64,000 bases of DNA, from positions 2,294,001-2,358,000 of the forward strand of contig NZ_CP089095.1 of NCBI RefSeq assembly GCF_021172145.1. Direction: 5' to 3'. A model generated the notes under the pieces. The model saw nothing but the letters and a program-made list of their open reading frames with translations. It ran no database searches and had not been told where the DNA came from. The first letter of the stretch is position 1. The number at the start of each line of letters is the position of its first letter. The position numbers and the translations under genes are program-made. This DNA comes from Flavobacterium cyclinae. Lineage in GTDB: Bacteria; Bacteroidota; Bacteroidia; Flavobacteriales; Flavobacteriaceae. Of this stretch, positions 1 through 64,000 are shown piece after piece.

Positions 1-677
1 GTAAGTAATTCAATTAAAAATTCATCTTCAGTCATATCAGAACGCAGTGCATAATTAGTACGTTTTTGATTTCCTAAAGTATCAGTAGTTTCTTTACTCA
101 TATTTTTTCCACACGCACTTCCTGCACCATGATTTGGATACACAATTAAATCATCAGAAAGTGGCATAATTTTCTCACGGAGTGAATGATATAATAAACG
201 AGCTAATTTTTCTTGTGTTAAATCGGCTATTACGTGTTGGGCTAAATCTGGCCGACCCACATCGCCAATAAATAATGTATCTCCGGATATAATTCCGTGT
301 TCCTTATCATTTTCATCAATAAGTAAATAAGTTGTGCTTTCCATGGTGTGCCCCGGAGTATGAATGGCTTTAATTTTATAATTACCAACGGTAAAAACCT
401 GACCATCTGTAGCAATTATTGCAACATAATTTGGCTTAGCAGTTGGACCAAAAACAATTTCAGCACCTGCTTTTTCCTTTAAATCTAAATGACCACTAAC
501 AAAATCAGCGTGGAAATGCGTTTCAAAAACATATTTAATTTTAGCATTATCTTTTTTTGCACGATCAATATAAGGTTGGACTTCTCTAAGAGGGTCAAAA
601 ATAGCGGCTTCACCATTATTTTCAACATAATAAGCAGCGTGTGCAATACACCCTGTATAAATTTGTTCTACTTTCAT
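1..677 (-). CDS. MBL-fold hydrolase, persulfide dioxygenase/rhodanese type (partial)
   Basis: The reading frame starts at ATG 677 (MKVEQIYTG) and runs off the left edge, so only the N-terminal 225 residues are seen. The zinc-site motif THFHADFVSGH lies at about residues 53-63, followed by HTPGHT and the GDTLF/GDVGRPDL block, which is the pattern of ETHE1/Blh-like glyoxalase-II relatives that act on persulfides. Family members of this kind in Flavobacteria usually carry C-terminal rhodanese domains; that part is outside the window. A short inverted repeat (TAACTT-N4-AAGTTA, 682-697) sits directly before the start. Sulfur detoxification is inferred from family; the exact substrate is not shown. 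Confidence 0.8.
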   Translation of the reverse strand, partial: MKVEQIYTGCIAHAAYYVENNGEAAIFDPLREVQPYIDRAKKDNAKIKYVFETHFHADFVSGHLDLKEKAGAEIVFGPTAKPNYVAIIATDGQVFTVGNYKIKAIHTPGHTMESTTYLLIDENDKEHGIISGDTLFIGDVGRPDLAQHVIADLTQEKLARLLYHSLREKIMPLSDDLIVYPNHGAGSACGKNMSKETTDTLGNQKRTNYALRSDMTEDEFLIELL

Positions 678-756
678 GACATAACTTTTAGAAGTTACGA
701 ATTTACATGACTGTAGTATTAAGTAAAATGATAAATATCATATAGAAAACATGCAA

Positions 757-1875
757 CTAGTTTTCTAATACTCGATTAATTTGAATAAAACGTTTTTTGT
801 AGTACGGTTCTTCAGTTGAAGAAATAATTACTCCAGCTTGAACTGAGGAATGAATAAATTTTATTTCATCGCCATTAACTTCAGTAATCATCCCAACATG
901 ATTGACACTTCCTCTTCCATTTGTTGAAAAGAAAATCAAATCACCTTTTTGAGCCTGACTTCTATCTATTTTATAACCAGCCCCAACAGCCATTGAACTA
1001 GATGAACGAGGCAATGTCATATCGATATGTTGAAAAGTTGCATACATTAATCCAGAACAATCAAAACCAGCGCTAGTTGTTCCGCCACCACGATAACGAG
1101 TTCCTATATGCTCCGAAGCTTTTGAAATTAAAAATTCTGCTTTTGTAGTATTTTCTAAATTAAGTTCTTCTTTTGGTTGCGTAGTTGCTACTACTTCTTT
1201 TTTGTGATTTTCAAACTCTACATTCCCTTTTCTAACAATTACTTCATATCCAATAGGCAAATTAGCAATAATTTCTGGATTCATTTCTTCCAATTCTCTA
1301 ACACTTACTTTATACTTCTTAGAAAGTCGGTATAATGTTTCTCCTTTAGCAACTTTATGAACTTTATTACCCAATTCATCTGTTTCTAAATTGTCTGTAA
1401 TTGATTGTTCTTTAGGAGTATCCAATTCATTATTTTTCTCTTCTTTTTGGACAGGTTTAGGAATTTCACTTGTTGAAGCAACAATAATTTTATCACCAAT
1501 TTGAATTGATTCAGGTTTAATATTGGGATTTAATTCCTTAAGTTTATCGAGACTGATATTATATTTTTTAGAAATCTTATAAAGTGATTCACCTGAAGTT
1601 ACGATATGAATTTCTGTAGTATTAGAAGTTGCTTTACTATTTTTCTCTTTTGATTTTTTATTTTTATTTGGAATTACAAGAATGGTTTTCAACTGCAATA
1701 TTGCACCCTTAGTTTTAGGATTTAATTCATAAATATCTGCCTCTGTAACACCATATTTCTTAGCAATAGAATAAATAGATTCACCTGAAACTACGGTATG
1801 TTTAATTGTTTTTTGAGAGAAAACAAATCCGCTAGTAAATAAAAATAAAAAAGTGATTACATGTAATAATTTCAT
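757..1875 (-). CDS. LysM-repeat NlpC/P60 peptidoglycan endopeptidase
   Basis: This is a 372-residue secreted cell-wall hydrolase. A signal peptide (to about residue 20) is followed by three LysM domains at about 24-69, 89-132 and 172-215, which bind glycan, and an NlpC/P60 domain from about 246 to the end. The catalytic triad is visible: Cys273 in FDCSG, His326 in NHVGM and His342 in FIHSS. The enzyme should cleave peptide bonds in stem peptides of peptidoglycan in the periplasm. The acnA terminator at 1926-1951 precedes it on the same strand, so it is probably transcribed from its own promoter in the roughly 50 bp before ATG 1875, where only a weak TATCTTG element is seen. Confidence 0.92.
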   Translation of the reverse strand: MKLLHVITFLFLFTSGFVFSQKTIKHTVVSGESIYSIAKKYGVTEADIYELNPKTKGAILQLKTILVIPNKNKKSKEKNSKATSNTTEIHIVTSGESLYKISKKYNISLDKLKELNPNIKPESIQIGDKIIVASTSEIPKPVQKEEKNNELDTPKEQSITDNLETDELGNKVHKVAKGETLYRLSKKYKVSVRELEEMNPEIIANLPIGYEVIVRKGNVEFENHKKEVVATTQPKEELNLENTTKAEFLISKASEHIGTRYRGGGTTSAGFDCSGLMYATFQHIDMTLPRSSSSMAVGAGYKIDRSQAQKGDLIFFSTNGRGSVNHVGMITEVNGDEIKFIHSSVQAGVIISSTEEPYYKKRFIQINRVLEN

Positions 1876-1925
1876 TAGAATACATTTATATGGAATATAG
1901 AAATACTAAGTGTTGCAAGATAAAG

Positions 1926-1951
1926 AAAACTCCCTTTTTAAAGGGAGTTTT
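1926..1951 (-). terminator. Rho-independent terminator after acnA
   Basis: A perfect stem AAAACTCCCTTT / AAAGGGAGTTTT with a 2-nt loop lies 20 nt past the acnA stop. It is symmetrical, so it could act on either strand, but only acnA converges on it. Confidence 0.8.
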
Positions 1952-1971
1952 AACATTATTTTAAAATTAAA

Positions 1972-4236
1972 TTATGCTTTTCCAGCTGCTATCAAATTCA
2001 ATGCTGAACCTGCTTTAAACCATTCTATTTGACCTTCATTATAAGTATGATTAGCCAAAATAACATCTTTAGAACCATCTGCATGAACAAATTCTATAGA
2101 CAAAGGTTTCCCAGGAGCAAATTGGGTTAAATCTAAGAAATTGATTGTATCATCTTCTTGAATTTTATCATAATCCGATTCATTAGCAAAAGTTAAGGCT
2201 AACATTCCTTGTTTTTTCAAATTCGTTTCATGAATACGTGCGAATGATTTTACCAAAACCGCTTTTACTCCTAAATGTCTTGGTTCCATAGCAGCATGTT
2301 CACGAGAAGAACCTTCTCCGTAATTATGGTCACCAACAACTATTGAAGGAATTCCAGCAGCTTTATAAGCTCTTTGTACTTTTGGAACTTCGTCATAAGT
2401 TCCAGTTAATTGATTTTTAACCGAATTTGCTTTATTATTAAATGCATTTTCAGCACCAATTAACATATTATTCGAAATATTATCCAAATGTCCTCGGAAA
2501 CGCAACCAAGGTCCAGCCATGGAAATATGATCGGTAGTACATTTTCCAAAAGCTTTAATTAACAATTTAGCCCCTGAAATATTTTTTCCATCCCAAGCTG
2601 GGAATGGTTCCAATAATTGTAATCGGTCAGAAGTTGGGGAAACCACAACTTCAACAGAAGCACCATCTTCTGCTGGAGCTTGGAATCCTGGATCTTTAAC
2701 ATCAAAACCTTTGGTAGGCAGTTCATCTCCAAAAGGCGGATTCAATTTTACGGATTCACCTTTATCATTAATTAAAGTATCGGTTATTGGATTAAAATCC
2801 AAACGACCCGAAATTGCTAAAGCCGCTACCATTTCTGGAGAAGTTACAAAAGCGTGGGTATTTGGATTTCCATCGGCTCTTTTTGAAAAGTTTCGGTTGA
2901 ACGAATGCACGATGGTGTTTTTTTCTTGTTTGTCCGCTCCTTCTCTATCCCATTGTCCAATACAAGGTCCGCAAGCATTGGTGAATACTTTGGTTCCCAT
3001 TTTTTCAAAATCGGCAATAATTCCATCTCTTTCAATCGTATAACGAATTTGCTCTGAACCTGGATTAATTCCGAATTCTGCCTTTGGAGTAATTCCATGA
3101 GCCACAGCTTGTCTCACAATAGAAGCAGCACGAGACATATCTTCGTAAGAAGAATTGGTACAAGAACCGATTAATCCCCATTCTACTTTTATTGGCCAAC
3201 CATTAGCTACAGCTTCTTCCTTCATTTTGGAAACTGGAGTTCCTCTATCTGGAGTAAATGGTCCGTTAATATGTGGTTCTAACTCGGATAAATTAATTTC
3301 AATTAATTGGTCGAAATATTTTTCTGGATTCGCATAAACTTCGGCATCGGCAGTTAAGTAAGAAGCTACTTTATCGGCAGCATTTACCACATCTTGACGA
3401 CCAGTTGCGGCTAAATATCTTCTCATGGAATCGTCATAACCAAAAGTAGAAGTCGTAGCTCCAATTTCAGCTCCCATATTACAAATGGTTCCTTTTCCGG
3501 TACATGACATCGATTCGGCACCTTCTCCGAAATATTCTACAATAGCTCCAGTTCCACCTTTAACGGTTAAGATATCGGCTACTTTTAAGATTACGTCTTT
3601 TGGAGCGGTCCAACCGTTTAATTTACCTGTTAGTTTTACTCCTATTAATTTTGGAAATTTTAATTCCCAAGACATGCCTGACATTACATCAACTGCATCG
3701 GCTCCACCAACACCGATAGCTAACATTCCTAAACCTCCTGCATTTACAGTATGAGAATCGGTTCCAATCATTAATCCTCCGGGAAAAGCATAGTTTTCTA
3801 AAACGATTTGGTGAATAATTCCCGAACCTGGTTTCCAAAATCCAATGCCGTATTTGTTGGACACTGATGATAAGAAATCGAAAACTTCTTTGGATTGTTT
3901 ATTCGCGAAAGCTAAATCAGCTTCCGCACCTGATTTTGCTTGAATTAAATGGTCGCAGTGAACAGTTGTTGGAACCGCTACAGTTTTCTTTCCAGCATGC
4001 ATAAATTGTAATAAGGCCATTTGCGCTGTTGCATCTTGACATGCTACTCTATCGGGAGCAAAATCAACATAATCTTTACCTCTTGTGAAGGCTTGCGTTG
4101 GCATTCCTTCCCAAAGATGCGAATACAAAATTTTCTCAGACAAAGTCAATGGACGACCAACCAAATCACGAGCTTTATCCACTCGTTCCGCCATGGTAGC
4201 GTACACTTTTTTAATCATTTCAATATCAAATGCCAT
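1972..4236 (-). CDS. acnA: Aconitate hydratase, mitochondrial/AcnA type
   Basis: The 754-residue protein interconverts citrate and isocitrate in the TCA cycle. The three cysteines that hold the 4Fe-4S cluster are seen: Cys359 (GSCTNSS) and Cys422/Cys425 (ACGPCIGQ). The C-terminal swivel domain carries [10 protein letters not shown]. Length and N-terminus resemble mitochondrial aconitase more than the longer 890-residue bacterial AcnA, which is usual in Bacteroidota. It follows acnB on the same strand but a terminator hairpin at 4302-4326 lies between them, so the two may be transcribed separately. Confidence 0.95.
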
Positions 4237-4301
4237 AGTAATTTATTTTGTGTGTTATTTAATCCCACTAATTTACAAAAAAATGAAGAGATAAAAACAA
4301 A

Positions 4302-4326
4302 AAAGCTCAAGTATAACTTGAGCTTT
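4302..4326 (-). terminator. Terminator between acnB and acnA
   Basis: An 11-bp perfect stem AAAGCTCAAGT / ACTTGAGCTTT with a 3-nt loop lies 24 nt past the acnB stop, with a T-rich run on the minus strand. Confidence 0.75.
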
Positions 4327-4349
4327 CTGAATTAATATTTTAGATATTA

Positions 4350-7139
4350 TTATCCCACTAATAATTTGTGTGATGGAGCAAACTTAGTTAAGTTGATTCC
4401 TTCTACCGCTTTTTTGTATTCTTCAATTGAAGGAGTTCTTCCTAAAATAGTTGATAATACTACAACTGGAGTAGATGATAATAATGATTCTCCTTTTTTC
4501 TCTGCAGAGTCTTCTACAACACGACCTTGGAACAAACGAGTTGATGTTGCCATTACCGTATCTCCTTTAGACGCTTTTTCTTGGTTCCCCATACAAAGGT
4601 TACAACCTGGACGCTCTAAGTACAACATGTTTTCGTATTCTGTACGAGCTACTGCTTTTGGCGCATTATCATCAAATTCGAAACCAGAATATTTTTGTAA
4701 TACTTCCCAATCACCTTCTGCTTTTAATTCGTCAACGATGTTGTATGTTGGAGGAGCAACTACTAAAGGCGCTTTAAATTCCACTTTACCTTGTTGTTTT
4801 TCGATGTTTTTCAACATCTGAGCTAAGATTTTCATATCTCCTTTATGCACCATACAAGAACCGATGAATCCTAAATCAACTTTTTTATCACCTCCATAGA
4901 AAGAAAGTGGACGAATCGTATCGTGAGTATAACGTTTAGAAACATCTTTATTATTTACATCTGGGTCAGCAATCATTGGTTCAGCGATTTGATCTAAATC
5001 TACTACCACTTCAGCGTAGTATTTTGCATTAGCATCTGGACGTAAAGCTGGTTTTTCTCCTGAACGGATTTCTGCAATACGCTTATTAGCCTTATCGATT
5101 AATCTTTGAAGCACATGATTTTTGTTATCCATGCCTTTATCAATCATGATTTGGATTCTTCCTTTTGCAATTTCTAAAGATTCGATTAAAGTTTCATCTT
5201 CAGAAATACAAATTGAAGCTTTTGCTTTCATTTCAGCAGTCCAGTCAGTAAATGTGAAAGCTTGGTCAGCCGTTAATGTTCCGATATGAACTTCAATAAT
5301 TCTTCCTTGGAACACATTTTCACCTCCAAATTGATGTAACATTTGCGCTTGTGTAGCATGAACTACATCACGGAAATCCATATAATCTGGCATATTTCCT
5401 TTGAAAGTTACTTTTACTGATTGTGGAATTGGCATAGAAGCTTCTCCAGTTGCTAAAGCAAGAGCCACCGTTCCTGAATCCGCACCGAAAGCTACTCCTT
5501 TTGACATTCTAGTATGAGAGTCACCACCTATAATGATAGCCCACTCATCAACTGTAATATCATTCAATACTTTGTGAATTACGTCGGTCATGGCATGGTA
5601 AACCCCTTTAGGATCACGAGCTGTAATCAATCCAAAATCATTCATGAATTGCATTAATTTCGGGATATTTGCTTGAGCTTTTTTATCCCAAACCGATGCA
5701 GTATGACAACCTGATTGGTACGCTGCATCAACAATTGGAGAAATCACAGTAGCTGCCATTGATTCTAATTCTTGAGCGGTCATTAAACCTGTAGTATCTT
5801 GCGAACCTACGATGTTTACAGTAACACGAACATCAGAACCTGCGTGTAACACATTTTTGGAAAGTGTTCCTACAGCGTTTTTGTTGAAGATTTTCTCAAC
5901 TGCTGTTAATCCTTGTCCTTCAATATGAATTTCTTTTGAAGGCGCATACACTAGAGGAGCTTCGATTCCTAGAGTTTTAGCAGCAAATGTTTGTAGTTTT
6001 TTACCAAAAACGATAGCATAAGAACCACCTGCTTTGATAAACTCCATTTTTTGTGGTGTGAATGATCTTGAAATATCAATCAATTCTTTGTCACCGTTGT
6101 ATAATTTTTTTGTTTTTGTATTGATAGTTAAAACCGTACCTGTAGCAACTGAATACACTTGCTCTAAAATTGGTTCCCCATTTTCATCGCGAACTAATTC
6201 ACCGTTTGCATCTGTCTTTTTTACCCAGTTTTTCAAATCAATTCCGATACCTCCAGTTACATCAACTGTAGTAAGGAAAATTGGAGAAATTCCGTTAGTT
6301 CCTCCTACAATTGGAGCAAAATTTACGAATGGCACATATGGACTAGCTTGTTTTCCTGTCCAAAGCGCCACGTTATTTACACCCGACATACGAGAAGAAC
6401 CAACTCCCATTGTTCCTTTTTCAGCAATTAACATTACTGATTTATCTGGATGTTGTGCTTGTAAGGCTTTAATTTCTTCTTGCGCTTGAGGCGTAATCAT
6501 ACATTTTCCATGTAATTCACGATCCGAACGCGAATGTGCCTGATTACCCGGAGATAATAAATCGGTTGAAATATCTCCTTCTCCAGCAATGTAAGTAACT
6601 ACTTTAATTTCTTCTGCAACTTCTGGAAGTTTTGTAAAGAATTCTGCTTTTGCATAGCTTTCTAGAATATCTTTAGCAACAACATTTCCATTTTCAAAAG
6701 CTTCTTTGATACGAGCCATATCAGCATCGTAAAGATATACCTGTGTTTTTAATACATCTGCTGCTTGTCTTGCAACAGCCTCATCATTTCCTAAAGCTAA
6801 ATCTAATAAAACCTCAATTGAAGGTCCACCTTTCATGTGCGATAATAATTCGAAGGCAAATGTTGGAGTGATTTCTGCAACTACTTCTTGATTAAGAATA
6901 ATCTCTTTTAAGAACTTAGCTTTAGCTCCTGCTGCAGGTGTTGTTCCAGGTAAAGTATTATAGATAAAAAAATTCAAACAATCGGTTCTGTTTGCATTAT
7001 TTGTATCTTTAATTTGAGTAATGATTTCGTTTAACAAATCAGCACTATCAATAGGTTTTGGATGCAATCCTTGACCTTTTCTTTCTTCTATTTCTTTAAT
7101 GTAATCGTTATAAAGATTCATTTCAGTAGCTAATGCCAT
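4350..7139 (-). CDS. acnB: Bifunctional aconitate hydratase 2 / 2-methylisocitrate dehydratase
   Basis: The 929-residue protein has AcnB architecture: an N-terminal helical HEAT-like domain (about 1-160), then the swivel domain (GSSRMSGVNN), then the catalytic core. Cluster ligands are Cys846 and Cys849 in CNLCMGNQ, plus the Cys in GSCMVHKGD near residue 780. It isomerises citrate in the TCA cycle and can dehydrate 2-methylisocitrate. A perfect -7 element (7181-7188) lies about 40 nt upstream of the ATG. Having acnB and acnA side by side gives this organism both isozymes in one locus. Confidence 0.95.
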   Translation of the reverse strand: MALATEMNLYNDYIKEIEERKGQGLHPKPIDSADLLNEIITQIKDTNNANRTDCLNFFIYNTLPGTTPAAGAKAKFLKEIILNQEVVAEITPTFAFELLSHMKGGPSIEVLLDLALGNDEAVARQAADVLKTQVYLYDADMARIKEAFENGNVVAKDILESYAKAEFFTKLPEVAEEIKVVTYIAGEGDISTDLLSPGNQAHSRSDRELHGKCMITPQAQEEIKALQAQHPDKSVMLIAEKGTMGVGSSRMSGVNNVALWTGKQASPYVPFVNFAPIVGGTNGISPIFLTTVDVTGGIGIDLKNWVKKTDANGELVRDENGEPILEQVYSVATGTVLTINTKTKKLYNGDKELIDISRSFTPQKMEFIKAGGSYAIVFGKKLQTFAAKTLGIEAPLVYAPSKEIHIEGQGLTAVEKIFNKNAVGTLSKNVLHAGSDVRVTVNIVGSQDTTGLMTAQELESMAATVISPIVDAAYQSGCHTASVWDKKAQANIPKLMQFMNDFGLITARDPKGVYHAMTDVIHKVLNDITVDEWAIIIGGDSHTRMSKGVAFGADSGTVALALATGEASMPIPQSVKVTFKGNMPDYMDFRDVVHATQAQMLHQFGGENVFQGRIIEVHIGTLTADQAFTFTDWTAEMKAKASICISEDETLIESLEIAKGRIQIMIDKGMDNKNHVLQRLIDKANKRIAEIRSGEKPALRPDANAKYYAEVVVDLDQIAEPMIADPDVNNKDVSKRYTHDTIRPLSFYGGDKKVDLGFIGSCMVHKGDMKILAQMLKNIEKQQGKVEFKAPLVVAPPTYNIVDELKAEGDWEVLQKYSGFEFDDNAPKAVARTEYENMLYLERPGCNLCMGNQEKASKGDTVMATSTRLFQGRVVEDSAEKKGESLLSSTPVVVLSTILGRTPSIEEYKKAVEGINLTKFAPSHKLLVG

Positions 7140-7180
7140 AAATTAGTTATTAAGTGTTTGTTGTATTTTTTTAAGTGGCA

Positions 7181-7188
7181 CAAATTTA
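7181..7188 (-). promoter_or_regulatory. -7 element of the acnB promoter
   Basis: The minus strand reads TAAATTTG, a perfect match to the Bacteroidota TAnnTTTG element, about 40 nt before the acnB start. No clear -33 TTTG was found. The rest of the 240-bp space up to 7379 is AT-rich and shows nothing else convincing. Confidence 0.55.
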
Positions 7189-7379
7189 ATAAATCTTAGT
7201 CAGATTTAAAAATTTTTAATAAAAAGCCTAAATAAAAGAAATATTATTTATAAAGATTCTATTTTAATGGTTATTTTTCAATAAAATAGGATAAAATGAA
7301 AATATATTTAAGAAATTGATAATTTAAATTGGTATTATTGTTAATTTCTTAATATCTAAGAAAAAAAACTATAATTCTA

Positions 7380-8510
7380 TCAATTAAAAATATTCTTTTC
7401 TCTGAGATTAGTCATTGGTTTTTCAAAAAAACGATAGAGCAGATAAGATAAAAACACAACTAAGAACCAATAAAACAAAGTGTAACCAAAAAGAGAAAGT
7501 CCTCTAAGATTTTCAGATGGAAATAAAACCTTTATTACATGAAGTATTACTGTGTAGTGTAACAAATAAATACTGTAAGAAATAATACTCAACAAAGTTA
7601 CCCATTTCAAAAAAAGTGTTTCTTTTAATTTAATGGATACTAAATATGGAATTATTAAACAAATAGAAACAGAATTTAATGGCAAATAAAGCACATTGAA
7701 GAAAAAAGGGTAATTTTCAGCTTGAATTCCAAAAATAAAAATCAAAACATGAAGAGTAAAAATTCCGAATAGCCCCAATACAAAAAAACTAGAATTTAAT
7801 TTTTCAGTAATATATTTTTTATAATACAAATAGTAAAGAACAAATCCATAATAAATTGCATCTAATCTATAAATTGTTACTTTTCTCAAGGATTGATTCC
7901 AATCTGTTATAGAAGTTAACTCATGTGTTGTATTAAAGTAAATTCTTGCTCCAAAAAACAATGCTAACATAAACAAGCTCATCCCTAAAAACAAATATCC
8001 TCTATTAACTTGAGGAAATATCTTAACCAAAAACAACAAGGTAAAAGGACCAATGATATAACAAAACTGTTCAACCGCCAAACTCCACGAAACTCTGTAA
8101 AAATCAGGAGAAGTCTGAGTTATATTTTGTAAATAAACAAAATAAAGATATAGTTTTTCTGGCATTTCCTTGTAAATTAAATACCAAAGCAACACATTTA
8201 TGAATAGAATTAAATAGTAATTTGGCAACGTTCTAAACCATCGACGTTTTAAAAAACCCATGATTACTAAAAAAGAAAAATCTTCTTTTTCAAACATTCG
8301 AAGAACAATTTTACCAATTAGAAACCCACTGATTATAAAGAATATTTCCACTCCAATGGTTCCACTCAACTGCATAAACCAACTCAAAACAGGAGGAAAA
8401 AAATCACTTATCCAAAGAGAATGAGCAAAAACAACTAAAGATATTGCAATAGCTCTTGCAATATCTAATCCATGCTTTCGTTTATTTAAATCAATTGGCA
8501 GTCCAAACAT
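7380..8510 (-). CDS. Membrane acyltransferase, OafA/acyltransferase-3 family
   Basis: The 376-residue protein is built of about ten hydrophobic segments. It shows the family's opening LDIARAIAISLVVFAHS (conserved His in FAHS) and IFFIISGFLIGKI. Such proteins transfer acetyl or other acyl groups from the cytoplasm to sugars of lipopolysaccharide or exopolysaccharide. The start is 6 nt after the moxR stop, so it is likely co-transcribed with moxR although no functional tie is known. The gene looks even more AT-rich than its neighbours and may be a recent addition. The acceptor is unknown. Confidence 0.85.
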   Translation of the reverse strand: MFGLPIDLNKRKHGLDIARAIAISLVVFAHSLWISDFFPPVLSWFMQLSGTIGVEIFFIISGFLIGKIVLRMFEKEDFSFLVIMGFLKRRWFRTLPNYYLILFINVLLWYLIYKEMPEKLYLYFVYLQNITQTSPDFYRVSWSLAVEQFCYIIGPFTLLFLVKIFPQVNRGYLFLGMSLFMLALFFGARIYFNTTHELTSITDWNQSLRKVTIYRLDAIYYGFVLYYLYYKKYITEKLNSSFFVLGLFGIFTLHVLIFIFGIQAENYPFFFNVLYLPLNSVSICLIIPYLVSIKLKETLFLKWVTLLSIISYSIYLLHYTVILHVIKVLFPSENLRGLSLFGYTLFYWFLVVFLSYLLYRFFEKPMTNLREKNIFN

Positions 8511-8516
8511 ATTTTT

Positions 8517-9470
8517 TTAAAACAGCTTTTTGATTATTTCTTCTTCCGAAATTCCTTCGGCATCCGCTTTATAATTTTTTACGATTCTATGACGAAGAAT
8601 TCCAACAGCTACAGCTTTAACATCTTCAATATCTGGAGAAAACTTTCCATTAAAAGCAGCATTTGTTTTTGCAGCTAAAATTAAATTTTGAGAAGCTCTT
8701 GGACCAGCACCCCAATCGATATACGTTTTTACATACTCATTGGAAAGCGGATTATCGGGACGTGTTTTACTTACCAAAGTTACAGCATATTCAATCACAT
8801 TATCTGCCACTGGAAGTTTGCGAATTACATTTTGAAAATCAATGATTTCTTGTGCGTTGAATAAAGCATTCACCACAGGTTTATTATCTGAAGTTGTAGC
8901 TTTTACTACATTAACTTCTTCTTCAAAACTTGGATAATCTAATTTAACGGCAAACATAAAACGGTCTAATTGGGCTTCTGGTAATGGATAGGTTCCTTCT
9001 TGCTCAATAGGATTTTGAGTTGCCAAAACAAAATAAGGCAAATCTAATTTATAATGATGTCCGGCTACAGTAACTGCACGTTCTTGCATGGCTTCTAACA
9101 AAGCTGCTTGCGTTTTTGGTGGCGTTCTATTAATCTCATCAGCTAAGATGATATTAGAAAAAATTGGCCCTTTAATGAATTTAAAATGGCGATTTTCATC
9201 TAAGATTTCACTTCCAAGAATATCCGACGGCATTAAATCTGGAGTAAATTGAATTCTTTTAAAATTCAAACCCAAAGCTTGAGAAATAGTATTTACCATT
9301 AATGTTTTTGCCAATCCTGGAACACCAATTAACAAGGCATGTCCGCCCGAAAAAATACTCATCACTATTTGATGCACTACTTCATCCTGACCAACAATTA
9401 CTTTGGCAATTTCTTGTTTTAATGCTTTTTGTCTTTGAACTAATTCTTGAATGGCTGCTACGTCTGACAT
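8517..9470 (-). CDS. MoxR-family AAA+ ATPase
   Basis: The 317-residue protein has the MoxR order of motifs: Walker A GVPGLAKT (about 53-60), Walker B IILADEINRTPPKTQ (about 110-124), sensor 1 ATQNPIEQEGTYPLPEAQLD, and a C-terminal lid helix domain. MoxR ATPases act as chaperones that assemble or activate partner proteins, usually with VWA-domain partners. No VWA or DUF58 gene is adjacent here. The surA terminator lies upstream, so it has its own transcription start; a heptamer array fills the space directly before the ATG. Confidence 0.92.
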   Translation of the reverse strand: MSDVAAIQELVQRQKALKQEIAKVIVGQDEVVHQIVMSIFSGGHALLIGVPGLAKTLMVNTISQALGLNFKRIQFTPDLMPSDILGSEILDENRHFKFIKGPIFSNIILADEINRTPPKTQAALLEAMQERAVTVAGHHYKLDLPYFVLATQNPIEQEGTYPLPEAQLDRFMFAVKLDYPSFEEEVNVVKATTSDNKPVVNALFNAQEIIDFQNVIRKLPVADNVIEYAVTLVSKTRPDNPLSNEYVKTYIDWGAGPRASQNLILAAKTNAAFNGKFSPDIEDVKAVAVGILRHRIVKNYKADAEGISEEEIIKKLF

Positions 9471-9474
9471 ATTG

Positions 9475-9502
9475 AAATTAGAATTTAGAATTTAGAATTC
9501 AG
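9475..9502. repeat. Heptamer array, 4 units
   Basis: Four consecutive 7-nt units read AAATTAG, AATTTAG, AATTTAG, AATTCAG. They begin 4 nt upstream of the moxR start codon. Confidence 0.6.
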
Positions 9503-9554
9503 AAAAGTGAATTAATATATTACTGGACTAAAATAAGAAAAAATCTTATAAAAA

Positions 9555-9576
9555 ACCCTCTGATAAATCAAAGGGT
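9555..9576 (-). terminator. Terminator of the SurA/parvulin operon
   Basis: A 10-bp stem with one mismatch (ACCCTCTGAT / ATCAAAGGGT) is followed on the minus strand by TTTTTT. It lies 7 nt past the surA stop. Confidence 0.8.
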
Positions 9577-9583
9577 AAGTTAT

Positions 9584-10939
9584 TTATTTTTTTAACCAAT
9601 TGTTTACAAAATCACAATCTTTGTAATCATCCGAAATTTTAATATACGTTTCATTAATTTTTTCTTCAGTCCATTTTGCAATTTCTTTAACCTGTTTATC
9701 TCTTAATGCTAATTCTTTGATTTTAATATAATCTCTTGAAAAATCAGCTTGATGCTCTTCAATTCTATTGTTTACTGTAATAATTTTATAAAACTTACCC
9801 ACTCCTCTTTCTTCGTCTAAAATAGGTAATGAAATCTCGTTATCTTTCAAACTAGATACTTGAGCATATAATGTTGGGTCCATTTTTGTTAATTCAAATC
9901 TTGGTTCCATTGTTCTTGGATTCAAAAGAACACCACCATTATTTCTAGTTTCTTTTTGATCAGAAGAAGATTTAGCCGCATCAGCAAATGTAATTTCGTT
10001 ATTTACAATTTTACTTCTGATTTGCTCTATTTTTTCTTTTGCATCTTTCATTGCTTGTGGTGATACTTTAGGAGCAATTAAAATATGACGTAACTCAACT
10101 TCTTGACCTTTAATTTTTTCAATTTTGATAATATGATACCCAAATTCCGTTTCAAATGGATCAGAAATTTCACCTTCGGCTAAACTGAAGGCCACATCTT
10201 TAAATTCTTTAACAAAGGCTGTTTTACGATTCATTTTATAAAACCCTCCATTAGAACTTGACCCTGGATCTTCAGAAAACAAAACCGCTTTACTAAAAAA
10301 ACTTGAGCCGTTTAAAACATCTTGTTTGATTTCGTTCAATTTATCAATTACTCTTTTCTTTTCTTCTTCAGTAATCACTGGCTTTACAACAATTTGTGCT
10401 ACTTCCATTTCGGCACCAAATGTTGGAATCTCATCTTTAGGAATTGAGTTAAAAAAAGTTCTAACTTCTTCTGGAGTTATGGTAACTCCTTCAACAATCT
10501 TATTTCGCATTTGAGAAGTAAGTTTGTTCATTTTTACAGCATCAAAAAAGTGACTTCTTAATTCATCAACATTTTTTTTGTTATAATATTTTACTACTTT
10601 ATCAATTGAACCAATTTGTTCCACAGCAGCATCTAATTGCTCATTTAAAAACGAGTTTACTTCAGCATCTGTAACAACAATACTATCTTGAATGGCTTGG
10701 TGCGCATATAATTTATCCTCTAATTGCTTACCAAATAATTCGCAACGTGTAATTTGACTTACATCAACTCCTTGAGCCTTTAATGTAATATAATCTAAAT
10801 CGATATCCGAATCTAAAACTACATAATCACCTACAACAGCAACCACACCATCAACTTTTACTTTTTTAGGCTGAGCAATCATCAAACTTGATGTTAAAAA
10901 AAGCAGGGTTATAAATATTCTATTCTTAATAAATTTCAT
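9584..10939 (-). CDS. surA: SurA-like periplasmic peptidyl-prolyl isomerase
   Basis: Read from ATG 10939, the protein has 451 residues, starting MKFIKNRIFITLLFL with a clear signal peptide cut after MIAQ. A start eight codons upstream is possible but would put charged residues before the signal peptide. A SurA N-terminal domain is followed by two parvulin domains (about 165-275, with EFGYHIIKI, and about 280-385). It should chaperone outer-membrane proteins through the periplasm. It overlaps the end of the preceding gene by 14 nt, so translation is probably coupled. It is the last gene of a three-gene operon. Confidence 0.9.
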   Translation of the reverse strand: MKFIKNRIFITLLFLTSSLMIAQPKKVKVDGVVAVVGDYVVLDSDIDLDYITLKAQGVDVSQITRCELFGKQLEDKLYAHQAIQDSIVVTDAEVNSFLNEQLDAAVEQIGSIDKVVKYYNKKNVDELRSHFFDAVKMNKLTSQMRNKIVEGVTITPEEVRTFFNSIPKDEIPTFGAEMEVAQIVVKPVITEEEKKRVIDKLNEIKQDVLNGSSFFSKAVLFSEDPGSSSNGGFYKMNRKTAFVKEFKDVAFSLAEGEISDPFETEFGYHIIKIEKIKGQEVELRHILIAPKVSPQAMKDAKEKIEQIRSKIVNNEITFADAAKSSSDQKETRNNGGVLLNPRTMEPRFELTKMDPTLYAQVSSLKDNEISLPILDEERGVGKFYKIITVNNRIEEHQADFSRDYIKIKELALRDKQVKEIAKWTEEKINETYIKISDDYKDCDFVNNWLKK

Positions 10940-11774
10940 AATAATTATCTTTGATTGCATCATTAGTAATCTCTTTTTCTAATTTGTTAATTAATATTAG
11001 TTTTCTATTGTTTATAATAATTTGTTTGATAGTTGGTTTCAAAAATTCTAAAGGTGTAGCACTGTCTTTTGGCAACACTTTATTAACTTTTACCAACCAA
11101 ATTGTTGTTGAATCTGGGTATTGAAAATTCATACCACTAGCAATATATTTATGTTTATTTTCTAAATTAATAAACGGAACTTTTTCAAAAACTTGATTAA
11201 TATCTACCCAAATGGAATCATTAAACGCATAGCTTTTAAACTTTACAGCCATTTGTTCAAGCTCTTTTTTATCTTTCGCAGTAAAGGAACTAAACTTTGA
11301 TTTAATTTTTGCAAATTTTGGATTTTCTTTAACTAAATTAATATATCTAAGCTTAACTAACTCATTAGAATTTTTAAAATATTGCTTGTTGTTATTGTAA
11401 TATTCTTCAATTTCTTTTTCAGTAACTACTGTATCAATTTGTCTAATTACTAAATTTTCTAAGTAGGCTTTTGTATATAAATCAACTTTGTATTGCTGTA
11501 TTAAAACATTGTATTCGTCAATTTTATCTTTTCCAATATTTTTTTCTGCCGCTTCAAAAAGTATTTTTTGGGTAGCCCATCTTTCAATAAATGACTTTAC
11601 AATAGCTATACTATCTTGTTTAGAAGTTCCTTTTGGCACTAAACTTAGAATATCAGACTCAAAAAGAAAGCTTTCACCAACTCGCGCAATAGCTTTAGGC
11701 TTTCTTGGTGCTTTAAAATAATCACACGAAGTAAGCATAAGTGAAAGAAAAACAATTTGAATCCAATATCGCAT
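10926..11774 (-). CDS. SurA-N-like lipoprotein of the parvulin operon
   Basis: The 282-residue protein has a lipoprotein signal with lipobox LTSC (Cys near 17). Its N-terminal half (ARVGESFLFESDI, repeated charged helices) resembles the chaperone domain of SurA/PrsA. I see no convincing parvulin catalytic block; the region 130-240 looks degenerate. It lies 1 nt after the upstream parvulin gene and overlaps surA, so it is part of the same operon. A role as membrane-anchored folding factor is inferred from context only. Confidence 0.75.
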   Translation of the reverse strand: MRYWIQIVFLSLMLTSCDYFKAPRKPKAIARVGESFLFESDILSLVPKGTSKQDSIAIVKSFIERWATQKILFEAAEKNIGKDKIDEYNVLIQQYKVDLYTKAYLENLVIRQIDTVVTEKEIEEYYNNNKQYFKNSNELVKLRYINLVKENPKFAKIKSKFSSFTAKDKKELEQMAVKFKSYAFNDSIWVDINQVFEKVPFINLENKHKYIASGMNFQYPDSTTIWLVKVNKVLPKDSATPLEFLKPTIKQIIINNRKLILINKLEKEITNDAIKDNYYEIY

Positions 11775-11775
11775 T

Positions 11776-13737
11776 TTAGTTCTTTAATTGATTTTTAACT
11801 TTAGAAAACACTTCTTGATTGATATGTATTGAAAATTCTTTTTTCAATTCATCAACCCAATGATTTTCTAGATATTGCTGATAATCACTAATAACTTTAC
11901 CTCTACATTCTGAAAGCTCTTTAGCTCCAGCTGGTTTTTCATCAATAATGTTTAGTACAAAATAATATTTGTCTTTAGAAACAATTGAGGTAACTCCTTT
12001 TGATACATTTTGATATTGAGTCAACACATCATAATCTTCCTCATACAAACCTGATTTAGACATAATATTAACTTTTCCGTCTTTATTTAATTGCTCTTTG
12101 ATGTAATCTAACGATTTTCCTTTTTTCAAATATTTTTGAGCTTTTTCAATAATTTTCGCATCAGTTGAAGATAAAATATCCACATTGTATCGTTTTTTCC
12201 ACTGATAGTTACTGATGTTGTTTTTGAAAAATTCATTTAAGCCAATGGTATCATTTTTAGCACGATTCCAAATTTCTTTTTCCATTAAATCAAACAACAA
12301 TAATCCATCTCGATATTCCTCCATAATGTTTTTAAAATCTGGAAATTCGTTTTCTAAATTTTCATTGTAGTAAGCAATCAATTGTTCGTCAATAAACTTT
12401 TCAAAAAGCTCATCAACCAATCTAGAAATTGGTTTTGTTTTTATATTTGATTTTTGCTTACCAATAATAAAATCTATGAATTGATTTGCATTTAATTTTT
12501 TATCTTTATTAATGGTTAAAACAACTCCTTTTATGGCTTTTGTTTTTTCATTTACATCCCAAGTTTGAGCATAAAACTCATCGGTAACAACTGCTTTTAT
12601 TTTAACCAAAATCTTTACATCTTTCAATATAGAATATTTACTTCTTAATTTTTTCGCTAGTGAATTTGTTATCAATAAAGAACGCTCATCTTTTCTGATT
12701 TTTTCCTCCAATTCTGTCTTCATCTCATCATATGTACGAACAGGATGTTTATCAATCAATTTTACGATGTGCCATCCAAATTGAGTCTCAAAAGGTTTCG
12801 AAATTTGTTTTTTATCTTTCAATTCGAATGCAACATTTTCAAATTCTTCAGAACTTAATTGCCCCGAACCAAAACGCTGTAAAACGCCACCTTTTGGAGC
12901 TGATGATTTGTCTTCAGAAAACTGTTGTGCAAGAGTTTCAAAAGACTCTCCTTGTTGAATTTTTTGATAAATATCTTCTATAGTTGATTTTGCTTTTGCA
13001 TTTTGTGCTTCATCCGTATTTTTAAGAATCATTATATGAGCAACTGTTACTTCTCCTCTATTAATTCTTTTATCAACCACTTTTACGATATGATATCCAA
13101 AACGAGTACGAAATGGTTTTGACACTTGACCAACATTCGTTTTATAAGCTGCATTTTCAAACGGATATACCATTCTAAATGCCGAAAAATAACCTAAATC
13201 GCCATTGTTATCTTTTACAGATGGATCTTCAGAAGTTTGTTTTGCAACGGTAACAAAATCTTCTCCAGCATCTAATCTTCGTTTTATATCTACTATTTTA
13301 TTATACGCTTTTAAAGTATCTTCTGGAGTTGCTCCTTCATCTAATAAAACTAAAATGTGCGATGCTCTTATTTCTTGTTGTAATCTATCATAAGCTTCTT
13401 TTACTAATTCATTAGTAACTTTTGAATCGTTTACATAATTCTTAGAAAGCTGATTTCTATATGATTTTAATTCGTTTTGATAATTGGTACCATATTGTAA
13501 CCCAACTTTATTAGCTTTTTGAACTTTTAATTTATATCCCAAAAACAATTCTAAATACTTGTCTAAATCTTTTTGAGAATCATCTTTTACTAGATCTAAA
13601 TTCTTGTTGTAAACTCTAATAAATTCATCTGTATAATAAGGATTATCATCAATTGTAAATAAAACATCCTTAGTTTGAGCTATTAAAAAATACGGTGCTA
13701 TTAAGAAAACAAAAATAAGTATTCGACTAATTTTCAT
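11776..13737 (-). CDS. Periplasmic peptidyl-prolyl isomerase with two parvulin domains
   Basis: The 653-residue protein has a signal peptide ending at FLIAQ, then an N-terminal helical region and two PpiC-type parvulin domains. The first covers about 118-220 (ASHILVLL, RFGYHIVKV) and the second about 228-326 (VAHIMIL, QFGWHIVKL). A long C-terminal region of about 320 residues is of unknown fold. It opens the operon; a perfect -7 element lies about 30 nt upstream (13768-13775). It likely assists outer-membrane or secreted proteins with SurA. Confidence 0.9.
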   Translation of the reverse strand: MKISRILIFVFLIAPYFLIAQTKDVLFTIDDNPYYTDEFIRVYNKNLDLVKDDSQKDLDKYLELFLGYKLKVQKANKVGLQYGTNYQNELKSYRNQLSKNYVNDSKVTNELVKEAYDRLQQEIRASHILVLLDEGATPEDTLKAYNKIVDIKRRLDAGEDFVTVAKQTSEDPSVKDNNGDLGYFSAFRMVYPFENAAYKTNVGQVSKPFRTRFGYHIVKVVDKRINRGEVTVAHIMILKNTDEAQNAKAKSTIEDIYQKIQQGESFETLAQQFSEDKSSAPKGGVLQRFGSGQLSSEEFENVAFELKDKKQISKPFETQFGWHIVKLIDKHPVRTYDEMKTELEEKIRKDERSLLITNSLAKKLRSKYSILKDVKILVKIKAVVTDEFYAQTWDVNEKTKAIKGVVLTINKDKKLNANQFIDFIIGKQKSNIKTKPISRLVDELFEKFIDEQLIAYYNENLENEFPDFKNIMEEYRDGLLLFDLMEKEIWNRAKNDTIGLNEFFKNNISNYQWKKRYNVDILSSTDAKIIEKAQKYLKKGKSLDYIKEQLNKDGKVNIMSKSGLYEEDYDVLTQYQNVSKGVTSIVSKDKYYFVLNIIDEKPAGAKELSECRGKVISDYQQYLENHWVDELKKEFSIHINQEVFSKVKNQLKN

Positions 13738-13767
13738 AATTATTTATACATTTTAGATTGTAATCGA

Positions 13768-13775
13768 CAAAAATA
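13768..13775 (-). promoter_or_regulatory. -7 element of the parvulin operon
   Basis: The minus strand reads TATTTTTG, a perfect TAnnTTTG, 30 nt upstream of ATG 13737. Confidence 0.55.
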
Positions 13776-13839
13776 ACAATTCGCCACTATTTCACAACAT
13801 TTATAACCTACTATTAACAGAAAATTCTGCAAAAAAAGT

Positions 13840-13847
13840 TACTTTTG
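13840..13847 (+). promoter_or_regulatory. -7 element of prfC
   Basis: TACTTTTG, a perfect TAnnTTTG, lies 16 nt before the prfC ATG, implying a very short leader. Confidence 0.55.
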
Positions 13848-13863
13848 CACAAAATTTTGAATA

Positions 13864-15459
13864 ATGAGTTTTAAAGAAGAAATAGCAAGAAGACGAACTT
13901 TTGGAATTATCTCCCATCCTGATGCCGGAAAAACCACTTTAACTGAAAAATTATTGTTGTTTGGAGGTGCTATTCAAGAAGCTGGAGCGGTAAAAAGTAA
14001 CAAAATTAAAAAAGGGGCTACTTCCGATTTCATGGAAATTGAAAGACAAAGAGGGATCTCGGTAGCAACTTCTGTCTTAGCTTTTAATTATAAAAACAAA
14101 AAAATCAACATCTTAGATACGCCAGGTCACAAAGACTTTGCAGAAGATACGTTTAGAACTTTAACAGCTGTTGATAGTGTAATCGTAGTTATCGATGTTG
14201 CAAAAGGGGTTGAGGAACAAACCGAAAAATTAGTGGAAGTTTGTAGAATGCGAAACATTCCAATGATTGTTTTCATTAACAAATTAGACCGTGAAGGTAA
14301 AGATGCTTTCGATTTGATGGATGAAGTAGAGAAAAAACTAAAACTTCGTGTAACACCATTAAGTTTTCCTATTGGAATGGGATACGATTTTCAAGGAATT
14401 TATAACATTTGGGAAAAGAACATCAATCTTTTTGAAGGTGATAGTCGAAAAAACATTGAAGAAACGATTGCTTTTAACGACATCAACAGCCCGGAACTAG
14501 AAGGAATTATTGGAGAAAAACCAGCAACTCGATTAAGAGAAGAATTAGAATTAATAGACGAAGTATATCCGCCTTTTGATAGAGAGGAATATTTAGCTGG
14601 AGATTTACAACCGGTTTTCTTTGGTTCAGCTTTGAATAATTTTGGAGTTCGTGAATTATTAGATTGTTTTATAGAAATTGCGCCAACACCAAGAGCAAAA
14701 GAATCTGACACTAGATTGGTACAACCTGATGAAACTAAATTCAGTGGATTTGTATTTAAAATTCACGCCAACATGGATCCAAAACACCGTGATCGTTTGG
14801 CTTTCGTTAAAATTGTTTCGGGAACATTTGAAAAAAACAAACCGTATTTACATGTAAGACACGGAAAAAACATGAAATTCTCGAGTCCGAATGCATTTTT
14901 TGCTGAGAAAAAAGAGATTGTTGATATTTCTTATCCAGGGGACATTGTAGGATTACATGATACTGGGAATTTTAAAATTGGTGACACATTAACCGAAGGA
15001 GAACAAATGAACTTCCAAGGAATCCCAAGTTTCTCACCAGAACATTTTAGATACATCAACAACGCTGATCCTTTAAAATCAAAACAGTTAGAAAAAGGAA
15101 TTGACCAATTAATGGACGAAGGGGTTGCCCAATTATTTACTTTAGAAATGAACGGAAGAAAAGTAATTGGAACGGTGGGAGCGCTTCAATACGAAGTTAT
15201 CCAATACCGTTTAGAGCATGAATATGGTGCAAAATGTACGTATGAAAACTTCCCTGCTTTTAAAGCGTGTTGGGTAAAACCACAAGATGCTAAAAACGAA
15301 GAATTTGCAGAATTCAAACGTGTAAAGCAAAAATTCTTAGGGCATGACAAATACGGGCAATTAGTATTTTTAGCGGATAGTGATTTCTCTATCCAAATGA
15401 CCCAACAAAAATATCCAACAGTAGAATTATTCTTTACTTCGGATTATCAGAAGAGATAA
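13864..15459 (+). CDS. prfC: Peptide chain release factor 3
   Basis: The 531-residue GTPase recycles RF1/RF2 from the ribosome after peptide release. The G domain is clear: G1 HPDAGKTT (about 18-25), G3 DTPGHKDF (about 84-91), G4 NKLD (about 139-142). Domain II and the RF3 C-terminal domain (MNGRKVIGTVGALQYEV) follow. Length matches RF3 and not EF-G. It stands alone, divergent from the parvulin operon, and ends at a strong terminator. Confidence 0.95.
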   Translation: MSFKEEIARRRTFGIISHPDAGKTTLTEKLLLFGGAIQEAGAVKSNKIKKGATSDFMEIERQRGISVATSVLAFNYKNKKINILDTPGHKDFAEDTFRTLTAVDSVIVVIDVAKGVEEQTEKLVEVCRMRNIPMIVFINKLDREGKDAFDLMDEVEKKLKLRVTPLSFPIGMGYDFQGIYNIWEKNINLFEGDSRKNIEETIAFNDINSPELEGIIGEKPATRLREELELIDEVYPPFDREEYLAGDLQPVFFGSALNNFGVRELLDCFIEIAPTPRAKESDTRLVQPDETKFSGFVFKIHANMDPKHRDRLAFVKIVSGTFEKNKPYLHVRHGKNMKFSSPNAFFAEKKEIVDISYPGDIVGLHDTGNFKIGDTLTEGEQMNFQGIPSFSPEHFRYINNADPLKSKQLEKGIDQLMDEGVAQLFTLEMNGRKVIGTVGALQYEVIQYRLEHEYGAKCTYENFPAFKACWVKPQDAKNEEFAEFKRVKQKFLGHDKYGQLVFLADSDFSIQMTQQKYPTVELFFTSDYQKR

Positions 15460-15464
15460 ATACA

Positions 15465-15498
15465 AAGCCATTTCGTTTGAAATGGCTTGTTTTTTTTT
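15465..15498 (+). terminator. Terminator of prfC
   Basis: A 10-bp perfect stem AAGCCATTTC / GAAATGGCTT with a GTTT loop is followed by a run of nine T. It lies 5 nt past the stop and its T-tract reaches the folD stop. Confidence 0.85.
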
Positions 15499-16378
15499 AT
15501 TTATGTCTTCTTTGCTCTCTTGCTAACAATGTGTTTTTCAACAACATTGCAATGGTCATAGGTCCTACTCCACCAGGTACAGGCGTGATGAATGAAGCTT
15601 TTTTAGATACATTTTCGTAATCTACGTCACCTACAATTCTATATCCTTTTTCAGTAGTTTCGTCTTCTACTCTTGTAATTCCTACGTCGATTACTACTAC
15701 ATCGTCTTTTACCATTTCTGCTTTTAAGAAATTAGGAACTCCTAATGCTGATATAATGATATCGGCTTGTGACGTTATTTGGTTAATGTTTTTTGAATGA
15801 CTGTGCGTAACAGTTACGGTTGAATTTCCTGGAAATCCTTTTCTTCCCATTAAAATTCCCATAGGTCTACCTACGATATGACTTCTTCCGATAACTACAG
15901 TGTGTTTACCATCAGTTGGTACATTATATCGCTCTAATAATTCTAAAATTCCGAATGGTGTTGCCGGAATAAAAGTAGACATATCTAAAGCCATTTTTCC
16001 AAAATTTTCAGGATGAAAACCATCTACATCTTTACTTGGATCAATAGCTTCAATGATTTTTTGAGTATCGATTTGTTTTGGTAACGGCAACTGAACAATG
16101 AATCCATCAATATCGTCATTCTCATTCAATTCTTTGATTTTTTTCAACAATTCTGTTTCCGAAGTTGTGCTAGGCATTTTAATCAAAGTCGATTCAAAAC
16201 CTACACGCTCGCAAGATTTTACTTTGCTTCCTACATATGTTAAACTTGCTCCATCGTTACCTACAATGATAGCTGCTAAATGAGGTACTTTCTCACCTTT
16301 GGCTTTCATTTGAGCTACTTCAGCAGCGATCTCATTTTTAATATCTTCCGATACTTTTTTTCCGTCTAATAATTGCAT
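15497..16378 (-). CDS. folD: Methylenetetrahydrofolate dehydrogenase / cyclohydrolase
   Basis: The 293-residue enzyme oxidises 5,10-methylene-THF with NADP and then hydrolyses methenyl-THF to 10-formyl-THF. Seen motifs are [10 protein letters not shown] with the catalytic Lys near 56, VQLPLPKQI, the Rossmann [10 protein letters not shown] and [14 protein letters not shown]. It lies downstream of ffh on the same strand, but a terminator at 16418-16440 separates them. Confidence 0.96.
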
Positions 16379-16417
16379 TTGTTTTTTGTTTGTTGTGTTG
16401 TTTTATATGTTATAAAA

Positions 16418-16440
16418 AAGACGCGATGAATCGCGTCTTT
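16418..16440 (-). terminator. Terminator of ffh
   Basis: A perfect stem AAAGACGCGAT / ATCGCGTCTTT with a 1-2 nt gap is followed on the minus strand by TTTTTT. It lies 5 nt past the ffh stop. Confidence 0.85.
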
Positions 16441-16445
16441 ACAGA

Positions 16446-17783
16446 TTATCTCATGCCTTTCATTCCGCCCATGGCTTTCATCAGGTTTTTACCTGCACCA
16501 CCTTGCATCATTTTCATCATTTTGCTCATTTGGTCGAATTGTTTCATCAATTGGTTCACTTCCTCAATTTTTCTACCAGAACCTTTTGCAATTCTATTTT
16601 TACGTTTTACATCAATGATTGAAGGCTTGCTTCTTTCTGCTGGCGTCATTGAGTGAATAATGGCTTCAATATGTTTGAAAGCATCATCTTGAATTTCAAC
16701 ATCTTTTAATGCTTTTCCAGCACCTGGAATCATTCCAACAAGGTCTTTCATGTTCCCCATTTTCTTGATTTGTTGAATTTGCACTAAGAAATCGTCAAAA
16801 CCAAATTCGTTTTTAGCAATTTTCTTTTGTAATTTTCTTGCTTCCTCTTCGTCGTATTGCTCTTGTGCTCTTTCTACTAAGGAAACCACGTCTCCCATTC
16901 CCAAGATACGATCTGCCATACGAGAAGGATAAAACACATCGATAGCTTCCATTTTTTCACCAGTACCGATGAATTTAATTGGTTTATCTACTACCGATTT
17001 AATTGAAATTGCCGCTCCACCACGCGTATCACCATCTAACTTTGTTAAGATAACTCCGTCAAAATTCAATCTATCGTTGAACGCTTTTGCAGTGTTTACC
17101 GCATCTTGTCCGGTCATTGCATCCACCACAAATAAGGTTTCTTGTGGTTGAATTGCTTTGTGAACATTAGCGATTTCGTTCATCATTTCTTCATCCACAG
17201 CCAAACGACCAGCGGTATCGATGATGACAACGTTGAAACCATTTGCTTTTGCATGTTTGATGGCGTTTTGAGCAATTTCAACAGGATTTTTATTTTCTGG
17301 TTCTGAATAAACTTCAACCCCAATTTGTCCACCCACTACATGCAACTGATTAATTGCTGCAGGACGATAGATATCACAAGCCACCAATAAAGGTTTTTTG
17401 CTTTTTTTAGTTTTTAAAAAGTTAGCTAATTTTCCAGAAAAAGTAGTTTTACCAGAACCTTGTAAACCCGACATTAAAATCACAGAAGGATTTCCAGAAA
17501 GATTAATTCCTGCAGCATCACCACCCATTAATTCGGTTAACTCGTCTTTAACGATTTTAACCATTAATTGTCCTGGTTGTAATGTAGTTAATACGTTTTC
17601 ACCAATAGCTTTTTCTTTTACTCTTGTGGTAAAATCTTTAGCAATTTTAAAATTTACGTCGGCATCTAATAAAGCTCTACGAACTTCTTTAAGAGTATCA
17701 GCAACGTTAACATCGGTGATTTTACCGTGTCCTTTTAATATATGAAACGCTTTATCTAACTTATCGCTTAAATTATCAAACAT
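16446..17783 (-). CDS. ffh: Signal recognition particle GTPase Ffh
   Basis: The 445-residue protein targets nascent membrane and secreted proteins to the translocon. The N domain is followed by the G domain with GLQGSGKTTFSGK (about 106-118), DTAGR and TKLDGDTRGG, and a methionine-rich M domain (about 300-445) that binds 4.5S RNA and ends in a Met/Gly-rich tail. A perfect -7 element (17809-17816) lies 26 nt upstream. Confidence 0.96.
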   Translation of the reverse strand: MFDNLSDKLDKAFHILKGHGKITDVNVADTLKEVRRALLDADVNFKIAKDFTTRVKEKAIGENVLTTLQPGQLMVKIVKDELTELMGGDAAGINLSGNPSVILMSGLQGSGKTTFSGKLANFLKTKKSKKPLLVACDIYRPAAINQLHVVGGQIGVEVYSEPENKNPVEIAQNAIKHAKANGFNVVIIDTAGRLAVDEEMMNEIANVHKAIQPQETLFVVDAMTGQDAVNTAKAFNDRLNFDGVILTKLDGDTRGGAAISIKSVVDKPIKFIGTGEKMEAIDVFYPSRMADRILGMGDVVSLVERAQEQYDEEEARKLQKKIAKNEFGFDDFLVQIQQIKKMGNMKDLVGMIPGAGKALKDVEIQDDAFKHIEAIIHSMTPAERSKPSIIDVKRKNRIAKGSGRKIEEVNQLMKQFDQMSKMMKMMQGGAGKNLMKAMGGMKGMR

Positions 17784-17808
17784 GATTCTGATTTTGTTTA
17801 ATGAAGTG

Positions 17809-17816
17809 CAAAGATA
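17809..17816 (-). promoter_or_regulatory. -7 element of ffh
   Basis: The minus strand reads TATCTTTG, a perfect TAnnTTTG, 26 nt before the ffh ATG. Confidence 0.6.
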
Positions 17817-17820
17817 AGAT

Positions 17821-17844
17821 AAAGTTATAAAGTCGCAAAGTAGT
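17821..17844. repeat. Short octamer array AAAGTNNN, 3 units
   Basis: Three consecutive 8-nt units read AAAGTTAT, AAAGTCGC, AAAGTAGT. They lie 5 nt upstream of the ffh -7 element. Three units alone are weak evidence, but the class resembles the other arrays here. Confidence 0.4.
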
Positions 17845-17952
17845 ATTTAGAGATTGTATAAAATAGTTTACTTGTTGAAATTGAATAAATGACAAGTTCA
17901 TAAATGTAACAAAAAAGCAACTGATTAGACTTATTAATTAAAAATTAATGCT

Positions 17953-18261
17953 ATGATTTTAACTACTACAAATTCTATAGATGGTTTTACAATTGCTGAG
18001 TACAGAGGAATTGTTTCGGGTACAGCTGTAAATGTTCAAAAAATGAAAATGACATTTAATATGCAAAAATATTATGCTGGAGTTAGCGAAAGTATTTCAG
18101 AAGTTAAAGAACAAGCTTTAGAACAACTTAAAGTAAATGCTGAAAAATTAAATGCAAATGCTGTTGTTGGAATTCAGGTTGATATTGAACTTACAGCTAC
18201 TAATTATGTAGCCATTTCAGTAACCGGAACCGCAGTAAGTATCATCAAAAAAATGAATTAA
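17953..18261 (+). CDS. YbjQ/DUF74-family protein
   Basis: The 102-residue protein has no signal peptide and matches the YbjQ-like family by its opening (ILTTTNSIDGF), the central YRGIVSG and the conserved NANAVVGIQVDIE. The family is pentameric in known structures and is labelled heavy-metal-binding in Pfam, but no function is established. It stands alone; the 169 bp before it hold only the ffh promoter, the short octamer array and AT-rich DNA. Confidence 0.8.
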   Translation: MILTTTNSIDGFTIAEYRGIVSGTAVNVQKMKMTFNMQKYYAGVSESISEVKEQALEQLKVNAEKLNANAVVGIQVDIELTATNYVAISVTGTAVSIIKKMN

Positions 18262-18280
18262 AATTGAAATAAAATTTAAA

Positions 18281-18302
18281 AAGCCAGCTAAAAAGCTGGC
18301 TT
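18281..18302 (-). terminator. Terminator for the lipoprotein gene 18322-18789
   Basis: A 9-bp perfect stem AAGCCAGCT / AGCTGGCTT with an AAAA loop has a T-run on the minus-strand side. It lies 19 nt past the stop and could also stop the facing YbjQ transcript. Confidence 0.75.
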
Positions 18303-18321
18303 ACTTATAATTTAAAAATTG

Positions 18322-18789
18322 TTAAATTTTTTCAAAGGTTAGGTAATCTGTTCCTCCGTTACCGCCGCTAACATCAACTAATTCAATTTTAGTTGGGGTG
18401 TAACTAATAATATCCCAATCATCTGACAAATCATCTACAAAAGTAGCTGGTGCAGGTGTTGTAAATAAAATATTAAAATCTAAATCATTACTTGGACTAT
18501 CATCGGTACTATTATCTGTTGTAACTGACCAAGATCCTGTGTATGTATTTGTATTTGCAGCTGTTAAAACTCCATTGGGTCCAAATGTAAAAATGTAATT
18601 GGAATAATTAGTAGTTTCATTAACACCTGAATCTTCATAAAATGTAATTCTCCAAGTACCTGAAGTTACCGCATTAATAACAGGTGTTGGGTTTGCTGAA
18701 TTGTTAGTATCGTCATCGTCACTACACATTGAAGCAACGTTTAATACAAACAACAACGATAGAACTGAGATTAGTTTAAACTTTTTCAT
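18322..18789 (-). CDS. Small lipocalin-like lipoprotein
   Basis: The 155-residue protein has a lipoprotein signal with Cys at about 22 (ASMCSDDDD), an acidic Ser/Asn linker, then a beta-rich domain (SGTWRITFYEDSG ... YTGSWSV) typical of lipocalin-like proteins of Flavobacteria. The lipobox is followed by several Asp residues, which favours surface or outer-membrane sorting. Function is unknown. It lies downstream of the efflux operon but after a 48-nt gap, so co-transcription is uncertain. Confidence 0.65.
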   Translation of the reverse strand: MKKFKLISVLSLLFVLNVASMCSDDDDTNNSANPTPVINAVTSGTWRITFYEDSGVNETTNYSNYIFTFGPNGVLTAANTNTYTGSWSVTTDNSTDDSPSNDLDFNILFTTPAPATFVDDLSDDWDIISYTPTKIELVDVSGGNGGTDYLTFEKI

Positions 18790-18837
18790 GGTTTTAATTT
18801 TTTTATAATTAACGCTAAATTATAAAAAAAAGTATAA

Positions 18838-19026
18838 CTAATCTTGAATCTTAAAAACTTTTCTTAAAATATCTTCCATTAAACACCATTTGGTAATAGA
18901 TGATTGAAGCAAATTAGCTCCAACAAAAATGGTAAACCAATACCAATTTTCATTTACATACATACCTAATAATACACTTAAAATTATAAATGTTCCTGCA
19001 ATTGCTCTAATTAATCTGTTTATCAT
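18838..19026 (-). CDS. DUF2892 (YgaP-type) inner-membrane protein
   Basis: The 62-residue protein has two transmembrane segments (about 8-25 and 29-45). ANLLQSSITKWCLMEDIL matches the DUF2892 signature, including the conserved Cys near 49. The same domain anchors the rhodanese YgaP and often sits beside sulfur or metal genes. It starts 10 nt after the P-II-like gene and is the last clear gene of the efflux operon. The precise role is unknown. Confidence 0.8.
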   Translation of the reverse strand: MINRLIRAIAGTFIILSVLLGMYVNENWYWFTIFVGANLLQSSITKWCLMEDILRKVFKIQD

Positions 19027-19036
19027 AATTTTTTTT

Positions 19037-19342
19037 TTAGTTATACTTTTCTACTGAAAACACTGCTAAATGTACTTTAGAAATTGTTTCTTGTTTTTTA
19101 TTAAATTGAGTAACCTCATCAAACAAAATATCTAAATTTTGTTGTAGAATAAAGGCATAAAATACTACTGAATCTGTTTCATTCATATCAGAACCAAACC
19201 AATTTGATTCCATACTTTCTTCGGAAGCATCTCTAAAACCTTTTACATCACGATACGAATAGGATTTTACTTTAGCTTCTTTTAGCATCTTTTTGACATC
19301 TTTTTCAAATTCTGCTATGGCTGTAATTAATACTAATTTCAT
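19037..19342 (-). CDS. P-II-like small regulatory protein
   Basis: The 101-residue protein has no signal peptide and a beta-alpha-beta pattern (KLVLITAIAEFEKDVKKMLK, later VVFYAFILQ and KVHLAVFSVEKYN) like the P-II-like proteins that accompany RND pumps in Bacteroidota. These may sense a ligand and modulate the pump from the cytoplasmic side, by analogy with other P-II proteins; no such role is proved. It follows the RND permease by 75 nt that contain a large palindrome, and precedes DUF2892 by 10 nt. Confidence 0.65.
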   Translation of the reverse strand: MKLVLITAIAEFEKDVKKMLKEAKVKSYSYRDVKGFRDASEESMESNWFGSDMNETDSVVFYAFILQQNLDILFDEVTQFNKKQETISKVHLAVFSVEKYN

Positions 19343-19359
19343 ATTTTGGCCCCACCTAA

Positions 19360-19377
19360 CCTCCCCAATTGGGGAGG
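19360..19377. repeat. Perfect 18-bp palindrome CCTCCCCAATTGGGGAGG
   Basis: This GC-rich perfect palindrome lies between the RND permease and the P-II-like gene. Its flanks (ACCTAA on the left, CGAGGT on the right) can extend the stem. It is far richer in G and C than its surroundings and is not followed by a T-tract on the minus strand, so it is not a typical terminator. Confidence 0.7.
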
Positions 19378-19417
19378 AAACTATCGAGGTAAGTTTTTTT
19401 ATGATTAAACATTTTTA

Positions 19418-22400
19418 TTATTTATTATTCTCCCATTTTTTACGTTCCGTGATGTAGTAAATTAATGGCACTACAATCAAAGTAAGTAAAGTTGAAACAA
19501 TCGCTCCTGCTACTAACGAAATGGCTAATCCTTGGAAAATTGGGTCGAACAAGATGATTGAGGCTCCGATTACTACTGCTCCTGTTGTCAATAAAATTGG
19601 TGTCGTTCTCACAGCTCCAGCTTCGATAATAGCTTGTTTCATTGGAATTCCATCATTTAATCGGATTTCAATAAAGTCAATTAGTAAGACCGAATTTCGA
19701 ACCATAACTCCTGCTAACGCAATCATTCCAATGAACGAAGTAGCAGTAAAGAATGCTCCTAAAACCCAGTGACCTAATACAATTCCGACTAATGAAAGTG
19801 GAATCGCAACCATCATTACAATTGGAGTTTTGAAATTTTGGAACCAACCTACAATTAACATGTAAATTATAATAATTACCACTAAAAATGCAGCTCCTAA
19901 ATCACGGAATACTTCTAAGGTAATTTGCCATTCTCCATCCCATTTCACAGTGAAGTCACTTTCATCAGATGGTGTGTCCATGTACAATTCGTTTACTTTG
20001 TAGCCTTTTGGTAATTGCATTTTTTCTAACTTTTCGTTCATTCCTAAAATCGCATACACCGGACTTTCTAATGCTCCCGCCATATCGGCTAAAACATAAA
20101 CTACACGTTTTTGATCTTTTCTGTAAATCGTGTTTTGTAAAGTATCTGTTGTAACTTTAACTAAATCACTCACTGGAACAACATTTCCTCTACTTCCTTT
20201 GATTTTCAAATTTTGAATATCTTTAATCGAAGTTTTGTCTTTATCTTCTAATGAAAGAGTAATACCAACAGGATTATTCGAACGTTCATCATACAAATTA
20301 GATACCGGCATTTCTCTTAACAAATAAGTCAAATTACCAACAACTTGTTGAGGAGCGATTCCGTTTAACATGGCTTTTTCTCTGTCAACCTCTAATTTGT
20401 ATTCTACTTGAGGAGCTTCTACCATCCAATCCGTATCAACCACATCAGAAGTAGTTTCCAAAATCGTTTTCACTTGATTCGCCACTTTGATCTGCTCTTC
20501 GTAATTAGGTCCGTAAACCTCAGCAACTAAAGTTGATAAAACGGGTGGTCCTGGTGGAACTTCTACAATTTTTACGTTGGCACCATATTTTTTAGCAATC
20601 TTTTGTACTTCTGGACGCACTACTTTTGCGATATCGTGACTTTGTAAATCGCGATCTTCTTTATGTAATAAATTCACTTGGATATCTGCCATATTACTGC
20701 CACCACGCATATCGTAATGACGTACTAAACCATTGAAAGTTATGGGTGCAGAAGCTCCAATATAATTCTGATAATCCACTACTTCTGGAACAGTTGAAAG
20801 ATATTGCGCAATTTCTTTCGTAACCGCAGCTGTTCTTTCTAAAGTAGTTCCTTCTGGCATATCAATTACCACTTGGAATTCGTTTTTGTTATCAAAAGGT
20901 AACATTTTAACCGCTACCGATTTCGTAAAAAACATCAGAACTGAACCCAATAATAGTACTATCGTAACTATGAACATCAAATTTCGTTTCTTAGAATTAT
21001 CTAAAAGCGGTTGCTCTACTTTTTTATAGATTTTATAAATCCAAGACGTTTCTAAACCTTGTTCTTCTTTGTGTTCTTGCTCGTCTTTTTCATGTAATAA
21101 ATGGTATCCCAAATAAGGTGTAACGGTCAAAGCAACAAATAATGATAACATCATGGCAATAGAAGCTCCAATAGGCATCGGACTCATGTAAGGCCCCATC
21201 ATTCCTGACACGAAAGCCATCGGTAAAATAGCCGCAATTACAGTAAATGTTGCTAAAATGGTTGGATTTCCTACTTCGTTAATCGCATAAATCGCAGCTT
21301 GTTTGAATGGCAGTCGCTTCATTTTGAAATGACGGTGCATGTTTTCGGCAATAATAATACTATCATCCACCACAATACCAACTACGAACACTAAAGCAAA
21401 AAGCGTAATTCTATTTAACGTATATCCTAATAAATAGTAACTAAATAAAGTTAAAGCAAAAGTTAATGGAACTGAAAAGAAAACTACTAATCCACCTCTC
21501 CAGCCCATAGCTAACATTACTAAAACCGTTACCGCAATAATGGCAACACCTAAGTGTAATAGTAATTCTCCAACTTTATGAGATGCTGTTTCACCGTAAT
21601 TTCTTGAAACCTCAACATGAACATCGGTTGGGATAATATTTTTCTTTAAAGTTTCAACTCGCTCTAATATTTTCTCAGAAATTTTCATCGCATCAGCACC
21701 CTTAACTTTGGCTACTGAAATGGTTACCGCTGGATATTCCGAATTGAATTTGGAGAATTTCTCATTTGCTTTTCCATATCCAAAAGACACATAGTTTTTA
21801 GGTGTTTGAGGTCCGTCTTGAATAGCTGCTACTTGCTTTAAATAAACTGGCATGTTATTGTTAACACCTACTACCAAGTTTTCTACATCTTCTGAAGTTG
21901 ATAAAAACTTACCCGTAGTCACTAAATATTCCGCATCATTTTGCACAAAACTACCCGATTGTGAACTTCCGTTATTGGCTTGAATCATTTGCATAATGCT
22001 CAATGCATCCACCCCGTTTTCAGCCATTTTATCTTTGTCTAAAACTACTTTTAGCTCGCGTGTTCTTCCTCCAATTTCTTTCGTAATCGCAACGTCTTTT
22101 ACTTTTTCAATTTCCGAAGTAACTTCTTCTGCTATTTGACGTAACTGGAAATCATCGTATTTTTCACTCCAAAGCGTTAATCCCAACATTGGAACATCAT
22201 CAATAGAACGTGTTTTTACGATAGGTTGCATTACTCCTTCTGGAAACATGGTGCGGTTTTTCATCAACTCGTCGTATAATTTTACATACGAATCTTCGCT
22301 GTTTTCACCCACATAAAATTGCACCACCATCATCGAATAGCCATTCATCGCCATACTGTGAATGTGCTCTACTCCTTTGATGTTTCCAATGATTTTTTCT

Positions 22401-22615
22401 AATGGTTTTACTACTCTACTTTCTATCTCAGACGGACTTGCGCCAGGATACATGACCATAACATCGGCCATTGGAACGTTAATTTGCGGTTCTTCTTCCC
22501 TAGGAATTAAGAACGAACTGTAAGTACCAATAATCATCAACGCCACCATTAATAAAATGGTTAATTTTGAGTTGATAAAGAAATTGGCTATTTTACCTGA
22601 TATACCTTCTTGCAT
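19418..22615 (-). CDS. RND efflux transporter permease
   Basis: The 1065-residue inner-membrane pump has the RND plan: TM1 (about 14-34), a large periplasmic loop, TM2-6, a second periplasmic loop and TM7-12. TM4 carries the paired Asp417/Asp418 (GIVVDDSIIIAEN), the proton-relay residues of the AcrB/HAE class. This differs from the heavy-metal class, so a metal substrate cannot be assumed. It lies 78 nt after the adaptor gene and with TolC forms a complete tripartite pump. The substrate is unknown. Confidence 0.93.
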   Translation of the reverse strand: MQEGISGKIANFFINSKLTILLMVALMIIGTYSSFLIPREEEPQINVPMADVMVMYPGASPSEIESRVVKPLEKIIGNIKGVEHIHSMAMNGYSMMVVQFYVGENSEDSYVKLYDELMKNRTMFPEGVMQPIVKTRSIDDVPMLGLTLWSEKYDDFQLRQIAEEVTSEIEKVKDVAITKEIGGRTRELKVVLDKDKMAENGVDALSIMQMIQANNGSSQSGSFVQNDAEYLVTTGKFLSTSEDVENLVVGVNNNMPVYLKQVAAIQDGPQTPKNYVSFGYGKANEKFSKFNSEYPAVTISVAKVKGADAMKISEKILERVETLKKNIIPTDVHVEVSRNYGETASHKVGELLLHLGVAIIAVTVLVMLAMGWRGGLVVFFSVPLTFALTLFSYYLLGYTLNRITLFALVFVVGIVVDDSIIIAENMHRHFKMKRLPFKQAAIYAINEVGNPTILATFTVIAAILPMAFVSGMMGPYMSPMPIGASIAMMLSLFVALTVTPYLGYHLLHEKDEQEHKEEQGLETSWIYKIYKKVEQPLLDNSKKRNLMFIVTIVLLLGSVLMFFTKSVAVKMLPFDNKNEFQVVIDMPEGTTLERTAAVTKEIAQYLSTVPEVVDYQNYIGASAPITFNGLVRHYDMRGGSNMADIQVNLLHKEDRDLQSHDIAKVVRPEVQKIAKKYGANVKIVEVPPGPPVLSTLVAEVYGPNYEEQIKVANQVKTILETTSDVVDTDWMVEAPQVEYKLEVDREKAMLNGIAPQQVVGNLTYLLREMPVSNLYDERSNNPVGITLSLEDKDKTSIKDIQNLKIKGSRGNVVPVSDLVKVTTDTLQNTIYRKDQKRVVYVLADMAGALESPVYAILGMNEKLEKMQLPKGYKVNELYMDTPSDESDFTVKWDGEWQITLEVFRDLGAAFLVVIIIIYMLIVGWFQNFKTPIVMMVAIPLSLVGIVLGHWVLGAFFTATSFIGMIALAGVMVRNSVLLIDFIEIRLNDGIPMKQAIIEAGAVRTTPILLTTGAVVIGASIILFDPIFQGLAISLVAGAIVSTLLTLIVVPLIYYITERKKWENNK

Positions 22616-22631
22616 GTTATTTTTTGTTTAA

Positions 22632-22659
22632 AAGTTTAAAGTTTCAGGTTTCAAGTTAT
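22632..22659. repeat. Heptamer array, AAGTTTC type
   Basis: Four consecutive 7-nt units read AAGTTTA, AAGTTTC, AGGTTTC, AAGTTAT. They lie in the 78-nt space between the adaptor stop and the RND permease start. Confidence 0.55.
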
Positions 22660-22675
22660 CTACTAAAAACCTTTA

Positions 22676-22710
22676 CTGAACACTAATTACTGATTACTGA
22701 AGACTAACCT
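22676..22710. repeat. Heptamer array, CTNATTA type, across the adaptor stop codon
   Basis: Five units read CTGAACA, CTAATTA, CTGATTA, CTGAAGA, CTAACCT. On the minus strand they include TAATTAG, which is shared with the arrays at 34354 and 36904. The adaptor stop codon (22694-22696) falls inside the array, so its last residues VSLQ are array-encoded. Confidence 0.6.
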
Positions 22711-23776
22711 TAGCTCCATTGAATAATTTTCCGTCAGCTGAAACGATGTATTGTTCGTTTGCTGCTAATCCTGATAAAACTTCTACTTGATTCCCGAATG
22801 TTTTTCCAACTCGTAACCATCTCAAAATAGCAACATTACCACTTCCGATAGTGTAAATCCCTGTCAATTGTCCTTGTTTTACTAAAGCGCTTTCTGGAAC
22901 TAAAACCACATCTGATTTCACAGTTGTTGTTTCTTTTTTAGCCGATGGAAATTGCACGTTTACGAACATTCCTGATAAAATTTCTTTATCCATTTTGTCT
23001 AAAGTTACTTTCACCAAATATTGCCCACCTGTATTTTTAGCTGACAAACTCACTTCCGAAACTTTTCCAGCAACTTCTTTATTTAAAGATTTCACGTTGA
23101 TTTTAACTGGCATTCCATTTTTTACATTCGAAATATCACTTTCTGAAACCATTGCTGTTACTTGTAATCTTGATGCTCCTTCAATACTTACTAAAGGCAT
23201 TCCTGGATTCGCCATATCACCTTCTTTTACGAATGTATTGGTTACCGTTCCTGAAAATGGAGCGGTGATATTCGAATAAGAAAACTGCGCCATCACTTCA
23301 TTACGCATTTGTTTGGCTGCTTCTAAACCTGCTTTTGCCATTTCGTAGCGAGCAGTCATATCGTCCAATTCTTTTTGAGAAGCTGATTGTTGTGCAAACA
23401 AGTTCACAAAACGATCGTAATCTTTTTTCGCATTGCTATAAGCTGCTGTTGCTTGTGTGATAGAAGCATCCACTTGTGCTTTTTTTGCTTGTAAGTCAGT
23501 ATTATTGATGCTTACCAAAAGTTGTCCAGCCGAAACATTTTGTCCCACTTTTACATTTACTTTGGTTACATACCCCATCATTCTAGTACTTAGATTCGCA
23601 CTATTTTCGGATTCTATTTTTCCGCTTGCCGTAACATATGAACTATTAGAACTTCCTGAATTTCCAGCTACTTTTACTGGAATTGCTGGTAAATCTGCTA
23701 CATTTTCTTTTTTATCACTTCCACAAGAAGTTAAGATTAAAGATGTTAGTGTAATGATTGTTATTATTTTTTTCAT
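22694..23776 (-). CDS. RND efflux periplasmic adaptor (membrane fusion) lipoprotein
   Basis: The 360-residue protein has a lipobox LTSC (Cys near 18), then the split lipoyl domain (VNVKVGQNVSAGQLLVSINN and FSGTVTNTFVKEGDMANPG) around a helical hairpin (about 93-165), followed by beta-barrel and membrane-proximal domains. It bridges the RND pump and TolC in the periplasm. The family length is usual. The gene lies 116 nt after tolC; the spacer holds a nested palindrome. Confidence 0.92.
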   Translation of the reverse strand: MKKIITIITLTSLILTSCGSDKKENVADLPAIPVKVAGNSGSSNSSYVTASGKIESENSANLSTRMMGYVTKVNVKVGQNVSAGQLLVSINNTDLQAKKAQVDASITQATAAYSNAKKDYDRFVNLFAQQSASQKELDDMTARYEMAKAGLEAAKQMRNEVMAQFSYSNITAPFSGTVTNTFVKEGDMANPGMPLVSIEGASRLQVTAMVSESDISNVKNGMPVKINVKSLNKEVAGKVSEVSLSAKNTGGQYLVKVTLDKMDKEILSGMFVNVQFPSAKKETTTVKSDVVLVPESALVKQGQLTGIYTIGSGNVAILRWLRVGKTFGNQVEVLSGLAANEQYIVSADGKLFNGAKVSLQ

Positions 23777-23837
23777 GTTGTTATTTTTAAATTTTATTTT
23801 TTGGAACTTTGTTTTTAAGAAATTTTGAGATTTTTAC

Positions 23838-23875
23838 ACCCCTAATCCCGATAGCTATCGGGACCTCAAGGGGAC
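23838..23875. repeat. Nested palindrome in the tolC-adaptor spacer
   Basis: The core TCCCGATAGCTATCGGGA (23846-23863) is a perfect 18-bp palindrome. Around it, CCCCT (23839-23843) pairs with AGGGG (23869-23873). The whole is much more GC-rich than the neighbourhood. It looks like one palindromic element inside another. Confidence 0.7.
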
Positions 23876-23892
23876 AATCCTGTAAAGAAATT

Positions 23893-25200
23893 TTATTTGG
23901 TTAAAAATTGTAAGTATTGTTTGGTAAAGTTATATTCGAAAACGGCTTGTAAATGCTCTAATTCTTTTTGTGCCATTTGCGTTTCTGACATTAATAAATC
24001 GGTTGTTTTTTCTAAACCTTGTGTGAATCTGTTTTGACGAATTCTATACGCTTCTTGCGATTGTTCGAAAGCTAATTTTGATAAATTAACTTTATTTTCT
24101 GCATCAAGCAATTGACGATTGGTTTTATTCAATTCTAACTGACTTTGCTTTTTGTATTGTTCGGTTTCAACCGTTGCTTTTTCAAAATCAGCTTTTGCTT
24201 TTTGTGTTTTGCCAACGTTTTTAAATCCATCGAAAATATTCCAAGATAATTGTGCCCCTACTAAATATCCTTGAGCCGAAGTTTGAAAAAGATGTTGGTC
24301 ATACAATTCGTAACTTCCAAAAGCATTTAATCGAGGTAAGAATCCGAATTTAGACGATTGAAACATTTTTTGATAGGCTTCTGCCGATTTTTGCATCGCT
24401 TGAATATCTTTTCTGGAATCAGAAATTGTGGTATTTATAGTTTCTATAGCAATTGCATTATCTAAATTTTCTGCCGGTTTAAAGGTTTTTCCGGTCATAT
24501 CTTCGTTTAATAAAAACGCTAAATAATCGGAAGCATTTTGTACATTGGACTTAGCATATTGCAATTGATTCGCAATTTCATTTACACGAACTTGCACATT
24601 TAATAAATCGGTTTTTTGCAACATTCCGTTTTTGAAATAGTTGTCTACTAATTTTAAATTTCCTTGTGCTGTTGTATTTGCTTTTTCCAAAACTTGTACC
24701 GCTTTATAAGCTAATTGTAATTGCATATACGCTTTTGAAACTTCAAGTTCTAAATATTCTTTAGTGCGCTCTGTTTGCAATTGAAAAGCATCCATTTTAG
24801 CTTTTGCAGCTTGTCTTCCATACAAACCATCTAAGTTGATAAGTGGTTGTTGAACTTCTATTTTAGTGGCAAAATTTTGTGTTTTATCAGGATCATTTAA
24901 TAATGCCGGATTAAAATCGGAAGCCGTTAAAATTTCTTGATTGAGTTTAGAACCAAAAGCCATCAATGGATTAGTAGTTAAAATTCCGGTATGCGATACA
25001 TTTACATTAGGCAAGAAAAGTGCATTTGACTGACGATAATCAGCTCTTGCTGATTGAAATGATTTTTCTGCCACTTTAATTTGTAAGTTATTTTCTGTAA
25101 CTTTCTGCAATAAATCATTTTTTGAAATCGTCAAAGTATCTTGTGCGAAAGTTGCACCAGTTACCATTCCTAATACGATTAATAATTTGACTTTTTTCAT
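23893..25200 (-). CDS. TolC-family outer-membrane efflux protein
   Basis: The 435-residue protein has a signal peptide ending at TFAQ and the duplicated OEP domain of long helices and short strands typical of TolC (about 25-220 and 225-430). It forms the outer-membrane channel of the tripartite pump. It is the first gene of the operon and has the best-defined promoter of the window: a perfect -7 element at 25229-25236 with a GTAAC-N4-GTTAC site 22 nt upstream. Confidence 0.93.
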   Translation of the reverse strand: MKKVKLLIVLGMVTGATFAQDTLTISKNDLLQKVTENNLQIKVAEKSFQSARADYRQSNALFLPNVNVSHTGILTTNPLMAFGSKLNQEILTASDFNPALLNDPDKTQNFATKIEVQQPLINLDGLYGRQAAKAKMDAFQLQTERTKEYLELEVSKAYMQLQLAYKAVQVLEKANTTAQGNLKLVDNYFKNGMLQKTDLLNVQVRVNEIANQLQYAKSNVQNASDYLAFLLNEDMTGKTFKPAENLDNAIAIETINTTISDSRKDIQAMQKSAEAYQKMFQSSKFGFLPRLNAFGSYELYDQHLFQTSAQGYLVGAQLSWNIFDGFKNVGKTQKAKADFEKATVETEQYKKQSQLELNKTNRQLLDAENKVNLSKLAFEQSQEAYRIRQNRFTQGLEKTTDLLMSETQMAQKELEHLQAVFEYNFTKQYLQFLTK

Positions 25201-25228
25201 AGTATAGTTTTATTCATATTTTATGTTA

Positions 25229-25236
25229 CAAATGTA
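25229..25236 (-). promoter_or_regulatory. -7 element of the efflux operon
   Basis: The minus strand reads TACATTTG, a perfect TAnnTTTG, 29 nt before ATG 25200. No -33 TTTG is present at the usual distance, as expected for an activator-dependent promoter. Confidence 0.65.
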
Positions 25237-25258
25237 CATTCGTAAAAAAAGGTAGTCG

Positions 25259-25272
25259 GTAACAAGAGTTAC
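25259..25272. promoter_or_regulatory. Operator GTAAC-N4-GTTAC, efflux operon
   Basis: GTAACAAGAGTTAC is a perfect 5-4-5 inverted repeat 22 nt upstream of the -7 element, centred near -41. The same site with the same spacing occurs at 27808 and 28079. Confidence 0.7.
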
Positions 25273-25280
25273 ACAACTTT

Positions 25281-25294
25281 GTAATTATTGTTAC
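25281..25294. promoter_or_regulatory. Second, imperfect operator at the efflux operon
   Basis: GTAATTATTGTTAC differs from the consensus at one arm position. Its centre is 22 bp from that of the first operator, two helical turns, on the same DNA face. The outer bases TTGTAA/TTACAA extend the symmetry. Confidence 0.5.
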
Positions 25295-25302
25295 AAAAAA
25301 GA

Positions 25303-25326
25303 AAGAGCGCCAATACAGACGCTCTT
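25303..25326 (-). terminator. Possible second terminator before the efflux operon
   Basis: A 7-bp stem AAGAGCG / CGCTCTT encloses a 10-nt loop; a T-rich stretch follows on the minus strand. It lies upstream of the operators and would block read-through from the 68-aa gene. Confidence 0.5.
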
Positions 25327-25426
25327 AATAACCAATAAAACTAAAACAATCATCAATCTTATTAATGAATTGTATTTCAAAATTACAATTCCCTATTTTT
25401 TATTTCAGCCACAATTATTACATAAA

Positions 25427-25454
25427 AAAACGCCCCGAAAAATCGGGGCGTTTT
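25427..25454 (-). terminator. Terminator of the 68-aa secreted protein gene
   Basis: A very strong stem AAAACGCCCCGA / TCGGGGCGTTTT with an AAAA loop is followed by TTTTTTT on the minus strand, 19 nt past the stop. Confidence 0.85.
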
Positions 25455-25473
25455 CAATTTATTTAGAATAAAA

Positions 25474-25680
25474 TTATTCCGCTTTTTTCTCAGATGATTT
25501 TTTAGATGAACAACATCCACCTGATTTTCCTTCTGAACCACAAGATTTTTTATCTGAAGTTGAGCAAGATTTTTCAGTTTTAGCTGTTTCTTTTTTTGCT
25601 TTTTTCTTTGGCTCTTGAGCGTTAACATTCATTGATAACATAAAAGCAGCCACTGCCATAATAGAAACTAATTTTTTCAT
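25474..25680 (-). CDS. Small secreted Lys/Cys-rich protein
   Basis: The 68-residue protein starts with a signal peptide (cut after NVNAQ) and leaves a mature peptide of about 46 residues with many Lys, Ser and Glu and five Cys (KSCST, KKSCGS, GGCCSS). I do not recognise a named family. The Cys pairs could bind a metal or form disulfides. It has a perfect -7 element at 25733-25740 and its own strong terminator, so it is a single-gene unit beside the efflux operon. An overlapping frame running to 25383 is much less gene-like and is not called. Confidence 0.7.
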   Translation of the reverse strand: MKKLVSIMAVAAFMLSMNVNAQEPKKKAKKETAKTEKSCSTSDKKSCGSEGKSGGCCSSKKSSEKKAE

Positions 25681-25732
25681 TGTATTTATTTTTTAAATTA
25701 TTATTTATTCTTTTGTTTGTTTTGTACTATCA

Positions 25733-25740
25733 CAAATATA
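25733..25740 (-). promoter_or_regulatory. -7 element of the 68-aa gene
   Basis: The minus strand reads TATATTTG, a perfect TAnnTTTG, 53 nt before the start codon. Confidence 0.5.
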
Positions 25741-25788
25741 TATAAATTTAGAAACAGTACTCTTAATTTTTTATTAATTTAACATTTA

Positions 25789-27387
25789 TTACTTTTTAAT
25801 TATTCTTTTTGACACATAATATTTATCATCAAATATAAAAGTAAGGATTACCATTTTTGAATTAAGAAATGAAATATCAAAGTTCATAGCATTTTTTCCC
25901 ATTTTGGTATCTTCTATTTCCCCTTCTTCAATAATTTTTCCATCTATACTGGTTAACATGTAATTTAGTTTAGCAGCATATGGCATCTCAAATGTTACTC
26001 TAACCGTATCATTTACAGTTGGATTAGGAGAAACCGTAAATGAAAACGGATTTTTACCATCAATTTGTGGTGTACTTAAAGTTGTATTTTTAACCAACTT
26101 CACTTCATAAACCGTAGGATCTGCACTAGTCAAATTAGTTTGATTATCTGTAAATGCAGATGCAGATGAACTTTGAATGCCTCCAAATAAATGCCCAATT
26201 ACAAATTCATTATCTGTAATATTAGACAACTGAATTACTTCATTTGTATAATGAGGTAAATTCTCATTTGGTATAAACTCTGCTCCTGCACCTTTTAGAT
26301 TAGGCATTTCAACAGGTAATTGATATTCTAGTAAATTTCCATCAGAAAAACGAGTAGTAAGACTTATCGTTTTTACAAAAGGAACCGTATCATCTTGTAA
26401 TAATGTTCCATTTTGATAATAATACTGACTCATTCCTCCAAAAAACAGATTATGCATTCTGTTATTAGTTGCATCATACAAACAAGCTTTACCACTATGA
26501 TAATTACTCAAATATTGATTGAATTGCGTTTGTGGAAAATAGCCTCCCACTTTTATATCAACTGGATATAAGAATGGTAAATCTACTGCAATTTGAAATA
26601 CACCAGAAGAAATGGTGTAACCTAATTCTCCATCAGGAAATACTTGAGGCAACAAATTATAATCGCGTCGATGCAAATGAACTGCATCTACAACTTCTTC
26701 ATAATTGGCATAACTCAAATTACTACCTGAATTATCAATAGTAAATTTTCGGATGGAATTGGAATACGTTTGAGTAAAGGTTGGATTGTTCATTGGATTG
26801 TATCTTCCATCAAAACGATGTCCGCCCACCAAATAAAAAGTATTCCCAATTTTTCCTAATTGACCTCCCGTAATCGCAAAAACATCATTTGATATTTGTT
26901 TGAAATAAGAAGTAATAGGAGTTCCCGCTACAATTGCATTTATCAAATTAGGCACATCAATCGATGTTAAATTATTAAAGGTTTTATGATCCGCAGCAGT
27001 TGTAGAATACGCATAACCACCAATGATAAATAATGCATCCCCATCTTGATAAAAATTCATATTAGTGGACTGTAATTGTTCTTTTATTCCTGTAGGAAGC
27101 GAATTTACAGAAGCAGACCATGTTTGTTGAGTAGCAACATCTACTACATACATTTCCGTATTGTTTTGTGCTCCAGGAAACGCATTAAAGGGTTGGCGTG
27201 CATGAACTCCGTCTTTTCTTCCACCAATAATAAGCCATTTGCCATTATGTTGTCCAAAAGCATACGAATGCAATCCGGGTAAACCCGAAACAACAACTGG
27301 AGTGAGTACCACATCATATTCAAAGGTACTTTGTGCTGTTGTTGACTGAAAAAAAGCCAACAAAAACACGATTAAAATATTTTTCAT
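25789..27387 (-). CDS. Kelch-like secreted protein with T9SS sorting tail
   Basis: The 532-residue protein has a signal peptide (cut near STTAQ), repeated kelch-like strands with double-Gly turns (IIGGRKDG, FIIGGYAYS, YLVGGHRFDG, FFGGMSQYY) that suggest a beta-propeller over about 25-440, and a C-terminal type A sorting domain from about 450 (FTVSPNPTVNDTVRV ... YYVSKRIIKK). The tail marks it for export and surface attachment by the type IX secretion system. The ligand is unknown. It lies between genes of the proposed efflux regulon but has no GTAAC operator of its own. Confidence 0.8.
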   Translation of the reverse strand: MKNILIVFLLAFFQSTTAQSTFEYDVVLTPVVVSGLPGLHSYAFGQHNGKWLIIGGRKDGVHARQPFNAFPGAQNNTEMYVVDVATQQTWSASVNSLPTGIKEQLQSTNMNFYQDGDALFIIGGYAYSTTAADHKTFNNLTSIDVPNLINAIVAGTPITSYFKQISNDVFAITGGQLGKIGNTFYLVGGHRFDGRYNPMNNPTFTQTYSNSIRKFTIDNSGSNLSYANYEEVVDAVHLHRRDYNLLPQVFPDGELGYTISSGVFQIAVDLPFLYPVDIKVGGYFPQTQFNQYLSNYHSGKACLYDATNNRMHNLFFGGMSQYYYQNGTLLQDDTVPFVKTISLTTRFSDGNLLEYQLPVEMPNLKGAGAEFIPNENLPHYTNEVIQLSNITDNEFVIGHLFGGIQSSSASAFTDNQTNLTSADPTVYEVKLVKNTTLSTPQIDGKNPFSFTVSPNPTVNDTVRVTFEMPYAAKLNYMLTSIDGKIIEEGEIEDTKMGKNAMNFDISFLNSKMVILTFIFDDKYYVSKRIIKK

Positions 27388-27450
27388 TTTATTCCATTAT
27401 AAATTAAGCTTGTGCAATTAACACAAACATCAAAATCAACTTTTTCTAAT

Positions 27451-27774
27451 TTAGGAAATGAAAAACTTAGGCGGATGCCAAATAGAGTGTTGGTATCTAG
27501 AAATAAAAATTTTCTCGTAATTGGATTGTTCCTTTTCGATTTTAAATTCGGGAAAAGTAATTTCAGGTTTAAAGTCTAATTCCCCTACAAATTGAACAGG
27601 ACTAAAGTTTAAACTCATAATAATTTTCCCTTTTTCACAACCCGAAGATTCAGAACCTGATGTATGACAGGTTTGTTCACAATTTTGACTCGTAAGCATT
27701 TTCATTGCTCTTACTGACGGTAATGCCACCAATAGCAACAAATAAACGCATAATATGTGAACTGAAAATTTCAT
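27451..27774 (-). CDS. Small secreted protein, DUF6660-like
   Basis: The 107-residue protein has an N-terminal hydrophobic segment (about 7-22), a Cys cluster (NCEQTCHTSGSESSGCEKG, about 31-49) and a C-terminal SIWHPPKFF tail. The Cys/His cluster and the W-x-PP-K tail recall DUF6660-type proteins that accompany metal receptors and pumps in Flavobacteria; this is recollection and tentative. The predicted -7 element (27779-27786) lies so close to the ATG that the mRNA may be almost leaderless. An operator identical in arms to that of tolC lies at 27808-27821. Confidence 0.6.
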   Translation of the reverse strand: MKFSVHILCVYLLLLVALPSVRAMKMLTSQNCEQTCHTSGSESSGCEKGKIIMSLNFSPVQFVGELDFKPEITFPEFKIEKEQSNYEKIFISRYQHSIWHPPKFFIS

Positions 27775-27778
27775 TTAA

Positions 27779-27786
27779 CAAATATA
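27779..27786 (-). promoter_or_regulatory. -7 element of the 107-aa gene
   Basis: The minus strand reads TATATTTG, a perfect TAnnTTTG. It ends 4 nt before the start codon. Confidence 0.55.
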
Positions 27787-27807
27787 TACAAAATACAAAT
27801 AGGCTTG

Positions 27808-27821
27808 GTAACATTTGTTAC
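27808..27821. promoter_or_regulatory. Operator GTAAC-N4-GTTAC, 107-aa gene
   Basis: GTAACATTTGTTAC is a perfect inverted repeat 21 nt upstream of the -7 element. It is also only 8 nt past the end of the DUF6132 gene. Confidence 0.7.
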
Positions 27822-27829
27822 ACAATAAA

Positions 27830-28033
27830 TTATGATTGTTTCTTTTTGAAAAAATCATAAATCATATTAAATAACAATCCACCTAAAACACCTCCATACA
27901 AAGTACTATTTAAAGGTTTTGAGGTTATTGAACATGTTCCTGTGACACAGCCAACAAAATGATAATACGCATATCCAGAAATACATCCGAGAATAATTCC
28001 AATTACCGTTATTGCAATTTCCTTTTTATTCAT
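27830..28033 (-). CDS. DUF6132-family membrane protein
   Basis: The 67-residue protein has two hydrophobic segments (about 7-24 and 46-58). The middle matches DUF6132 (HFVGCVTGTCSITSKPLNSTLYGGVLGG is the characteristic region; the two Cys are near 29 and 34). The family is often found near rhodanese and Crp/Fnr genes in Bacteroidota, by recollection. It has its own promoter (28049-28056) with an operator 22 nt upstream. Function is unknown. Confidence 0.78.
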   Translation of the reverse strand: MNKKEIAITVIGIILGCISGYAYYHFVGCVTGTCSITSKPLNSTLYGGVLGGLLFNMIYDFFKKKQS

Positions 28034-28048
28034 GTTTTATTTAAATGA

Positions 28049-28056
28049 CAAAGTTA
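28049..28056 (-). promoter_or_regulatory. -7 element of the DUF6132 gene
   Basis: The minus strand reads TAACTTTG, a perfect TAnnTTTG, 16 nt before the start codon. Confidence 0.6.
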
Positions 28057-28078
28057 CCATTCAAAACCAAACTATTAG

Positions 28079-28092
28079 GTAACATAAGTTAC
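28079..28092. promoter_or_regulatory. Operator GTAAC-N4-GTTAC, DUF6132 gene
   Basis: GTAACATAAGTTAC is a perfect inverted repeat 22 nt upstream of the -7 element. Its last base is part of the TAG stop of the MBOAT gene. Confidence 0.7.
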
Positions 28093-29606
28093 TAAAACTG
28101 AAAATAGATAAATGGTTGGGTATCTGCAGAAGCGGTTGCATACACTACCCAATAAATCAATCCTAATATAATAGCTTTTGCAACTAAGGGTAAAGATGTA
28201 AAGGTTTTTTGCATTCCAGCTAATGTTTTCACTGGAATAAAATGCCAAATCACTCCAATTGCAATTAACAAAAAGACATTTTTATAACCTAGTATAATAG
28301 TATGCCATTGATTTAAATTGAAAGTAAGTTTTGTTATATTTTCGGCAATTTGAAATGCCGTAGTAAAATCTTTTGCTCTAAAAAACAACCAACAAAATAC
28401 TACAAAATGAAACGTCAAAATAACCTGAATGGTTCTAACAAAAATATTTTTAGGCAATTTTATAAACTGACCAAAGAATTTTTCTACAACTAAAGCCATT
28501 CCGTGTAAAACTCCCCAAACCACAAATTTCCAAGAGGCACCATGCCATAAACCTCCTAATAACATGGTCATGAATAAGTTGAAATAGGTTCTGATTTTAC
28601 CTTTTCGGTTTCCGCCTAATGAAATGTATAAGTAATCTCGTAACCAACTTGAAAGCGAAATATGCCATCTTCTCCAAAACTCAGTAATCGAACCCGATTG
28701 ATAAGGTGTTCTAAAATTATCAGGCAACCAAAATCCCATTAATAACGCTAAACCGATAGCAATATCGGAATAGCCCGAAAAGTCACAATAAATTTGAATA
28801 GCATATCCATAGGAAGCCATTAAGTTTTCAAATGAAGTATAGCTATTTGGCGCATCAAAAACACGGTCTACGAAATTGGATGAAATGTAATCTGAAATCA
28901 CGGCTTTTTTTAACAAACCACCAATAATCAAAAATAAAGCGCGATTAAAATCTTCTTTTGTAAGTTTTAACTTCTCATAAATTTGAGGAATAAAATCACT
29001 TGCTCTAACGATTGGTCCCGCTACTAATTGTGGAAAAAACGAAACAAAGAATAAGAAGTCTATAAAACTCTTTGTTGGTTCTAATTCTTTACGGTAAACA
29101 TCAATCGTATAACTTAAGGTTTGAAACGTGTAAAAAGAAATTCCGACAGGAAGAATAATATCTTCAAACTTCATATTTCCACTAAAAAGTGTATTGTAAT
29201 TATCAATAAAGAAGTTGGTGTACTTAAAATAAGCCAGCATTCCTAAATTAATAACCAAACTTAAAATCAAATAAAACTTACGATAGAATTTTTGAGATTC
29301 AACAAATATTAATCGAGAAAGTGAATAATCTACTACAGATGAAAACAACAATATCCAAAAATAAAAACCGCTTGATTTATAGTAGAAAAACAACGAAAAC
29401 AAAACCACATAAGTGATTCGGAAATAATGGGTTTTTCGAGACAAAATATAAATCGAATAAAACACTACAAACAACCCTAAAAATAAGGCGCTATTAAAAA
29501 GTAATGGCTGTTTTGGATTATAAACAAACCAATTTGTAATGGTTTCCAAATCGATGTTTCCTACATGCTCAAGAAACCAATTTTGTATACTAAAAAGTGC
29601 TTTCAC
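28092..29606 (-). CDS. MBOAT-family membrane O-acyltransferase
   Basis: The 504-residue protein has about ten to twelve transmembrane segments and the AlgI-type signature: ITEFWRRWHISLSSWLRDYL (about 310-329) and the catalytic-region His in GGLWHGASW (about 357). It should move acyl groups across the inner membrane for O-acylation of an envelope polymer. The start codon is GTG (29604-29606), overlapping by one base the TAG stop of the SGNH-LysM gene, which implies translational coupling. It is the last gene of a three-gene operon. Confidence 0.92.
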   Translation of the reverse strand: MKALFSIQNWFLEHVGNIDLETITNWFVYNPKQPLLFNSALFLGLFVVFYSIYILSRKTHYFRITYVVLFSLFFYYKSSGFYFWILLFSSVVDYSLSRLIFVESQKFYRKFYLILSLVINLGMLAYFKYTNFFIDNYNTLFSGNMKFEDIILPVGISFYTFQTLSYTIDVYRKELEPTKSFIDFLFFVSFFPQLVAGPIVRASDFIPQIYEKLKLTKEDFNRALFLIIGGLLKKAVISDYISSNFVDRVFDAPNSYTSFENLMASYGYAIQIYCDFSGYSDIAIGLALLMGFWLPDNFRTPYQSGSITEFWRRWHISLSSWLRDYLYISLGGNRKGKIRTYFNLFMTMLLGGLWHGASWKFVVWGVLHGMALVVEKFFGQFIKLPKNIFVRTIQVILTFHFVVFCWLFFRAKDFTTAFQIAENITKLTFNLNQWHTIILGYKNVFLLIAIGVIWHFIPVKTLAGMQKTFTSLPLVAKAIILGLIYWVVYATASADTQPFIYFQF

Positions 29607-31030
29607 TATTGTTTTGTCGATTTATATAATTCGTAAGATTGCTTAAAAGCTTCAAAAAACAATTCGCCTTGTCTTTCATATCCTGCCTTTGAATAATGTA
29701 CTTTATCTTTAGCCATATACCCTTTAGCTACATTACGTTTAATAGATTTATTACCTCCAAAAACATCCAAAAGATTCCAAACTGCATAATTTTTAACATG
29801 AGCATTATCTTCGATAATTTGGGCATATTTTTCAATGAATGTATTTTTATACTTTCTATGAAGTATTGAAGGTGGCGATGTCATCACTAAAACACAAGCT
29901 TGCGGATTATTTTCTTTAATTCCTTGAATCATTTGGTCTAAATGCGCAAAATATTGCTCCTCTGATTGTTTGTCAAAACTCTCATTTGTTCCTAAAGAAA
30001 TAACCACTAAGTCTGGATTTAAAACTGGTAATTGCTCATTAAATAATCTAAATTTATTGAAATCAGAGGCTTTTGCTCCATTTACCCCAATACTGTGATA
30101 AATAACACCAAAATTCTCGTTTTCTAAAACCAATCCGTTTAATGCAAAATCATCAATTTCTTGATTTGGAACAATAGCAATTTTTTCTAAAGGCGTTTCT
30201 GCAACATAATCATTTGAGAACAAAGAAGGTTGTAATTCAATAGGAATATATTCTGTTTTTATAGAACTTTTAGATTGTGTTCCTTTTGTTGGAATAGTTA
30301 ATACTTTTCCTTCTCGAATCATATCACTTTTTAATCCATTTGCTTTTTTTAAAACTTTCAAAGAAACGTTGTATTTGTTTGCAATTCCTCCCAAAACTTC
30401 ACCAGACTTAACTTTGTGAGTAATTCTTTTAGGTACTTTTCTTTCGATAACAATATCTTTATTAGAAACGGAAACATCAAATAAATTTACATTTTGAGGC
30501 GAAATTACTTTAAGTTTCGTGAAATAATATTGAGGATCTTTCACCACCAATTGAATGGCAAAATCCCTAGATGTTGTTTCTAAAGAAATCCCACTTAAAC
30601 CAACAGGTCGATTAACATCGGCATATAAATTTCTAAAACTCTGAAAATTTCCAGATGCAGAATATCGAATTGGTGCACTATTATTTGTTTTAGCAACACT
30701 GTAAGGAAATGTAAATCCGAAACCTGCATTTCCATATGATTGTTGGAATAGATTTCGAATTTTTGCAGTGAATAAATCAGCTTGAATATGAGAATCTCCT
30801 ATATGAACAATATTTATTTTACCTGATTTACTTTGCTCTAATTGATACATTTTTTCATAAAAAGGCAAAAGAGCATTCACATTATGAAAATCATTACTAG
30901 AAAAAGTAACTTCAACCGAATCTACAACTTCCACTTCAATATCAACTGAATCTACAGGAACTAATAAAGAATCTTGAGCAAATCCAAAGATTGAAAATCC
31001 CAACAAAAACAACAAAAATCTAATCTTCAT
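29606..31030 (-). CDS. Periplasmic SGNH/GDSL hydrolase with inserted LysM domain
   Basis: The 474-residue protein has a signal peptide cut after FGFAQ. SGNH block I is IVHIGDSHIQ with Ser80; block III is ISLGTNES (Asn349); block V is KDKVHYSKAG with Asp442 and His445. A LysM domain (about 203-247, HKVKSGEVLGGIANKYNV) is inserted between blocks I and III, which would dock the enzyme on peptidoglycan. It overlaps the preceding SGNH gene by 11 nt and the MBOAT gene by 1 nt. It probably transfers or removes O-acyl groups supplied by MBOAT. Confidence 0.88.
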   Translation of the reverse strand: MKIRFLLFLLGFSIFGFAQDSLLVPVDSVDIEVEVVDSVEVTFSSNDFHNVNALLPFYEKMYQLEQSKSGKINIVHIGDSHIQADLFTAKIRNLFQQSYGNAGFGFTFPYSVAKTNNSAPIRYSASGNFQSFRNLYADVNRPVGLSGISLETTSRDFAIQLVVKDPQYYFTKLKVISPQNVNLFDVSVSNKDIVIERKVPKRITHKVKSGEVLGGIANKYNVSLKVLKKANGLKSDMIREGKVLTIPTKGTQSKSSIKTEYIPIELQPSLFSNDYVAETPLEKIAIVPNQEIDDFALNGLVLENENFGVIYHSIGVNGAKASDFNKFRLFNEQLPVLNPDLVVISLGTNESFDKQSEEQYFAHLDQMIQGIKENNPQACVLVMTSPPSILHRKYKNTFIEKYAQIIEDNAHVKNYAVWNLLDVFGGNKSIKRNVAKGYMAKDKVHYSKAGYERQGELFFEAFKQSYELYKSTKQ

Positions 31031-32471
31031 AAACCGAATCTTTATTGGTTATTACACTATCTTTCTTTACGGGTACAGCTGCTTTTTTGCGTTTTTTTCT
31101 CAATTCTTTATACATTTCATAGCCTTGATTTAATTGGGTAAAAATCAAATTCGCAGCTTCTTTAGCTCCTCTATGATTAAAATGCGTGTAATCTTTGTTT
31201 GCTTTTGATGGCTCTTTTTCTACCCACTGTATCATAGAACCATCTCCACCCATTAAGGTAAACATATTTACAAAACTCGATTCTGATTTAATGGCATATC
31301 GCTTTTGTGCTGTATTTAATGGAACTACAGCTGAATCCGTTTTCATTTCTGAATCGTATTTGGTTGATTTATCTGCTGTAGATACAATTAAGATAGCAAC
31401 TCCTGGAAAACATTCTTTCAAATGAGCAACCACTTTAGCCATTCGTTTTTCGTACCAACCATAATTTAAAGAACCATAATTCAATACATTAGCTCCATAC
31501 TGTAAAACAATTAAATCGTAATCTAATTTCGAATGAAACGCTCGCATGGTAGCAATATCAAAACTTCCTATTGGCAAACCTGAATTTCCTCTATTCGAGA
31601 AATTATCTACATGAACTCCTTTCCCATCATCAAAATTAAATCCGTAAATAGGAATGGAATCAGCTTTTTTGAAATTAACTTTGATGTTTTTCAAATTATT
31701 TTCAGAAAGTACTAGCGTATTTACTAATCCATTAGGTGCTAATTTTTTTGAAATCGTATCAGAACCAATGATATAATTTATTTTCCCTTCTTTGTTAGCT
31801 GAATTACCATAAAATAATGTTGGTCGAGGTAGTTCAGAAGCAAATCTTGTTTTATTTGCTTTGTATTTTACCCATACAATATTTGCCGTATCATTCGCAT
31901 AAAATACATGTCCGTTAACACCAAAAGGATGAGAAGGATTTTTAACCTTTAAATACGATTGGGTTTTCCAATTTCCTGAAAATTCATGAGTTAAAGAACT
32001 TCTTGAAGCAGCTGATTCTGATGTAATATTCACAAAACCAACGCCTTGACCTCCAAATTTTTCTTGCAAATACGTTCTAAAATCTTTAACGATTAAGTCA
32101 CCATCTGTCATAGAATCACCAAAATAAGCAATACGAACATTGCCTTCTTTTTTAGTTTCTAATTGAAATAATTTTTCAAAAAAAGACACTAGATATTGAT
32201 TTCCTTTATATTCTTCAAATGTTTCTGGTGGAAATTTAATCCCATTTGCAATTTTAAAATCAATAATTGTTTTAGACAATGTATCTTCTACCACTTTTCC
32301 TTCATCTTCAGCAATAGCTTCCAAAAGCAAACTATCTACTACAACATTTTTAGAATCGAGCTTGCTATCGGTAAATAACTTTTTTGGTAAGAACGTTTTG
32401 AATGCCAAAAAAGACAATCCAGAAACGATTACCACAATTAAAGTTTGAAAAAAATATTTTGATGTGTTCAT
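31020..32471 (-). CDS. Membrane-anchored SGNH hydrolase (AlgX/PatB-like role)
   Basis: The 483-residue protein has an N-terminal uncleaved anchor or signal (about 8-26). Block I is RIAYFGDSMTDGD with Ser120; a later block is VLQYGANVLNYG; the C-terminal NKDYTHFNHRGA gives the Asp-x-x-His pair. The Lys/Arg-rich tail (ELRKKRKKAAVPVKK) is unusual. It opens the operon with the LysM-SGNH and MBOAT genes. By analogy with alginate and peptidoglycan O-acetylation machines, the two SGNH proteins act outside the membrane on acyl groups delivered by MBOAT. The acceptor polymer is not known. Confidence 0.85.
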   Translation of the reverse strand: MNTSKYFFQTLIVVIVSGLSFLAFKTFLPKKLFTDSKLDSKNVVVDSLLLEAIAEDEGKVVEDTLSKTIIDFKIANGIKFPPETFEEYKGNQYLVSFFEKLFQLETKKEGNVRIAYFGDSMTDGDLIVKDFRTYLQEKFGGQGVGFVNITSESAASRSSLTHEFSGNWKTQSYLKVKNPSHPFGVNGHVFYANDTANIVWVKYKANKTRFASELPRPTLFYGNSANKEGKINYIIGSDTISKKLAPNGLVNTLVLSENNLKNIKVNFKKADSIPIYGFNFDDGKGVHVDNFSNRGNSGLPIGSFDIATMRAFHSKLDYDLIVLQYGANVLNYGSLNYGWYEKRMAKVVAHLKECFPGVAILIVSTADKSTKYDSEMKTDSAVVPLNTAQKRYAIKSESSFVNMFTLMGGDGSMIQWVEKEPSKANKDYTHFNHRGAKEAANLIFTQLNQGYEMYKELRKKRKKAAVPVKKDSVITNKDSVYED

Positions 32472-32536
32472 GTATTAAATTTCAAGTTCAAGAGCAAATT
32501 CAAAAATCAAGGGTAACTTCAAACTCAATACTCTTA

Positions 32537-34321
32537 TTACATTCTTTCCGGAACATTAATTCCTAATAACTGAAATGCATTTTTAATCGTATTTCCAACG
32601 GATTTTGATAATTGAACACGGAAGACTTTTATATCGTGATTTTCTTCTCCTAAAATGGAAACTTGTTGATAGAACGAATTGAATTCTTTTACCAAATCAT
32701 ACGTATAATTTGCAATTAATGCCGGACTATGATTGGATGCTGCACTTTGAATTATCTCTGGAAACAATTGTACTTGTTTAATTAATTCCTTCTCTTTCTC
32801 ATGTAATTCTACTTCGCTTGAAACAACAACATTTTTGAAATCAAAATCTGCTTTTCTTAAAATCGATTGAATTCGCGCATAAGTGTATTGAATAAAAGGT
32901 CCGGTATTTCCATTAAAATCAACCGATTCTTCAGGATTGAACATCATTTGTTTTTTCGGATCAACCTTCAACATATAATATTTCAATGCACCTAATCCTA
33001 TAACTTGATACAGCTTCGCTTTTTCTTTAGCATTATATCCGTCTAATTTTCCTAATTCTTCTGAAATTGTCTGCGCTGTTGTAGTCATTTCTGCCATTAA
33101 ATCATCAGCATCTACAACCGTTCCTTCACGCGATTTCATTTTTCCAGAAGGCAATTCCACCATTCCGTAAGATAAATGATACAAGCTATCTGCCCAGTCA
33201 AATCCTAACTTTTTCAAGATTAAGAATAATACTTTGAAGTGATAATCTTGTTCATTCCCTACCGTATAAACCATTCCTCCAACATCTGGAAAATCTTTCA
33301 CACGTTGGATTGCGGTTCCAATATCTTGTGTCATGTAAACCGCTGTTCCATCAGAACGAAGTACGATTTTTCTATCTAAACCATCCGCCGTTAAATCAAT
33401 CCAAACCGAACCATCAGGATCTTTCTCAAAAATGCCTTTTTCTAAACCAAATTGCACTACTTCTTTTCCAAGTAAATACGTATTGGATTCGTAATAATAA
33501 CTATCAAAATCAACACCAAGATTTTTGTACGTTTGAGCAAAACCATCATACACCCATTGGTTCATGGTTTTCCAAAGAGCTACTACTTCCTCATCACCTG
33601 CTTCCCATTTGCGTAGCATATCTTGAGCTTCTAAAATAGATGGTGCTAATTTCTTTGCTTCTTCCTCTGTTTTTCCTTGAGCAACTAATTCAGAAATTTC
33701 TTTTTTATACTGTTTGTCAAATTCTACATAGAAATTCCCAACCAATTTATCACCTTTTAATCCTGATGATTCTGGAGTTTGCCCGTTTCCGAATTTTTGC
33801 CAAGCCAACATTGATTTACAGATGTGAATTCCTCTATCGTTGATGATTTGCGTTTTATATACTTTTTTCCCAGAAGCTTTAATGATTTCGGCAACTGAAT
33901 AACCTAATAAATTATTTCTAATATGACCTAAATGCAAAGGTTTATTAGTATTTGGCGAAGAATATTCTACCATTACCGCTTTTTCACCTTCTTTAGGAGT
34001 TACAAAACCAAAGGTTTCGTTGTTTTTAATTGAATTGAAAAATTCTATATAAAAAGCATCCGAAATCACAATATTTAAAAATCCACCTACCACATTAAAC
34101 TTTGCTACTTCTTGTGCATGTGAAACAAGGAAATTTCCAATTTGATTTCCAATTTCAACCGGGTTGCCTTTTAATGCTTTTACCAAAGGAAAAACCACCA
34201 TCGTTATATCACCTTCAAAATCTTTCCTAGTAGCTTGAAATTCAACTTTTTCAACAGAAATATTGAATAATTCTTGAACTGCTTTTTGGATGTGTGTTGT
34301 TAGTGTGTGATGTAATGTCAT
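32537..34321 (-). CDS. argS: Arginyl-tRNA synthetase
   Basis: The 594-residue class I synthetase charges tRNA-Arg. The HIGH-type motif is HLGHIRNNLLG (about 131-141), preceded by SSPNTNKPL; the KMSKS equivalent is GKMKSREG, the usual ArgS variant. The C-terminal anticodon-binding domain ends in LLGINVPERM, typical of the family. A perfect -7 element lies 24 nt upstream (34345-34352), followed by a heptamer array. Confidence 0.96.
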   Translation of the reverse strand: MTLHHTLTTHIQKAVQELFNISVEKVEFQATRKDFEGDITMVVFPLVKALKGNPVEIGNQIGNFLVSHAQEVAKFNVVGGFLNIVISDAFYIEFFNSIKNNETFGFVTPKEGEKAVMVEYSSPNTNKPLHLGHIRNNLLGYSVAEIIKASGKKVYKTQIINDRGIHICKSMLAWQKFGNGQTPESSGLKGDKLVGNFYVEFDKQYKKEISELVAQGKTEEEAKKLAPSILEAQDMLRKWEAGDEEVVALWKTMNQWVYDGFAQTYKNLGVDFDSYYYESNTYLLGKEVVQFGLEKGIFEKDPDGSVWIDLTADGLDRKIVLRSDGTAVYMTQDIGTAIQRVKDFPDVGGMVYTVGNEQDYHFKVLFLILKKLGFDWADSLYHLSYGMVELPSGKMKSREGTVVDADDLMAEMTTTAQTISEELGKLDGYNAKEKAKLYQVIGLGALKYYMLKVDPKKQMMFNPEESVDFNGNTGPFIQYTYARIQSILRKADFDFKNVVVSSEVELHEKEKELIKQVQLFPEIIQSAASNHSPALIANYTYDLVKEFNSFYQQVSILGEENHDIKVFRVQLSKSVGNTIKNAFQLLGINVPERM

Positions 34322-34344
34322 TTTACCTTATTTTTTTGAACGTG

Positions 34345-34352
34345 CAAAGGTA
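34345..34352 (-). promoter_or_regulatory. -7 element of argS
   Basis: The minus strand reads TACCTTTG, a perfect TAnnTTTG, 24 nt before the start codon. Confidence 0.6.
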
Positions 34353-34353
34353 A

Positions 34354-34388
34354 TAAATAGTAATTAGTGATTAGTAATTAGTGATTAG
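34354..34388. repeat. Heptamer array, TNATTAG type, 5 units
   Basis: Five consecutive units read TAAATAG, TAATTAG, TGATTAG, TAATTAG, TGATTAG, which includes a perfect 14-bp tandem duplication. It lies directly upstream of the argS -7 element. Confidence 0.75.
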
Positions 34389-34489
34389 TTTTTTTTCGAT
34401 TAAAAAAATATTTCAAAAATACTGTAACATTTAACAATTGTTGAAGTCTATTAACCACAATCATCAATCATTTAATTAAAAACAAACAA

Positions 34490-36904
34490 ATGAAACTTAA
34501 ACTAATTATCACCTGCTTTTTGTTCGCTATGACTTTTGGTTTTGCACAAAATTCAGGAAGTATCAAAGGAAAAGTAATTGACAAAAACACCAATGAACCT
34601 TTGCCTTATGTAAACATTATTGTTAAAGACAATAGCAAAATTGTAACGGGAGGCGTTACAACAGAAGAAGGAAATTTCATCATCACTAAATTAGGAAATC
34701 AAAAATACATTGTTGAAATTCAATTTATTGGATATACAACGGTTGTAAAAAATATTGATTTAACAACAGAATCAAATTTAAACCTAGGAACTATAACTAT
34801 TTCAGAAGACGTATCCGAATTAAAAGATGTAGAAGTTGTTGCGGAACGTTCTAATATGGTTCAAAAAATTGACAGAAAAGTGATTAATGTTGGAAAAGAT
34901 TTAATCGCATCAGGAACTACAGCGTCAGAAATCATGAATAATATTCCTACTGTTAGTATCGATCCTCAAACGAAAGAAATTAGCATGAGAGGAAACAGCA
35001 ATGTTCGTGTTCTAATTGATGGAAAACCTTCAAATGTTTCAGTAGAACAATTGTTACAACAAATTCCTTCGGCTTCAATCAAACAAATCGAATTGATTAC
35101 AAATCCTTCGGCAAAATATAATCCAGAAGGGATGAGCGGAATCATCAATATTATTTTGCATAAAAATTCGCAAGACGGGTTTAATGGTTCTTTAAACACT
35201 GGAGTTACTTTTGGAATTACACCAAAGACAAATTCGGCATTAAACATGAATTACCGCGTAGGAAAAATAAATTTTTACACCAATTATGGCTTTAATCACG
35301 GAATAAATGCAAATCACGGATTTGTTGATAGTGAAAGAACTAATCAAGAAAACCTACAAAATTTCCAATTCAAAAACAAAAACAATTCGCACCTATTAAA
35401 ATTTGGAATGGATTATTACATTAACGATAAAAATACTCTATCTGCTTACACCAATCAAAGTTTTACTTATGGTTCTGGCACAGGATTGACAACCGTTGCT
35501 TATGATGATCCAATTAGCAATAGAAATACAAGTCAGCTTTTTGGTAGTAACGGAAATAATAAAAACCAAACCTACGACATGGTTTTTAAGCACGACTTTG
35601 AAAAGAAAGATGAAAATTTAGAACTTCAATTGAATTATTCTCATACGGTAAATGATGAAAACACACTTTATGATGAAACCATTTTAAACCCATCAGAAAG
35701 TTTTGAAAGAAGAAATATTGTTAAAGGAACAACTGATTATTTTCAGTTTAATGCTGATTATATAAATCCAATAACAGAAAATTCTAAATTGGAATTAGGA
35801 GTTGAGACGAGAATTCAGAATTCAGGAAATCGTTTTAATGATATCAACCCTAGTTTTACAAGTGCTAATAATTCGTTTGAATTTGGAAGAAATATTTATT
35901 CAGCTTATGCTAATTTAGGAAAGCAAATAGGGAAATGGAGTGGTCAATTGGGTGTTCGATTAGAGTATTTTGATTTAGAAGCAGATTTTGCCATCAATGA
36001 AACAAATCCAAGTTTTAGCGATGCCCAAAAAATAAGTGATGATTTATTTACAGCTTATCCATCGGCTTTTTTAACGTATACTGCAAATGATAAAAACTCT
36101 TTCAATTTTAATTATTCAAGAAGAGTTGACCGTCCAAGTATTGGACAAATTAGCCCAATTAGAGAATGGACAACGCCTTTAATGGAATCAAGAGGAAATC
36201 CCGATTTAGTTCCACAATTTACAAATTCGTTTGAAGTAAATTATACAAGATCTACTAAAATTGGATCCATTACAAGCGGTGTGTTTTATAGAAGCATTTC
36301 AGATGAGATTTCAAGAACTGTTTATAACGACCCTAACAATCCAAATAGAAACATCTTATCTTATGCCAATTTTTCAAATAATAATGCATACGGAATTGAA
36401 TCATCAGGAAATTTAAAATTCGCCGCATGGTGGTCTGTTAATGTAAGTACCGATGTTTATTTCAAAACTGCTAAAGGAACGGTACAAAATGCCAACACAA
36501 ACGCTTTAGAAAATGCCGAAGTGGATGTAACAACATTTAATGCAAGAATTAACAACAGTTTTACAGCAACAAAAAATTTACGTTTCCAATTATTTGCTAT
36601 GTATAGAGGTAGAGATCGTGGATTACAATATGATAGAAAAGAAATGTATAAAATGGATTTTGGAGCAACTTACAACATCTTAAAAGGAAAAGGTACAATA
36701 ACAGCTCGTTATAATGACGTTTTTGAAAATATGCGATTTGCTTTTGATGGTAACATTCCGTTTAGACAACAAGGTGCTTTTTACTGGGAAAGTCAAACGT
36801 TTTATGTAGGATTCAATTACATGTTTGGTGGTGGAAAAAACCGTGCTTTAGCAAGAAAACAAAGAGATGCTAACGAAACACAAAGTGGTGGTGGAATGTT
36901 TTAA
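34490..36904 (+). CDS. TonB-dependent receptor, OMP beta-barrel family
   Basis: The 804-residue outer-membrane protein has a signal peptide cut after FGFAQ, a carboxypeptidase-regulatory-like domain (about 22-105, GSIKGKVIDKNTNEPLPYVN), a plug domain (about 120-220, with DGKPSNVSVEQLLQQIPS) and a C-terminal beta-barrel. It belongs to the group annotated as outer membrane beta-barrel protein family, not to SusC. The C-terminal tail is basic and Gly-rich (NETQSGGGMF). There is no SusD partner next to it. The substrate is unknown. No TAnnTTTG is seen upstream; an AACAATTGTT palindrome lies near 34434. Confidence 0.88.
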   Translation: MKLKLIITCFLFAMTFGFAQNSGSIKGKVIDKNTNEPLPYVNIIVKDNSKIVTGGVTTEEGNFIITKLGNQKYIVEIQFIGYTTVVKNIDLTTESNLNLGTITISEDVSELKDVEVVAERSNMVQKIDRKVINVGKDLIASGTTASEIMNNIPTVSIDPQTKEISMRGNSNVRVLIDGKPSNVSVEQLLQQIPSASIKQIELITNPSAKYNPEGMSGIINIILHKNSQDGFNGSLNTGVTFGITPKTNSALNMNYRVGKINFYTNYGFNHGINANHGFVDSERTNQENLQNFQFKNKNNSHLLKFGMDYYINDKNTLSAYTNQSFTYGSGTGLTTVAYDDPISNRNTSQLFGSNGNNKNQTYDMVFKHDFEKKDENLELQLNYSHTVNDENTLYDETILNPSESFERRNIVKGTTDYFQFNADYINPITENSKLELGVETRIQNSGNRFNDINPSFTSANNSFEFGRNIYSAYANLGKQIGKWSGQLGVRLEYFDLEADFAINETNPSFSDAQKISDDLFTAYPSAFLTYTANDKNSFNFNYSRRVDRPSIGQISPIREWTTPLMESRGNPDLVPQFTNSFEVNYTRSTKIGSITSGVFYRSISDEISRTVYNDPNNPNRNILSYANFSNNNAYGIESSGNLKFAAWWSVNVSTDVYFKTAKGTVQNANTNALENAEVDVTTFNARINNSFTATKNLRFQLFAMYRGRDRGLQYDRKEMYKMDFGATYNILKGKGTITARYNDVFENMRFAFDGNIPFRQQGAFYWESQTFYVGFNYMFGGGKNRALARKQRDANETQSGGGMF

Positions 36905-36938
36905 TTTTAGTAATTAGTCGTTAGTGATTAGTAAATAG
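36904..36938. repeat. Heptamer array, TNATTAG type, 5 units
   Basis: Five consecutive units read ATTTTAG, TAATTAG, TCGTTAG, TGATTAG, TAAATAG. The array starts on the last base of the TonB receptor stop codon and shares three units with the array upstream of that gene. Confidence 0.7.
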
Positions 36939-36940
36939 CA

Positions 36941-36968
36941 AAAACGCTCTGAAAATTCAGAGCGTTTT
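36941..36968 (+). terminator. Terminator between the TonB receptor and fabH
   Basis: A 13-bp perfect stem AAAACGCTCTGAA / TTCAGAGCGTTTT with a 2-nt gap is followed by TTTTTT on the plus strand and TTTTT on the minus strand, so it can serve both converging genes. Confidence 0.88.
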
Positions 36969-37007
36969 TTTTCTATATTCTATTTTCTTTATTCAATTTT
37001 CTAAAAA

Positions 37008-38015
37008 TTACCATCTAATAATAACACTTCCCCAAGTAAATCCAGAACCAAAAGCAGCTAAAACTACTAAATCACCTGATTTAATTTTACCTTGTTCCCA
37101 AGCTTCAGTTAAAGCAATTGGAATAGAGGCTGCAGTGGTATTTCCGTATTTTTGAATATTGTTGAACACTTGGTCATCTGTTAAACGGAATTTCTGTTGA
37201 ATGAACTGTGAAATTCTCAAATTCGCTTGATGTGGCACCAACATATTAATATCGGAAACTTGCAAATTATTCGCTTGCAAACCTTCGTTAATTACTTCAC
37301 TAAAACGAACTACTGCATTTTTGAAAACAAATTGTCCGTTCATGTATGGATAATAACTTTCATCGTTTGGATCGTTATCTGCAATAATGTCGGTTACCCA
37401 ACGTTTGCCCATCCCTGGAGCAATTAATGACAATTCTTCTGCATGTTGCCCTTCAGAATGTAAATGAGTAGATAAAATTCCTTTAGATAAATCTTCTTCT
37501 CTTGAAAGTACAGCTGCTCCTGCACCGTCACCAAAAATTACTGAAACACCTCTTCCACGAGTAGTCATATCTAAACCAGTTGAATGCAATTCAGAACCAA
37601 TTACTAAAACGTTTTTATACATTCCGGTTTTGATGTATTGGTCAGCAATTGAAATCGCATATACAAATCCTGAACATTGATTACGAACATCTAATGCGCC
37701 AACCGTTCTTAAACCTAAATCACGTTGCACTAAAACACCTGGTCCTGGAAAATAATAATCGGGACTCAAAGTTGCGAAGATGACAAAATCGATATCTTCT
37801 TTAGCAACGCCAGAACGTTCAATAGCAATTTGTGCTGCTTTTACCCCCATTGAAGTGGTGGTATCTTCTCCTCTTATCACATGACGACGTTCTTGAATTC
37901 CAGTACGTTCCTGAATCCACTCGTCGTTAGTATCCATTATTTTTGATAAATCATCGTTTGTTACCACATTATTAGGAACGTAATAACCTAAACCTGAAAT
38001 TTTTGAATGATACAT
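37008..38015 (-). CDS. fabH: 3-oxoacyl-ACP synthase III
   Basis: The 335-residue thiolase-fold enzyme starts fatty-acid synthesis by joining acyl-CoA to malonyl-ACP. The triad is Cys114 (NQCSGFVYA), His262 (VPHQANLRI) and Asn292 (GNTTAAS). It is not beside other fab genes, so this may be one of several KAS III paralogues; use of branched or special starters is possible but not shown. A perfect -7 element lies 24 nt upstream. Confidence 0.88.
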   Translation of the reverse strand: MYHSKISGLGYYVPNNVVTNDDLSKIMDTNDEWIQERTGIQERRHVIRGEDTTTSMGVKAAQIAIERSGVAKEDIDFVIFATLSPDYYFPGPGVLVQRDLGLRTVGALDVRNQCSGFVYAISIADQYIKTGMYKNVLVIGSELHSTGLDMTTRGRGVSVIFGDGAGAAVLSREEDLSKGILSTHLHSEGQHAEELSLIAPGMGKRWVTDIIADNDPNDESYYPYMNGQFVFKNAVVRFSEVINEGLQANNLQVSDINMLVPHQANLRISQFIQQKFRLTDDQVFNNIQKYGNTTAASIPIALTEAWEQGKIKSGDLVVLAAFGSGFTWGSVIIRW

Positions 38016-38038
38016 ACTTTTCTATCTAAATTAAGCTA

Positions 38039-38046
38039 CAAAAATA
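38039..38046 (-). promoter_or_regulatory. -7 element of fabH
   Basis: The minus strand reads TATTTTTG, a perfect TAnnTTTG, 24 nt before the start codon. Confidence 0.55.
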
Positions 38047-38070
38047 CGAAATTATTAATTGTGTGATGAT

Positions 38071-39000
38071 TTAATTAGATTTTGAAAATTCTAATGAAAC
38101 TGTCTTCCCTTTTTCTATTTCAAAATCATGTTCAAAAAAAACAATTTGATTTTGATACTTAGCTTCCATTAAATAATGACTTCCTCTGAAATAAGAATTT
38201 AAAACCTCAACCTTAAAATCAGAATTTACTGTTGCTTTTAATTCATGCGGATAAACAAATTTCAATTCTCCTTCAATTTCAATTTCGTTAACATCACCAA
38301 ATAATGAGGCTACATATTTATGATTTGGATTCTCATAAATATCTTTTGGAATACCACTTGCTACAATTTTACCTTCTTTTATGATCACTACTTCGTCAGC
38401 AAAAGATAACACATCTGTACTGTCATGCGTGGCCACTATACACGTAATTTCTTTTTCTTTTAAATAACCAAATAGTTTACGTCTTAAACTATTTTTTCTA
38501 AAATTATCAATATGACTAAAAGGTTCGTCTAACAATAAAACTTCAGGTTCTAAAGCCAAAACTCGAGCTAAGGCGACGCGTTGCATTTGTCCACCACTTA
38601 ATAATTTTGCCTTCACATCTGCAAATGCTGTCATTTCAACAATTTCAAGGAGTTCTGCTATTCTTGCTTTTTTATCTTCTGGAAAAAAATTAGATAGGTA
38701 CTTCCCTACATTTTCAGCAACTGTAATATAAGGCATCAAATCGAAATCTTGAGCCAAATATTTCATGAAAGGCATCCCTGGAATTAAATGATATTTTGGA
38801 CCCAACACTTCTATATCATTCCAAAAAATTTGCCCTTCATTTAAGTCATACAATCCATAAATCAATTTTAATAACGTACTTTTTCCACAACCACTTTCTC
38901 CTATTAAAGCCAAATTTCTACCTTTTGGCAATTGTAAAGAAATCGCATGTAAATTTGGAATTTCGTTATAAGAAAAAGTAATATTTTGAACCGACAGCAT
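38071..39000 (-). CDS. Orphan ABC transporter ATP-binding protein
   Basis: The 309-residue protein has Walker A GESGCGKST (about 35-43), signature LSGGQMQRVALARVLA (about 135-150) and Walker B EVLLLDEPFSHID with the H-loop in VATHDSTD. Residues about 230-309 form an extra beta-rich domain resembling the TOBE-type tail of the CysA/PotA importers. No permease or binding protein is adjacent, so its partner and substrate are unknown. It has its own perfect -7 element 15 nt upstream. Confidence 0.85.
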   Translation of the reverse strand: MLSVQNITFSYNEIPNLHAISLQLPKGRNLALIGESGCGKSTLLKLIYGLYDLNEGQIFWNDIEVLGPKYHLIPGMPFMKYLAQDFDLMPYITVAENVGKYLSNFFPEDKKARIAELLEIVEMTAFADVKAKLLSGGQMQRVALARVLALEPEVLLLDEPFSHIDNFRKNSLRRKLFGYLKEKEITCIVATHDSTDVLSFADEVVIIKEGKIVASGIPKDIYENPNHKYVASLFGDVNEIEIEGELKFVYPHELKATVNSDFKVEVLNSYFRGSHYLMEAKYQNQIVFFEHDFEIEKGKTVSLEFSKSN

Positions 39001-39014
39001 GATTATTTTTTTTA

Positions 39015-39022
39015 CAAAGATA
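39015..39022 (-). promoter_or_regulatory. -7 element of the ABC ATPase gene
   Basis: The minus strand reads TATCTTTG, a perfect TAnnTTTG, 15 nt before the start codon. Confidence 0.55.
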
Positions 39023-39116
39023 AGATTAAAAATTATGTCAATTTGTCACCAATGCAACTTTGGTATTTATTTTGAAATAGGTGAAACATCAAATTGTTTA
39101 ACTTAAAATTTTAAAT

Positions 39117-41000
39117 ATGGCATCAGGAAAAATTAATGTTTCAGTTGAAAACATCTTTCCCTTAATCAAAAAATTCTTGTACAGTGATCACGAAATTTTC
39201 TTACGTGAATTAGTTTCGAATGCAACAGACGCTACTTTAAAATTAAAACATCTAACCAGCATTGGGGAAGCAAAAGTGGAGTATGGAAATCCTAAAATTG
39301 AAGTAAAAATTGATAAAGAAGCTAAAAAACTTCATATTATTGACCAAGGTTTAGGAATGACGGCGGAAGAAGTTGAAAAATACATCAATCAAATCGCTTT
39401 CTCTGGTGCAGAAGAATTCTTAGAAAAATATAAAGATTCTGCCAAAGATTCAGGTGTAATTGGACACTTTGGATTAGGATTTTACTCGGCTTTCATGGTA
39501 GCTTCTAAAGTAGAAATCATTACTAAATCATACAAAGACGAACCGGCAGCACATTGGACATGTGATGGAAGTCCAGAATTTACTTTAACTTCTCATGACA
39601 AAACAGAAAGAGGTACCGAAATTATCCTTCACATTGCAGAAGATTCAGTAGAGTTTTTAGAAGAATTCAAAATTCGTGAATTGTTGACCAAATACAACAA
39701 ATTCATGCCAATTCCGATTAAATTTGGAACTAAAAAAGAAGCGCTTCCAAAACCAGAAGACGCTCCAGAAGATTACAAAACAGAATACGTTGACGTAGAT
39801 AACATTATTAATAATCCAAATCCGGCTTGGACCAAACAACCGAGTGATTTATCAGAAGAGGATTATAAAAATTTCTATCGCGAATTGTACCCAATGCAAT
39901 TTGACGAACCATTATTTAACATTCACTTAAATGTGGATTATCCGTTCAATTTGACTGGAATTTTATATTTTCCAAAATTATCTGCCGATTTACAAATTCA
40001 GAAAGACAAAATCCAATTGTACCAAAATCAGGTTTTTGTAACTGATAATGTAGAAGGAATTGTTCCTGAATTCTTAATGATGTTAAAAGGTGTAGTAGAT
40101 TCACCAGACATTCCATTAAACGTATCGCGTTCGTACTTACAAGCCGATGGCAATGTAAAGAAAATTTCGAACTACATCACTCGTAAAGTTGCAGATAAAT
40201 TGAAATCACTATTCAACGAAAACCGCGAAGATTTCCAACAAAAATGGAACGACATCAAAGTAGTTTTAGAATACGGAATGCTTTCGGAACCAAAATTCTA
40301 TGAAAAAGCAGGCGATTTCGTTTTATATCCAACAACAGAAGACAAATATTACACGTTAGCCGAATTAAAAGAAGCATTAAAAGACAACCAAACCGACAAA
40401 AACGGAAAATTAGTAGTGCTTTATGCCTCTAACAAAGATGCACAACACAGCTACATTGATATCGCAAAAGAAAAAGGTTATCAAGTGTTATTGTTAGATT
40501 CACCAATTGTGTCGCATTTGATTCAAAAATTAGAAGCGGATAATGAGAATCTAACGTTTGCTCGTGTAGATGCAGATCATATTGATAAATTAATTCAGAA
40601 AGAAGAAGAAACAATTTCTAAATTATCGGATGACGAAAAAGAAAAACTGAAATCGTCTATTGAAACAGTAGTTCCAAAAGAAAACTACACAGTACAATTA
40701 GAAAACTTAGATAGCAATGCAGCACCATTCATTATTACCCAACCCGAATTCATGCGTAGAATGAAAGAAATGAGCGCAACTGGCGGTGGTGGAATGTTTG
40801 GCATGGGTAACTTCCCAGATATGTATAATTTGGTTGTAAACACGAATTCAGAATTAGCGACTACTATATTAAACAGCCCAGAAGACGCACAAAAAGACTT
40901 GGTAAAACAAGCTTTAGATTTAGCAAAACTTTCTCAAGGTTTATTGAAAGGAGAAGAGTTAACGGCATTTGTAAAGAGAAGTTTTGAGACGTTGAAGTAG
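39117..41000 (+). CDS. htpG: Hsp90-family chaperone HtpG
   Basis: The 627-residue ATP-dependent chaperone has the GHKL ATPase domain with SNATDATLKLKH, DQGLGMT and GHFGLGFYSAFMVA, the middle domain with LNVSRSYLQ, and a C-terminal dimerisation domain that contains a short Gly/Met stretch (GGGGMFGMGNFPDMYN). It lacks the eukaryotic MEEVD tail, as expected. The gene stands alone and ends at a strong terminator. A heat-shock operator such as CIRCE was not seen upstream. Confidence 0.96.
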   Translation: MASGKINVSVENIFPLIKKFLYSDHEIFLRELVSNATDATLKLKHLTSIGEAKVEYGNPKIEVKIDKEAKKLHIIDQGLGMTAEEVEKYINQIAFSGAEEFLEKYKDSAKDSGVIGHFGLGFYSAFMVASKVEIITKSYKDEPAAHWTCDGSPEFTLTSHDKTERGTEIILHIAEDSVEFLEEFKIRELLTKYNKFMPIPIKFGTKKEALPKPEDAPEDYKTEYVDVDNIINNPNPAWTKQPSDLSEEDYKNFYRELYPMQFDEPLFNIHLNVDYPFNLTGILYFPKLSADLQIQKDKIQLYQNQVFVTDNVEGIVPEFLMMLKGVVDSPDIPLNVSRSYLQADGNVKKISNYITRKVADKLKSLFNENREDFQQKWNDIKVVLEYGMLSEPKFYEKAGDFVLYPTTEDKYYTLAELKEALKDNQTDKNGKLVVLYASNKDAQHSYIDIAKEKGYQVLLLDSPIVSHLIQKLEADNENLTFARVDADHIDKLIQKEEETISKLSDDEKEKLKSSIETVVPKENYTVQLENLDSNAAPFIITQPEFMRRMKEMSATGGGGMFGMGNFPDMYNLVVNTNSELATTILNSPEDAQKDLVKQALDLAKLSQGLLKGEELTAFVKRSFETLK

Positions 41001-41051
41001 TCTTAATTGTCTTTCTGAATTTATTAATTTTTGATTTTATAATTTAATTAA

Positions 41052-41089
41052 AACCTGACAGGTTTGAGAAACCTGTCAGGTTTTTTTGT
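41052..41089 (+). terminator. Terminator of htpG (AACCTGACAGGTTT hairpin)
   Basis: A 14-bp perfect stem AACCTGACAGGTTT / AAACCTGTCAGGTT with loop GAG is followed by seven T. Each arm itself contains the imperfect palindrome ACCTGACAGGT. The next gene's -7 element begins right after the T-tract. Confidence 0.88.
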
Positions 41090-41097
41090 TAACTTTG
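41090..41097 (+). promoter_or_regulatory. -7 element of the SRPBCC gene
   Basis: TAACTTTG, a perfect TAnnTTTG, lies 18 nt before the start codon. A TTTG at 41063-41066, inside the htpG terminator hairpin, is 23 nt upstream and could serve as -33. Confidence 0.6.
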
Positions 41098-41115
41098 ATT
41101 ATAAAACTGTAAACT

Positions 41116-41553
41116 ATGAAAAAACTAACTTTCGACATCGAAATAAGCGCTCCAGCCGATAAAGTTTGGAATGCTATGTGGAAAGAAGAAAACTATAAAA
41201 AGTGGACTGCTGCCTTTTGCGAAGGTTCAACTACAAAATCTACTTGGAAACAAGGAGAGCGAATTCATTTTCTTGATCCGAATGGAAACGGAATGTATAG
41301 TGAAATTTCAACTCTAGTTCCAAATGAAAAAATGTTCTTCACGCACATTGGAAACCTAAAAAACTTTAAGGAACAGCCTATAGATGATGAATCTAAAGCT
41401 TGGTCAGGTGCAATTGAAAATTATTCTTTAAACGAAGAAAATGGTAAAACAAAAATTTCTGTTGTAATTGATGTTTTAGAAAAATATATTGAATATTATA
41501 ATAAAACTTTTGGATTAGGCTTAACAATTATTAAAGAAATTGCAGAAAACTAA
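41116..41553 (+). CDS. SRPBCC / AHSA1-like protein
   Basis: The 145-residue cytosolic protein begins with the family's typical strand-helix opening (LTFDIEISAPADKVWNAMW) and has the helix-grip pattern of START-like domains (WTAAFCEG, RIHFLDPNGNGMYSEIS). Such proteins bind hydrophobic ligands or, in the AHSA1 group, stimulate Hsp90. Its place directly after htpG makes the Hsp90 link attractive but unproved. It is followed 28 nt later by the DUF2721 gene. Confidence 0.78.
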   Translation: MKKLTFDIEISAPADKVWNAMWKEENYKKWTAAFCEGSTTKSTWKQGERIHFLDPNGNGMYSEISTLVPNEKMFFTHIGNLKNFKEQPIDDESKAWSGAIENYSLNEENGKTKISVVIDVLEKYIEYYNKTFGLGLTIIKEIAEN

Positions 41554-41581
41554 TAGACAAAAACTAATTACAACATAAATA

Positions 41582-41980
41582 ATGACACTTTCAATCGAAA
41601 CTCCCGCTTTATTATTTTCAGCAACTTCACTAATTCTTTTAGCTTATACGAATCGATTTTTAACAATTGCCCAAATTGTTCGCGGTTTAAAGAAAAACTA
41701 CGACGACAATCATAATAAAAATATACTTTTAGAAATCAAAAACCTAAACTTACGACTCACACTCATTCGATACATGCAACTTTTTGGCGTTATGTGCTTA
41801 TTCTTGTCGGTTTTTGCTATGTTACTATTGTATATTGGTCAAGATTCTATTGGAATATATCTTTTTGGAGCTAGTTTGTTAAGTTTATTAATTTCTTTAG
41901 GCATTTCGTTTTGGGAAATTAGTATTTCTGTTAATGCTTTACGAGTGCATTTAAAAGATTTATCTGATGATATTGAATAA
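41582..41980 (+). CDS. DUF2721-family membrane protein
   Basis: The 132-residue protein has an N-terminal TM segment (about 8-27) and two more near 65-86 and 90-112, with the DUF2721 pattern (LLFSATSLILLAYTNRF, LRLTLIRYMQLFGVM, SFWEISISVNALRVHL). Function is unknown. It probably shares the transcript of the SRPBCC gene. Confidence 0.75.
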   Translation: MTLSIETPALLFSATSLILLAYTNRFLTIAQIVRGLKKNYDDNHNKNILLEIKNLNLRLTLIRYMQLFGVMCLFLSVFAMLLLYIGQDSIGIYLFGASLLSLLISLGISFWEISISVNALRVHLKDLSDDIE

Positions 41981-42048
41981 TTAATTTTTAAAATTTAAAC
42001 CTTTTGAATTCTATATAGTCTAATCTATAAACTTAAAAAAAATAGCAT

Positions 42049-42873
42049 ATGAAAAAAATGAATTTTTATATTATCGGAACTATTTTGCTAACATTAATTT
42101 CTTGCAGTAAAGAAGATATTGTTGTTGATCGCGAATTAGTAAGTGCATACGCAGAAATTGAATTTAGTAGTGATGTAGATTTCAATTCAGGCATTGAAGC
42201 TTCTAGTGATAATGGCTCATTTTCGAGCCGAACAAATTCCGCATCAAATTCTGAATTAACTTCATGCGCTACAGTAACTGTAGACAATGCTACACCCGGA
42301 GTTTTCCCTAAAACATTCACAATTGATTTTGGATCTGGTTGTATTTCAAATGGGATTTTGAGATCTGGAAGCATTACGGTTACCATATCAAATTATATTA
42401 TGAGCACAGGAAGTATTACTACAATTGTAAGAGGTGATAATTATTATATCAATAATAAAAAAGTTGAAGGTACAATCGTATATGAAAACACGACTACTGA
42501 TGTAAATTATCCGCAATGGAATAGAACGATTACAAATGGAAAAACAACTACTACCTCTGGAGATGTTTATACTCATTCTGGTACTCGAACTGTAAAACAA
42601 ATTGCAGGTGTTACTACTTTAGCATTACTCGATAATGTATACGAAATAACAACTGGAAACCACACTATTACAAAAAACAATAATGCTACTTTAACTGCAA
42701 CTGTAGTTGAGCCATTAATTAAAAAATATGCTTGTGCTCATGTTTCACAAGGACAATTAGATTTACAAGGTAGTGTTTTAGATGGTATTTTAGATTATGG
42801 TGATAATACCTGTGATTATTTTGCTACTTACACACATTCAAATGGTGTAGTTTATGACATTGTGTTAAATTAA
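42049..42873 (+). CDS. Hypothetical lipoprotein
   Basis: The 274-residue protein has a lipobox LISC (Cys near 19, followed by SKED). The mature part is rich in Thr, Ser and Asn and in alternating strands (TTIVRGDNYYINNKKVEGTI), suggesting a beta-sandwich or barrel. I do not recognise a named domain. It is 11 nt upstream of another secreted protein gene, so they form a pair. Confidence 0.65.
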   Translation: MKKMNFYIIGTILLTLISCSKEDIVVDRELVSAYAEIEFSSDVDFNSGIEASSDNGSFSSRTNSASNSELTSCATVTVDNATPGVFPKTFTIDFGSGCISNGILRSGSITVTISNYIMSTGSITTIVRGDNYYINNKKVEGTIVYENTTTDVNYPQWNRTITNGKTTTTSGDVYTHSGTRTVKQIAGVTTLALLDNVYEITTGNHTITKNNNATLTATVVEPLIKKYACAHVSQGQLDLQGSVLDGILDYGDNTCDYFATYTHSNGVVYDIVLN

Positions 42874-42884
42874 AAAAAGTAAAA

Positions 42885-43694
42885 ATGAAAAAATCGATAT
42901 TTTTATTGATGTTGATTTTAGGAATTTCAACATCATATGCACAAACAGACGAAAAAAATGACTTGCCAGAATATACTGGAGAAAATTTTAGTTTAGAAGG
43001 TGCATTAGCTTTATTTAAAAAATCAAATTCACTTGAAGAATTTGAGAAACTAATCAATTTAGAAAGCAATAATGTAAATAATCTCGACTTAAATAATGAT
43101 GGTCAAACTGACTATATTGTAGTTCAAGATATCCAAGACCATGATACTCATGTTATCGTTTTGAGTACATTTCTAAACGAAAAAGAAAAACAAGATATTG
43201 CTACAATAGGTATTGAAAAAACGGGAAATGAAGAAGCAATTCTTCAAATTGAAGGTGATTCCGATTTATTTGCAGAAAACACCATAGTTGAACCTCTTGA
43301 TGTAGAGGAAGAACTTGTGAAATCTAAAGGTGGACCAAATTTTCCTGAAATAACAACAAACCGAGTAATTGTTAATGTTTGGTTTTGGCCAAGTGTACGT
43401 TTTCTATACTCTCCAAGATATACAGTATGGATTTCGCCTTATCGATGGAACTATTACCCAAAATGGTGGAAACCATGGAGACCAATAAGATATAGTATTT
43501 TTTATAAAAATTGTGCTTCACATAGAGTATACTTTCATAAAACCAATACACGCAGGGTTACTGTTGCACGAAAAGTATATTTACCAAAAAGAAGCAAATC
43601 AACTTTAGTAATTCGAAACAAAAAAGGAACAACTATTGTTAAAAAAAACAACCGAAACAAAACTTCAGTCATTAAAACAAAAAGAAGAAGATAG
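42885..43694 (+). CDS. Secreted protein with aromatic-rich, very basic C-terminus
   Basis: The 269-residue protein has a signal peptide cut after SYAQ. Residues about 60-150 contain DLNNDGQTDYIVVQD, an EF-hand or FG-GAP-like acidic motif. From about 165 the sequence turns aromatic (VWFWPSVRFLYSPRYTVW, YYPKWWKPWRP) and ends in a Lys/Arg/Thr tail (VIKTKRRR). I know similar proteins only as hypothetical in Flavobacteria. The basic tail could bind polyanions such as LPS or extracellular DNA; that is inference. Confidence 0.65.
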   Translation: MKKSIFLLMLILGISTSYAQTDEKNDLPEYTGENFSLEGALALFKKSNSLEEFEKLINLESNNVNNLDLNNDGQTDYIVVQDIQDHDTHVIVLSTFLNEKEKQDIATIGIEKTGNEEAILQIEGDSDLFAENTIVEPLDVEEELVKSKGGPNFPEITTNRVIVNVWFWPSVRFLYSPRYTVWISPYRWNYYPKWWKPWRPIRYSIFYKNCASHRVYFHKTNTRRVTVARKVYLPKRSKSTLVIRNKKGTTIVKKNNRNKTSVIKTKRRR

Positions 43695-43711
43695 ATTTAA
43701 GAATTAAATTT

Positions 43712-43747
43712 AAAAAAATCTCGTTTAAGTATAAACGAGATTTTTTT
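43712..43747 (+). terminator. Bidirectional terminator
   Basis: A 16-bp perfect stem AAAAAAATCTCGTTTA / TAAACGAGATTTTTTT with loop AGTA lies between two converging genes. Confidence 0.85.
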
Positions 43748-44342
43748 ATTCAATAATCCATAGCAAAACTGGCTTTTTTGTTTGTTGTAAACGTTCGTCT
43801 AGTTTTTCCATAAAATCATCTGAAACCGCAGGACAACCCCAACTTAACGGACTATGTCTTGGATAAATTTCAAAATTCTTTACTGCATCCCAAGAATGCA
43901 ATACCACTACCCTTTTTACCGCACTTTTATTTGTAGATTCTAATCCGTGTAGCCAATATTTTACATTGATTCCCCAAGAACTATAATCGCGATTACCAAT
44001 TTTATATTTTCCCTTCATAGAGCAATGACTATTTACTCTGTTGTCAAACTTAACCTTTTTCCATTTATCTGGATTATCTTCAAATTGATCACAACTTCCA
44101 TGCGTTACTAAATTTTTATCAATAATTTTATTCGATTTAAAATCATAAATAAAAAAACGGTTTTTCCCAGAATGCACGCCCAAATCAACTAAAAAATAGT
44201 ACTCTTCATTATACTGATTCTCTTTACAAAATTCAGAAGCTTCTTTATGATAAGAAGAGTAATCTTTAATTCGAATTGAATTGTTATCTGAATTATTACA
44301 GCACAAGAAGCAAATTGAAATTAATAATAGAACGTGTTTCAT
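43746..44342 (-). CDS. Murein L,D-transpeptidase-like lipoprotein (YkuD_2 type)
   Basis: Starting at ATG 44342 the protein has 198 residues with a signal of about 13 residues and a lipobox-like FLCC (Cys14 or Cys15). A start six codons upstream is possible but weakens the signal peptide. The catalytic block is HSPLSWGCPAV with Cys170 and conserved Ser/Gly, and an upstream VVVLHSWDAV supplies the His. This is the pattern of the catalytic-domain family annotated as murein L,D-transpeptidase. It may cross-link or modify peptidoglycan in the periplasm. Confidence 0.8.
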   Translation of the reverse strand: MKHVLLLISICFLCCNNSDNNSIRIKDYSSYHKEASEFCKENQYNEEYYFLVDLGVHSGKNRFFIYDFKSNKIIDKNLVTHGSCDQFEDNPDKWKKVKFDNRVNSHCSMKGKYKIGNRDYSSWGINVKYWLHGLESTNKSAVKRVVVLHSWDAVKNFEIYPRHSPLSWGCPAVSDDFMEKLDERLQQTKKPVLLWIIE

Positions 44343-44450
44343 AAAAGGTGTTTTATACAATTGCCAAATAAATTTTATTTTTTCAATACAGCTAAAATTA
44401 TACCAAACAAAATTATTTTTCTTTTTCTATACTCTTTTTTGTTTTTCGTT

Positions 44451-44458
44451 TATCTTTG
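44451..44458 (+). promoter_or_regulatory. -7 element of the DMT transporter gene
   Basis: TATCTTTG, a perfect TAnnTTTG, lies 21 nt before ATG 44480. A start at TTG 44456 would overlap this element, which supports the ATG. Confidence 0.6.
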
Positions 44459-44479
44459 CGCCCCCTAAAAAATTTGTAC

Positions 44480-45385
44480 ATGTCAAAAAACAATATAATA
44501 AAAGGCGTTTTCTTAGTTGCATTAGGTGCAACTAGTTATGGAATGTTAGCCACTTTTGTAAAATTAGCTTATAAAGAAAACTTTACAACCGCAGAAGTAA
44601 CTTCCTCTCAATTCATTTATGGGATAATTGGAATAATATTAATCAACTTATTCCAACGCACCAAAAATAAAAACACCGCAGTAAAAGCTACACCAAAAAA
44701 CATTTTCCATTTAATGTTAGCTGGAACTTCATTAGGAATGACGAGTGTTTTTTACTATTTAGCGGTAAAATACATCCCGGTTTCTATTGGAATTGTATTG
44801 TTAATGCAAACCGTTTGGATGGGTGTTTTATTAGAATGGTTTTTAGATAAAAAAGCACCTTCATTTCAAAAAATAATTTCGGTTATCATCGTATTAATTG
44901 GTACAGCTTTAGCAATCAATATTTTTAAAATAGATTTTAATGACCCAACAATTGATTGGCCAAACGGATTATTTTGGGGTTTATTGGCGGCAGCGTCCTT
45001 TACAACTACGATGTTTACCGCTAACAAAGTAGCACTAGGAATTTCATCAGCACAAAGAAGTTTGTATATGTTATTAGGTGGTGCTGTTATCGTTTTTGGT
45101 TTTAGTTTATATACCCAAGTTACACCTTTTAACTTTGAAATTTTTGCAAAATGGGGAATTGTATTGGCATTATTTGGTACAATAATTCCGCCTATGCTAT
45201 TAAATGCAGGATTTCCTCATACGGGAATTGGTTTAGGAAGTATTGTATCTTCATTAGAATTACCGGTTTCGGTAATGATGGCATATTTTCTTTTAAACGA
45301 ACAAGTGTTATTCATTCAATGGATAGGAATTCTGTTAATAATTACCGCAATCGTAATTATGAATATACAATTCAAGAAAAAATAA
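44480..45385 (+). CDS. EamA/DMT-family transporter
   Basis: The protein, 301 residues from ATG 44480 (MSKNNIIKG), has ten predicted transmembrane segments in two EamA repeats (about 7-135 and 160-298). Typical features are SVFYYLAVKYIPVSIGIVL in the first repeat and GLGSIVSSLELPVSVMMAYF in the second. Family members export or import small metabolites such as amino acids; the substrate is not predictable. A terminator follows immediately. Confidence 0.88.
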   Translation: MSKNNIIKGVFLVALGATSYGMLATFVKLAYKENFTTAEVTSSQFIYGIIGIILINLFQRTKNKNTAVKATPKNIFHLMLAGTSLGMTSVFYYLAVKYIPVSIGIVLLMQTVWMGVLLEWFLDKKAPSFQKIISVIIVLIGTALAINIFKIDFNDPTIDWPNGLFWGLLAAASFTTTMFTANKVALGISSAQRSLYMLLGGAVIVFGFSLYTQVTPFNFEIFAKWGIVLALFGTIIPPMLLNAGFPHTGIGLGSIVSSLELPVSVMMAYFLLNEQVLFIQWIGILLIITAIVIMNIQFKKK

Positions 45386-45392
45386 ATAAATT

Positions 45393-45417
45393 AGCGATGT
45401 AATTCATCGCTTTTTTT
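45393..45417 (+). terminator. Terminator of the DMT transporter gene
   Basis: A 7-bp stem AGCGATG / CATCGCT with loop TAATT is followed by six T. The alkB ATG begins directly after the T-tract. Confidence 0.8.
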
Positions 45418-46020
45418 ATGCTCGATTTATTCCCAAAAGAAAAAATAATTTTACCGTTACCCGATGCGCTTTTCGAGTTTTATCCCAATTTCTTCAATAA
45501 AGAAGAAGCCAATCTTTTATGGAACAAATTAATAAATGAAACGCCTTGGCAACAAGACGATATTACCATATTTGGAAAGAAAATAGCCCAACCCAGATTA
45601 ACCTGTTTATTTGGAAATGAAGGGAAACCATATTCGTATTCGGGATTAACGATGCAACCTCAACTTTGGAATCCTACATTGATATATATTAAAGACAAAG
45701 TAGAACAAGTTGCACAACAAAATTTTACTACAGTTTTAGCCAATTTATACAGAAACGAAAAAGACAGCAACGGTTGGCACGCTGACAACGAAAAAGAACT
45801 GGGCAGAAATCCCATAATTGCATCAGTAAGTTTTGGGGAAGAACGTAAATTTCAACTGAAGCATAACTTAAATCCTGAGATTAGAATGAATATAAATCTC
45901 AATCATGGAAGTTTATTATTGATGAAAGAAGGAAGTCAACTACATTATAAACACCAAATTCCAAAAGCTTCTCAATCTAAAAATCCAAGAATAAATTTAA
46001 CTTTTAGAACAATTCTATAA
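45418..46020 (+). CDS. alkB: AlkB-family 2-oxoglutarate-dependent dioxygenase
   Basis: The 200-residue protein repairs alkylated DNA or RNA bases by oxidative demethylation. Iron ligands are His121 and Asp123 (GWHADNEKELG) and His179 (YKHQIPK); Arg191 and Arg197 in RINLTFR bind 2-oxoglutarate. The size and the C-terminal block match the ALKBH2/3-like bacterial group. The start codon abuts the T-tract of the upstream terminator, so there is no independent leader: either read-through or initiation inside the hairpin region must supply its mRNA. Confidence 0.9.
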   Translation: MLDLFPKEKIILPLPDALFEFYPNFFNKEEANLLWNKLINETPWQQDDITIFGKKIAQPRLTCLFGNEGKPYSYSGLTMQPQLWNPTLIYIKDKVEQVAQQNFTTVLANLYRNEKDSNGWHADNEKELGRNPIIASVSFGEERKFQLKHNLNPEIRMNINLNHGSLLLMKEGSQLHYKHQIPKASQSKNPRINLTFRTIL

Positions 46021-46158
46021 AAATTCATCAAAAAAAAGGGAATAGTGGTTCATTATTTTAAAAAATTCAAAAAAAACAACCTGCCTATATTTTGAATTTA
46101 TTTTTTTACTAATATTGAATTATTAACCAATAAACTATAGAGAAATAGTATTTACTTC

Positions 46159-46440
46159 ATGAAAAAGAAGAAAATTTCAGAATTCGACAACGAAACATTA
46201 GATAGAGTTGTTGCTATGGCGCAAGAGGAAAAAAAACCTTTTGAAGTTTTAAAAGAAGAATTTGGTGTTTCAGAAAATGAAGTTACCGAATTAATGCGAA
46301 AAAGATTGTCCAAAGATAATTTTGAACTTTGGAAAAAGAAAGTGACTGCTAGTAAGCCAAAACCTAAACCAATAAAGTATAACGAATTGGAAGATGAAGA
46401 CTTAGACAGCAAATATTATTTCAAAAATAAATTCGACTAA
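46159..46440 (+). CDS. DUF2805 / TIGR03643-family protein, copy A
   Basis: The 93-residue cytosolic protein carries the pattern of the TIGR03643 family: DRVVAMAQEEKKPFEVLKEE, then FGVSENEVTELMRKRL and FELWKKKV. The middle resembles a helix-turn-helix (about 24-50). The Lys/Pro tail KPKPKPIKYNELEDEDLD is unlike copy B. Function is unknown; nucleic-acid binding is inferred from the fold-like pattern. A terminator separates it from copy B. Confidence 0.8.
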   Translation: MKKKKISEFDNETLDRVVAMAQEEKKPFEVLKEEFGVSENEVTELMRKRLSKDNFELWKKKVTASKPKPKPIKYNELEDEDLDSKYYFKNKFD

Positions 46441-46448
46441 AAAAATTT

Positions 46449-46476
46449 AACTCTTGTTCAACAAGAGTTTTTTTAT
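46449..46476 (+). terminator. Terminator between the DUF2805 copies
   Basis: An inverted repeat AACTCTTGTT / AACAAGAGTT around a single base (effectively an 8-bp stem with a 5-nt loop) is followed by seven T. Confidence 0.8.
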
Positions 46477-46496
46477 TTTATACAGAACTTTGTTTT

Positions 46497-46778
46497 ATGA
46501 AAGAAAAACAATTTACTGAATCACAAATCGATCGTATCATAGAAATGGCTTGGGAAGACCGCACACCTTTTGAAGCTATAACTTTTCAATTTGGAATTTC
46601 CGAACAAGAAACTATTGAAATTATGCGACGCGAGATGAAAGCATCAAGCTTTAAAATGTGGCGAGAACGTGTTCAAGGAAGAGCCACAAAACATGCAAAA
46701 CTTCGCACTAACGGCATTGACCGTTTCAAATGTAAACTACAAAGACAAATTACAGGTAATAAAATTTCTAAACGCTAA
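46497..46778 (+). CDS. DUF2805 / TIGR03643-family protein, copy B
   Basis: The 93-residue protein is the more typical member: ESQIDRIIEMAWEDRTPFEA, then FGISEQETIEIMRREM and FKMWRERVQGRATKHAKLR, with a basic tail. It shares the core with copy A (about 40 percent by eye over 65 residues). The helix-turn-helix-like middle and basic tail fit DNA or RNA binding, but the role is unknown. A near-match -7 element (GAACTTTG) overlaps the end of the upstream terminator region. Confidence 0.85.
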   Translation: MKEKQFTESQIDRIIEMAWEDRTPFEAITFQFGISEQETIEIMRREMKASSFKMWRERVQGRATKHAKLRTNGIDRFKCKLQRQITGNKISKR

Positions 46779-46830
46779 TTGTAACAATACATGCATTTTA
46801 TCTACTTATTGGTAATTCAATTAAGATAAG

Positions 46831-48690
46831 ATGAAAAAAATAATGTTATCCCTAGCTTTAGTAGGGTTTTTATGGAGCTGTAGTCCAACTCAAACAACTA
46901 ATAAACAAAATGATGTTGCAGTTACTATTGATTTAATCAATGTTAAAGACGATAAAGTAAAAGTAACCGTTACACCTCCAACTTTCACTATTGAAACTGT
47001 AACCTACCATTTCCCTAAAACAGTTCCAGGGACTTATTCAGAAGATGATTACGGTCGTTTTATTGAAAATGTAAAAGCTTTTGATGCTAAAGGGAACTCG
47101 CTTAAAATAGCAAAAATTGATGAGAACTCTTATTCAATTTCTGATGCTAAAAAATTAGCAAAAATTACCTATTACGTTAATGACACCTTTGATACTGAAG
47201 GAGGAGCAGGATTTGGAGCTAGTGAAGATGTGTTTTCTCCGGCTGGAACAAACATTAATGCTGGTGTTAATTTCATGTTGAATACCCATGGATTTATTGG
47301 TTATTTTAAAGGAAAAGAAGAAACTCCTTATAAATTAACGGTTACACATCCTGAAACTTTATTAGGCGCTTCTGCAATGACAGATGCTGATAATAGCGCT
47401 ACTTCTGATGTTTTTTACATGCCAAAATATGCTAACTTGGTAGAAATGCCAATCATGTATTCAAAACCAGATTTTACTTCGTTTATGGTGGATGATATGG
47501 AAATTATCATTAGCGTATATTCTCCAACAGGTAAATATACAGCTGAACAAATTACTCCAAATATGGAAACCATGATGAAAGCGCAAAAACGTTTCTTGGG
47601 TTCAATAAATACAACAAAAAAATATGCTATATTATTGTACTTATCAGATATGGCTGCGAAAGATGCAAAAGGATTTGGAGCTTTAGAACACCCAACATCA
47701 ACTACGGTGGTTATGCCAGAAATGATGGGATTAGAAATGCTACAAGAGCAGTTAAAAGATGTAGTTTCTCACGAATTTTTCCACATTGTAACCCCTTTAA
47801 CGATTCATTCAAACGAAATCCAATATTTTGATTTTAACAACCCACAAATGTCAGAACATTTATGGATGTATGAGGGCGTTACAGAATATTTTGCTAATTT
47901 ATTCCAAGTAAATCAAGGCTTAATTGACGAAAATGAATTCTTTGAAAGAATGGCTGGTAAAATAGCACAATCACGTCAAATGAACGACAATATGAGTTTT
48001 ACTAAAATGAGTAAAAACGTATTAAACCCTCCTTACAAAGATCAGTATTTAAACGTATATCAAAAAGGAGCATTGATTGCAATGTGTGTTGATATATTAA
48101 TTAGAGAAAACAGCAACGGACAAAAAGGAATTTTAAACCTAATGCAAGAATTATCTAAAGAATACGGAACTACTAAAGCATTCAAAGACGAAGAATTATT
48201 TGATAAAATTACAGCTTTAACCTATCCTGCAGTTGGTGAATTCTTAAAAAACCACGTTGCCGGTGAAACTCCAATTCCATACGAACAATATTTTGCTAAA
48301 ATGGGAGTTTCTGAAGCTTCAATAGAAGTTACTGGAAATCCGTTTTTAAAAGGACAAAGTCAACCTTATATCACAGTAAATCCAAGTACAAAAGAAATCA
48401 TGATTTTACCGGGTATGGAATTGAATGAATTCATGAACACTTTAGGTTTAAAAAATAACGATACACTTTTAGCTTTCAACGACAAAAATTATAACTTAGA
48501 TAATATTTATGATTTAATAATGGAAAGCATGAACTGGAAAGATGGTGATGCTATTACTGTTAAAATTAAAAGAGATGGTAAAGAGCAAACGGTTAAAGGT
48601 AAAGTGATAATGCCTAAAGAAAAACAAGATGGTTACCAATCAACAGACGACACTAAAAAAGCGGTTCGTGATGCTTGGTTAAGAGCTTAA
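46831..48690 (+). CDS. M61-family metallopeptidase lipoprotein
   Basis: The 619-residue protein has a lipobox LWSC (Cys17). An N-terminal beta domain precedes the thermolysin-like catalytic domain with His314, Glu315 and His318 in SHEFFHIVTPL and Glu348 in YEGVTEYFA, the gluzincin pattern of glycyl aminopeptidases. Residues about 500-600 form a PDZ-like domain. It likely digests peptides in the periplasm or at the outer membrane. It stands alone. Confidence 0.9.
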   Translation: MKKIMLSLALVGFLWSCSPTQTTNKQNDVAVTIDLINVKDDKVKVTVTPPTFTIETVTYHFPKTVPGTYSEDDYGRFIENVKAFDAKGNSLKIAKIDENSYSISDAKKLAKITYYVNDTFDTEGGAGFGASEDVFSPAGTNINAGVNFMLNTHGFIGYFKGKEETPYKLTVTHPETLLGASAMTDADNSATSDVFYMPKYANLVEMPIMYSKPDFTSFMVDDMEIIISVYSPTGKYTAEQITPNMETMMKAQKRFLGSINTTKKYAILLYLSDMAAKDAKGFGALEHPTSTTVVMPEMMGLEMLQEQLKDVVSHEFFHIVTPLTIHSNEIQYFDFNNPQMSEHLWMYEGVTEYFANLFQVNQGLIDENEFFERMAGKIAQSRQMNDNMSFTKMSKNVLNPPYKDQYLNVYQKGALIAMCVDILIRENSNGQKGILNLMQELSKEYGTTKAFKDEELFDKITALTYPAVGEFLKNHVAGETPIPYEQYFAKMGVSEASIEVTGNPFLKGQSQPYITVNPSTKEIMILPGMELNEFMNTLGLKNNDTLLAFNDKNYNLDNIYDLIMESMNWKDGDAITVKIKRDGKEQTVKGKVIMPKEKQDGYQSTDDTKKAVRDAWLRA

Positions 48691-48728
48691 AATTTGAAAT
48701 TGAATTTTTACAATTGATATTGCACATG

Positions 48729-48767
48729 AAAATCCTCAAAGTACATAGTATTTTGAGGATTTTTTTA
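48729..48767 (+). terminator. Terminator of the M61 peptidase gene
   Basis: A 12-bp stem AAAATCCTCAAA / TTTGAGGATTTT with a loop of about 11 nt is followed by a T-run. A near-perfect -7 element (TTACTTTG, 48769-48776) for the next gene follows at once. Confidence 0.8.
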
Positions 48768-48799
48768 TTTACTTTGCGAACACAAATTAAAAACTCAAA

Positions 48800-49522
48800 A
48801 TGAAGAAGATAGTTCTAGCTGTAATAGCCGTTATTACCCTTATAGCATGTAAAGAAGAAGTTAATTCAGATGCAAATGTTCACATTACAGGTGACGTTAA
48901 AGGATTAAGTAAAGGAAAATTATACGTACAAAGAATTCAAGATTCTACCTTAATTATTTTAGATAGTATTCTAATTAATGGCGATTCAAAATTTGAAAGT
49001 CACATAAATTTAGAAAGTCCGGAAATGTTGTACTTGTTTTTAGACAGAGGACAAACCAATTCAATTGACAATAATTTGCCATTTTTTGCTGAACCTGGAA
49101 ATATTAAAGTTGAAACAACATTACAACATTTCTTTGCAGATGCAAAAATAACAGGATCAGAAAATCATGACTTATGGAAAAAGTTTGACAGCATTAATAG
49201 CAAGTTTAGAGATCAAAATTTAGCTTTAATGGCAAAACGTTTAAAGAACGAATTAAAACCAAATCCAGTTACCACAGACAGCATTGAGCAAGCGTATCAA
49301 AAACTTTTAAAAAGAAAATATCGTTACACTGCGCATTTTGCAGTTATGAACGGAAACAAAGAAATTGCGCCTTATTTAGCACTTTCTGAAATTGCAGATA
49401 TCAATACTATTTACTTAGATACCATTCAAAAAAGTATGACACCTGATGTTGCTAAATCCAAATATGGGAAAATGTTAAGTGAATATGTTAAGGAACGAAA
49501 AGAAATTGAAGTTCAGAAATAA
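48800..49522 (+). CDS. DUF4369 lipoprotein without thioredoxin domain
   Basis: The 240-residue protein has a lipobox LIAC (Cys near 17), then a DUF4369 domain (about 25-130: HITGDVKGLSKGKLYVQRI, LDSILINGDSKFE). In most relatives this domain is followed by a TlpA/ResA thioredoxin domain with CxxC. Here only about 110 helical residues follow and no Cys pair is present. It may be a truncated or specialised form, possibly an accessory of an envelope redox protein encoded elsewhere. Confidence 0.8.
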   Translation: MKKIVLAVIAVITLIACKEEVNSDANVHITGDVKGLSKGKLYVQRIQDSTLIILDSILINGDSKFESHINLESPEMLYLFLDRGQTNSIDNNLPFFAEPGNIKVETTLQHFFADAKITGSENHDLWKKFDSINSKFRDQNLALMAKRLKNELKPNPVTTDSIEQAYQKLLKRKYRYTAHFAVMNGNKEIAPYLALSEIADINTIYLDTIQKSMTPDVAKSKYGKMLSEYVKERKEIEVQK

Positions 49523-49528
49523 TCAACT

Positions 49529-49557
49529 AAAGCGGTCAGTAATGCCCGCTTTTTTTA
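49529..49557 (+). terminator. Terminator of the DUF4369 gene
   Basis: A 7-bp stem AAAGCGG / CCGCTTT with a 10-nt loop is followed by a T-run, 7 nt past the stop. The 150 bp after it are AT-rich and show no gene. Confidence 0.75.
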
Positions 49558-49713
49558 TTCATATTTTAAATATATTTTAAATACTGCATACGCGACAATC
49601 TCGATAGTGTAATAATAATATTCTAAAAACTATTTATACTTTATTTAAACAAATATGAAGTAAGTTCGATTCCTAAATCGAGTAAAAAAAATTAATAAGA
49701 GATCAAAACAAAA

Positions 49714-49739
49714 AAACCATCACATTTCTGTGATGGTTT
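49714..49739 (-). terminator. Terminator of tRNA-Thr
   Basis: An 11-bp perfect stem AAACCATCACA / TGTGATGGTTT with loop TTTC is followed on the minus strand by seven T. It lies about 10 nt past the tRNA 3' end. Confidence 0.82.
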
Positions 49740-49748
49740 CTACTTTAG

Positions 49749-49822
49749 AGCCGATGGAGGGACTCGAACCCACGACCTGCTGATTACAAATCAGCTGCTC
49801 TAGCCAGCTGAGCTACACCGGC
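49749..49822 (-). tRNA. tRNA-Thr (anticodon TGT)
   Basis: The minus strand folds into a full cloverleaf: acceptor GCCGGTG / CATCGGC with one G-U pair, D stem GCTC / GAGC, anticodon stem GCTGA / TCAGC with loop TTTGTAA, giving anticodon TGT, and TTCGAGT in the T loop. The T stem GTGGG / CCCTC has one U-U mismatch at its second pair. The discriminator base is U and CCA is not encoded. A perfect -7 element and a terminator frame it, so it is a single-gene transcript. Confidence 0.95.
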
Positions 49823-49837
49823 AACTCTATTGCGGTG

Positions 49838-49845
49838 CAAATATA
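49838..49845 (-). promoter_or_regulatory. -7 element of tRNA-Thr
   Basis: The minus strand reads TATATTTG, a perfect TAnnTTTG, 15 nt before the mature tRNA 5' end. Confidence 0.65.
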
Positions 49846-49897
49846 GTTCTGAATTTTAAATTTCCAAAAAAAATCTGCACTTTTTTATCGCAATTTT

Positions 49898-50167
49898 TTA
49901 GTTTAATTCGTTTATTTTCGCAACAAATTGATTTGCAGCCGCTTCGTAATCTTTACGGATTTGTTTAAAATGCGCTTTTTTATTTTCAACGTCTTTTTGA
50001 TTTGCTCTTGTCATTAAAGTATCAAAAGTTTCGTAGATTTCATCAACTAATGCATCTGAAGTTTCTGTTGGTTTTCCTCCATTAGTCATTTCCCAAATGT
50101 AAACGATGTTTACAATATCTCCTAAAACGTAGTTGATTTCTTTTTTCAAGTTTTTAACGCTTGCCAT
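49898..50167 (-). CDS. Hypothetical helical protein
   Basis: The 89-residue protein is soluble and almost wholly helical, with heptad-like spacing of hydrophobic residues (LKKEINYVLGDIVNIVYIWE, FKQIRKDYEAAANQFVAKI). It looks like a two- or three-helix bundle. I know it only as a conserved hypothetical of Flavobacteria. It has its own perfect -7 element (50192-50199). Confidence 0.7.
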   Translation of the reverse strand: MASVKNLKKEINYVLGDIVNIVYIWEMTNGGKPTETSDALVDEIYETFDTLMTRANQKDVENKKAHFKQIRKDYEAAANQFVAKINELN

Positions 50168-50191
50168 TTTGTATAAATTTAAAATTTAATG

Positions 50192-50199
50192 CAAAATTA
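50192..50199 (-). promoter_or_regulatory. -7 element of the 89-aa gene
   Basis: The minus strand reads TAATTTTG, a perfect TAnnTTTG, 25 nt before the start codon. Confidence 0.5.
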
Positions 50200-50224
50200 C
50201 ATAATATATTTTGTTCTCAATACA

Positions 50225-51184
50225 TTATATCGAAATTTCTAACAAAGTAGCCTTTCCTCTAAAAGTTAGATTTTCCATACAAGCTGGAATCAAAATAGTA
50301 TCTCCCATGCGATAACTTACTATTTCGCCGTTAACAATCATTTCAAATTGCCCATTGGTACACATAAAAACTGTAAAAGCTTGTTTGGTACGTTTCCAAA
50401 TAAAAGTCTCTTGTAACGCTATGATATTCGTAACAAAGTAGGTGCAATCTACTATAGTAGTACTTTTATTTGCTTCTTCCTTGTAGTCAATTTTAGAAGG
50501 TGTTGTGTGATAATTAATAGCATCTAAAGCTAATTCAGTATGCAATTCTCTTCCATTTCCGTTAATATCTACTCTATCCCAATCATAGATTCGATACGTA
50601 ACATCACTCGTTTGTTGAATTTCTGCCACCACTACTCCTGCTCCAATAGCATGAATAGTGCCCGTTTCTAAAAAGAATACATCTCCTTTTGAAACAGGAT
50701 ATTCGTTAAGTAAATCTATTAGATTTTTATTTTCTAAATGCGCTAAATATTCTTGCTGATTGGAATCTTTTTTAAACCCAACAACCAAACGTGCCGACTC
50801 ATCGGACTGCATTACATACCACATTTCCGTTTTCCCAAAGGAATTATGACGTTCTCTTGCCAATTCATCATTAGGATGCAACTGAATAGACAAATCTTCT
50901 TTAGCGTCGATAAATTTAAAAAGCAATGGAAATTGTTTTCCAAAACGAGCAATTACAGATTTTCCTAGAATTTCTTCAGGATACAAATCGATAATTTCGT
51001 TGATATTTTTTCCTTTAAAAACACCTGTGTTCACTATACTAATTTCGCCAGGAACAGTCGAAATTTCCCAACTCTCACCTGTAGTTTCAGAAACTATCGG
51101 TTTGTTGAGATAGGTTTTCAACTTGCTTCCACCCCAAATGCGGTCTTTTAGTATCGGTGTAAACGTTAAAGGATAAAACTTCAT
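50225..51184 (-). CDS. manA: Mannose-6-phosphate isomerase, class I
   Basis: The 319-residue cupin enzyme interconverts mannose-6-phosphate and fructose-6-phosphate. Zinc-site and active-site motifs are QLHPNDELAR (about 100-109), GKTEMWYVM, GTIHAIGAGVVVAEIQQ and the YRIYDWDR region. Length fits the short type I form of Firmicutes and Bacteroidota. It feeds GDP-mannose or glycolysis. It lies apart from other sugar genes; a near-match -7 element (CATCTTTG) lies about 20 nt upstream. Confidence 0.92.
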   Translation of the reverse strand: MKFYPLTFTPILKDRIWGGSKLKTYLNKPIVSETTGESWEISTVPGEISIVNTGVFKGKNINEIIDLYPEEILGKSVIARFGKQFPLLFKFIDAKEDLSIQLHPNDELARERHNSFGKTEMWYVMQSDESARLVVGFKKDSNQQEYLAHLENKNLIDLLNEYPVSKGDVFFLETGTIHAIGAGVVVAEIQQTSDVTYRIYDWDRVDINGNGRELHTELALDAINYHTTPSKIDYKEEANKSTTIVDCTYFVTNIIALQETFIWKRTKQAFTVFMCTNGQFEMIVNGEIVSYRMGDTILIPACMENLTFRGKATLLEISI

Positions 51185-51253
51185 AGTTATATAGTGATGT
51201 ACAAAGATGCGAAAAAAGTATTAAAATCCTAAAATTAAGATTATATGGATGAG

Positions 51254-51706
51254 TTATTTCGCTTTTTGAATAGCTTTCAATGCTTTTTCAATATGATTTT
51301 TTGCACTCATACTATCAAAAATATAAATACAATACCCTTTAGCATCAAAAACATACGTCACCCTTCCAGGTAATAATCCAAACAAAGCGGTTGGAACCCC
51401 AAACAAACGACGTAATTTTCTATCCGCATCTGAAAGTAAAATAAACGGCAATTTATATTTCTGTTGGAAATTTTGATGTAAACTAGCCGAATCGCCACTA
51501 ATACCAATAACTTCGGCACCTAAATCTTGAAAATCTTGATAAGCATCCCTAAAACTGCAAGCTTGTGTAGTACATCCTGGCGTAAAATCTTTTGGATAAA
51601 AGTAAATCACTACCGGTTTTTCATGTATTTCATGACTTTCAAAAGCAGTTCCGTCTTGCTTTGTAGCTTTAAAACTTGGTAATTTATCTCCAATTTGAAT
51701 TGCCAT
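51254..51706 (-). CDS. bcp: Peroxiredoxin, Bcp/AhpC-TSA family
   Basis: The 150-residue thiol peroxidase has the motif PKDFTPGCTTQACSFRDAY with the peroxidatic Cys in PGCTTQAC and a second Cys five residues on, the Bcp/PrxQ arrangement. A further Cys near the C-terminus (GYCIYIF) is less usual. It reduces hydroperoxides in the cytosol using thioredoxin. It begins 1 nt after the queD stop, so the two are co-transcribed. Confidence 0.9.
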   Translation of the reverse strand: MAIQIGDKLPSFKATKQDGTAFESHEIHEKPVVIYFYPKDFTPGCTTQACSFRDAYQDFQDLGAEVIGISGDSASLHQNFQQKYKLPFILLSDADRKLRRLFGVPTALFGLLPGRVTYVFDAKGYCIYIFDSMSAKNHIEKALKAIQKAK

Positions 51707-51707
51707 A

Positions 51708-52118
51708 TTACAAACCTTTATAAGTTACAAAATTTCTTGGAGTTTCGTACAAGGTAATCTCTAATTCTTTATCAGCATCAATCAAAACACGAAGTTTATT
51801 CCAAATAATGTAAGCAATATGCTCGGCAGTAGGATTCAAATCTTTGAACTCTGGAACATCTTCGTTTAAATTTTTATGATCAAAAGCTTCCTCAATATGC
51901 TCTTTGATTAAATCGGATAAGACTTTAGTATCAATCACATAACCCGTATCTGTATCCACTTCTCCCGTAACCGAAACAATTAGTTCGTAATTATGACCGT
52001 GAAAGTTAGGATTATTACATTTCCCAAAAACCTCCTGATTTTTTTCCATAGTCCAATCCTTACGATACAATCGATGTGCTGCATTAAAATGGGCTTTTCT
52101 TGAAACAGTTACTCTCAT
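51708..52118 (-). CDS. queD: 6-carboxytetrahydropterin synthase
   Basis: The 136-residue PTPS-family protein makes 6-carboxy-5,6,7,8-tetrahydropterin on the way to queuosine and 7-deazaguanine. Zinc ligands are the His in FNAAHRLY and the pair in FHGHNYEL; the catalytic CNNPNFHGHN block and DHKNLN are present. No other que genes are nearby. It is coupled to bcp. Confidence 0.9.
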   Translation of the reverse strand: MRVTVSRKAHFNAAHRLYRKDWTMEKNQEVFGKCNNPNFHGHNYELIVSVTGEVDTDTGYVIDTKVLSDLIKEHIEEAFDHKNLNEDVPEFKDLNPTAEHIAYIIWNKLRVLIDADKELEITLYETPRNFVTYKGL

Positions 52119-52210
52119 AATTTGGTTTTTAGGTAATGGTTAAAAGGATCTATGAATTATTTTTTTAAAATTTATCCTATTTCTTTAATCTGTGTTCCTT
52201 AATATGAAAT

Positions 52211-52738
52211 TTATAATTTATGATCTTCTAGATAATGATAAAATTCATCAAATATAATCTTAAACCAAACGGTGTAAGTATCAGGATTTAAAATCATATC
52301 TTCTTTGATAGCTTCAATGCTCATCCATTTCCAGTTTTCTACTTCTTCTGGATTTATAATTGGTGCTTCATTGTAATAACCAATCATCACATGGTCTAAT
52401 TCGTGTTCGGTTAACCCATTATCAAATGGCGCTTTGTAGATGAAATGAAATAATTCTTTTAAATTGGTTTGAAAACCCATTTCTTCAAACAAGCGACGCT
52501 TACCAGCTTCAATATTGGTTTCTCCAGCACGTTGATGACTACAACAAGTATTTGTCCATAAAAGGGGTGAATGATATTTGTGATGCGCACGTTGTTGCAA
52601 CATTACTTCATTTTTTTCATTCAAAACAAACACTGAAAAAGCCCTGTGTAAAACCGCTTTTTCATGTGCTTCCATCTTATTCATAAGCCCAATAGGCTCA
52701 TCTCTTTCATTAACTAAAATTACTTGTTCTTCTATCAT
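52211..52738 (-). CDS. idi: Isopentenyl-diphosphate delta-isomerase, type 1
   Basis: Starting at ATG 52738 the Nudix-fold enzyme has 175 residues and interconverts IPP and DMAPP for isoprenoid and quinone synthesis. Catalytic Cys66 lies in NTCCSHQ and Glu in EHELDHV (about 111-116); the Nudix-like stretch is EAGKRRLFEEMGF. A start seven codons upstream would lie next to or inside the promoter (52757-52764), so the shorter form is preferred. Confidence 0.92.
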   Translation of the reverse strand: MIEEQVILVNERDEPIGLMNKMEAHEKAVLHRAFSVFVLNEKNEVMLQQRAHHKYHSPLLWTNTCCSHQRAGETNIEAGKRRLFEEMGFQTNLKELFHFIYKAPFDNGLTEHELDHVMIGYYNEAPIINPEEVENWKWMSIEAIKEDMILNPDTYTVWFKIIFDEFYHYLEDHKL

Positions 52739-52756
52739 AGCATTGCGTATACGTTT

Positions 52757-52764
52757 CAAAAATA
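52757..52764 (-). promoter_or_regulatory. -7 element of idi
   Basis: The minus strand reads TATTTTTG, a perfect TAnnTTTG, 19 nt before ATG 52738. It decides against the upstream start. Confidence 0.6.
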
Positions 52765-52890
52765 CAAAAAAAGAAAGGATTAATTATTCGTTTTTAAGTT
52801 TGTGATAAGTTTAACGTATGTTGAATTATTGAATATTATGAATAAAATTAGAAATTCATATGACATTAGTAATCAATAACTTTTTTTTAC

Positions 52891-52898
52891 TATCTTTG
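52891..52898 (+). promoter_or_regulatory. -7 element of the cold-shock-domain gene
   Basis: TATCTTTG, a perfect TAnnTTTG, lies 128 nt before the start codon. It implies an untranslated leader of about 120 nt (to 53026), rich in T and with few stable stems, as seen for cold-shock mRNAs. Confidence 0.6.
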
Positions 52899-53026
52899 CG
52901 CCATTAGTAATGATATGAATTTCTTCTTGCAATACTTTGATTAAAAGTACTTTATAAATTCTTGTTTAGTTAGCTTGTGTTTTTTTATCTATTTACTTTT
53001 AAATTAATTTTAATATTTTTATTTAA

Positions 53027-53473
53027 ATGGCGAGACCACAAGAAACTTTTAACAAACGAGAACAAGAAAAATTAAAAGCACAAAAAAGAAAAGAAAAGCA
53101 AGAAAAAAAAGAAGCTCGTAAAGCTAATCCTAAATTATCAGGTGATGATTTGTATGTTTATGTTGATGAATATGGACATTTAACAAGCACACCACCAGAC
53201 CCTACAAAAAGAATTGAAGTAGATATTGAAAGTATTGAAATTGGTGTTTCTAGAAGAACTGAAAGTGAAGAAGTGCCAACTGAAAGAAGAGGAACTGTAG
53301 ATTTCTTTAACGAATCCAAAGGTTTTGGTTTTATAAAAGAAGTTGAAACTGGAGAAAAATACTTTGTTCATATTAGCGGTTTAATTGATAAAGTAATTGA
53401 AGGCAATTTAGTAACTTACGATTTAGAAAAAGGTGCTAAAGGCATGAATGCTGTAAACGTTAAAAAAATATAA
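53027..53473 (+). CDS. Cold-shock-domain protein with basic N-terminal extension
   Basis: The 148-residue protein has a C-terminal cold shock domain (about 87-148) with RNP1 KGFGFI and RNP2 KYFVHIS. The N-terminal half starts with a highly charged coiled region (NKREQEKLKAQKRKEKQEKK) and a linker. The domain binds single-stranded RNA or DNA; the basic coil may add RNA affinity or oligomerisation. This two-part form is known in Flavobacteria. The long leader suggests cold-dependent expression. Confidence 0.88.
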   Translation: MARPQETFNKREQEKLKAQKRKEKQEKKEARKANPKLSGDDLYVYVDEYGHLTSTPPDPTKRIEVDIESIEIGVSRRTESEEVPTERRGTVDFFNESKGFGFIKEVETGEKYFVHISGLIDKVIEGNLVTYDLEKGAKGMNAVNVKKI

Positions 53474-53503
53474 TTTCCCCCCTTTTTATCCCAAATTTCT
53501 TTA

Positions 53504-53530
53504 AATCACAGTGCAAGCTGTGATTTTTTT
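53504..53530 (+). terminator. Terminator of the cold-shock-domain gene
   Basis: A 9-bp perfect stem AAATCACAG / CTGTGATTT with loop TGCAAG is followed by T's on the plus strand; it also faces the stop of the FAD oxidoreductase gene. Confidence 0.82.
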
Positions 53531-55091
53531 ATTTCCCTAAACTCTCAGCAATTTTCAAGGCACATTTTTCACCATCAATTGCTGCTGAAATAATTCCGCC
53601 TGCATAACCTGCTCCTTCACCACAAGGATACAAACCTTTGATTTGAACATGTTCCAAAGAAAAGTGATCTCTTGGAATTCGTACAGGTGATGAAGTTCTA
53701 CTCTCTGGAGCATGTAAAATAGCTTCATTGGTCATGTAGCCTTTCATTGATTTTCCGAATTGTACAAAACCTTCTCGCATGATTTGAGTTAAAAATCTAG
53801 GAAAAACTTGTCCTAATTCTACTGGAGTAGTTCCTGGAACATAGGATGTTTTTGGAATGTCTTGAGAAACTTTATTTTGCGTAAAATCAACCATTCGTTG
53901 CGCTGGAACTTTTTGTGTTTTTCCTGCCAAATCCCAAGCTTTTTGTTCAATCGCTTTCTGAAACTCCATTCCAGCTAAAGGTCCAAATTTCTCAAATGGT
54001 TTAAAATCTTCTAATTTTAATTCCACCACAATTCCAGAATTGGCAGTTGCTTGGTCACGTTTTGAAGGTGACCATCCGTTGGTAACTACTTCACCTGGAG
54101 CTGTAGCGCAAGGCGCAATTACACCACCTGGACACATACAAAACGAATACATACCACGACCATTTACTTGTTTTACAATCGAATAAGGCGCTGGCGGTAA
54201 ATAATCACCACGAAAATCACATGAATATTGAATTTGGTCTATCAATTCTTGTGGATGTTCAGCACGAACCCCTAAAGCAAAAGGTTTTGCTTCGATATGA
54301 ATCCCTTTTTTATGTAATAGTTCAAAAATATCACGAGCGGAATGTCCCGTAGCTAAAATCACTTTGTTGGCCGAAATGACATCACCATTTTGAATAACGA
54401 CACCTTGCATTTCATTGTTCTTAATAACGAAATCAGTAACGCGAGTTTCAAACAAAACTTGTCCGCCACATGCGATGATTTTTTCGCGAATATCTTGAAT
54501 GATTTGGGGTAATTTGTTAGTTCCAATATGCGGATGGGCTTCAACCATAATATCAGGTGTTGCACCAAATCCTACTAAAAGAGCTAAAATTCGATCTACA
54601 TCTCCACGTTTTTTAGAACGAGTATATAATTTTCCATCAGAATACGTTCCGGCTCCACCTTCACCAAAACAATAATTAGAATTTTCGTTTACGATACCAT
54701 CACGATTAATTGCTTTCAAATCACGACGACGACCACGAACATCTTTTCCGCGCTCCAAAACGATAGGTTTTAAACCTAATTCAATTAATTGCAAAGCAGC
54801 AAATAATCCCGCCGGACCAGCACCAACAACAATTACTTCTTGTTTATTCGAAACATTAGGATAATCAGGTAATTCAATTTTTTGGGCTACAAAAGGTTCG
54901 CCAACTAAAAATATATTGGCTTTAATATTAATTTTTATTGCTTTCTGACGGGCATCAATCGAACGTTTTACAACTACCACTTTCTGAATTTCTTTTGGGC
55001 TAACCTGAAATAACTTGGCAACATGTTGGGCTAACAAAATTTCATTTGCTGCTACTTCGGGTGAAACTTGAAATTGTAATTCGCGTGGCAT
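53529..55091 (-). CDS. FAD-dependent oxidoreductase
   Basis: The 520-residue protein has an N-terminal 75-residue cap-like region, the dinucleotide-binding GAGPAGLFAALQL (about 92-104) with the downstream GKDVRGRRRDLK, and NYCFGEGGAGTYSDGKL, which marks the family annotated as NAD(P)/FAD-dependent or BFD-like. The C-terminal VKGLYPCGEGAGYAGGI-type motif closes the FAD site. The substrate is unknown. It lies 24 nt after the DUF2891 gene and is probably co-transcribed. Confidence 0.88.
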   Translation of the reverse strand: MPRELQFQVSPEVAANEILLAQHVAKLFQVSPKEIQKVVVVKRSIDARQKAIKINIKANIFLVGEPFVAQKIELPDYPNVSNKQEVIVVGAGPAGLFAALQLIELGLKPIVLERGKDVRGRRRDLKAINRDGIVNENSNYCFGEGGAGTYSDGKLYTRSKKRGDVDRILALLVGFGATPDIMVEAHPHIGTNKLPQIIQDIREKIIACGGQVLFETRVTDFVIKNNEMQGVVIQNGDVISANKVILATGHSARDIFELLHKKGIHIEAKPFALGVRAEHPQELIDQIQYSCDFRGDYLPPAPYSIVKQVNGRGMYSFCMCPGGVIAPCATAPGEVVTNGWSPSKRDQATANSGIVVELKLEDFKPFEKFGPLAGMEFQKAIEQKAWDLAGKTQKVPAQRMVDFTQNKVSQDIPKTSYVPGTTPVELGQVFPRFLTQIMREGFVQFGKSMKGYMTNEAILHAPESRTSSPVRIPRDHFSLEHVQIKGLYPCGEGAGYAGGIISAAIDGEKCALKIAESLGK

Positions 55092-55115
55092 AATCTAAAT
55101 ATTTCGGCAAATATA

Positions 55116-56174
55116 CTACTTGATTTTCGATTTTTCCTCAAAAGCACGCAACGCAAAAGAAGCCAACCAATGTTCGCCTTCGTAATTACCATCTACAATA
55201 GAAGGTAATGAGAAAGACAAATGTTTATCTGCCAAAGGCTTCAAATGCGAAAATTGTTGAGGATACTGCTGAATTAAAAAGTAGATATTCCAAGCTCGGC
55301 TGAAATTCAAACCATCTAAATGCACTAAATGACCATCGGTTCTATCAGATACACGCGCTACTTCCCATTGCCATTTTTTTGAAAACAATTGGGGTGCAAA
55401 TTTTTTCAACCAAGGAAGAAATTCATTTTGAGGTAAAATACGTTGCATAATCGCGATTTCTTCCATACAAGGTGATAAAAAATCGGTTCCGCTAGGTTCC
55501 CAATAAAACGGACAATTTTCATCATTTAAAAATAAGCGTTTGGCATGTTTTTGAATACTTTCTTGCAACTCTATATTCTTTGAAAAAACTGCATAATCCC
55601 AAGCAAATGTTAATCCAAAAGCTGTATTTGAATGCGTTCCCACACGTATTGGATAAAGTAATTTTGGCAAAAACTCAAGATATCGTTTTATAATTAAATC
55701 GGTTAATGGATGTAAATTTTGAGCTAATTCTTTGGCAAAAGGTTCATTCGAAAGTTCCAACTCATGCTGTAATTTGAGTAACCAATTCCATCCATAAGTA
55801 CGCTCAAAGGATTTCTCATGTGTTTTTTCAAAATAGGCTATTTCTTGAGCAATATTTTCTTTTGAAAGATTGATTTGTAACTTTTCGATGATTTGCTCCC
55901 GATCTTTTATGTCTTTAAAATTAGTTAACAAATACACCAAACTCCAATGACCATGCACCGAAGAATGCCAATCAAAACAACCATAAAACGCAGGATGTAA
56001 AGCTTTTGGCGACAATAATTCAGTTTCATTCAATAAAAGTTGGTTGAGTTTGTTTGGATATTCTTGTTGCAAACATTTCACTGGCAAACTCGCCAAATGA
56101 TTCGCTTGTTCTAATGTGAGTTGTTGAGAAAACGCAAAAGTTCCAACAAAAAGTAAGGCAAATACAACTTTCAT
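55116..56174 (-). CDS. DUF2891-family secreted protein
   Basis: The 352-residue protein has a signal peptide cut after FAFSQ and an alpha-helical, toroid-like sequence with conserved FYGCFDWHSSVHGHW, RTYGWNWLLKL, GTHSNTAFGLTFAWDYA and EPSGTDFLSPC. These match DUF2891, whose fold is thought to resemble glycosidase alpha/alpha barrels. Several His, Asp and Trp residues could form a sugar-binding or catalytic site, but function is unproved. Its -7 element (56191-56198) faces that of the next gene. Confidence 0.85.
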   Translation of the reverse strand: MKVVFALLFVGTFAFSQQLTLEQANHLASLPVKCLQQEYPNKLNQLLLNETELLSPKALHPAFYGCFDWHSSVHGHWSLVYLLTNFKDIKDREQIIEKLQINLSKENIAQEIAYFEKTHEKSFERTYGWNWLLKLQHELELSNEPFAKELAQNLHPLTDLIIKRYLEFLPKLLYPIRVGTHSNTAFGLTFAWDYAVFSKNIELQESIQKHAKRLFLNDENCPFYWEPSGTDFLSPCMEEIAIMQRILPQNEFLPWLKKFAPQLFSKKWQWEVARVSDRTDGHLVHLDGLNFSRAWNIYFLIQQYPQQFSHLKPLADKHLSFSLPSIVDGNYEGEHWLASFALRAFEEKSKIK

Positions 56175-56190
56175 ATCTATTTAGTTTTTT

Positions 56191-56198
56191 CAAATGTA
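56191..56198 (-). promoter_or_regulatory. -7 element of the DUF2891 gene
   Basis: The minus strand reads TACATTTG, a perfect TAnnTTTG, 17 nt before ATG 56174. Confidence 0.6.
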
Positions 56199-56207
56199 CT
56201 AAAAACT

Positions 56208-56215
56208 TACCTTTG
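56208..56215 (+). promoter_or_regulatory. -7 element of the 80-aa gene
   Basis: TACCTTTG, a perfect TAnnTTTG, lies 17 nt before ATG 56233. It is only 9 nt from the divergent element, so the two promoters overlap. Confidence 0.6.
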
Positions 56216-56232
56216 ATTTTTAATTTGAAAAC

Positions 56233-56475
56233 ATGAACCGAAAAATAAAACTCATTTGGGATTTTAGAGGAGAAGCTGCAGCTAAAACAGCCGAACACCA
56301 TGATATTCATCTGAATGAATACTTAGAAAAAGAAAAAATCACATTAGAAAAAACGGGTTTTGAAATCATCAATGAGATGCATGCCATTGCTTTTATTGTA
56401 GTAGAAGAAAAAGACATGATTACATTTAGAGACATTTTAAAACCACATCGTGGTGAAATTTATAATGCAAATTAA
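56233..56475 (+). CDS. Conserved hypothetical protein
   Basis: The 80-residue soluble protein has an alpha/beta pattern (KLIWDFRGEAAAKTAEHHDIHLNE as two elements, then AIAFIVVEEKDM and a Pro-His turn KPHRGE). It resembles a small ferredoxin-like fold. I know it only as hypothetical. It is followed 3 nt later by the DUF983 gene, so they form a pair. Confidence 0.7.
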   Translation: MNRKIKLIWDFRGEAAAKTAEHHDIHLNEYLEKEKITLEKTGFEIINEMHAIAFIVVEEKDMITFRDILKPHRGEIYNAN

Positions 56476-56478
56476 TTT

Positions 56479-56841
56479 ATGATTTCAACACTAATCAATA
56501 TGTTCGGGAATAAATGTCCCAATTGTAACAAAGGAAAGATTTTTGAAAAAGGATTATTACATTTCAGTTTTCGTTTCCCAAAAATGCATGAAAATTGCTC
56601 CAATTGTGGAACCAAATTTGAAAAAGAACCCGGTTTTTTCTTTGGTGCCATGTTTGTGAGTTATGCACTAGGTGTGGCAGAAGCCTTAATTACCTATTTT
56701 ATCTGCATGCCATTTTTTGAAGAAACTTTTGATTTAAGGATAATTCCAATAATTGGAACGGTGATTTTAAGTTTAACTTTAGTCAACATCAAACTTTCTA
56801 GAATCATTTGGATTTATATTTTTAAAGAATATTCTGTGTAA
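56479..56841 (+). CDS. DUF983 zinc-ribbon membrane protein
   Basis: The 120-residue protein begins with a zinc ribbon (KCPNCNKGKIF ... CSNCGTKFEKEPG, four Cys in two CxxC pairs, about 13-46) and continues with two transmembrane segments (about 55-78 and 88-108). This is the DUF983 plan; the motif EPGFFFGAMFVSY is typical. Function is unknown. Confidence 0.85.
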   Translation: MISTLINMFGNKCPNCNKGKIFEKGLLHFSFRFPKMHENCSNCGTKFEKEPGFFFGAMFVSYALGVAEALITYFICMPFFEETFDLRIIPIIGTVILSLTLVNIKLSRIIWIYIFKEYSV

Positions 56842-56846
56842 AAAGA

Positions 56847-56878
56847 AAATCCAAACTCTATAAATAGAGTTTGGATTT
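56847..56878 (+). terminator. Bidirectional terminator between DUF983 and recQ
   Basis: A 15-bp perfect stem AAATCCAAACTCTAT / ATAGAGTTTGGATTT with an AA loop lies between the two converging stops, with weak T-runs on both sides. Confidence 0.85.
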
Positions 56879-56896
56879 ATATTTTAAAATCAAGAA

Positions 56897-59092
56897 TTAA
56901 TTCGCTACTTCGCTAATAAATTTAATTCGCATCAAACGTAATTCTTCAGTATCGTAATCACCGTCGAATTCTTTCAACGCCAAATCAATTTTATCCGATT
57001 CGGATTCCATGAAATAATCGTGAATTTCTTCTTGTTGGTCTTCATCTAAAATTTCGTCAATCCAATATTTGATATTCAATTTGGTTCCCGAATAAACAAT
57101 TTGTTCCATCTCTTTCAACAAACCATCCATATCTAACCCTTTTGCTTTAGCGATGTCATCTAATCCCAACTTTCTATCTACATTCTGAATGATATACAAC
57201 TTCAATCCAGAATTAGCCCCAGTTGATTTCACTACTAAATCATCTGGACGAATAATATCGTTATCTTCAACATATCGACTGATCAAATCAACAAATGGCT
57301 TTCCATATTTTTTGGCTTTCCCTTCTCCTACTCCGTGCACATTACTCAACTCATCAATAGAAATTGGATATTTCAACGCCATATCTTCCAAAGAAGGATC
57401 TTGGAAAATAACAAATGGAGGCACACCTAATTTTTTAGCTTCTTTCTTACGTAAATCACGTAACATAGCCATTAAGGCTTCGTCTGCTGTTCCAGAAGAT
57501 TTTGCTGCAGTTACAATCGCTTCATCTTCTTCCTCATTGTATTCATGATCTTCTGACATCATAAAAGATTCTGGCTTTTTAAGGAACTCTTCTCCTTTTT
57601 TAGCCATTTTCAAAACGCCATACGTTTCAATATCTTTTGTTAGCAATCCTGACACTAAAACTTGTCGAATTAAAGCCATCCAATATTTCTCATCAAAAGA
57701 GGCACCTGATCCAAAACAAGGTAGAGCATCAATCTTTTGAGCTTTTATAACCGCATTAATTTTGCCAACTAACGCTAAAACCACTTCTTTAGATTTAAAT
57801 AATTGCTTGGTTTCTTGAACTACCTTTAATAAAGTAACCACTTGGTCTTGCGCTTCAACTTTCTTCTTCGGATTACGAACGTTGTCATCCATGTCTGCCC
57901 CTTCACCGTTTACATCGTCGAATTCTTCACCAAAATAATGCAATAAGAATTTACGACGAGACATAGAAGTTTCAGCATACGCTACCACTTCTTGTAACAA
58001 AGCAAAACCGATTTCTTGTTCCGCAACCGGTTTTCCAGAGAGGAATTTTTCTAACTTCTCAATATCTTTATAGGAATAGTATGCTAAACAATGTCCTTCA
58101 CCACCATCACGACCAGCACGACCTGTTTCTTGGTAGTAACTTTCTAAAGATTTTGGAATATCATGGTGAATTACATAACGAACATCGGGTTTATCGATTC
58201 CCATACCAAAGGCTATAGTTGCCACTACAACCTCAACATCCTCCATCAAAAACATATCTTGATGTTTGGCACGTGTTTTAGCATCTAAACCCGCATGATA
58301 TGGAACAGCACTAATACCATTAACCTGTAAAACTTGGGCAATTTCTTCCACTTTTTTACGGCTCAAACAGTAAATTACACCTGATTTTCCTTTATGTTGT
58401 TTGATGAATCGAATAATATCCGATTCTACATTTTTAGTTTTTGTACGTACTTCGTAATATAAGTTGGGACGGTTAAATGATGCTTTGAATGTATTGGCAT
58501 CTGGCATGTCCAAGTTTTTCAAGATATCTTCTTGAACTTTTGGAGTTGCTGTTGCGGTTAAACCAATCATAGGCACATCACCTAATTGGCGCACTATATT
58601 TCTTAGATTACGATATTCTGGACGGAAATCATGTCCCCATTCTGAAATACAATGGGCTTCGTCTATAGCAACAAAAGATAGTTTTACACTATTTAAAAAC
58701 TCAATATATTCTTCTTTTGTTAGAGATTCTGGAGCAACATATAACAATTTCGTAATACCAGAAGTAATGTCTTTTTTTACCTGATTAACTTCTGTTTTAT
58801 TTAACGAAGAGTTCAAAACATGAGCAATACCGGGTTCAGAACTCAAGCTTCGTATTGCGTCTACTTGGTTTTTCATTAAGGCAATTAATGGAGAAACCAC
58901 AATTGCAGTTCCGTCTAACACTAATGCTGGCAATTGATAACAAAGTGACTTACCACCGCCTGTTGGCATAATTACAAAAGTATTATTTCCGGTAATGATA
59001 CTTTTAACCACTTGTTCTTGAAGACCTTTGAATTGGTTAAAACCAAAATATCTCTTTAATTCTTTATGTAAATCAATTTCGTTTGGATTCAT
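56897..59092 (-). CDS. recQ: ATP-dependent DNA helicase RecQ
   Basis: The 731-residue helicase has motif I PTGGGKSLCYQLP (about 43-55), motif II AIDEAHCISEWGHDFRPEY, motif VI QETGRAGRDG, the RQC zinc-binding and winged-helix region, and an HRDC-like domain (about 520-600). A further C-terminal 130 residues resemble an extra helix-hairpin or acid-rich tail (DDYDTEELRLMRIKF region) often seen in Bacteroidota RecQ. It unwinds DNA in recombination and repair. It diverges from kpsF. Confidence 0.93.
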   Translation of the reverse strand: MNPNEIDLHKELKRYFGFNQFKGLQEQVVKSIITGNNTFVIMPTGGGKSLCYQLPALVLDGTAIVVSPLIALMKNQVDAIRSLSSEPGIAHVLNSSLNKTEVNQVKKDITSGITKLLYVAPESLTKEEYIEFLNSVKLSFVAIDEAHCISEWGHDFRPEYRNLRNIVRQLGDVPMIGLTATATPKVQEDILKNLDMPDANTFKASFNRPNLYYEVRTKTKNVESDIIRFIKQHKGKSGVIYCLSRKKVEEIAQVLQVNGISAVPYHAGLDAKTRAKHQDMFLMEDVEVVVATIAFGMGIDKPDVRYVIHHDIPKSLESYYQETGRAGRDGGEGHCLAYYSYKDIEKLEKFLSGKPVAEQEIGFALLQEVVAYAETSMSRRKFLLHYFGEEFDDVNGEGADMDDNVRNPKKKVEAQDQVVTLLKVVQETKQLFKSKEVVLALVGKINAVIKAQKIDALPCFGSGASFDEKYWMALIRQVLVSGLLTKDIETYGVLKMAKKGEEFLKKPESFMMSEDHEYNEEEDEAIVTAAKSSGTADEALMAMLRDLRKKEAKKLGVPPFVIFQDPSLEDMALKYPISIDELSNVHGVGEGKAKKYGKPFVDLISRYVEDNDIIRPDDLVVKSTGANSGLKLYIIQNVDRKLGLDDIAKAKGLDMDGLLKEMEQIVYSGTKLNIKYWIDEILDEDQQEEIHDYFMESESDKIDLALKEFDGDYDTEELRLMRIKFISEVAN

Positions 59093-59114
59093 TCTCTATT
59101 AATATGATTTTACC

Positions 59115-59122
59115 TAAATTTG
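59115..59122 (+). promoter_or_regulatory. -7 element of the kpsF-tatC operon
   Basis: TAAATTTG, a perfect TAnnTTTG, lies 55 nt before the TTG start of kpsF. It touches the divergent recQ element. Confidence 0.6.
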
Positions 59123-59130
59123 CAAACATA
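59123..59130 (-). promoter_or_regulatory. -7 element of recQ
   Basis: The minus strand reads TATGTTTG, a perfect TAnnTTTG, 30 nt before ATG 59092. Together with the kpsF element it forms the near-palindrome TAAATTTGCAAACATA. Confidence 0.6.
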
Positions 59131-59177
59131 AAGATACAATTTTCTTTAATACACACAAATTTTTTAATCTATCTATT

Positions 59178-60143
59178 TTGAGCACAACAAATACGATTTT
59201 AGCAACTGCAAAAAGAACACTGCTTTCTGAGAGCAAGAGCATTGAAAACTTAATTAATTACCTTGATGAAGACTTTGCCAAAAGTGTTTCAGAAATCTAC
59301 AATACTAAAGGAAGATTAGTAGTAACAGGAATTGGTAAAAGTGCATTAATCGCTCAAAAGATTGTGGCTACTTTAAATTCTACAGGAACACCTTCAATGT
59401 TTTTACATGCAGCAGAGGCGGTTCATGGTGATTTAGGTATGGTACAACCAGAAGACATCATTATTTGCATTTCTAAAAGCGGTAACAGTCCAGAAATCAA
59501 AGTATTAGTTCCGTTATTAAAGCGTTTTGGCAATACACTTATCGGAATGACCGCAGATAAAAATTCATTTTTAGGAAAAGAATCGCATTATATTTTGCAT
59601 GCTTATGTAGAAAATGAAGCATGTCCAAACAACTTAGCACCAACCAATAGTACCACTGCTCAATTAGTACTTGGAGATGCGTTAGCGGTTTGTTTGATGG
59701 AAATGCGCAATTTTAAAAGTGAAGACTTTGCAGTGTATCATCCTGGCGGTGCTTTAGGAAAAAAATTATTGTTGCGTGTAAAAGATATGTTAGATACCAC
59801 TCACAAACCTATGGTAACTCCAGATGCCTCAATCAAGAAAGTAATAATGGAGATTTCAGAAAAACGCTTGGGAGTAACAGCAGTTATTGAAAACAATCAA
59901 GTTGTTGGAATTGTTACAGATGGAGACATTCGTCGTATGTTAAACGATCGCGATACGTTTTCTGATTTGTCAGCAAAAGATATCATGACGAAAAACCCAA
60001 AACACATCAACTCTTCAATTTTGGTTTCAGAAGCTTTAAATATTTTAGAAAACAATTCCATTACACAATTAGTGGTAATTGATGAAAATGAATATAAAGG
60101 AATACTTCACTTACACGATATTTTAAAAGAAGGAATCGTATAA
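59178..60143 (+). CDS. kdsD: Arabinose-5-phosphate isomerase (KpsF/KdsD type)
   Basis: The 321-residue protein starts at TTG 59178; no in-frame ATG precedes the SIS domain, and the resulting N-terminus MSTTNTILATAKRTL matches the family. The SIS domain (about 35-170) has VVTGIGKSALIAQKI and SKSGNSPE; two CBS domains (about 205-321) follow. It makes arabinose-5-phosphate for KDO in LPS core synthesis. It overlaps tatC by one base (TAATG) and heads the operon. Confidence 0.92.
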   Translation: MSTTNTILATAKRTLLSESKSIENLINYLDEDFAKSVSEIYNTKGRLVVTGIGKSALIAQKIVATLNSTGTPSMFLHAAEAVHGDLGMVQPEDIIICISKSGNSPEIKVLVPLLKRFGNTLIGMTADKNSFLGKESHYILHAYVENEACPNNLAPTNSTTAQLVLGDALAVCLMEMRNFKSEDFAVYHPGGALGKKLLLRVKDMLDTTHKPMVTPDASIKKVIMEISEKRLGVTAVIENNQVVGIVTDGDIRRMLNDRDTFSDLSAKDIMTKNPKHINSSILVSEALNILENNSITQLVVIDENEYKGILHLHDILKEGIV

Positions 60144-60964
60144 TGGCAGAAAAAAACATAAAAGAGATGTCATTTTTAGATCATCTCGAAGAATTACGCT
60201 GGTTATTAGTTAGAAGTTCGGCAGCCATTTTATTATGTGCCGTTGTTGCTTTCTTTTTTAGCGACTTTATTTTTAACGAAATCATTTTTGGACCTAAAAG
60301 TCCCGATTTTATTACGTATCAGTTTTTTTGCGATTTAGGAAAACAATTTAATTTAGGAGATACTATGTGTATAACCGAAATCAATTTACCCATTCAAAAT
60401 CGTGAAATGGGCGGACAATTTTCGATGCACATGTGGACCTCTATAACTGTTGGGTTTATTTTCGCATTTCCATTCATGTTGTGGGAAATTTGGAAATTCA
60501 TCAGTCCAGCATTGTATGAAAACGAAAAAAAATATGCGGCTTCATTTATTATAATCTCATCCATTTTGTTCTTTATTGGTGTTTTATTTGGTTATTATTT
60601 AATAGCGCCATTATCTGTTCAATTCTTTGCAAGTTATATTGTAAGCCCTGAAATCAATAACTCTATAGACATTGATTCGTATATCAGTTTAATGAAAACA
60701 TCAGCAATTGCAAGTGGATTATTGTTTGAATTACCAATCATTATTTTCTTCTTAACTAAAATAGGTTTGGTAAATCCAGAATTTTTAAGAAAATACAGAA
60801 AATACACTTTAGTAATTGTTTTAATATTATCTGCAATTATTACACCACCAGACGTTATTAGTCAAATCATTGTAGCTATTCCTATTATGATCTTATATGA
60901 GGCTAGTATTTTGATTAGTGTTTTAGTTGTAAAAGCGCAAGAAAAAGAAAAATTAAAAGCATAA
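60143..60964 (+). CDS. tatC: Twin-arginine translocase subunit TatC
   Basis: The 273-residue inner-membrane protein has six transmembrane segments and the TatC signature: MSFLDHLEELRWLLVRS at the N-terminus and SPALYENEKKYA with the conserved Glu-Lys region, then IITPPDVISQIIVAIPIMILYE. It binds signal peptides of folded proteins for export. An extra loop with three Cys (FFCDLGKQF, TMCITEI, near residues 68-85) follows TM1. Other tat genes are not in the window. Confidence 0.95.
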   Translation: MAEKNIKEMSFLDHLEELRWLLVRSSAAILLCAVVAFFFSDFIFNEIIFGPKSPDFITYQFFCDLGKQFNLGDTMCITEINLPIQNREMGGQFSMHMWTSITVGFIFAFPFMLWEIWKFISPALYENEKKYAASFIIISSILFFIGVLFGYYLIAPLSVQFFASYIVSPEINNSIDIDSYISLMKTSAIASGLLFELPIIIFFLTKIGLVNPEFLRKYRKYTLVIVLILSAIITPPDVISQIIVAIPIMILYEASILISVLVVKAQEKEKLKA

Positions 60965-60968
60965 AAAA

Positions 60969-61322
60969 ATGGCAGATTTAGTAAAAGAATTCAATGATTA
61001 TCGTTCTAAAATGAACGAAAAATTATTAGCCGATAACAATAAAGTTATTAAAAGAATTTTCAATGTAGATACCAATGCCTACATGGAAGGTGCTTTAGAT
61101 GTAAAAACAAAAGAGTTATTAGGCTTAGTTGCTTCGGCAGTTTTGCGTTGTGACGATTGTATAAAATACCATTTAGAAACAGCTTATAAAAACGGAGTAA
61201 ACAAAGAAGAAATGATGGAGGCTATGGGAATTGCCACTTTAGTTGGTGGAACTATCGTAATTCCCCATTTGAGACGTGCTTATGAATTTTGGGAAGCTTT
61301 GGAGAATGAGCCAATGAGCTAA
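60969..61322 (+). CDS. Carboxymuconolactone decarboxylase/AhpD-family protein
   Basis: The 117-residue helical protein has the AhpD-type motif LRCDDCIKYHLETAYKNG (CxxC with His three residues on) in the all-alpha CMD fold, and ends in a helix LRRAYEFWEALENEPMS. The redox motif suggests peroxidase or thiol-disulfide activity; the substrate is unknown. It is 4 nt after tatC. The last residues and the stop codon belong to the octamer array. Confidence 0.88.
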   Translation: MADLVKEFNDYRSKMNEKLLADNNKVIKRIFNVDTNAYMEGALDVKTKELLGLVASAVLRCDDCIKYHLETAYKNGVNKEEMMEAMGIATLVGGTIVIPHLRRAYEFWEALENEPMS

Positions 61323-61343
61323 TGTGTCAATGTTCCAATATAC
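61304..61343. repeat. Octamer array, CAATNNNN orientation
   Basis: Five 8-nt units read GAATGAGC, CAATGAGC, TAATGTGT, CAATGTTC, CAATATAC. They begin inside the CMD coding region and supply its stop codon; they are the inverted form of the units downstream. Confidence 0.6.
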
Positions 61344-61351
61344 AATTAACA

Positions 61352-61391
61352 ATAAATTGGCACATTAACAAATTGTCTAATTGACACATTA
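61352..61391. repeat. Octamer array, NNNNATTG orientation, 5 units
   Basis: Units read ATAAATTG, GCACATTA, ACAAATTG, TCTAATTG, ACACATTA. The last two units recur exactly at the end of the next array. Confidence 0.7.
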
Positions 61392-61414
61392 TTTCTTATT
61401 TTTACAAAATATTA

Positions 61415-61510
61415 AAACATTGACATATTGCCGAATTGGCTAATTGACATATTGATACATTGCCTAATTGGCTAATTGGCATATTGCCTCATTGTCTAAT
61501 TGACACATTA
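61415..61510. repeat. Octamer array, NNNNATTG orientation, 12 units
   Basis: Twelve units in strict 8-nt register end in ATTG (the last in ATTA). The first half of each unit varies but is drawn from a small set, such as ACAT, GCTA, CCTA, GCAT. The array ends 4 nt before the lptB ATG. Confidence 0.85.
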
Positions 61511-61514
61511 CAAA

Positions 61515-62312
61515 ATGAAATTAAGAGCAGAAAATTTAGTTAAAACCTATAAAAAAAGAAGTGTAGTAAAAGGGATTTCCGTTGAAGTAAATCAGGGAGA
61601 AATTGTAGGTTTATTGGGTCCAAATGGTGCCGGAAAAACCACTTCATTCTACATGATTGTAGGTTTAGTAAAACCAAATAGCGGTTCTATCTATTTAGAT
61701 GACATGGATATCACAAATTATCCAATGTATAAGCGTGCACAGAACGGTATTGGTTATTTAGCTCAAGAAGCTTCTGTTTTTAGAAAATTGAGTATTGAAG
61801 ATAACATTATGAGTGTTTTGCAATTGACTACTCTTTCAAAAGCAGAACAAGAAGCTAAAATGGAAGCCTTGATTGATGAATTTGCTTTACAACATATTCG
61901 TACTAATCGTGGAGATTTGCTTTCTGGAGGAGAACGCCGCAGAACTGAAATTGCACGTGCATTAGCAACTGATCCAAAATTCATTCTTTTGGACGAACCT
62001 TTTGCAGGAGTTGACCCTGTAGCCGTTGAAGATATTCAACGAATTGTAGCCCAATTAAAAAACAAAAACATCGGAATTCTTATTACCGACCACAATGTTC
62101 AAGAAACTTTGGCTATTACTGACAAAACCTACTTAATGTTTGAAGGTGGCATTTTAAAAGCAGGAAAGCCAGAAGAATTGGTAGCTGATGAAATGGTTAG
62201 ACGTGTTTATCTAGGACAAAATTTTGAGTTACGAAAAACCAAAATTGATTTTGATGCTCCAAAAACAACCATTATTCATGGTAAAGGAGAATTAAATTTG
62301 AATAAAGAATAG
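61515..62312 (+). CDS. lptB: LPS export ABC transporter ATPase LptB
   Basis: From ATG 61515 (MKLRAENLVKTYKKR) the protein has 265 residues. Walker A is GPNGAGKTTSF (about 36-46), signature LSGGERRRTEIARALA (about 136-151), Walker B FILLDEPFAGVDP. These match LptB closely, including the C-terminal extension of about 25 residues. With LptFG it extracts LPS from the inner membrane. Earlier in-frame starts would lie inside the octamer array. The kdsD-tatC-CMD-lptB order joins LPS sugar supply to LPS export. Confidence 0.93.
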   Translation: MKLRAENLVKTYKKRSVVKGISVEVNQGEIVGLLGPNGAGKTTSFYMIVGLVKPNSGSIYLDDMDITNYPMYKRAQNGIGYLAQEASVFRKLSIEDNIMSVLQLTTLSKAEQEAKMEALIDEFALQHIRTNRGDLLSGGERRRTEIARALATDPKFILLDEPFAGVDPVAVEDIQRIVAQLKNKNIGILITDHNVQETLAITDKTYLMFEGGILKAGKPEELVADEMVRRVYLGQNFELRKTKIDFDAPKTTIIHGKGELNLNKE

Positions 62313-62321
62313 TTTTTTTTG

Positions 62322-62353
62322 TAGCACAAAGTTTCACGGATTTTAGCACAAAG
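62322..62353. repeat. TAGCACAAAG direct repeat
   Basis: TAGCACAAAG occurs at 62322-62331 and 62344-62353 just after lptB. The rest of the 246-bp space to 62558 has no convincing gene, promoter or hairpin; a small frame overlapping the lysozyme gene is not supported. Confidence 0.4.
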
Positions 62354-62558
62354 CTTTATTTCTTTTATCATAGTACTGATTGTTAAACAAGGGATGCTTG
62401 GCAGCAAGACAAGCTATGCGCATAGTCTAATGTGAATTATACTAAGTGCAATGTGCGACACTTCGGACTAAATCAACAATACGTGAAACAACTGTTTCTA
62501 TGTGTTTTAATGAATTGCATCCTTTGCGAAAAAACTTTACTTCTTTACGTTTAAACAA

Positions 62559-63410
62559 CTATCGAATACACTTCAGCAACAATTTATTTGTATCGCCATT
62601 AAAAATATTAATATCCACCATTCCTTCAATGCCTTGAATTTGGGCTTTTTCAGTAAATTGCCAAAAGAGCCAATCCGATTCTAAATCATTGCGCCAAAAA
62701 TTATAATTGGCAATCCAAAGTGGATAATCTGAAAATTCCTTTTTTAGGAAATCTGTATAATAACTCTCCCCAGAATAAATTATTGGTTTTACTTTATAGT
62801 GCTTTTCCACTTTTTTCAACCATCTTCGTAATCCTACTTTTAGACTATCAATTGATTGAGATTTTGGTAATTTTTCAATATCCAAAACGGGTGGCAAATC
62901 CCCTTTTTGTAATTTTACCGTAGTAATAAAATTTTCTGCTTGTTCCAATGAATTTTCATTGGGACGATAATAATGATAAGCGCCTCGAATAATTTGCCTT
63001 TCTTTTGCCCCTTTCCAGTTTTCTTTAAATCTGGTATCAATTTTGTTTTTTCCAGCCGTAGCACGAATAAAAACAAATGACAACTCAAAAGCTTCATCAA
63101 TATGATAAGTTTGCTCCCAATCGATTTTGCTTTGATATTCTGAAACATCAAAACCTATGGCTTTGTCATCGTGTTTGTGTAACACTTCATAAATGCGGAT
63201 ATCTGCTAATTTCCGTTCTTCTTTGGATAAAGTTGCTATATTTTTATTGGTTTTAAAACCCAAATAATACAAAAAACCATCTCGAAACTTATAAATTCCA
63301 ATCGCAACAAATAACAAAAGAACTAAAGAAATCAGGTAGAAAATCCATTTTCTTTTCGAGTTTGATTTTCTTTTTGTTATTGATTTATGCCTTTGAATTT
63401 TATAGGTCAT
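62559..63410 (-). CDS. GH25 lysozyme, membrane-anchored
   Basis: The 283-residue protein has a basic cytosolic N-terminus, one transmembrane segment (about 22-40), a linker and a GH25 barrel (about 83-275). The DxE catalytic pair is Asp177/Glu179 (PPVLDIEKL), with GFDVSEYQ and AYHYYRP typical of the family. It cleaves the glycan of peptidoglycan. Its ATG overlaps the pssA stop by one base (TAATG), so the two are translationally coupled, an unexpected pairing of phospholipid synthesis and wall turnover. Confidence 0.9.
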   Translation of the reverse strand: MTYKIQRHKSITKRKSNSKRKWIFYLISLVLLLFVAIGIYKFRDGFLYYLGFKTNKNIATLSKEERKLADIRIYEVLHKHDDKAIGFDVSEYQSKIDWEQTYHIDEAFELSFVFIRATAGKNKIDTRFKENWKGAKERQIIRGAYHYYRPNENSLEQAENFITTVKLQKGDLPPVLDIEKLPKSQSIDSLKVGLRRWLKKVEKHYKVKPIIYSGESYYTDFLKKEFSDYPLWIANYNFWRNDLESDWLFWQFTEKAQIQGIEGMVDINIFNGDTNKLLLKCIR

Positions 63411-64000
63411 TACGCTTTTACTTTATTCGCAATCACAGAAACTAAAACATAACTAATGATAATCAAAGGAATAGCAACAAAACCTAATACAAAAAAGGAT
63501 AAAATAGAACCTAATAAAAACAAGATTTGCATTTTATATTTTGCCCAAGTAAATTCTTTTATTTTCAATGAAAAAAGTGGAATTTCGGCATTTAAAATAT
63601 AAGCACTTACTATTGTAATTACTAACAACACATAAGGGTTGTATAATATATTTGTTAGTGTTTCAAAATCATTTGCAAATTGTATCATTGGAATACTCAT
63701 AATTACCAAAGCATTAGCAGGTGTTGGTAACCCAATGAAAGAATCGGTTTGTCGTGTATCTATATTAAAATTAGCCAAACGATAACACGATGCTATGGTA
63801 ATTAAAAACCCTAAATAAGGAACAAATCCCATATAAAATGTATCTTCAGTTAGCATATAAGCAGGTTGCGTTTGTTGTATATCCTCAAACAATCTAAACA
63901 TCATTAATCCTGGCACAACGCCACAGGTTACCATATCCGCTAAAGAATCTAACTGAACTCCAAGAGGTCCGGCTACATTAAATTTTCTTGCAAAAAAACC
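63410..64000 (-). CDS. pssA: CDP-diacylglycerol-serine O-phosphatidyltransferase (partial)
   Basis: Only the C-terminal 196 residues are visible; the start is beyond the right edge. The CDP-alcohol phosphotransferase motif is seen in part: GFFARKFNVAGPLGVQLDSL followed by AD, matching the AR-x8-G-x3-D-x3-D core. Four or more transmembrane segments follow. The following Thr-Cys-Gly-Val-Val-Pro-Gly region is typical of phosphatidylserine synthase of the PssA-II type. It makes phosphatidylserine, the precursor of phosphatidylethanolamine. Confidence 0.88.
   Translation of the reverse strand, partial: GFFARKFNVAGPLGVQLDSLADMVTCGVVPGLMMFRLFEDIQQTQPAYMLTEDTFYMGFVPYLGFLITIASCYRLANFNIDTRQTDSFIGLPTPANALVIMSIPMIQFANDFETLTNILYNPYVLLVITIVSAYILNAEIPLFSLKIKEFTWAKYKMQILFLLGSILSFFVLGFVAIPLIIISYVLVSVIANKVKA

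Follow-up and report, generated by a model that had tools for sequence, protein, structure and literature searches.

What controls the TolC-adaptor-RND efflux operon of Flavobacterium cyclinae, and why do two further promoters close to it carry the same inverted repeat? The window analyzed here, a 64,000-nt stretch of the F. cyclinae genome, contains exactly three perfect copies of GTAAC-N4-GTTAC, at 25259-25272, 27808-27821 and 28079-28092, which on the minus strand lie 22, 21 and 22 nt 5' of TAnnTTTG -7 elements. A sequence-only reading had described these repeats and spacings and had seen no other perfect copy, and our pattern search of the window reproduced all of this, as did inspection of the three promoters for its further remark that none has a TTTG at -33. 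Our results make it probable that the three sites are operators of a single Crp/Fnr dimer, which would activate, from a class II position, a sulfide/persulfide response that includes the pump.

All of the genes concerned are on the minus strand. The operon encodes a TolC-family outer membrane protein of 435 aa (23893..25200; Pfam OEP), an RND periplasmic adaptor of 360 aa (22694..23776; Pfam HlyD_D23, with NCBIfam RND_mfp over its cut-off), an RND permease of 1065 aa (19418..22615; Pfam ACR_tran, while none of the NCBIfam models listed exceeds its cut-off), a 101-aa protein (19037..19342), and a 62-aa YgaP-like transmembrane protein (18838..19026; PF11127), the DUF2892 protein of the sequence-only reading. 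The 101-aa protein had been labeled PII, which finds no support in Pfam or NCBIfam, as no model of either matched it. The -7 element of the operon, TACATTTG, is at 25229..25236, and its proximal operator, GTAACTCTTGTTAC when read on the minus strand (25259..25272), has a predicted center of -41.5. Exactly 22 bp 5' of that site lies a second operator with one mismatch (GTAACAATAATTAC on the minus strand; 25281..25294; predicted center -63.5), which is present at the same place in the near relatives G012, G023 and G032. Tandem operators were considered as a general feature and rejected, since, of the 151 promoters of the 80 loci described below, a single one, in locus L151, had a copy at 22 bp with at most two mismatches; second operators also occur at this distance in the window genome and these three relatives, and in G013 the distance is different. 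The next gene encodes a 107-aa Cys-containing protein (27451..27774), predicted by eye to be secreted and without a Pfam or NCBIfam family match. Its -7 element is TATATTTG (27779..27786), and its operator, GTAACAAATGTTAC on the minus strand (27808..27821), is kept with the spacing of 21 in G012. The third gene encodes a DUF6132 membrane protein of 67 aa (27830..28033; PF19628, scoring 26.9 bits where the cut-off is 23.2), with the -7 element TAACTTTG (28049..28056) and, at a spacing of 22, the operator GTAACTTATGTTAC on the minus strand (28079..28092).

Could these be chance inverted repeats in AT-rich DNA? Under a first-order Markov model, the expected number of perfect sites is 0.03 in 64 kb and 1.4 in the whole genome, and TAnnTTTG is expected at a spacing of 21 to 23 on either strand of a site in ~0.4% of cases. 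The genome-wide scan that had been proposed gave raw counts close to those of the control, which would favor chance: there were 6 perfect sites versus 4 for the reversed pattern, and 145 versus 166 with at most one mismatch. Raw motif counting was therefore rejected as evidence, and positional tests were used instead; given the latter figures, one-mismatch sites are informative only with promoter spacing, for which 108 of the 145 were screened. TAnnTTTG lies at 21 to 23 nt from five of the six perfect genomic sites. Two of these five lie beyond the window, one ahead of a rhodanese gene and one ahead of an HMA gene adjoining YeeE/YedE. The sixth site, at 161905, is inside a gene. Across 60 relatives, the ratio of motif to control was 127:123 in 21 V-type genomes and 112:321 in the other 39, which include G008 and G040, with only distant V-helix homologues. 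The expectation of 0.03 sites, the spacing and the conservation described below refute the chance explanation, to which we give a negligible probability.

No Crp/Fnr gene was found in the window, in line with the earlier remark that it holds no regulator gene. The candidate regulator is a 210-aa Crp/Fnr protein encoded on the minus strand at 986,621-987,250 (~0.99 Mb) of the genome. Its gene comes first, ahead of those for a TauE-family sulfur exporter and an MBL-rhodanese, and its own promoter has a near-perfect operator at a spacing of 23. Pfam finds only two domains in the protein, a cNMP-binding-like beta barrel and a Crp-type HTH, which place it in the Crp/Fnr family and not among regulators of the CsoR, ArsR or sigma54 type. 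Around 80 named orthologues, whose loci were picked by regulator protein and not by site, there are 140 perfect sites versus 4 reversed-pattern controls. TAnnTT is exactly 22 nt away at 117 of the 140 and at 21 to 23 nt in 125; counted per site and strand, a spacing of 22 accounts for 120 of 280, and any other spacing for 10 or fewer. Just 3 of the 140 sites are wholly within ORFs of at least 150 aa, though such ORFs make up 79% of the DNA. Operator, regulator and regulon are thus well supported by sequence comparison, including the proposal that the three window promoters share a regulon.

Of the classical class I and class II activator positions, class II places the operator near -41.5. In F. 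psychrophilum, the -7 box has been mapped to positions -12 to -5 (passages of PMC9723704), and together with the 22-nt spacing this gives a predicted operator center of -41.5, which agrees with the earlier placement near -41 and accompanies operator arms that do resemble those of Crp/Fnr sites. The arrangement is like E. coli CRP/FNR class II activation in its cNMP domain and Crp-type HTH fold, its palindromic operator and its predicted center, and unlike E. coli promoters in having the Bacteroidota -7 box in place of a sigma70 -10 box. We propose that the dimer binds TGTAAC-N4-GTTAC and that an operator at this position would replace the missing -33 element. Operator position by itself is no proof of activation, and passages of PMC9774590 describe two persulfide regulators, CstR and SqrR/BigR, as repressors; a repressor or dual regulator released by reactive sulfur in the same way is nevertheless improbable here, as a spacing of 22 at 117 of 140 sites is what contact with RNA polymerase typically gives. 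TTG at -33 is also scarce in operator promoters (3 of 136 versus 47 of 222 others), but this depletion is largely arithmetic and was set aside because TTG is incompatible with the operator itself in four of the seven spacings.

The tolC upstream regions of relatives, whose comparison had been suggested, bear directly on which protein binds. We found 14 TolC orthologues in 13 of 60 genomes, and all 14 have the operator at a spacing of 22. The operator is GTAAC in 7 of 7 promoters from genomes whose regulator helix has Val and of GTGAC type in 7 of 7 copies from six genomes with E-type (Glu) regulators. Loci with only SRVV-type regulators (95) have 95 GTAAC/GTTAC and 4 G-containing sites, versus 0 and 17 in 24 loci with only E-type regulators, in counts that include near-duplicates (L048/L077 and L051/L084 are apparently the same genomes), and some helix/operator tallies also took in loci with both regulator types. 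Three V-type regulators have exclusively G-containing neighboring sites, and 15 of 28 V-type loci of a further set lack such a site in the DNA examined. Val183 of the regulator is at the position of Glu181 in E. coli CRP, from which the system thus differs in this residue and in having GTAAC for GTGAC; its Arg182 and Arg187 align with CRP Arg180 and Arg185. Helix/operator matching was rejected as a case of independent evolution, since the trees give only one or two changes: one in the first regulator tree, two in a regulator tree where a Glu group is nested (a quick tree with long rows, whose starred branches force this count), and at most two, on weak branches, in the TolC tree. The match therefore reflects few independent events.

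That no Crp/Fnr gene is in the window, and that pumps with a regulator of their own are common, would suit an unrelated TetR/MarR-type regulator of a stand-alone efflux system, with the Crp/Fnr likeness of the operators a coincidence. This reading is already contradicted by the TolC operators, all 14 of which match the helix type of the Crp/Fnr regulator. In loci L126 and L154, moreover, the regulator gene is directly upstream of a TolC-MFP-RND-101aa-YgaP-TM operon that retains the order seen here, including a homologue of the 101-aa protein; in L120 and L130, that same operon is convergent with the regulator, about 2.6 kb downstream. We regard a TetR/MarR-type regulator as very improbable and return to the Crp/Fnr dimer.

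The company kept by the operator hints at the signal. Targets around the regulator loci include MBL-rhodanese, TauE, sulfide:quinone oxidoreductase (SQR), peroxiredoxin and TolC. By target, the 151 sites comprise 44 at MBL-rhodanese or rhodanese genes, 26 at TauE genes and 10 at SQR-like genes, and a TauE homologue is present in 52 of the 80 loci. In the window genome, sites at a spacing of 22 precede genes for SQR, Thioredoxin_9, TrxR-like, LysE and Trx proteins, and one at 21 precedes a DUF983 gene. The SQR is identified by PDB sequence matches (3hyv, E 2.8e-61), the type III SQR model matching below its cut-off. The DUF983 model matched the protein of the window genome, and by eye we grouped with it 12 targets of the 80 loci; other target family names come from one representative each, and CydA, SulP, c-type cytochrome, BCP peroxiredoxin, ferredoxin and PruA are provisional names for some of the targets, assigned by eye or from background. 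These families favor the earlier guess of a sulfur or redox response. The label of efflux regulon holds insofar as the pump is a member and is too narrow because the pump is one member of a wider predicted sulfide/persulfide set; its operon appears to belong to a bacterial sulfide-defense program.

We infer sulfide or persulfide as the signal, as well as the kind of substrate that the pump exports. Under such stress, the dimer would switch on its own gene and the sulfur genes: SQR would oxidize sulfide to persulfide, MBL-rhodanese and rhodanese proteins would oxidize or transfer sulfane sulfur, TauE and YeeE/YedE would move sulfur anions, and thioredoxin, TrxR-like and peroxiredoxin proteins would repair thiols. 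The TolC-adaptor-RND operon, the 107-aa protein and the DUF6132 protein would form the envelope arm. Crp/Fnr proteins sense many ligands, and the same regulator and regulon might instead answer to oxygen or redox state, NO, a metal or a small anionic ligand at K/R89 and Ser90, with the sulfur genes downstream of a general redox response. The conservation of K/R89 and S90 in regulator homologues and the DUF983, LysE, HMA and RND members, which are not sulfide specific, speak for such a signal. It is nonetheless unlikely in our view, given the dominance of MBL-rhodanese/rhodanese and TauE targets, the SQR-like genes, and TauE genes that also adjoin E-type regulators in 15 of 21 loci. FNR has N-terminal cysteines for a 4Fe-4S cluster and a TTGAT-type site, and the regulator of the window genome, with a GTAAC operator, has no Cys before residue 77. 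Target kinds like these answer to dedicated sulfide sensors elsewhere: passages of PMC7315123 place SQR, PDO (persulfide dioxygenase), TauE, YeeE/YedE and CydAB of A. baumannii under FisR/BigR in its sulfide response. The two regulators there, an activator of the sigma54 type (FisR) and a repressor of the ArsR type (BigR), differ from the dedicated Crp/Fnr protein proposed here, whose predicted regulon also takes in a TolC-RND pump.

How would the preferred regulator sense sulfide or persulfide? Among 52 homologues chosen and aligned by us, C77 is present in 52 and C83 in 50, and this conserved pair is positioned in an altered nucleotide pocket, in a region modeled with low confidence (pLDDT 67-68). 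In CRP, the cAMP pocket residues are Glu72, Arg82 and Ser83. The Glu72 position is Met in 46 of the 52, a further difference from CRP; the Arg82 position is K/R in 48, and the Ser83 position is Ser in 51. Since the latter two are kept, the pocket is not plainly dead, and a phosphate-bearing ligand is possible. The E-type (SREV) Crp/Fnr relatives of other Flavobacterium keep C77/C83 (in a second aligned group), the TauE neighbor (in those 15 of 21 loci), the spacing of 22 and the same TolC operon, and differ in the Glu of the recognition helix and the GTGAC-type operator. We suggest tentatively, at somewhat less than an even chance, that, in a Bacteroidota branch of the Crp/Fnr family, the nucleotide pocket has become a persulfide thiol sensor (C77-X5-C83, often with C84) governing a class II sulfide-detoxification regulon, with the Val/Glu helix residue setting GTAAC/GTGAC and TolC-RND as its exporter arm. 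Two conserved cysteines as the proposed sensor and sulfide-oxidation targets are features shared with CstR and SqrR in passages of PMC9774590; those are repressors of unrelated fold (CsoR and ArsR types), and the persulfide response here is predicted.

A Crp/Fnr sulfide sensor is absent from the searched passages of reviews on H2S and reactive sulfur (PMC9774590 and PMC8148161), which also name OxyR and SoxRS as sulfide responsive; the term "Bacteroid" has no match in the available text of PMC9774590, and we found no description of a Crp/Fnr sulfide regulon in Bacteroidota among titles and abstract openings of the open-access literature. If the thiol-sensor reading is true, it would add a further fold for dedicated reactive-sulfur sensing to the CsoR, ArsR and sigma54 types. 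The analysis provides a candidate regulator, a 14-bp operator at a fixed spacing and a target list that can be tested by one deletion, along with a one-residue/one-base specificity pair as an internal check of binding. It also suggests what an orphan pump and the DUF6132, YgaP-TM and DUF983 proteins may do.

Membership of individual genes varies. The DUF6132 gene, proposed as a regulon member, has the site in the window genome and in G012, G023 and G032, only 4 of the 18 genomes with a homologue; the other 14 homologues have no operator within 300 bp. Two targets are a poor match for the theme: PruA (506042), whose start lies 93 nt from the operator, and a ferredoxin-like gene (2122102), whose start lies 116 nt away. 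A CydA-like target, seen by eye in one locus (L111), echoes the A. baumannii sulfide response. The MBL-rhodanese gene at the start of the window had been counted among the linked families; it showed no GTAAC site (at most two mismatches) at promoter spacing. What its promoter does carry is an imperfect -7 box with a TGAT-N4-ATCA palindrome 22 nt ahead of it.

The three perfect GTAAC-N4-GTTAC palindromes of the window lie on the minus strand 22, 21 and 22 nt upstream of TAnnTTTG, just as the sequence-only reading had claimed, where 0.03 perfect operators are expected per 64 kb. Behind them stand the tolC-adaptor-RND-101aa-YgaP-TM operon (the pump operon) and the genes for a predicted secreted Cys protein of 107 aa and for a DUF6132 protein. 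The window spans 2,294,001-2,358,000 of a 3.02-Mb, single-contig genome of Flavobacterium type. Six perfect operators occur genome-wide versus four matches to the reversed pattern that served as control, so the motif count alone is weak proof. The genome-wide scan for operators near TAnnTTTG that the same reading had called for placed five of the six at a spacing of 21 to 23 nt. Two of these lie outside the window: one heads a rhodanese gene (709,998), the other an HMA-domain gene preceded by a YeeE/YedE pair (1,865,793). The sixth perfect operator (161905) is intragenic. We examined 108 of the 145 zero- and one-mismatch sites counted in the genome. TAnnTTT[AG] stands at spacing 21 to 23 in 10 of the 102 one-mismatch sites, with about 0.5 at each other spacing. 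Such sites head genes for a Thioredoxin_9 protein, a LysE-type exporter, a TrxR-like flavoprotein, a sulfide:quinone oxidoreductase, a DUF983 protein, a thioredoxin, a peroxiredoxin (named by eye) and the regulator discussed below. Two weaker one-mismatch cases are PruA, whose start is 93 nt from its operator, and a ferredoxin-like gene, with a start 116 nt away (both named by eye). Two-mismatch sites precede YeeE (spacing 20) and a second MBL-rhodanese gene (spacing 22).

The window was described as lacking a regulator gene, and a Pfam HTH_Crp_2 search found no Crp/Fnr gene there; all four genes above the cut-off lie elsewhere in the genome. The candidate regulator is a 210-aa Crp/Fnr-family protein encoded on the minus strand at 986,621-987,250, followed by a TauE exporter gene and then an MBL-rhodanese gene. 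Its own promoter carries GTAACAAAAGTAAC, an operator with one mismatch, 23 nt before TATATTTA. Among the matches listed, the closest named regulator is that of Flavobacterium cheniae (96% identical). Counting distant ones, homologues at E 0.001 or better occur in 47 of 60 relatives; within the genus, 85 of 249 genomes carry an orthologue-level match (E 1e-80) to the regulator of locus L130. The predicted structure has the Crp/Fnr fold. All 52 aligned homologues have C77 and 50 of the 52 have C83, both in the loop where CRP binds cAMP, and we propose that the pair could act by persulfide bridging. A competing reading is that the pocket may hold a small anionic ligand; K/R89 and Ser90 hold the phosphate-contact positions, which counts against bridging, as does the low model confidence of the C77/C83 region.

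Operators are conserved around the regulator's relatives. In the best 80 named loci chosen by regulator protein (mostly Flavobacteriaceae, plus Sphingobacterium, Flexithrix and Lentimicrobium), we counted 140 perfect operators and 4 reversed-pattern matches over 1.2 Mb. At 117 of the 140 sites TAnnTT is exactly 22 nt from the operator (on both strands in 3 cases), and at 125 the spacing is 21 to 23 nt; counted per site-strand, spacing 22 accounts for 120 of 280 and every other spacing for 10 or fewer. The full TAnnTTTG is found at spacing 22 at 64 perfect sites. Only 3 of the 140 operators fall wholly within ORFs of at least 150 aa, which make up 79% of the DNA of these loci. A study of F. psychrophilum (PMC9723704) places the -7 box at -12 to -5, and with a spacing of 22 the operator would therefore span -48 to -35, centred at -41.5. 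Most likely, a dimer of the regulator would bind TGTAAC-N4-GTTAC and, from -41.5, contact RNA polymerase, replacing the absent -33 element. Two perfect operators 22 bp apart precede TolC in locus L151 (5756 and 5778) and in the tolC promoter of locus L178 (genome G032). Near the regulator locus we noted by eye a pair of transposase-like ORFs (L043 2552-3819, L012 50-631), and part of the second ORF recurs next to a different Crp/Fnr gene.

Targets in the 80 loci were counted over 151 oriented sites, one-arm variants included, 10 of them without an ORF. MBL-rhodanese or rhodanese genes lead with 44 sites in 37 loci, followed by TauE (26 sites), DUF983-like (12), SQR-like (10), the regulator itself (9), 1-Cys peroxiredoxin (8), TolC (6), c-type cytochrome-like (5, by eye), YgaP-TM (4, far from the start), SulP-like (2, by eye), and one site each for CydA-like (by eye), a molybdopterin oxidoreductase of the sulfite-oxidase type, YeeE and HMA. 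The remainder are single cases or pairs, and several short or unplaced ORFs may be spurious. The closest PDB entry to the SQR of locus L082 is mitochondrial sulfide:quinone oxidoreductase 6mp5 (E 7.6e-96), and the MBL-rhodanese proteins match 3tp9 and 3r2u. Enzymes of these kinds are also found in the sulfide response that FisR and BigR control in A. baumannii (PMC7315123). The idea that the three window promoters share a regulon is supported and widened by site conservation, regulator linkage and target families, all read from sequence. We read the predicted set as a new regulon under a regulator superfamily already known and, probably, as a form of reactive-sulfur control that is itself new.

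The regulators split by recognition helix into V-type (SRVV) and E-type (SREV). In CRP, Glu at this helix position contacts the base pair of the G in TGTGA. V-type-only loci (n=95) hold 95 GTAAC/GTTAC and 4 G-containing sites, E-type-only loci (n=24) 0 and 17. The best test of this match is the window's own tolC promoter. A TolC orthologue (E 1e-100) is present in 13 of the 60 relatives, in 14 copies, all 14 with an operator 22 nt before TAnnTT. It is GTAAC at 7 of 7 promoters in V-type genomes (one with the other arm changed) and GTGAC at 7 of 7 in six E-type genomes, where one copy has a mismatched arm. Because independent changes are few, this match is strong consistency and not a statistical test. 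In a quick tree, the Glu regulators of loci L120, L130, L248 and L249 are nested in V orthologues (starred branches), and GTGAC stands at spacing 22 in three of these four loci. Of the 28 V-type loci compared with them, 12 carry GTAAC/GTTAC, 1 is mixed and 15 show no operator beside the regulator in the stretch examined; the neighbours of three V-type regulators carry solely G-containing sites. The small Flavobacterium group of L120, L130, L248 and L249, which has gone over to the Glu helix, is a putative natural specificity swap. E-type regulators adjoin TauE in 15 of 21 loci, which suggests that both types would serve sulfur genes.

The regulator is also linked to the pump operon. In loci L126 and L154 its gene lies immediately before TolC-MFP-RND-101aa-YgaP-TM in the same orientation. 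The operon of L120 and L130, truncated where the contig or locus ends, is convergent and about 2.6 kb downstream of the regulator. The pump's cargo may be sulfite, thiosulfate, polysulfide or damaged thiols. The upstream comparison proposed for tolC and DUF6132 held for tolC and fell short for DUF6132, whose operator is seen in 4 of the 18 genomes with a homologue. Across the 60 relatives, motif and control matches number 127:123 in the 21 V-type genomes and 112:321 in the other 39, which include two distant V-helix cases (Mann-Whitney p 1e-5 on per-genome ratios, the related genomes not being independent).

The MBL-rhodanese gene at the window start, which had been linked to the regulon, does not fit, in that no GTAAC operator with up to two mismatches was found there at promoter spacing. 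On the minus strand this gene has ATGATAAATATCAT (728-741), with TAAATTCG (698-705) exactly 22 nt downstream. This single instance is an FNR-like TGAT-N4-ATCA palindrome at the same class II position; the palindrome (window 698-741) is perhaps a site for a different Crp/Fnr protein encoded in this genome. Between the tolC operon and the 107-aa gene, 25474-25680 encodes a 68-aa secreted Lys/Cys-rich protein (CSTSDKKSCGSEGKSGGCCSSKK) without a match in a Pfam search. Small secreted proteins with the C-termini HPPKFFIS, FHPPTFIS and YPPPKILVA are encoded at window 27451-27774, L014 2192-2566 and L095 (site 1671, minus strand), two behind these operators and one adjoining another Crp/Fnr gene; judged by eye, they possibly form a single uncharacterised family.
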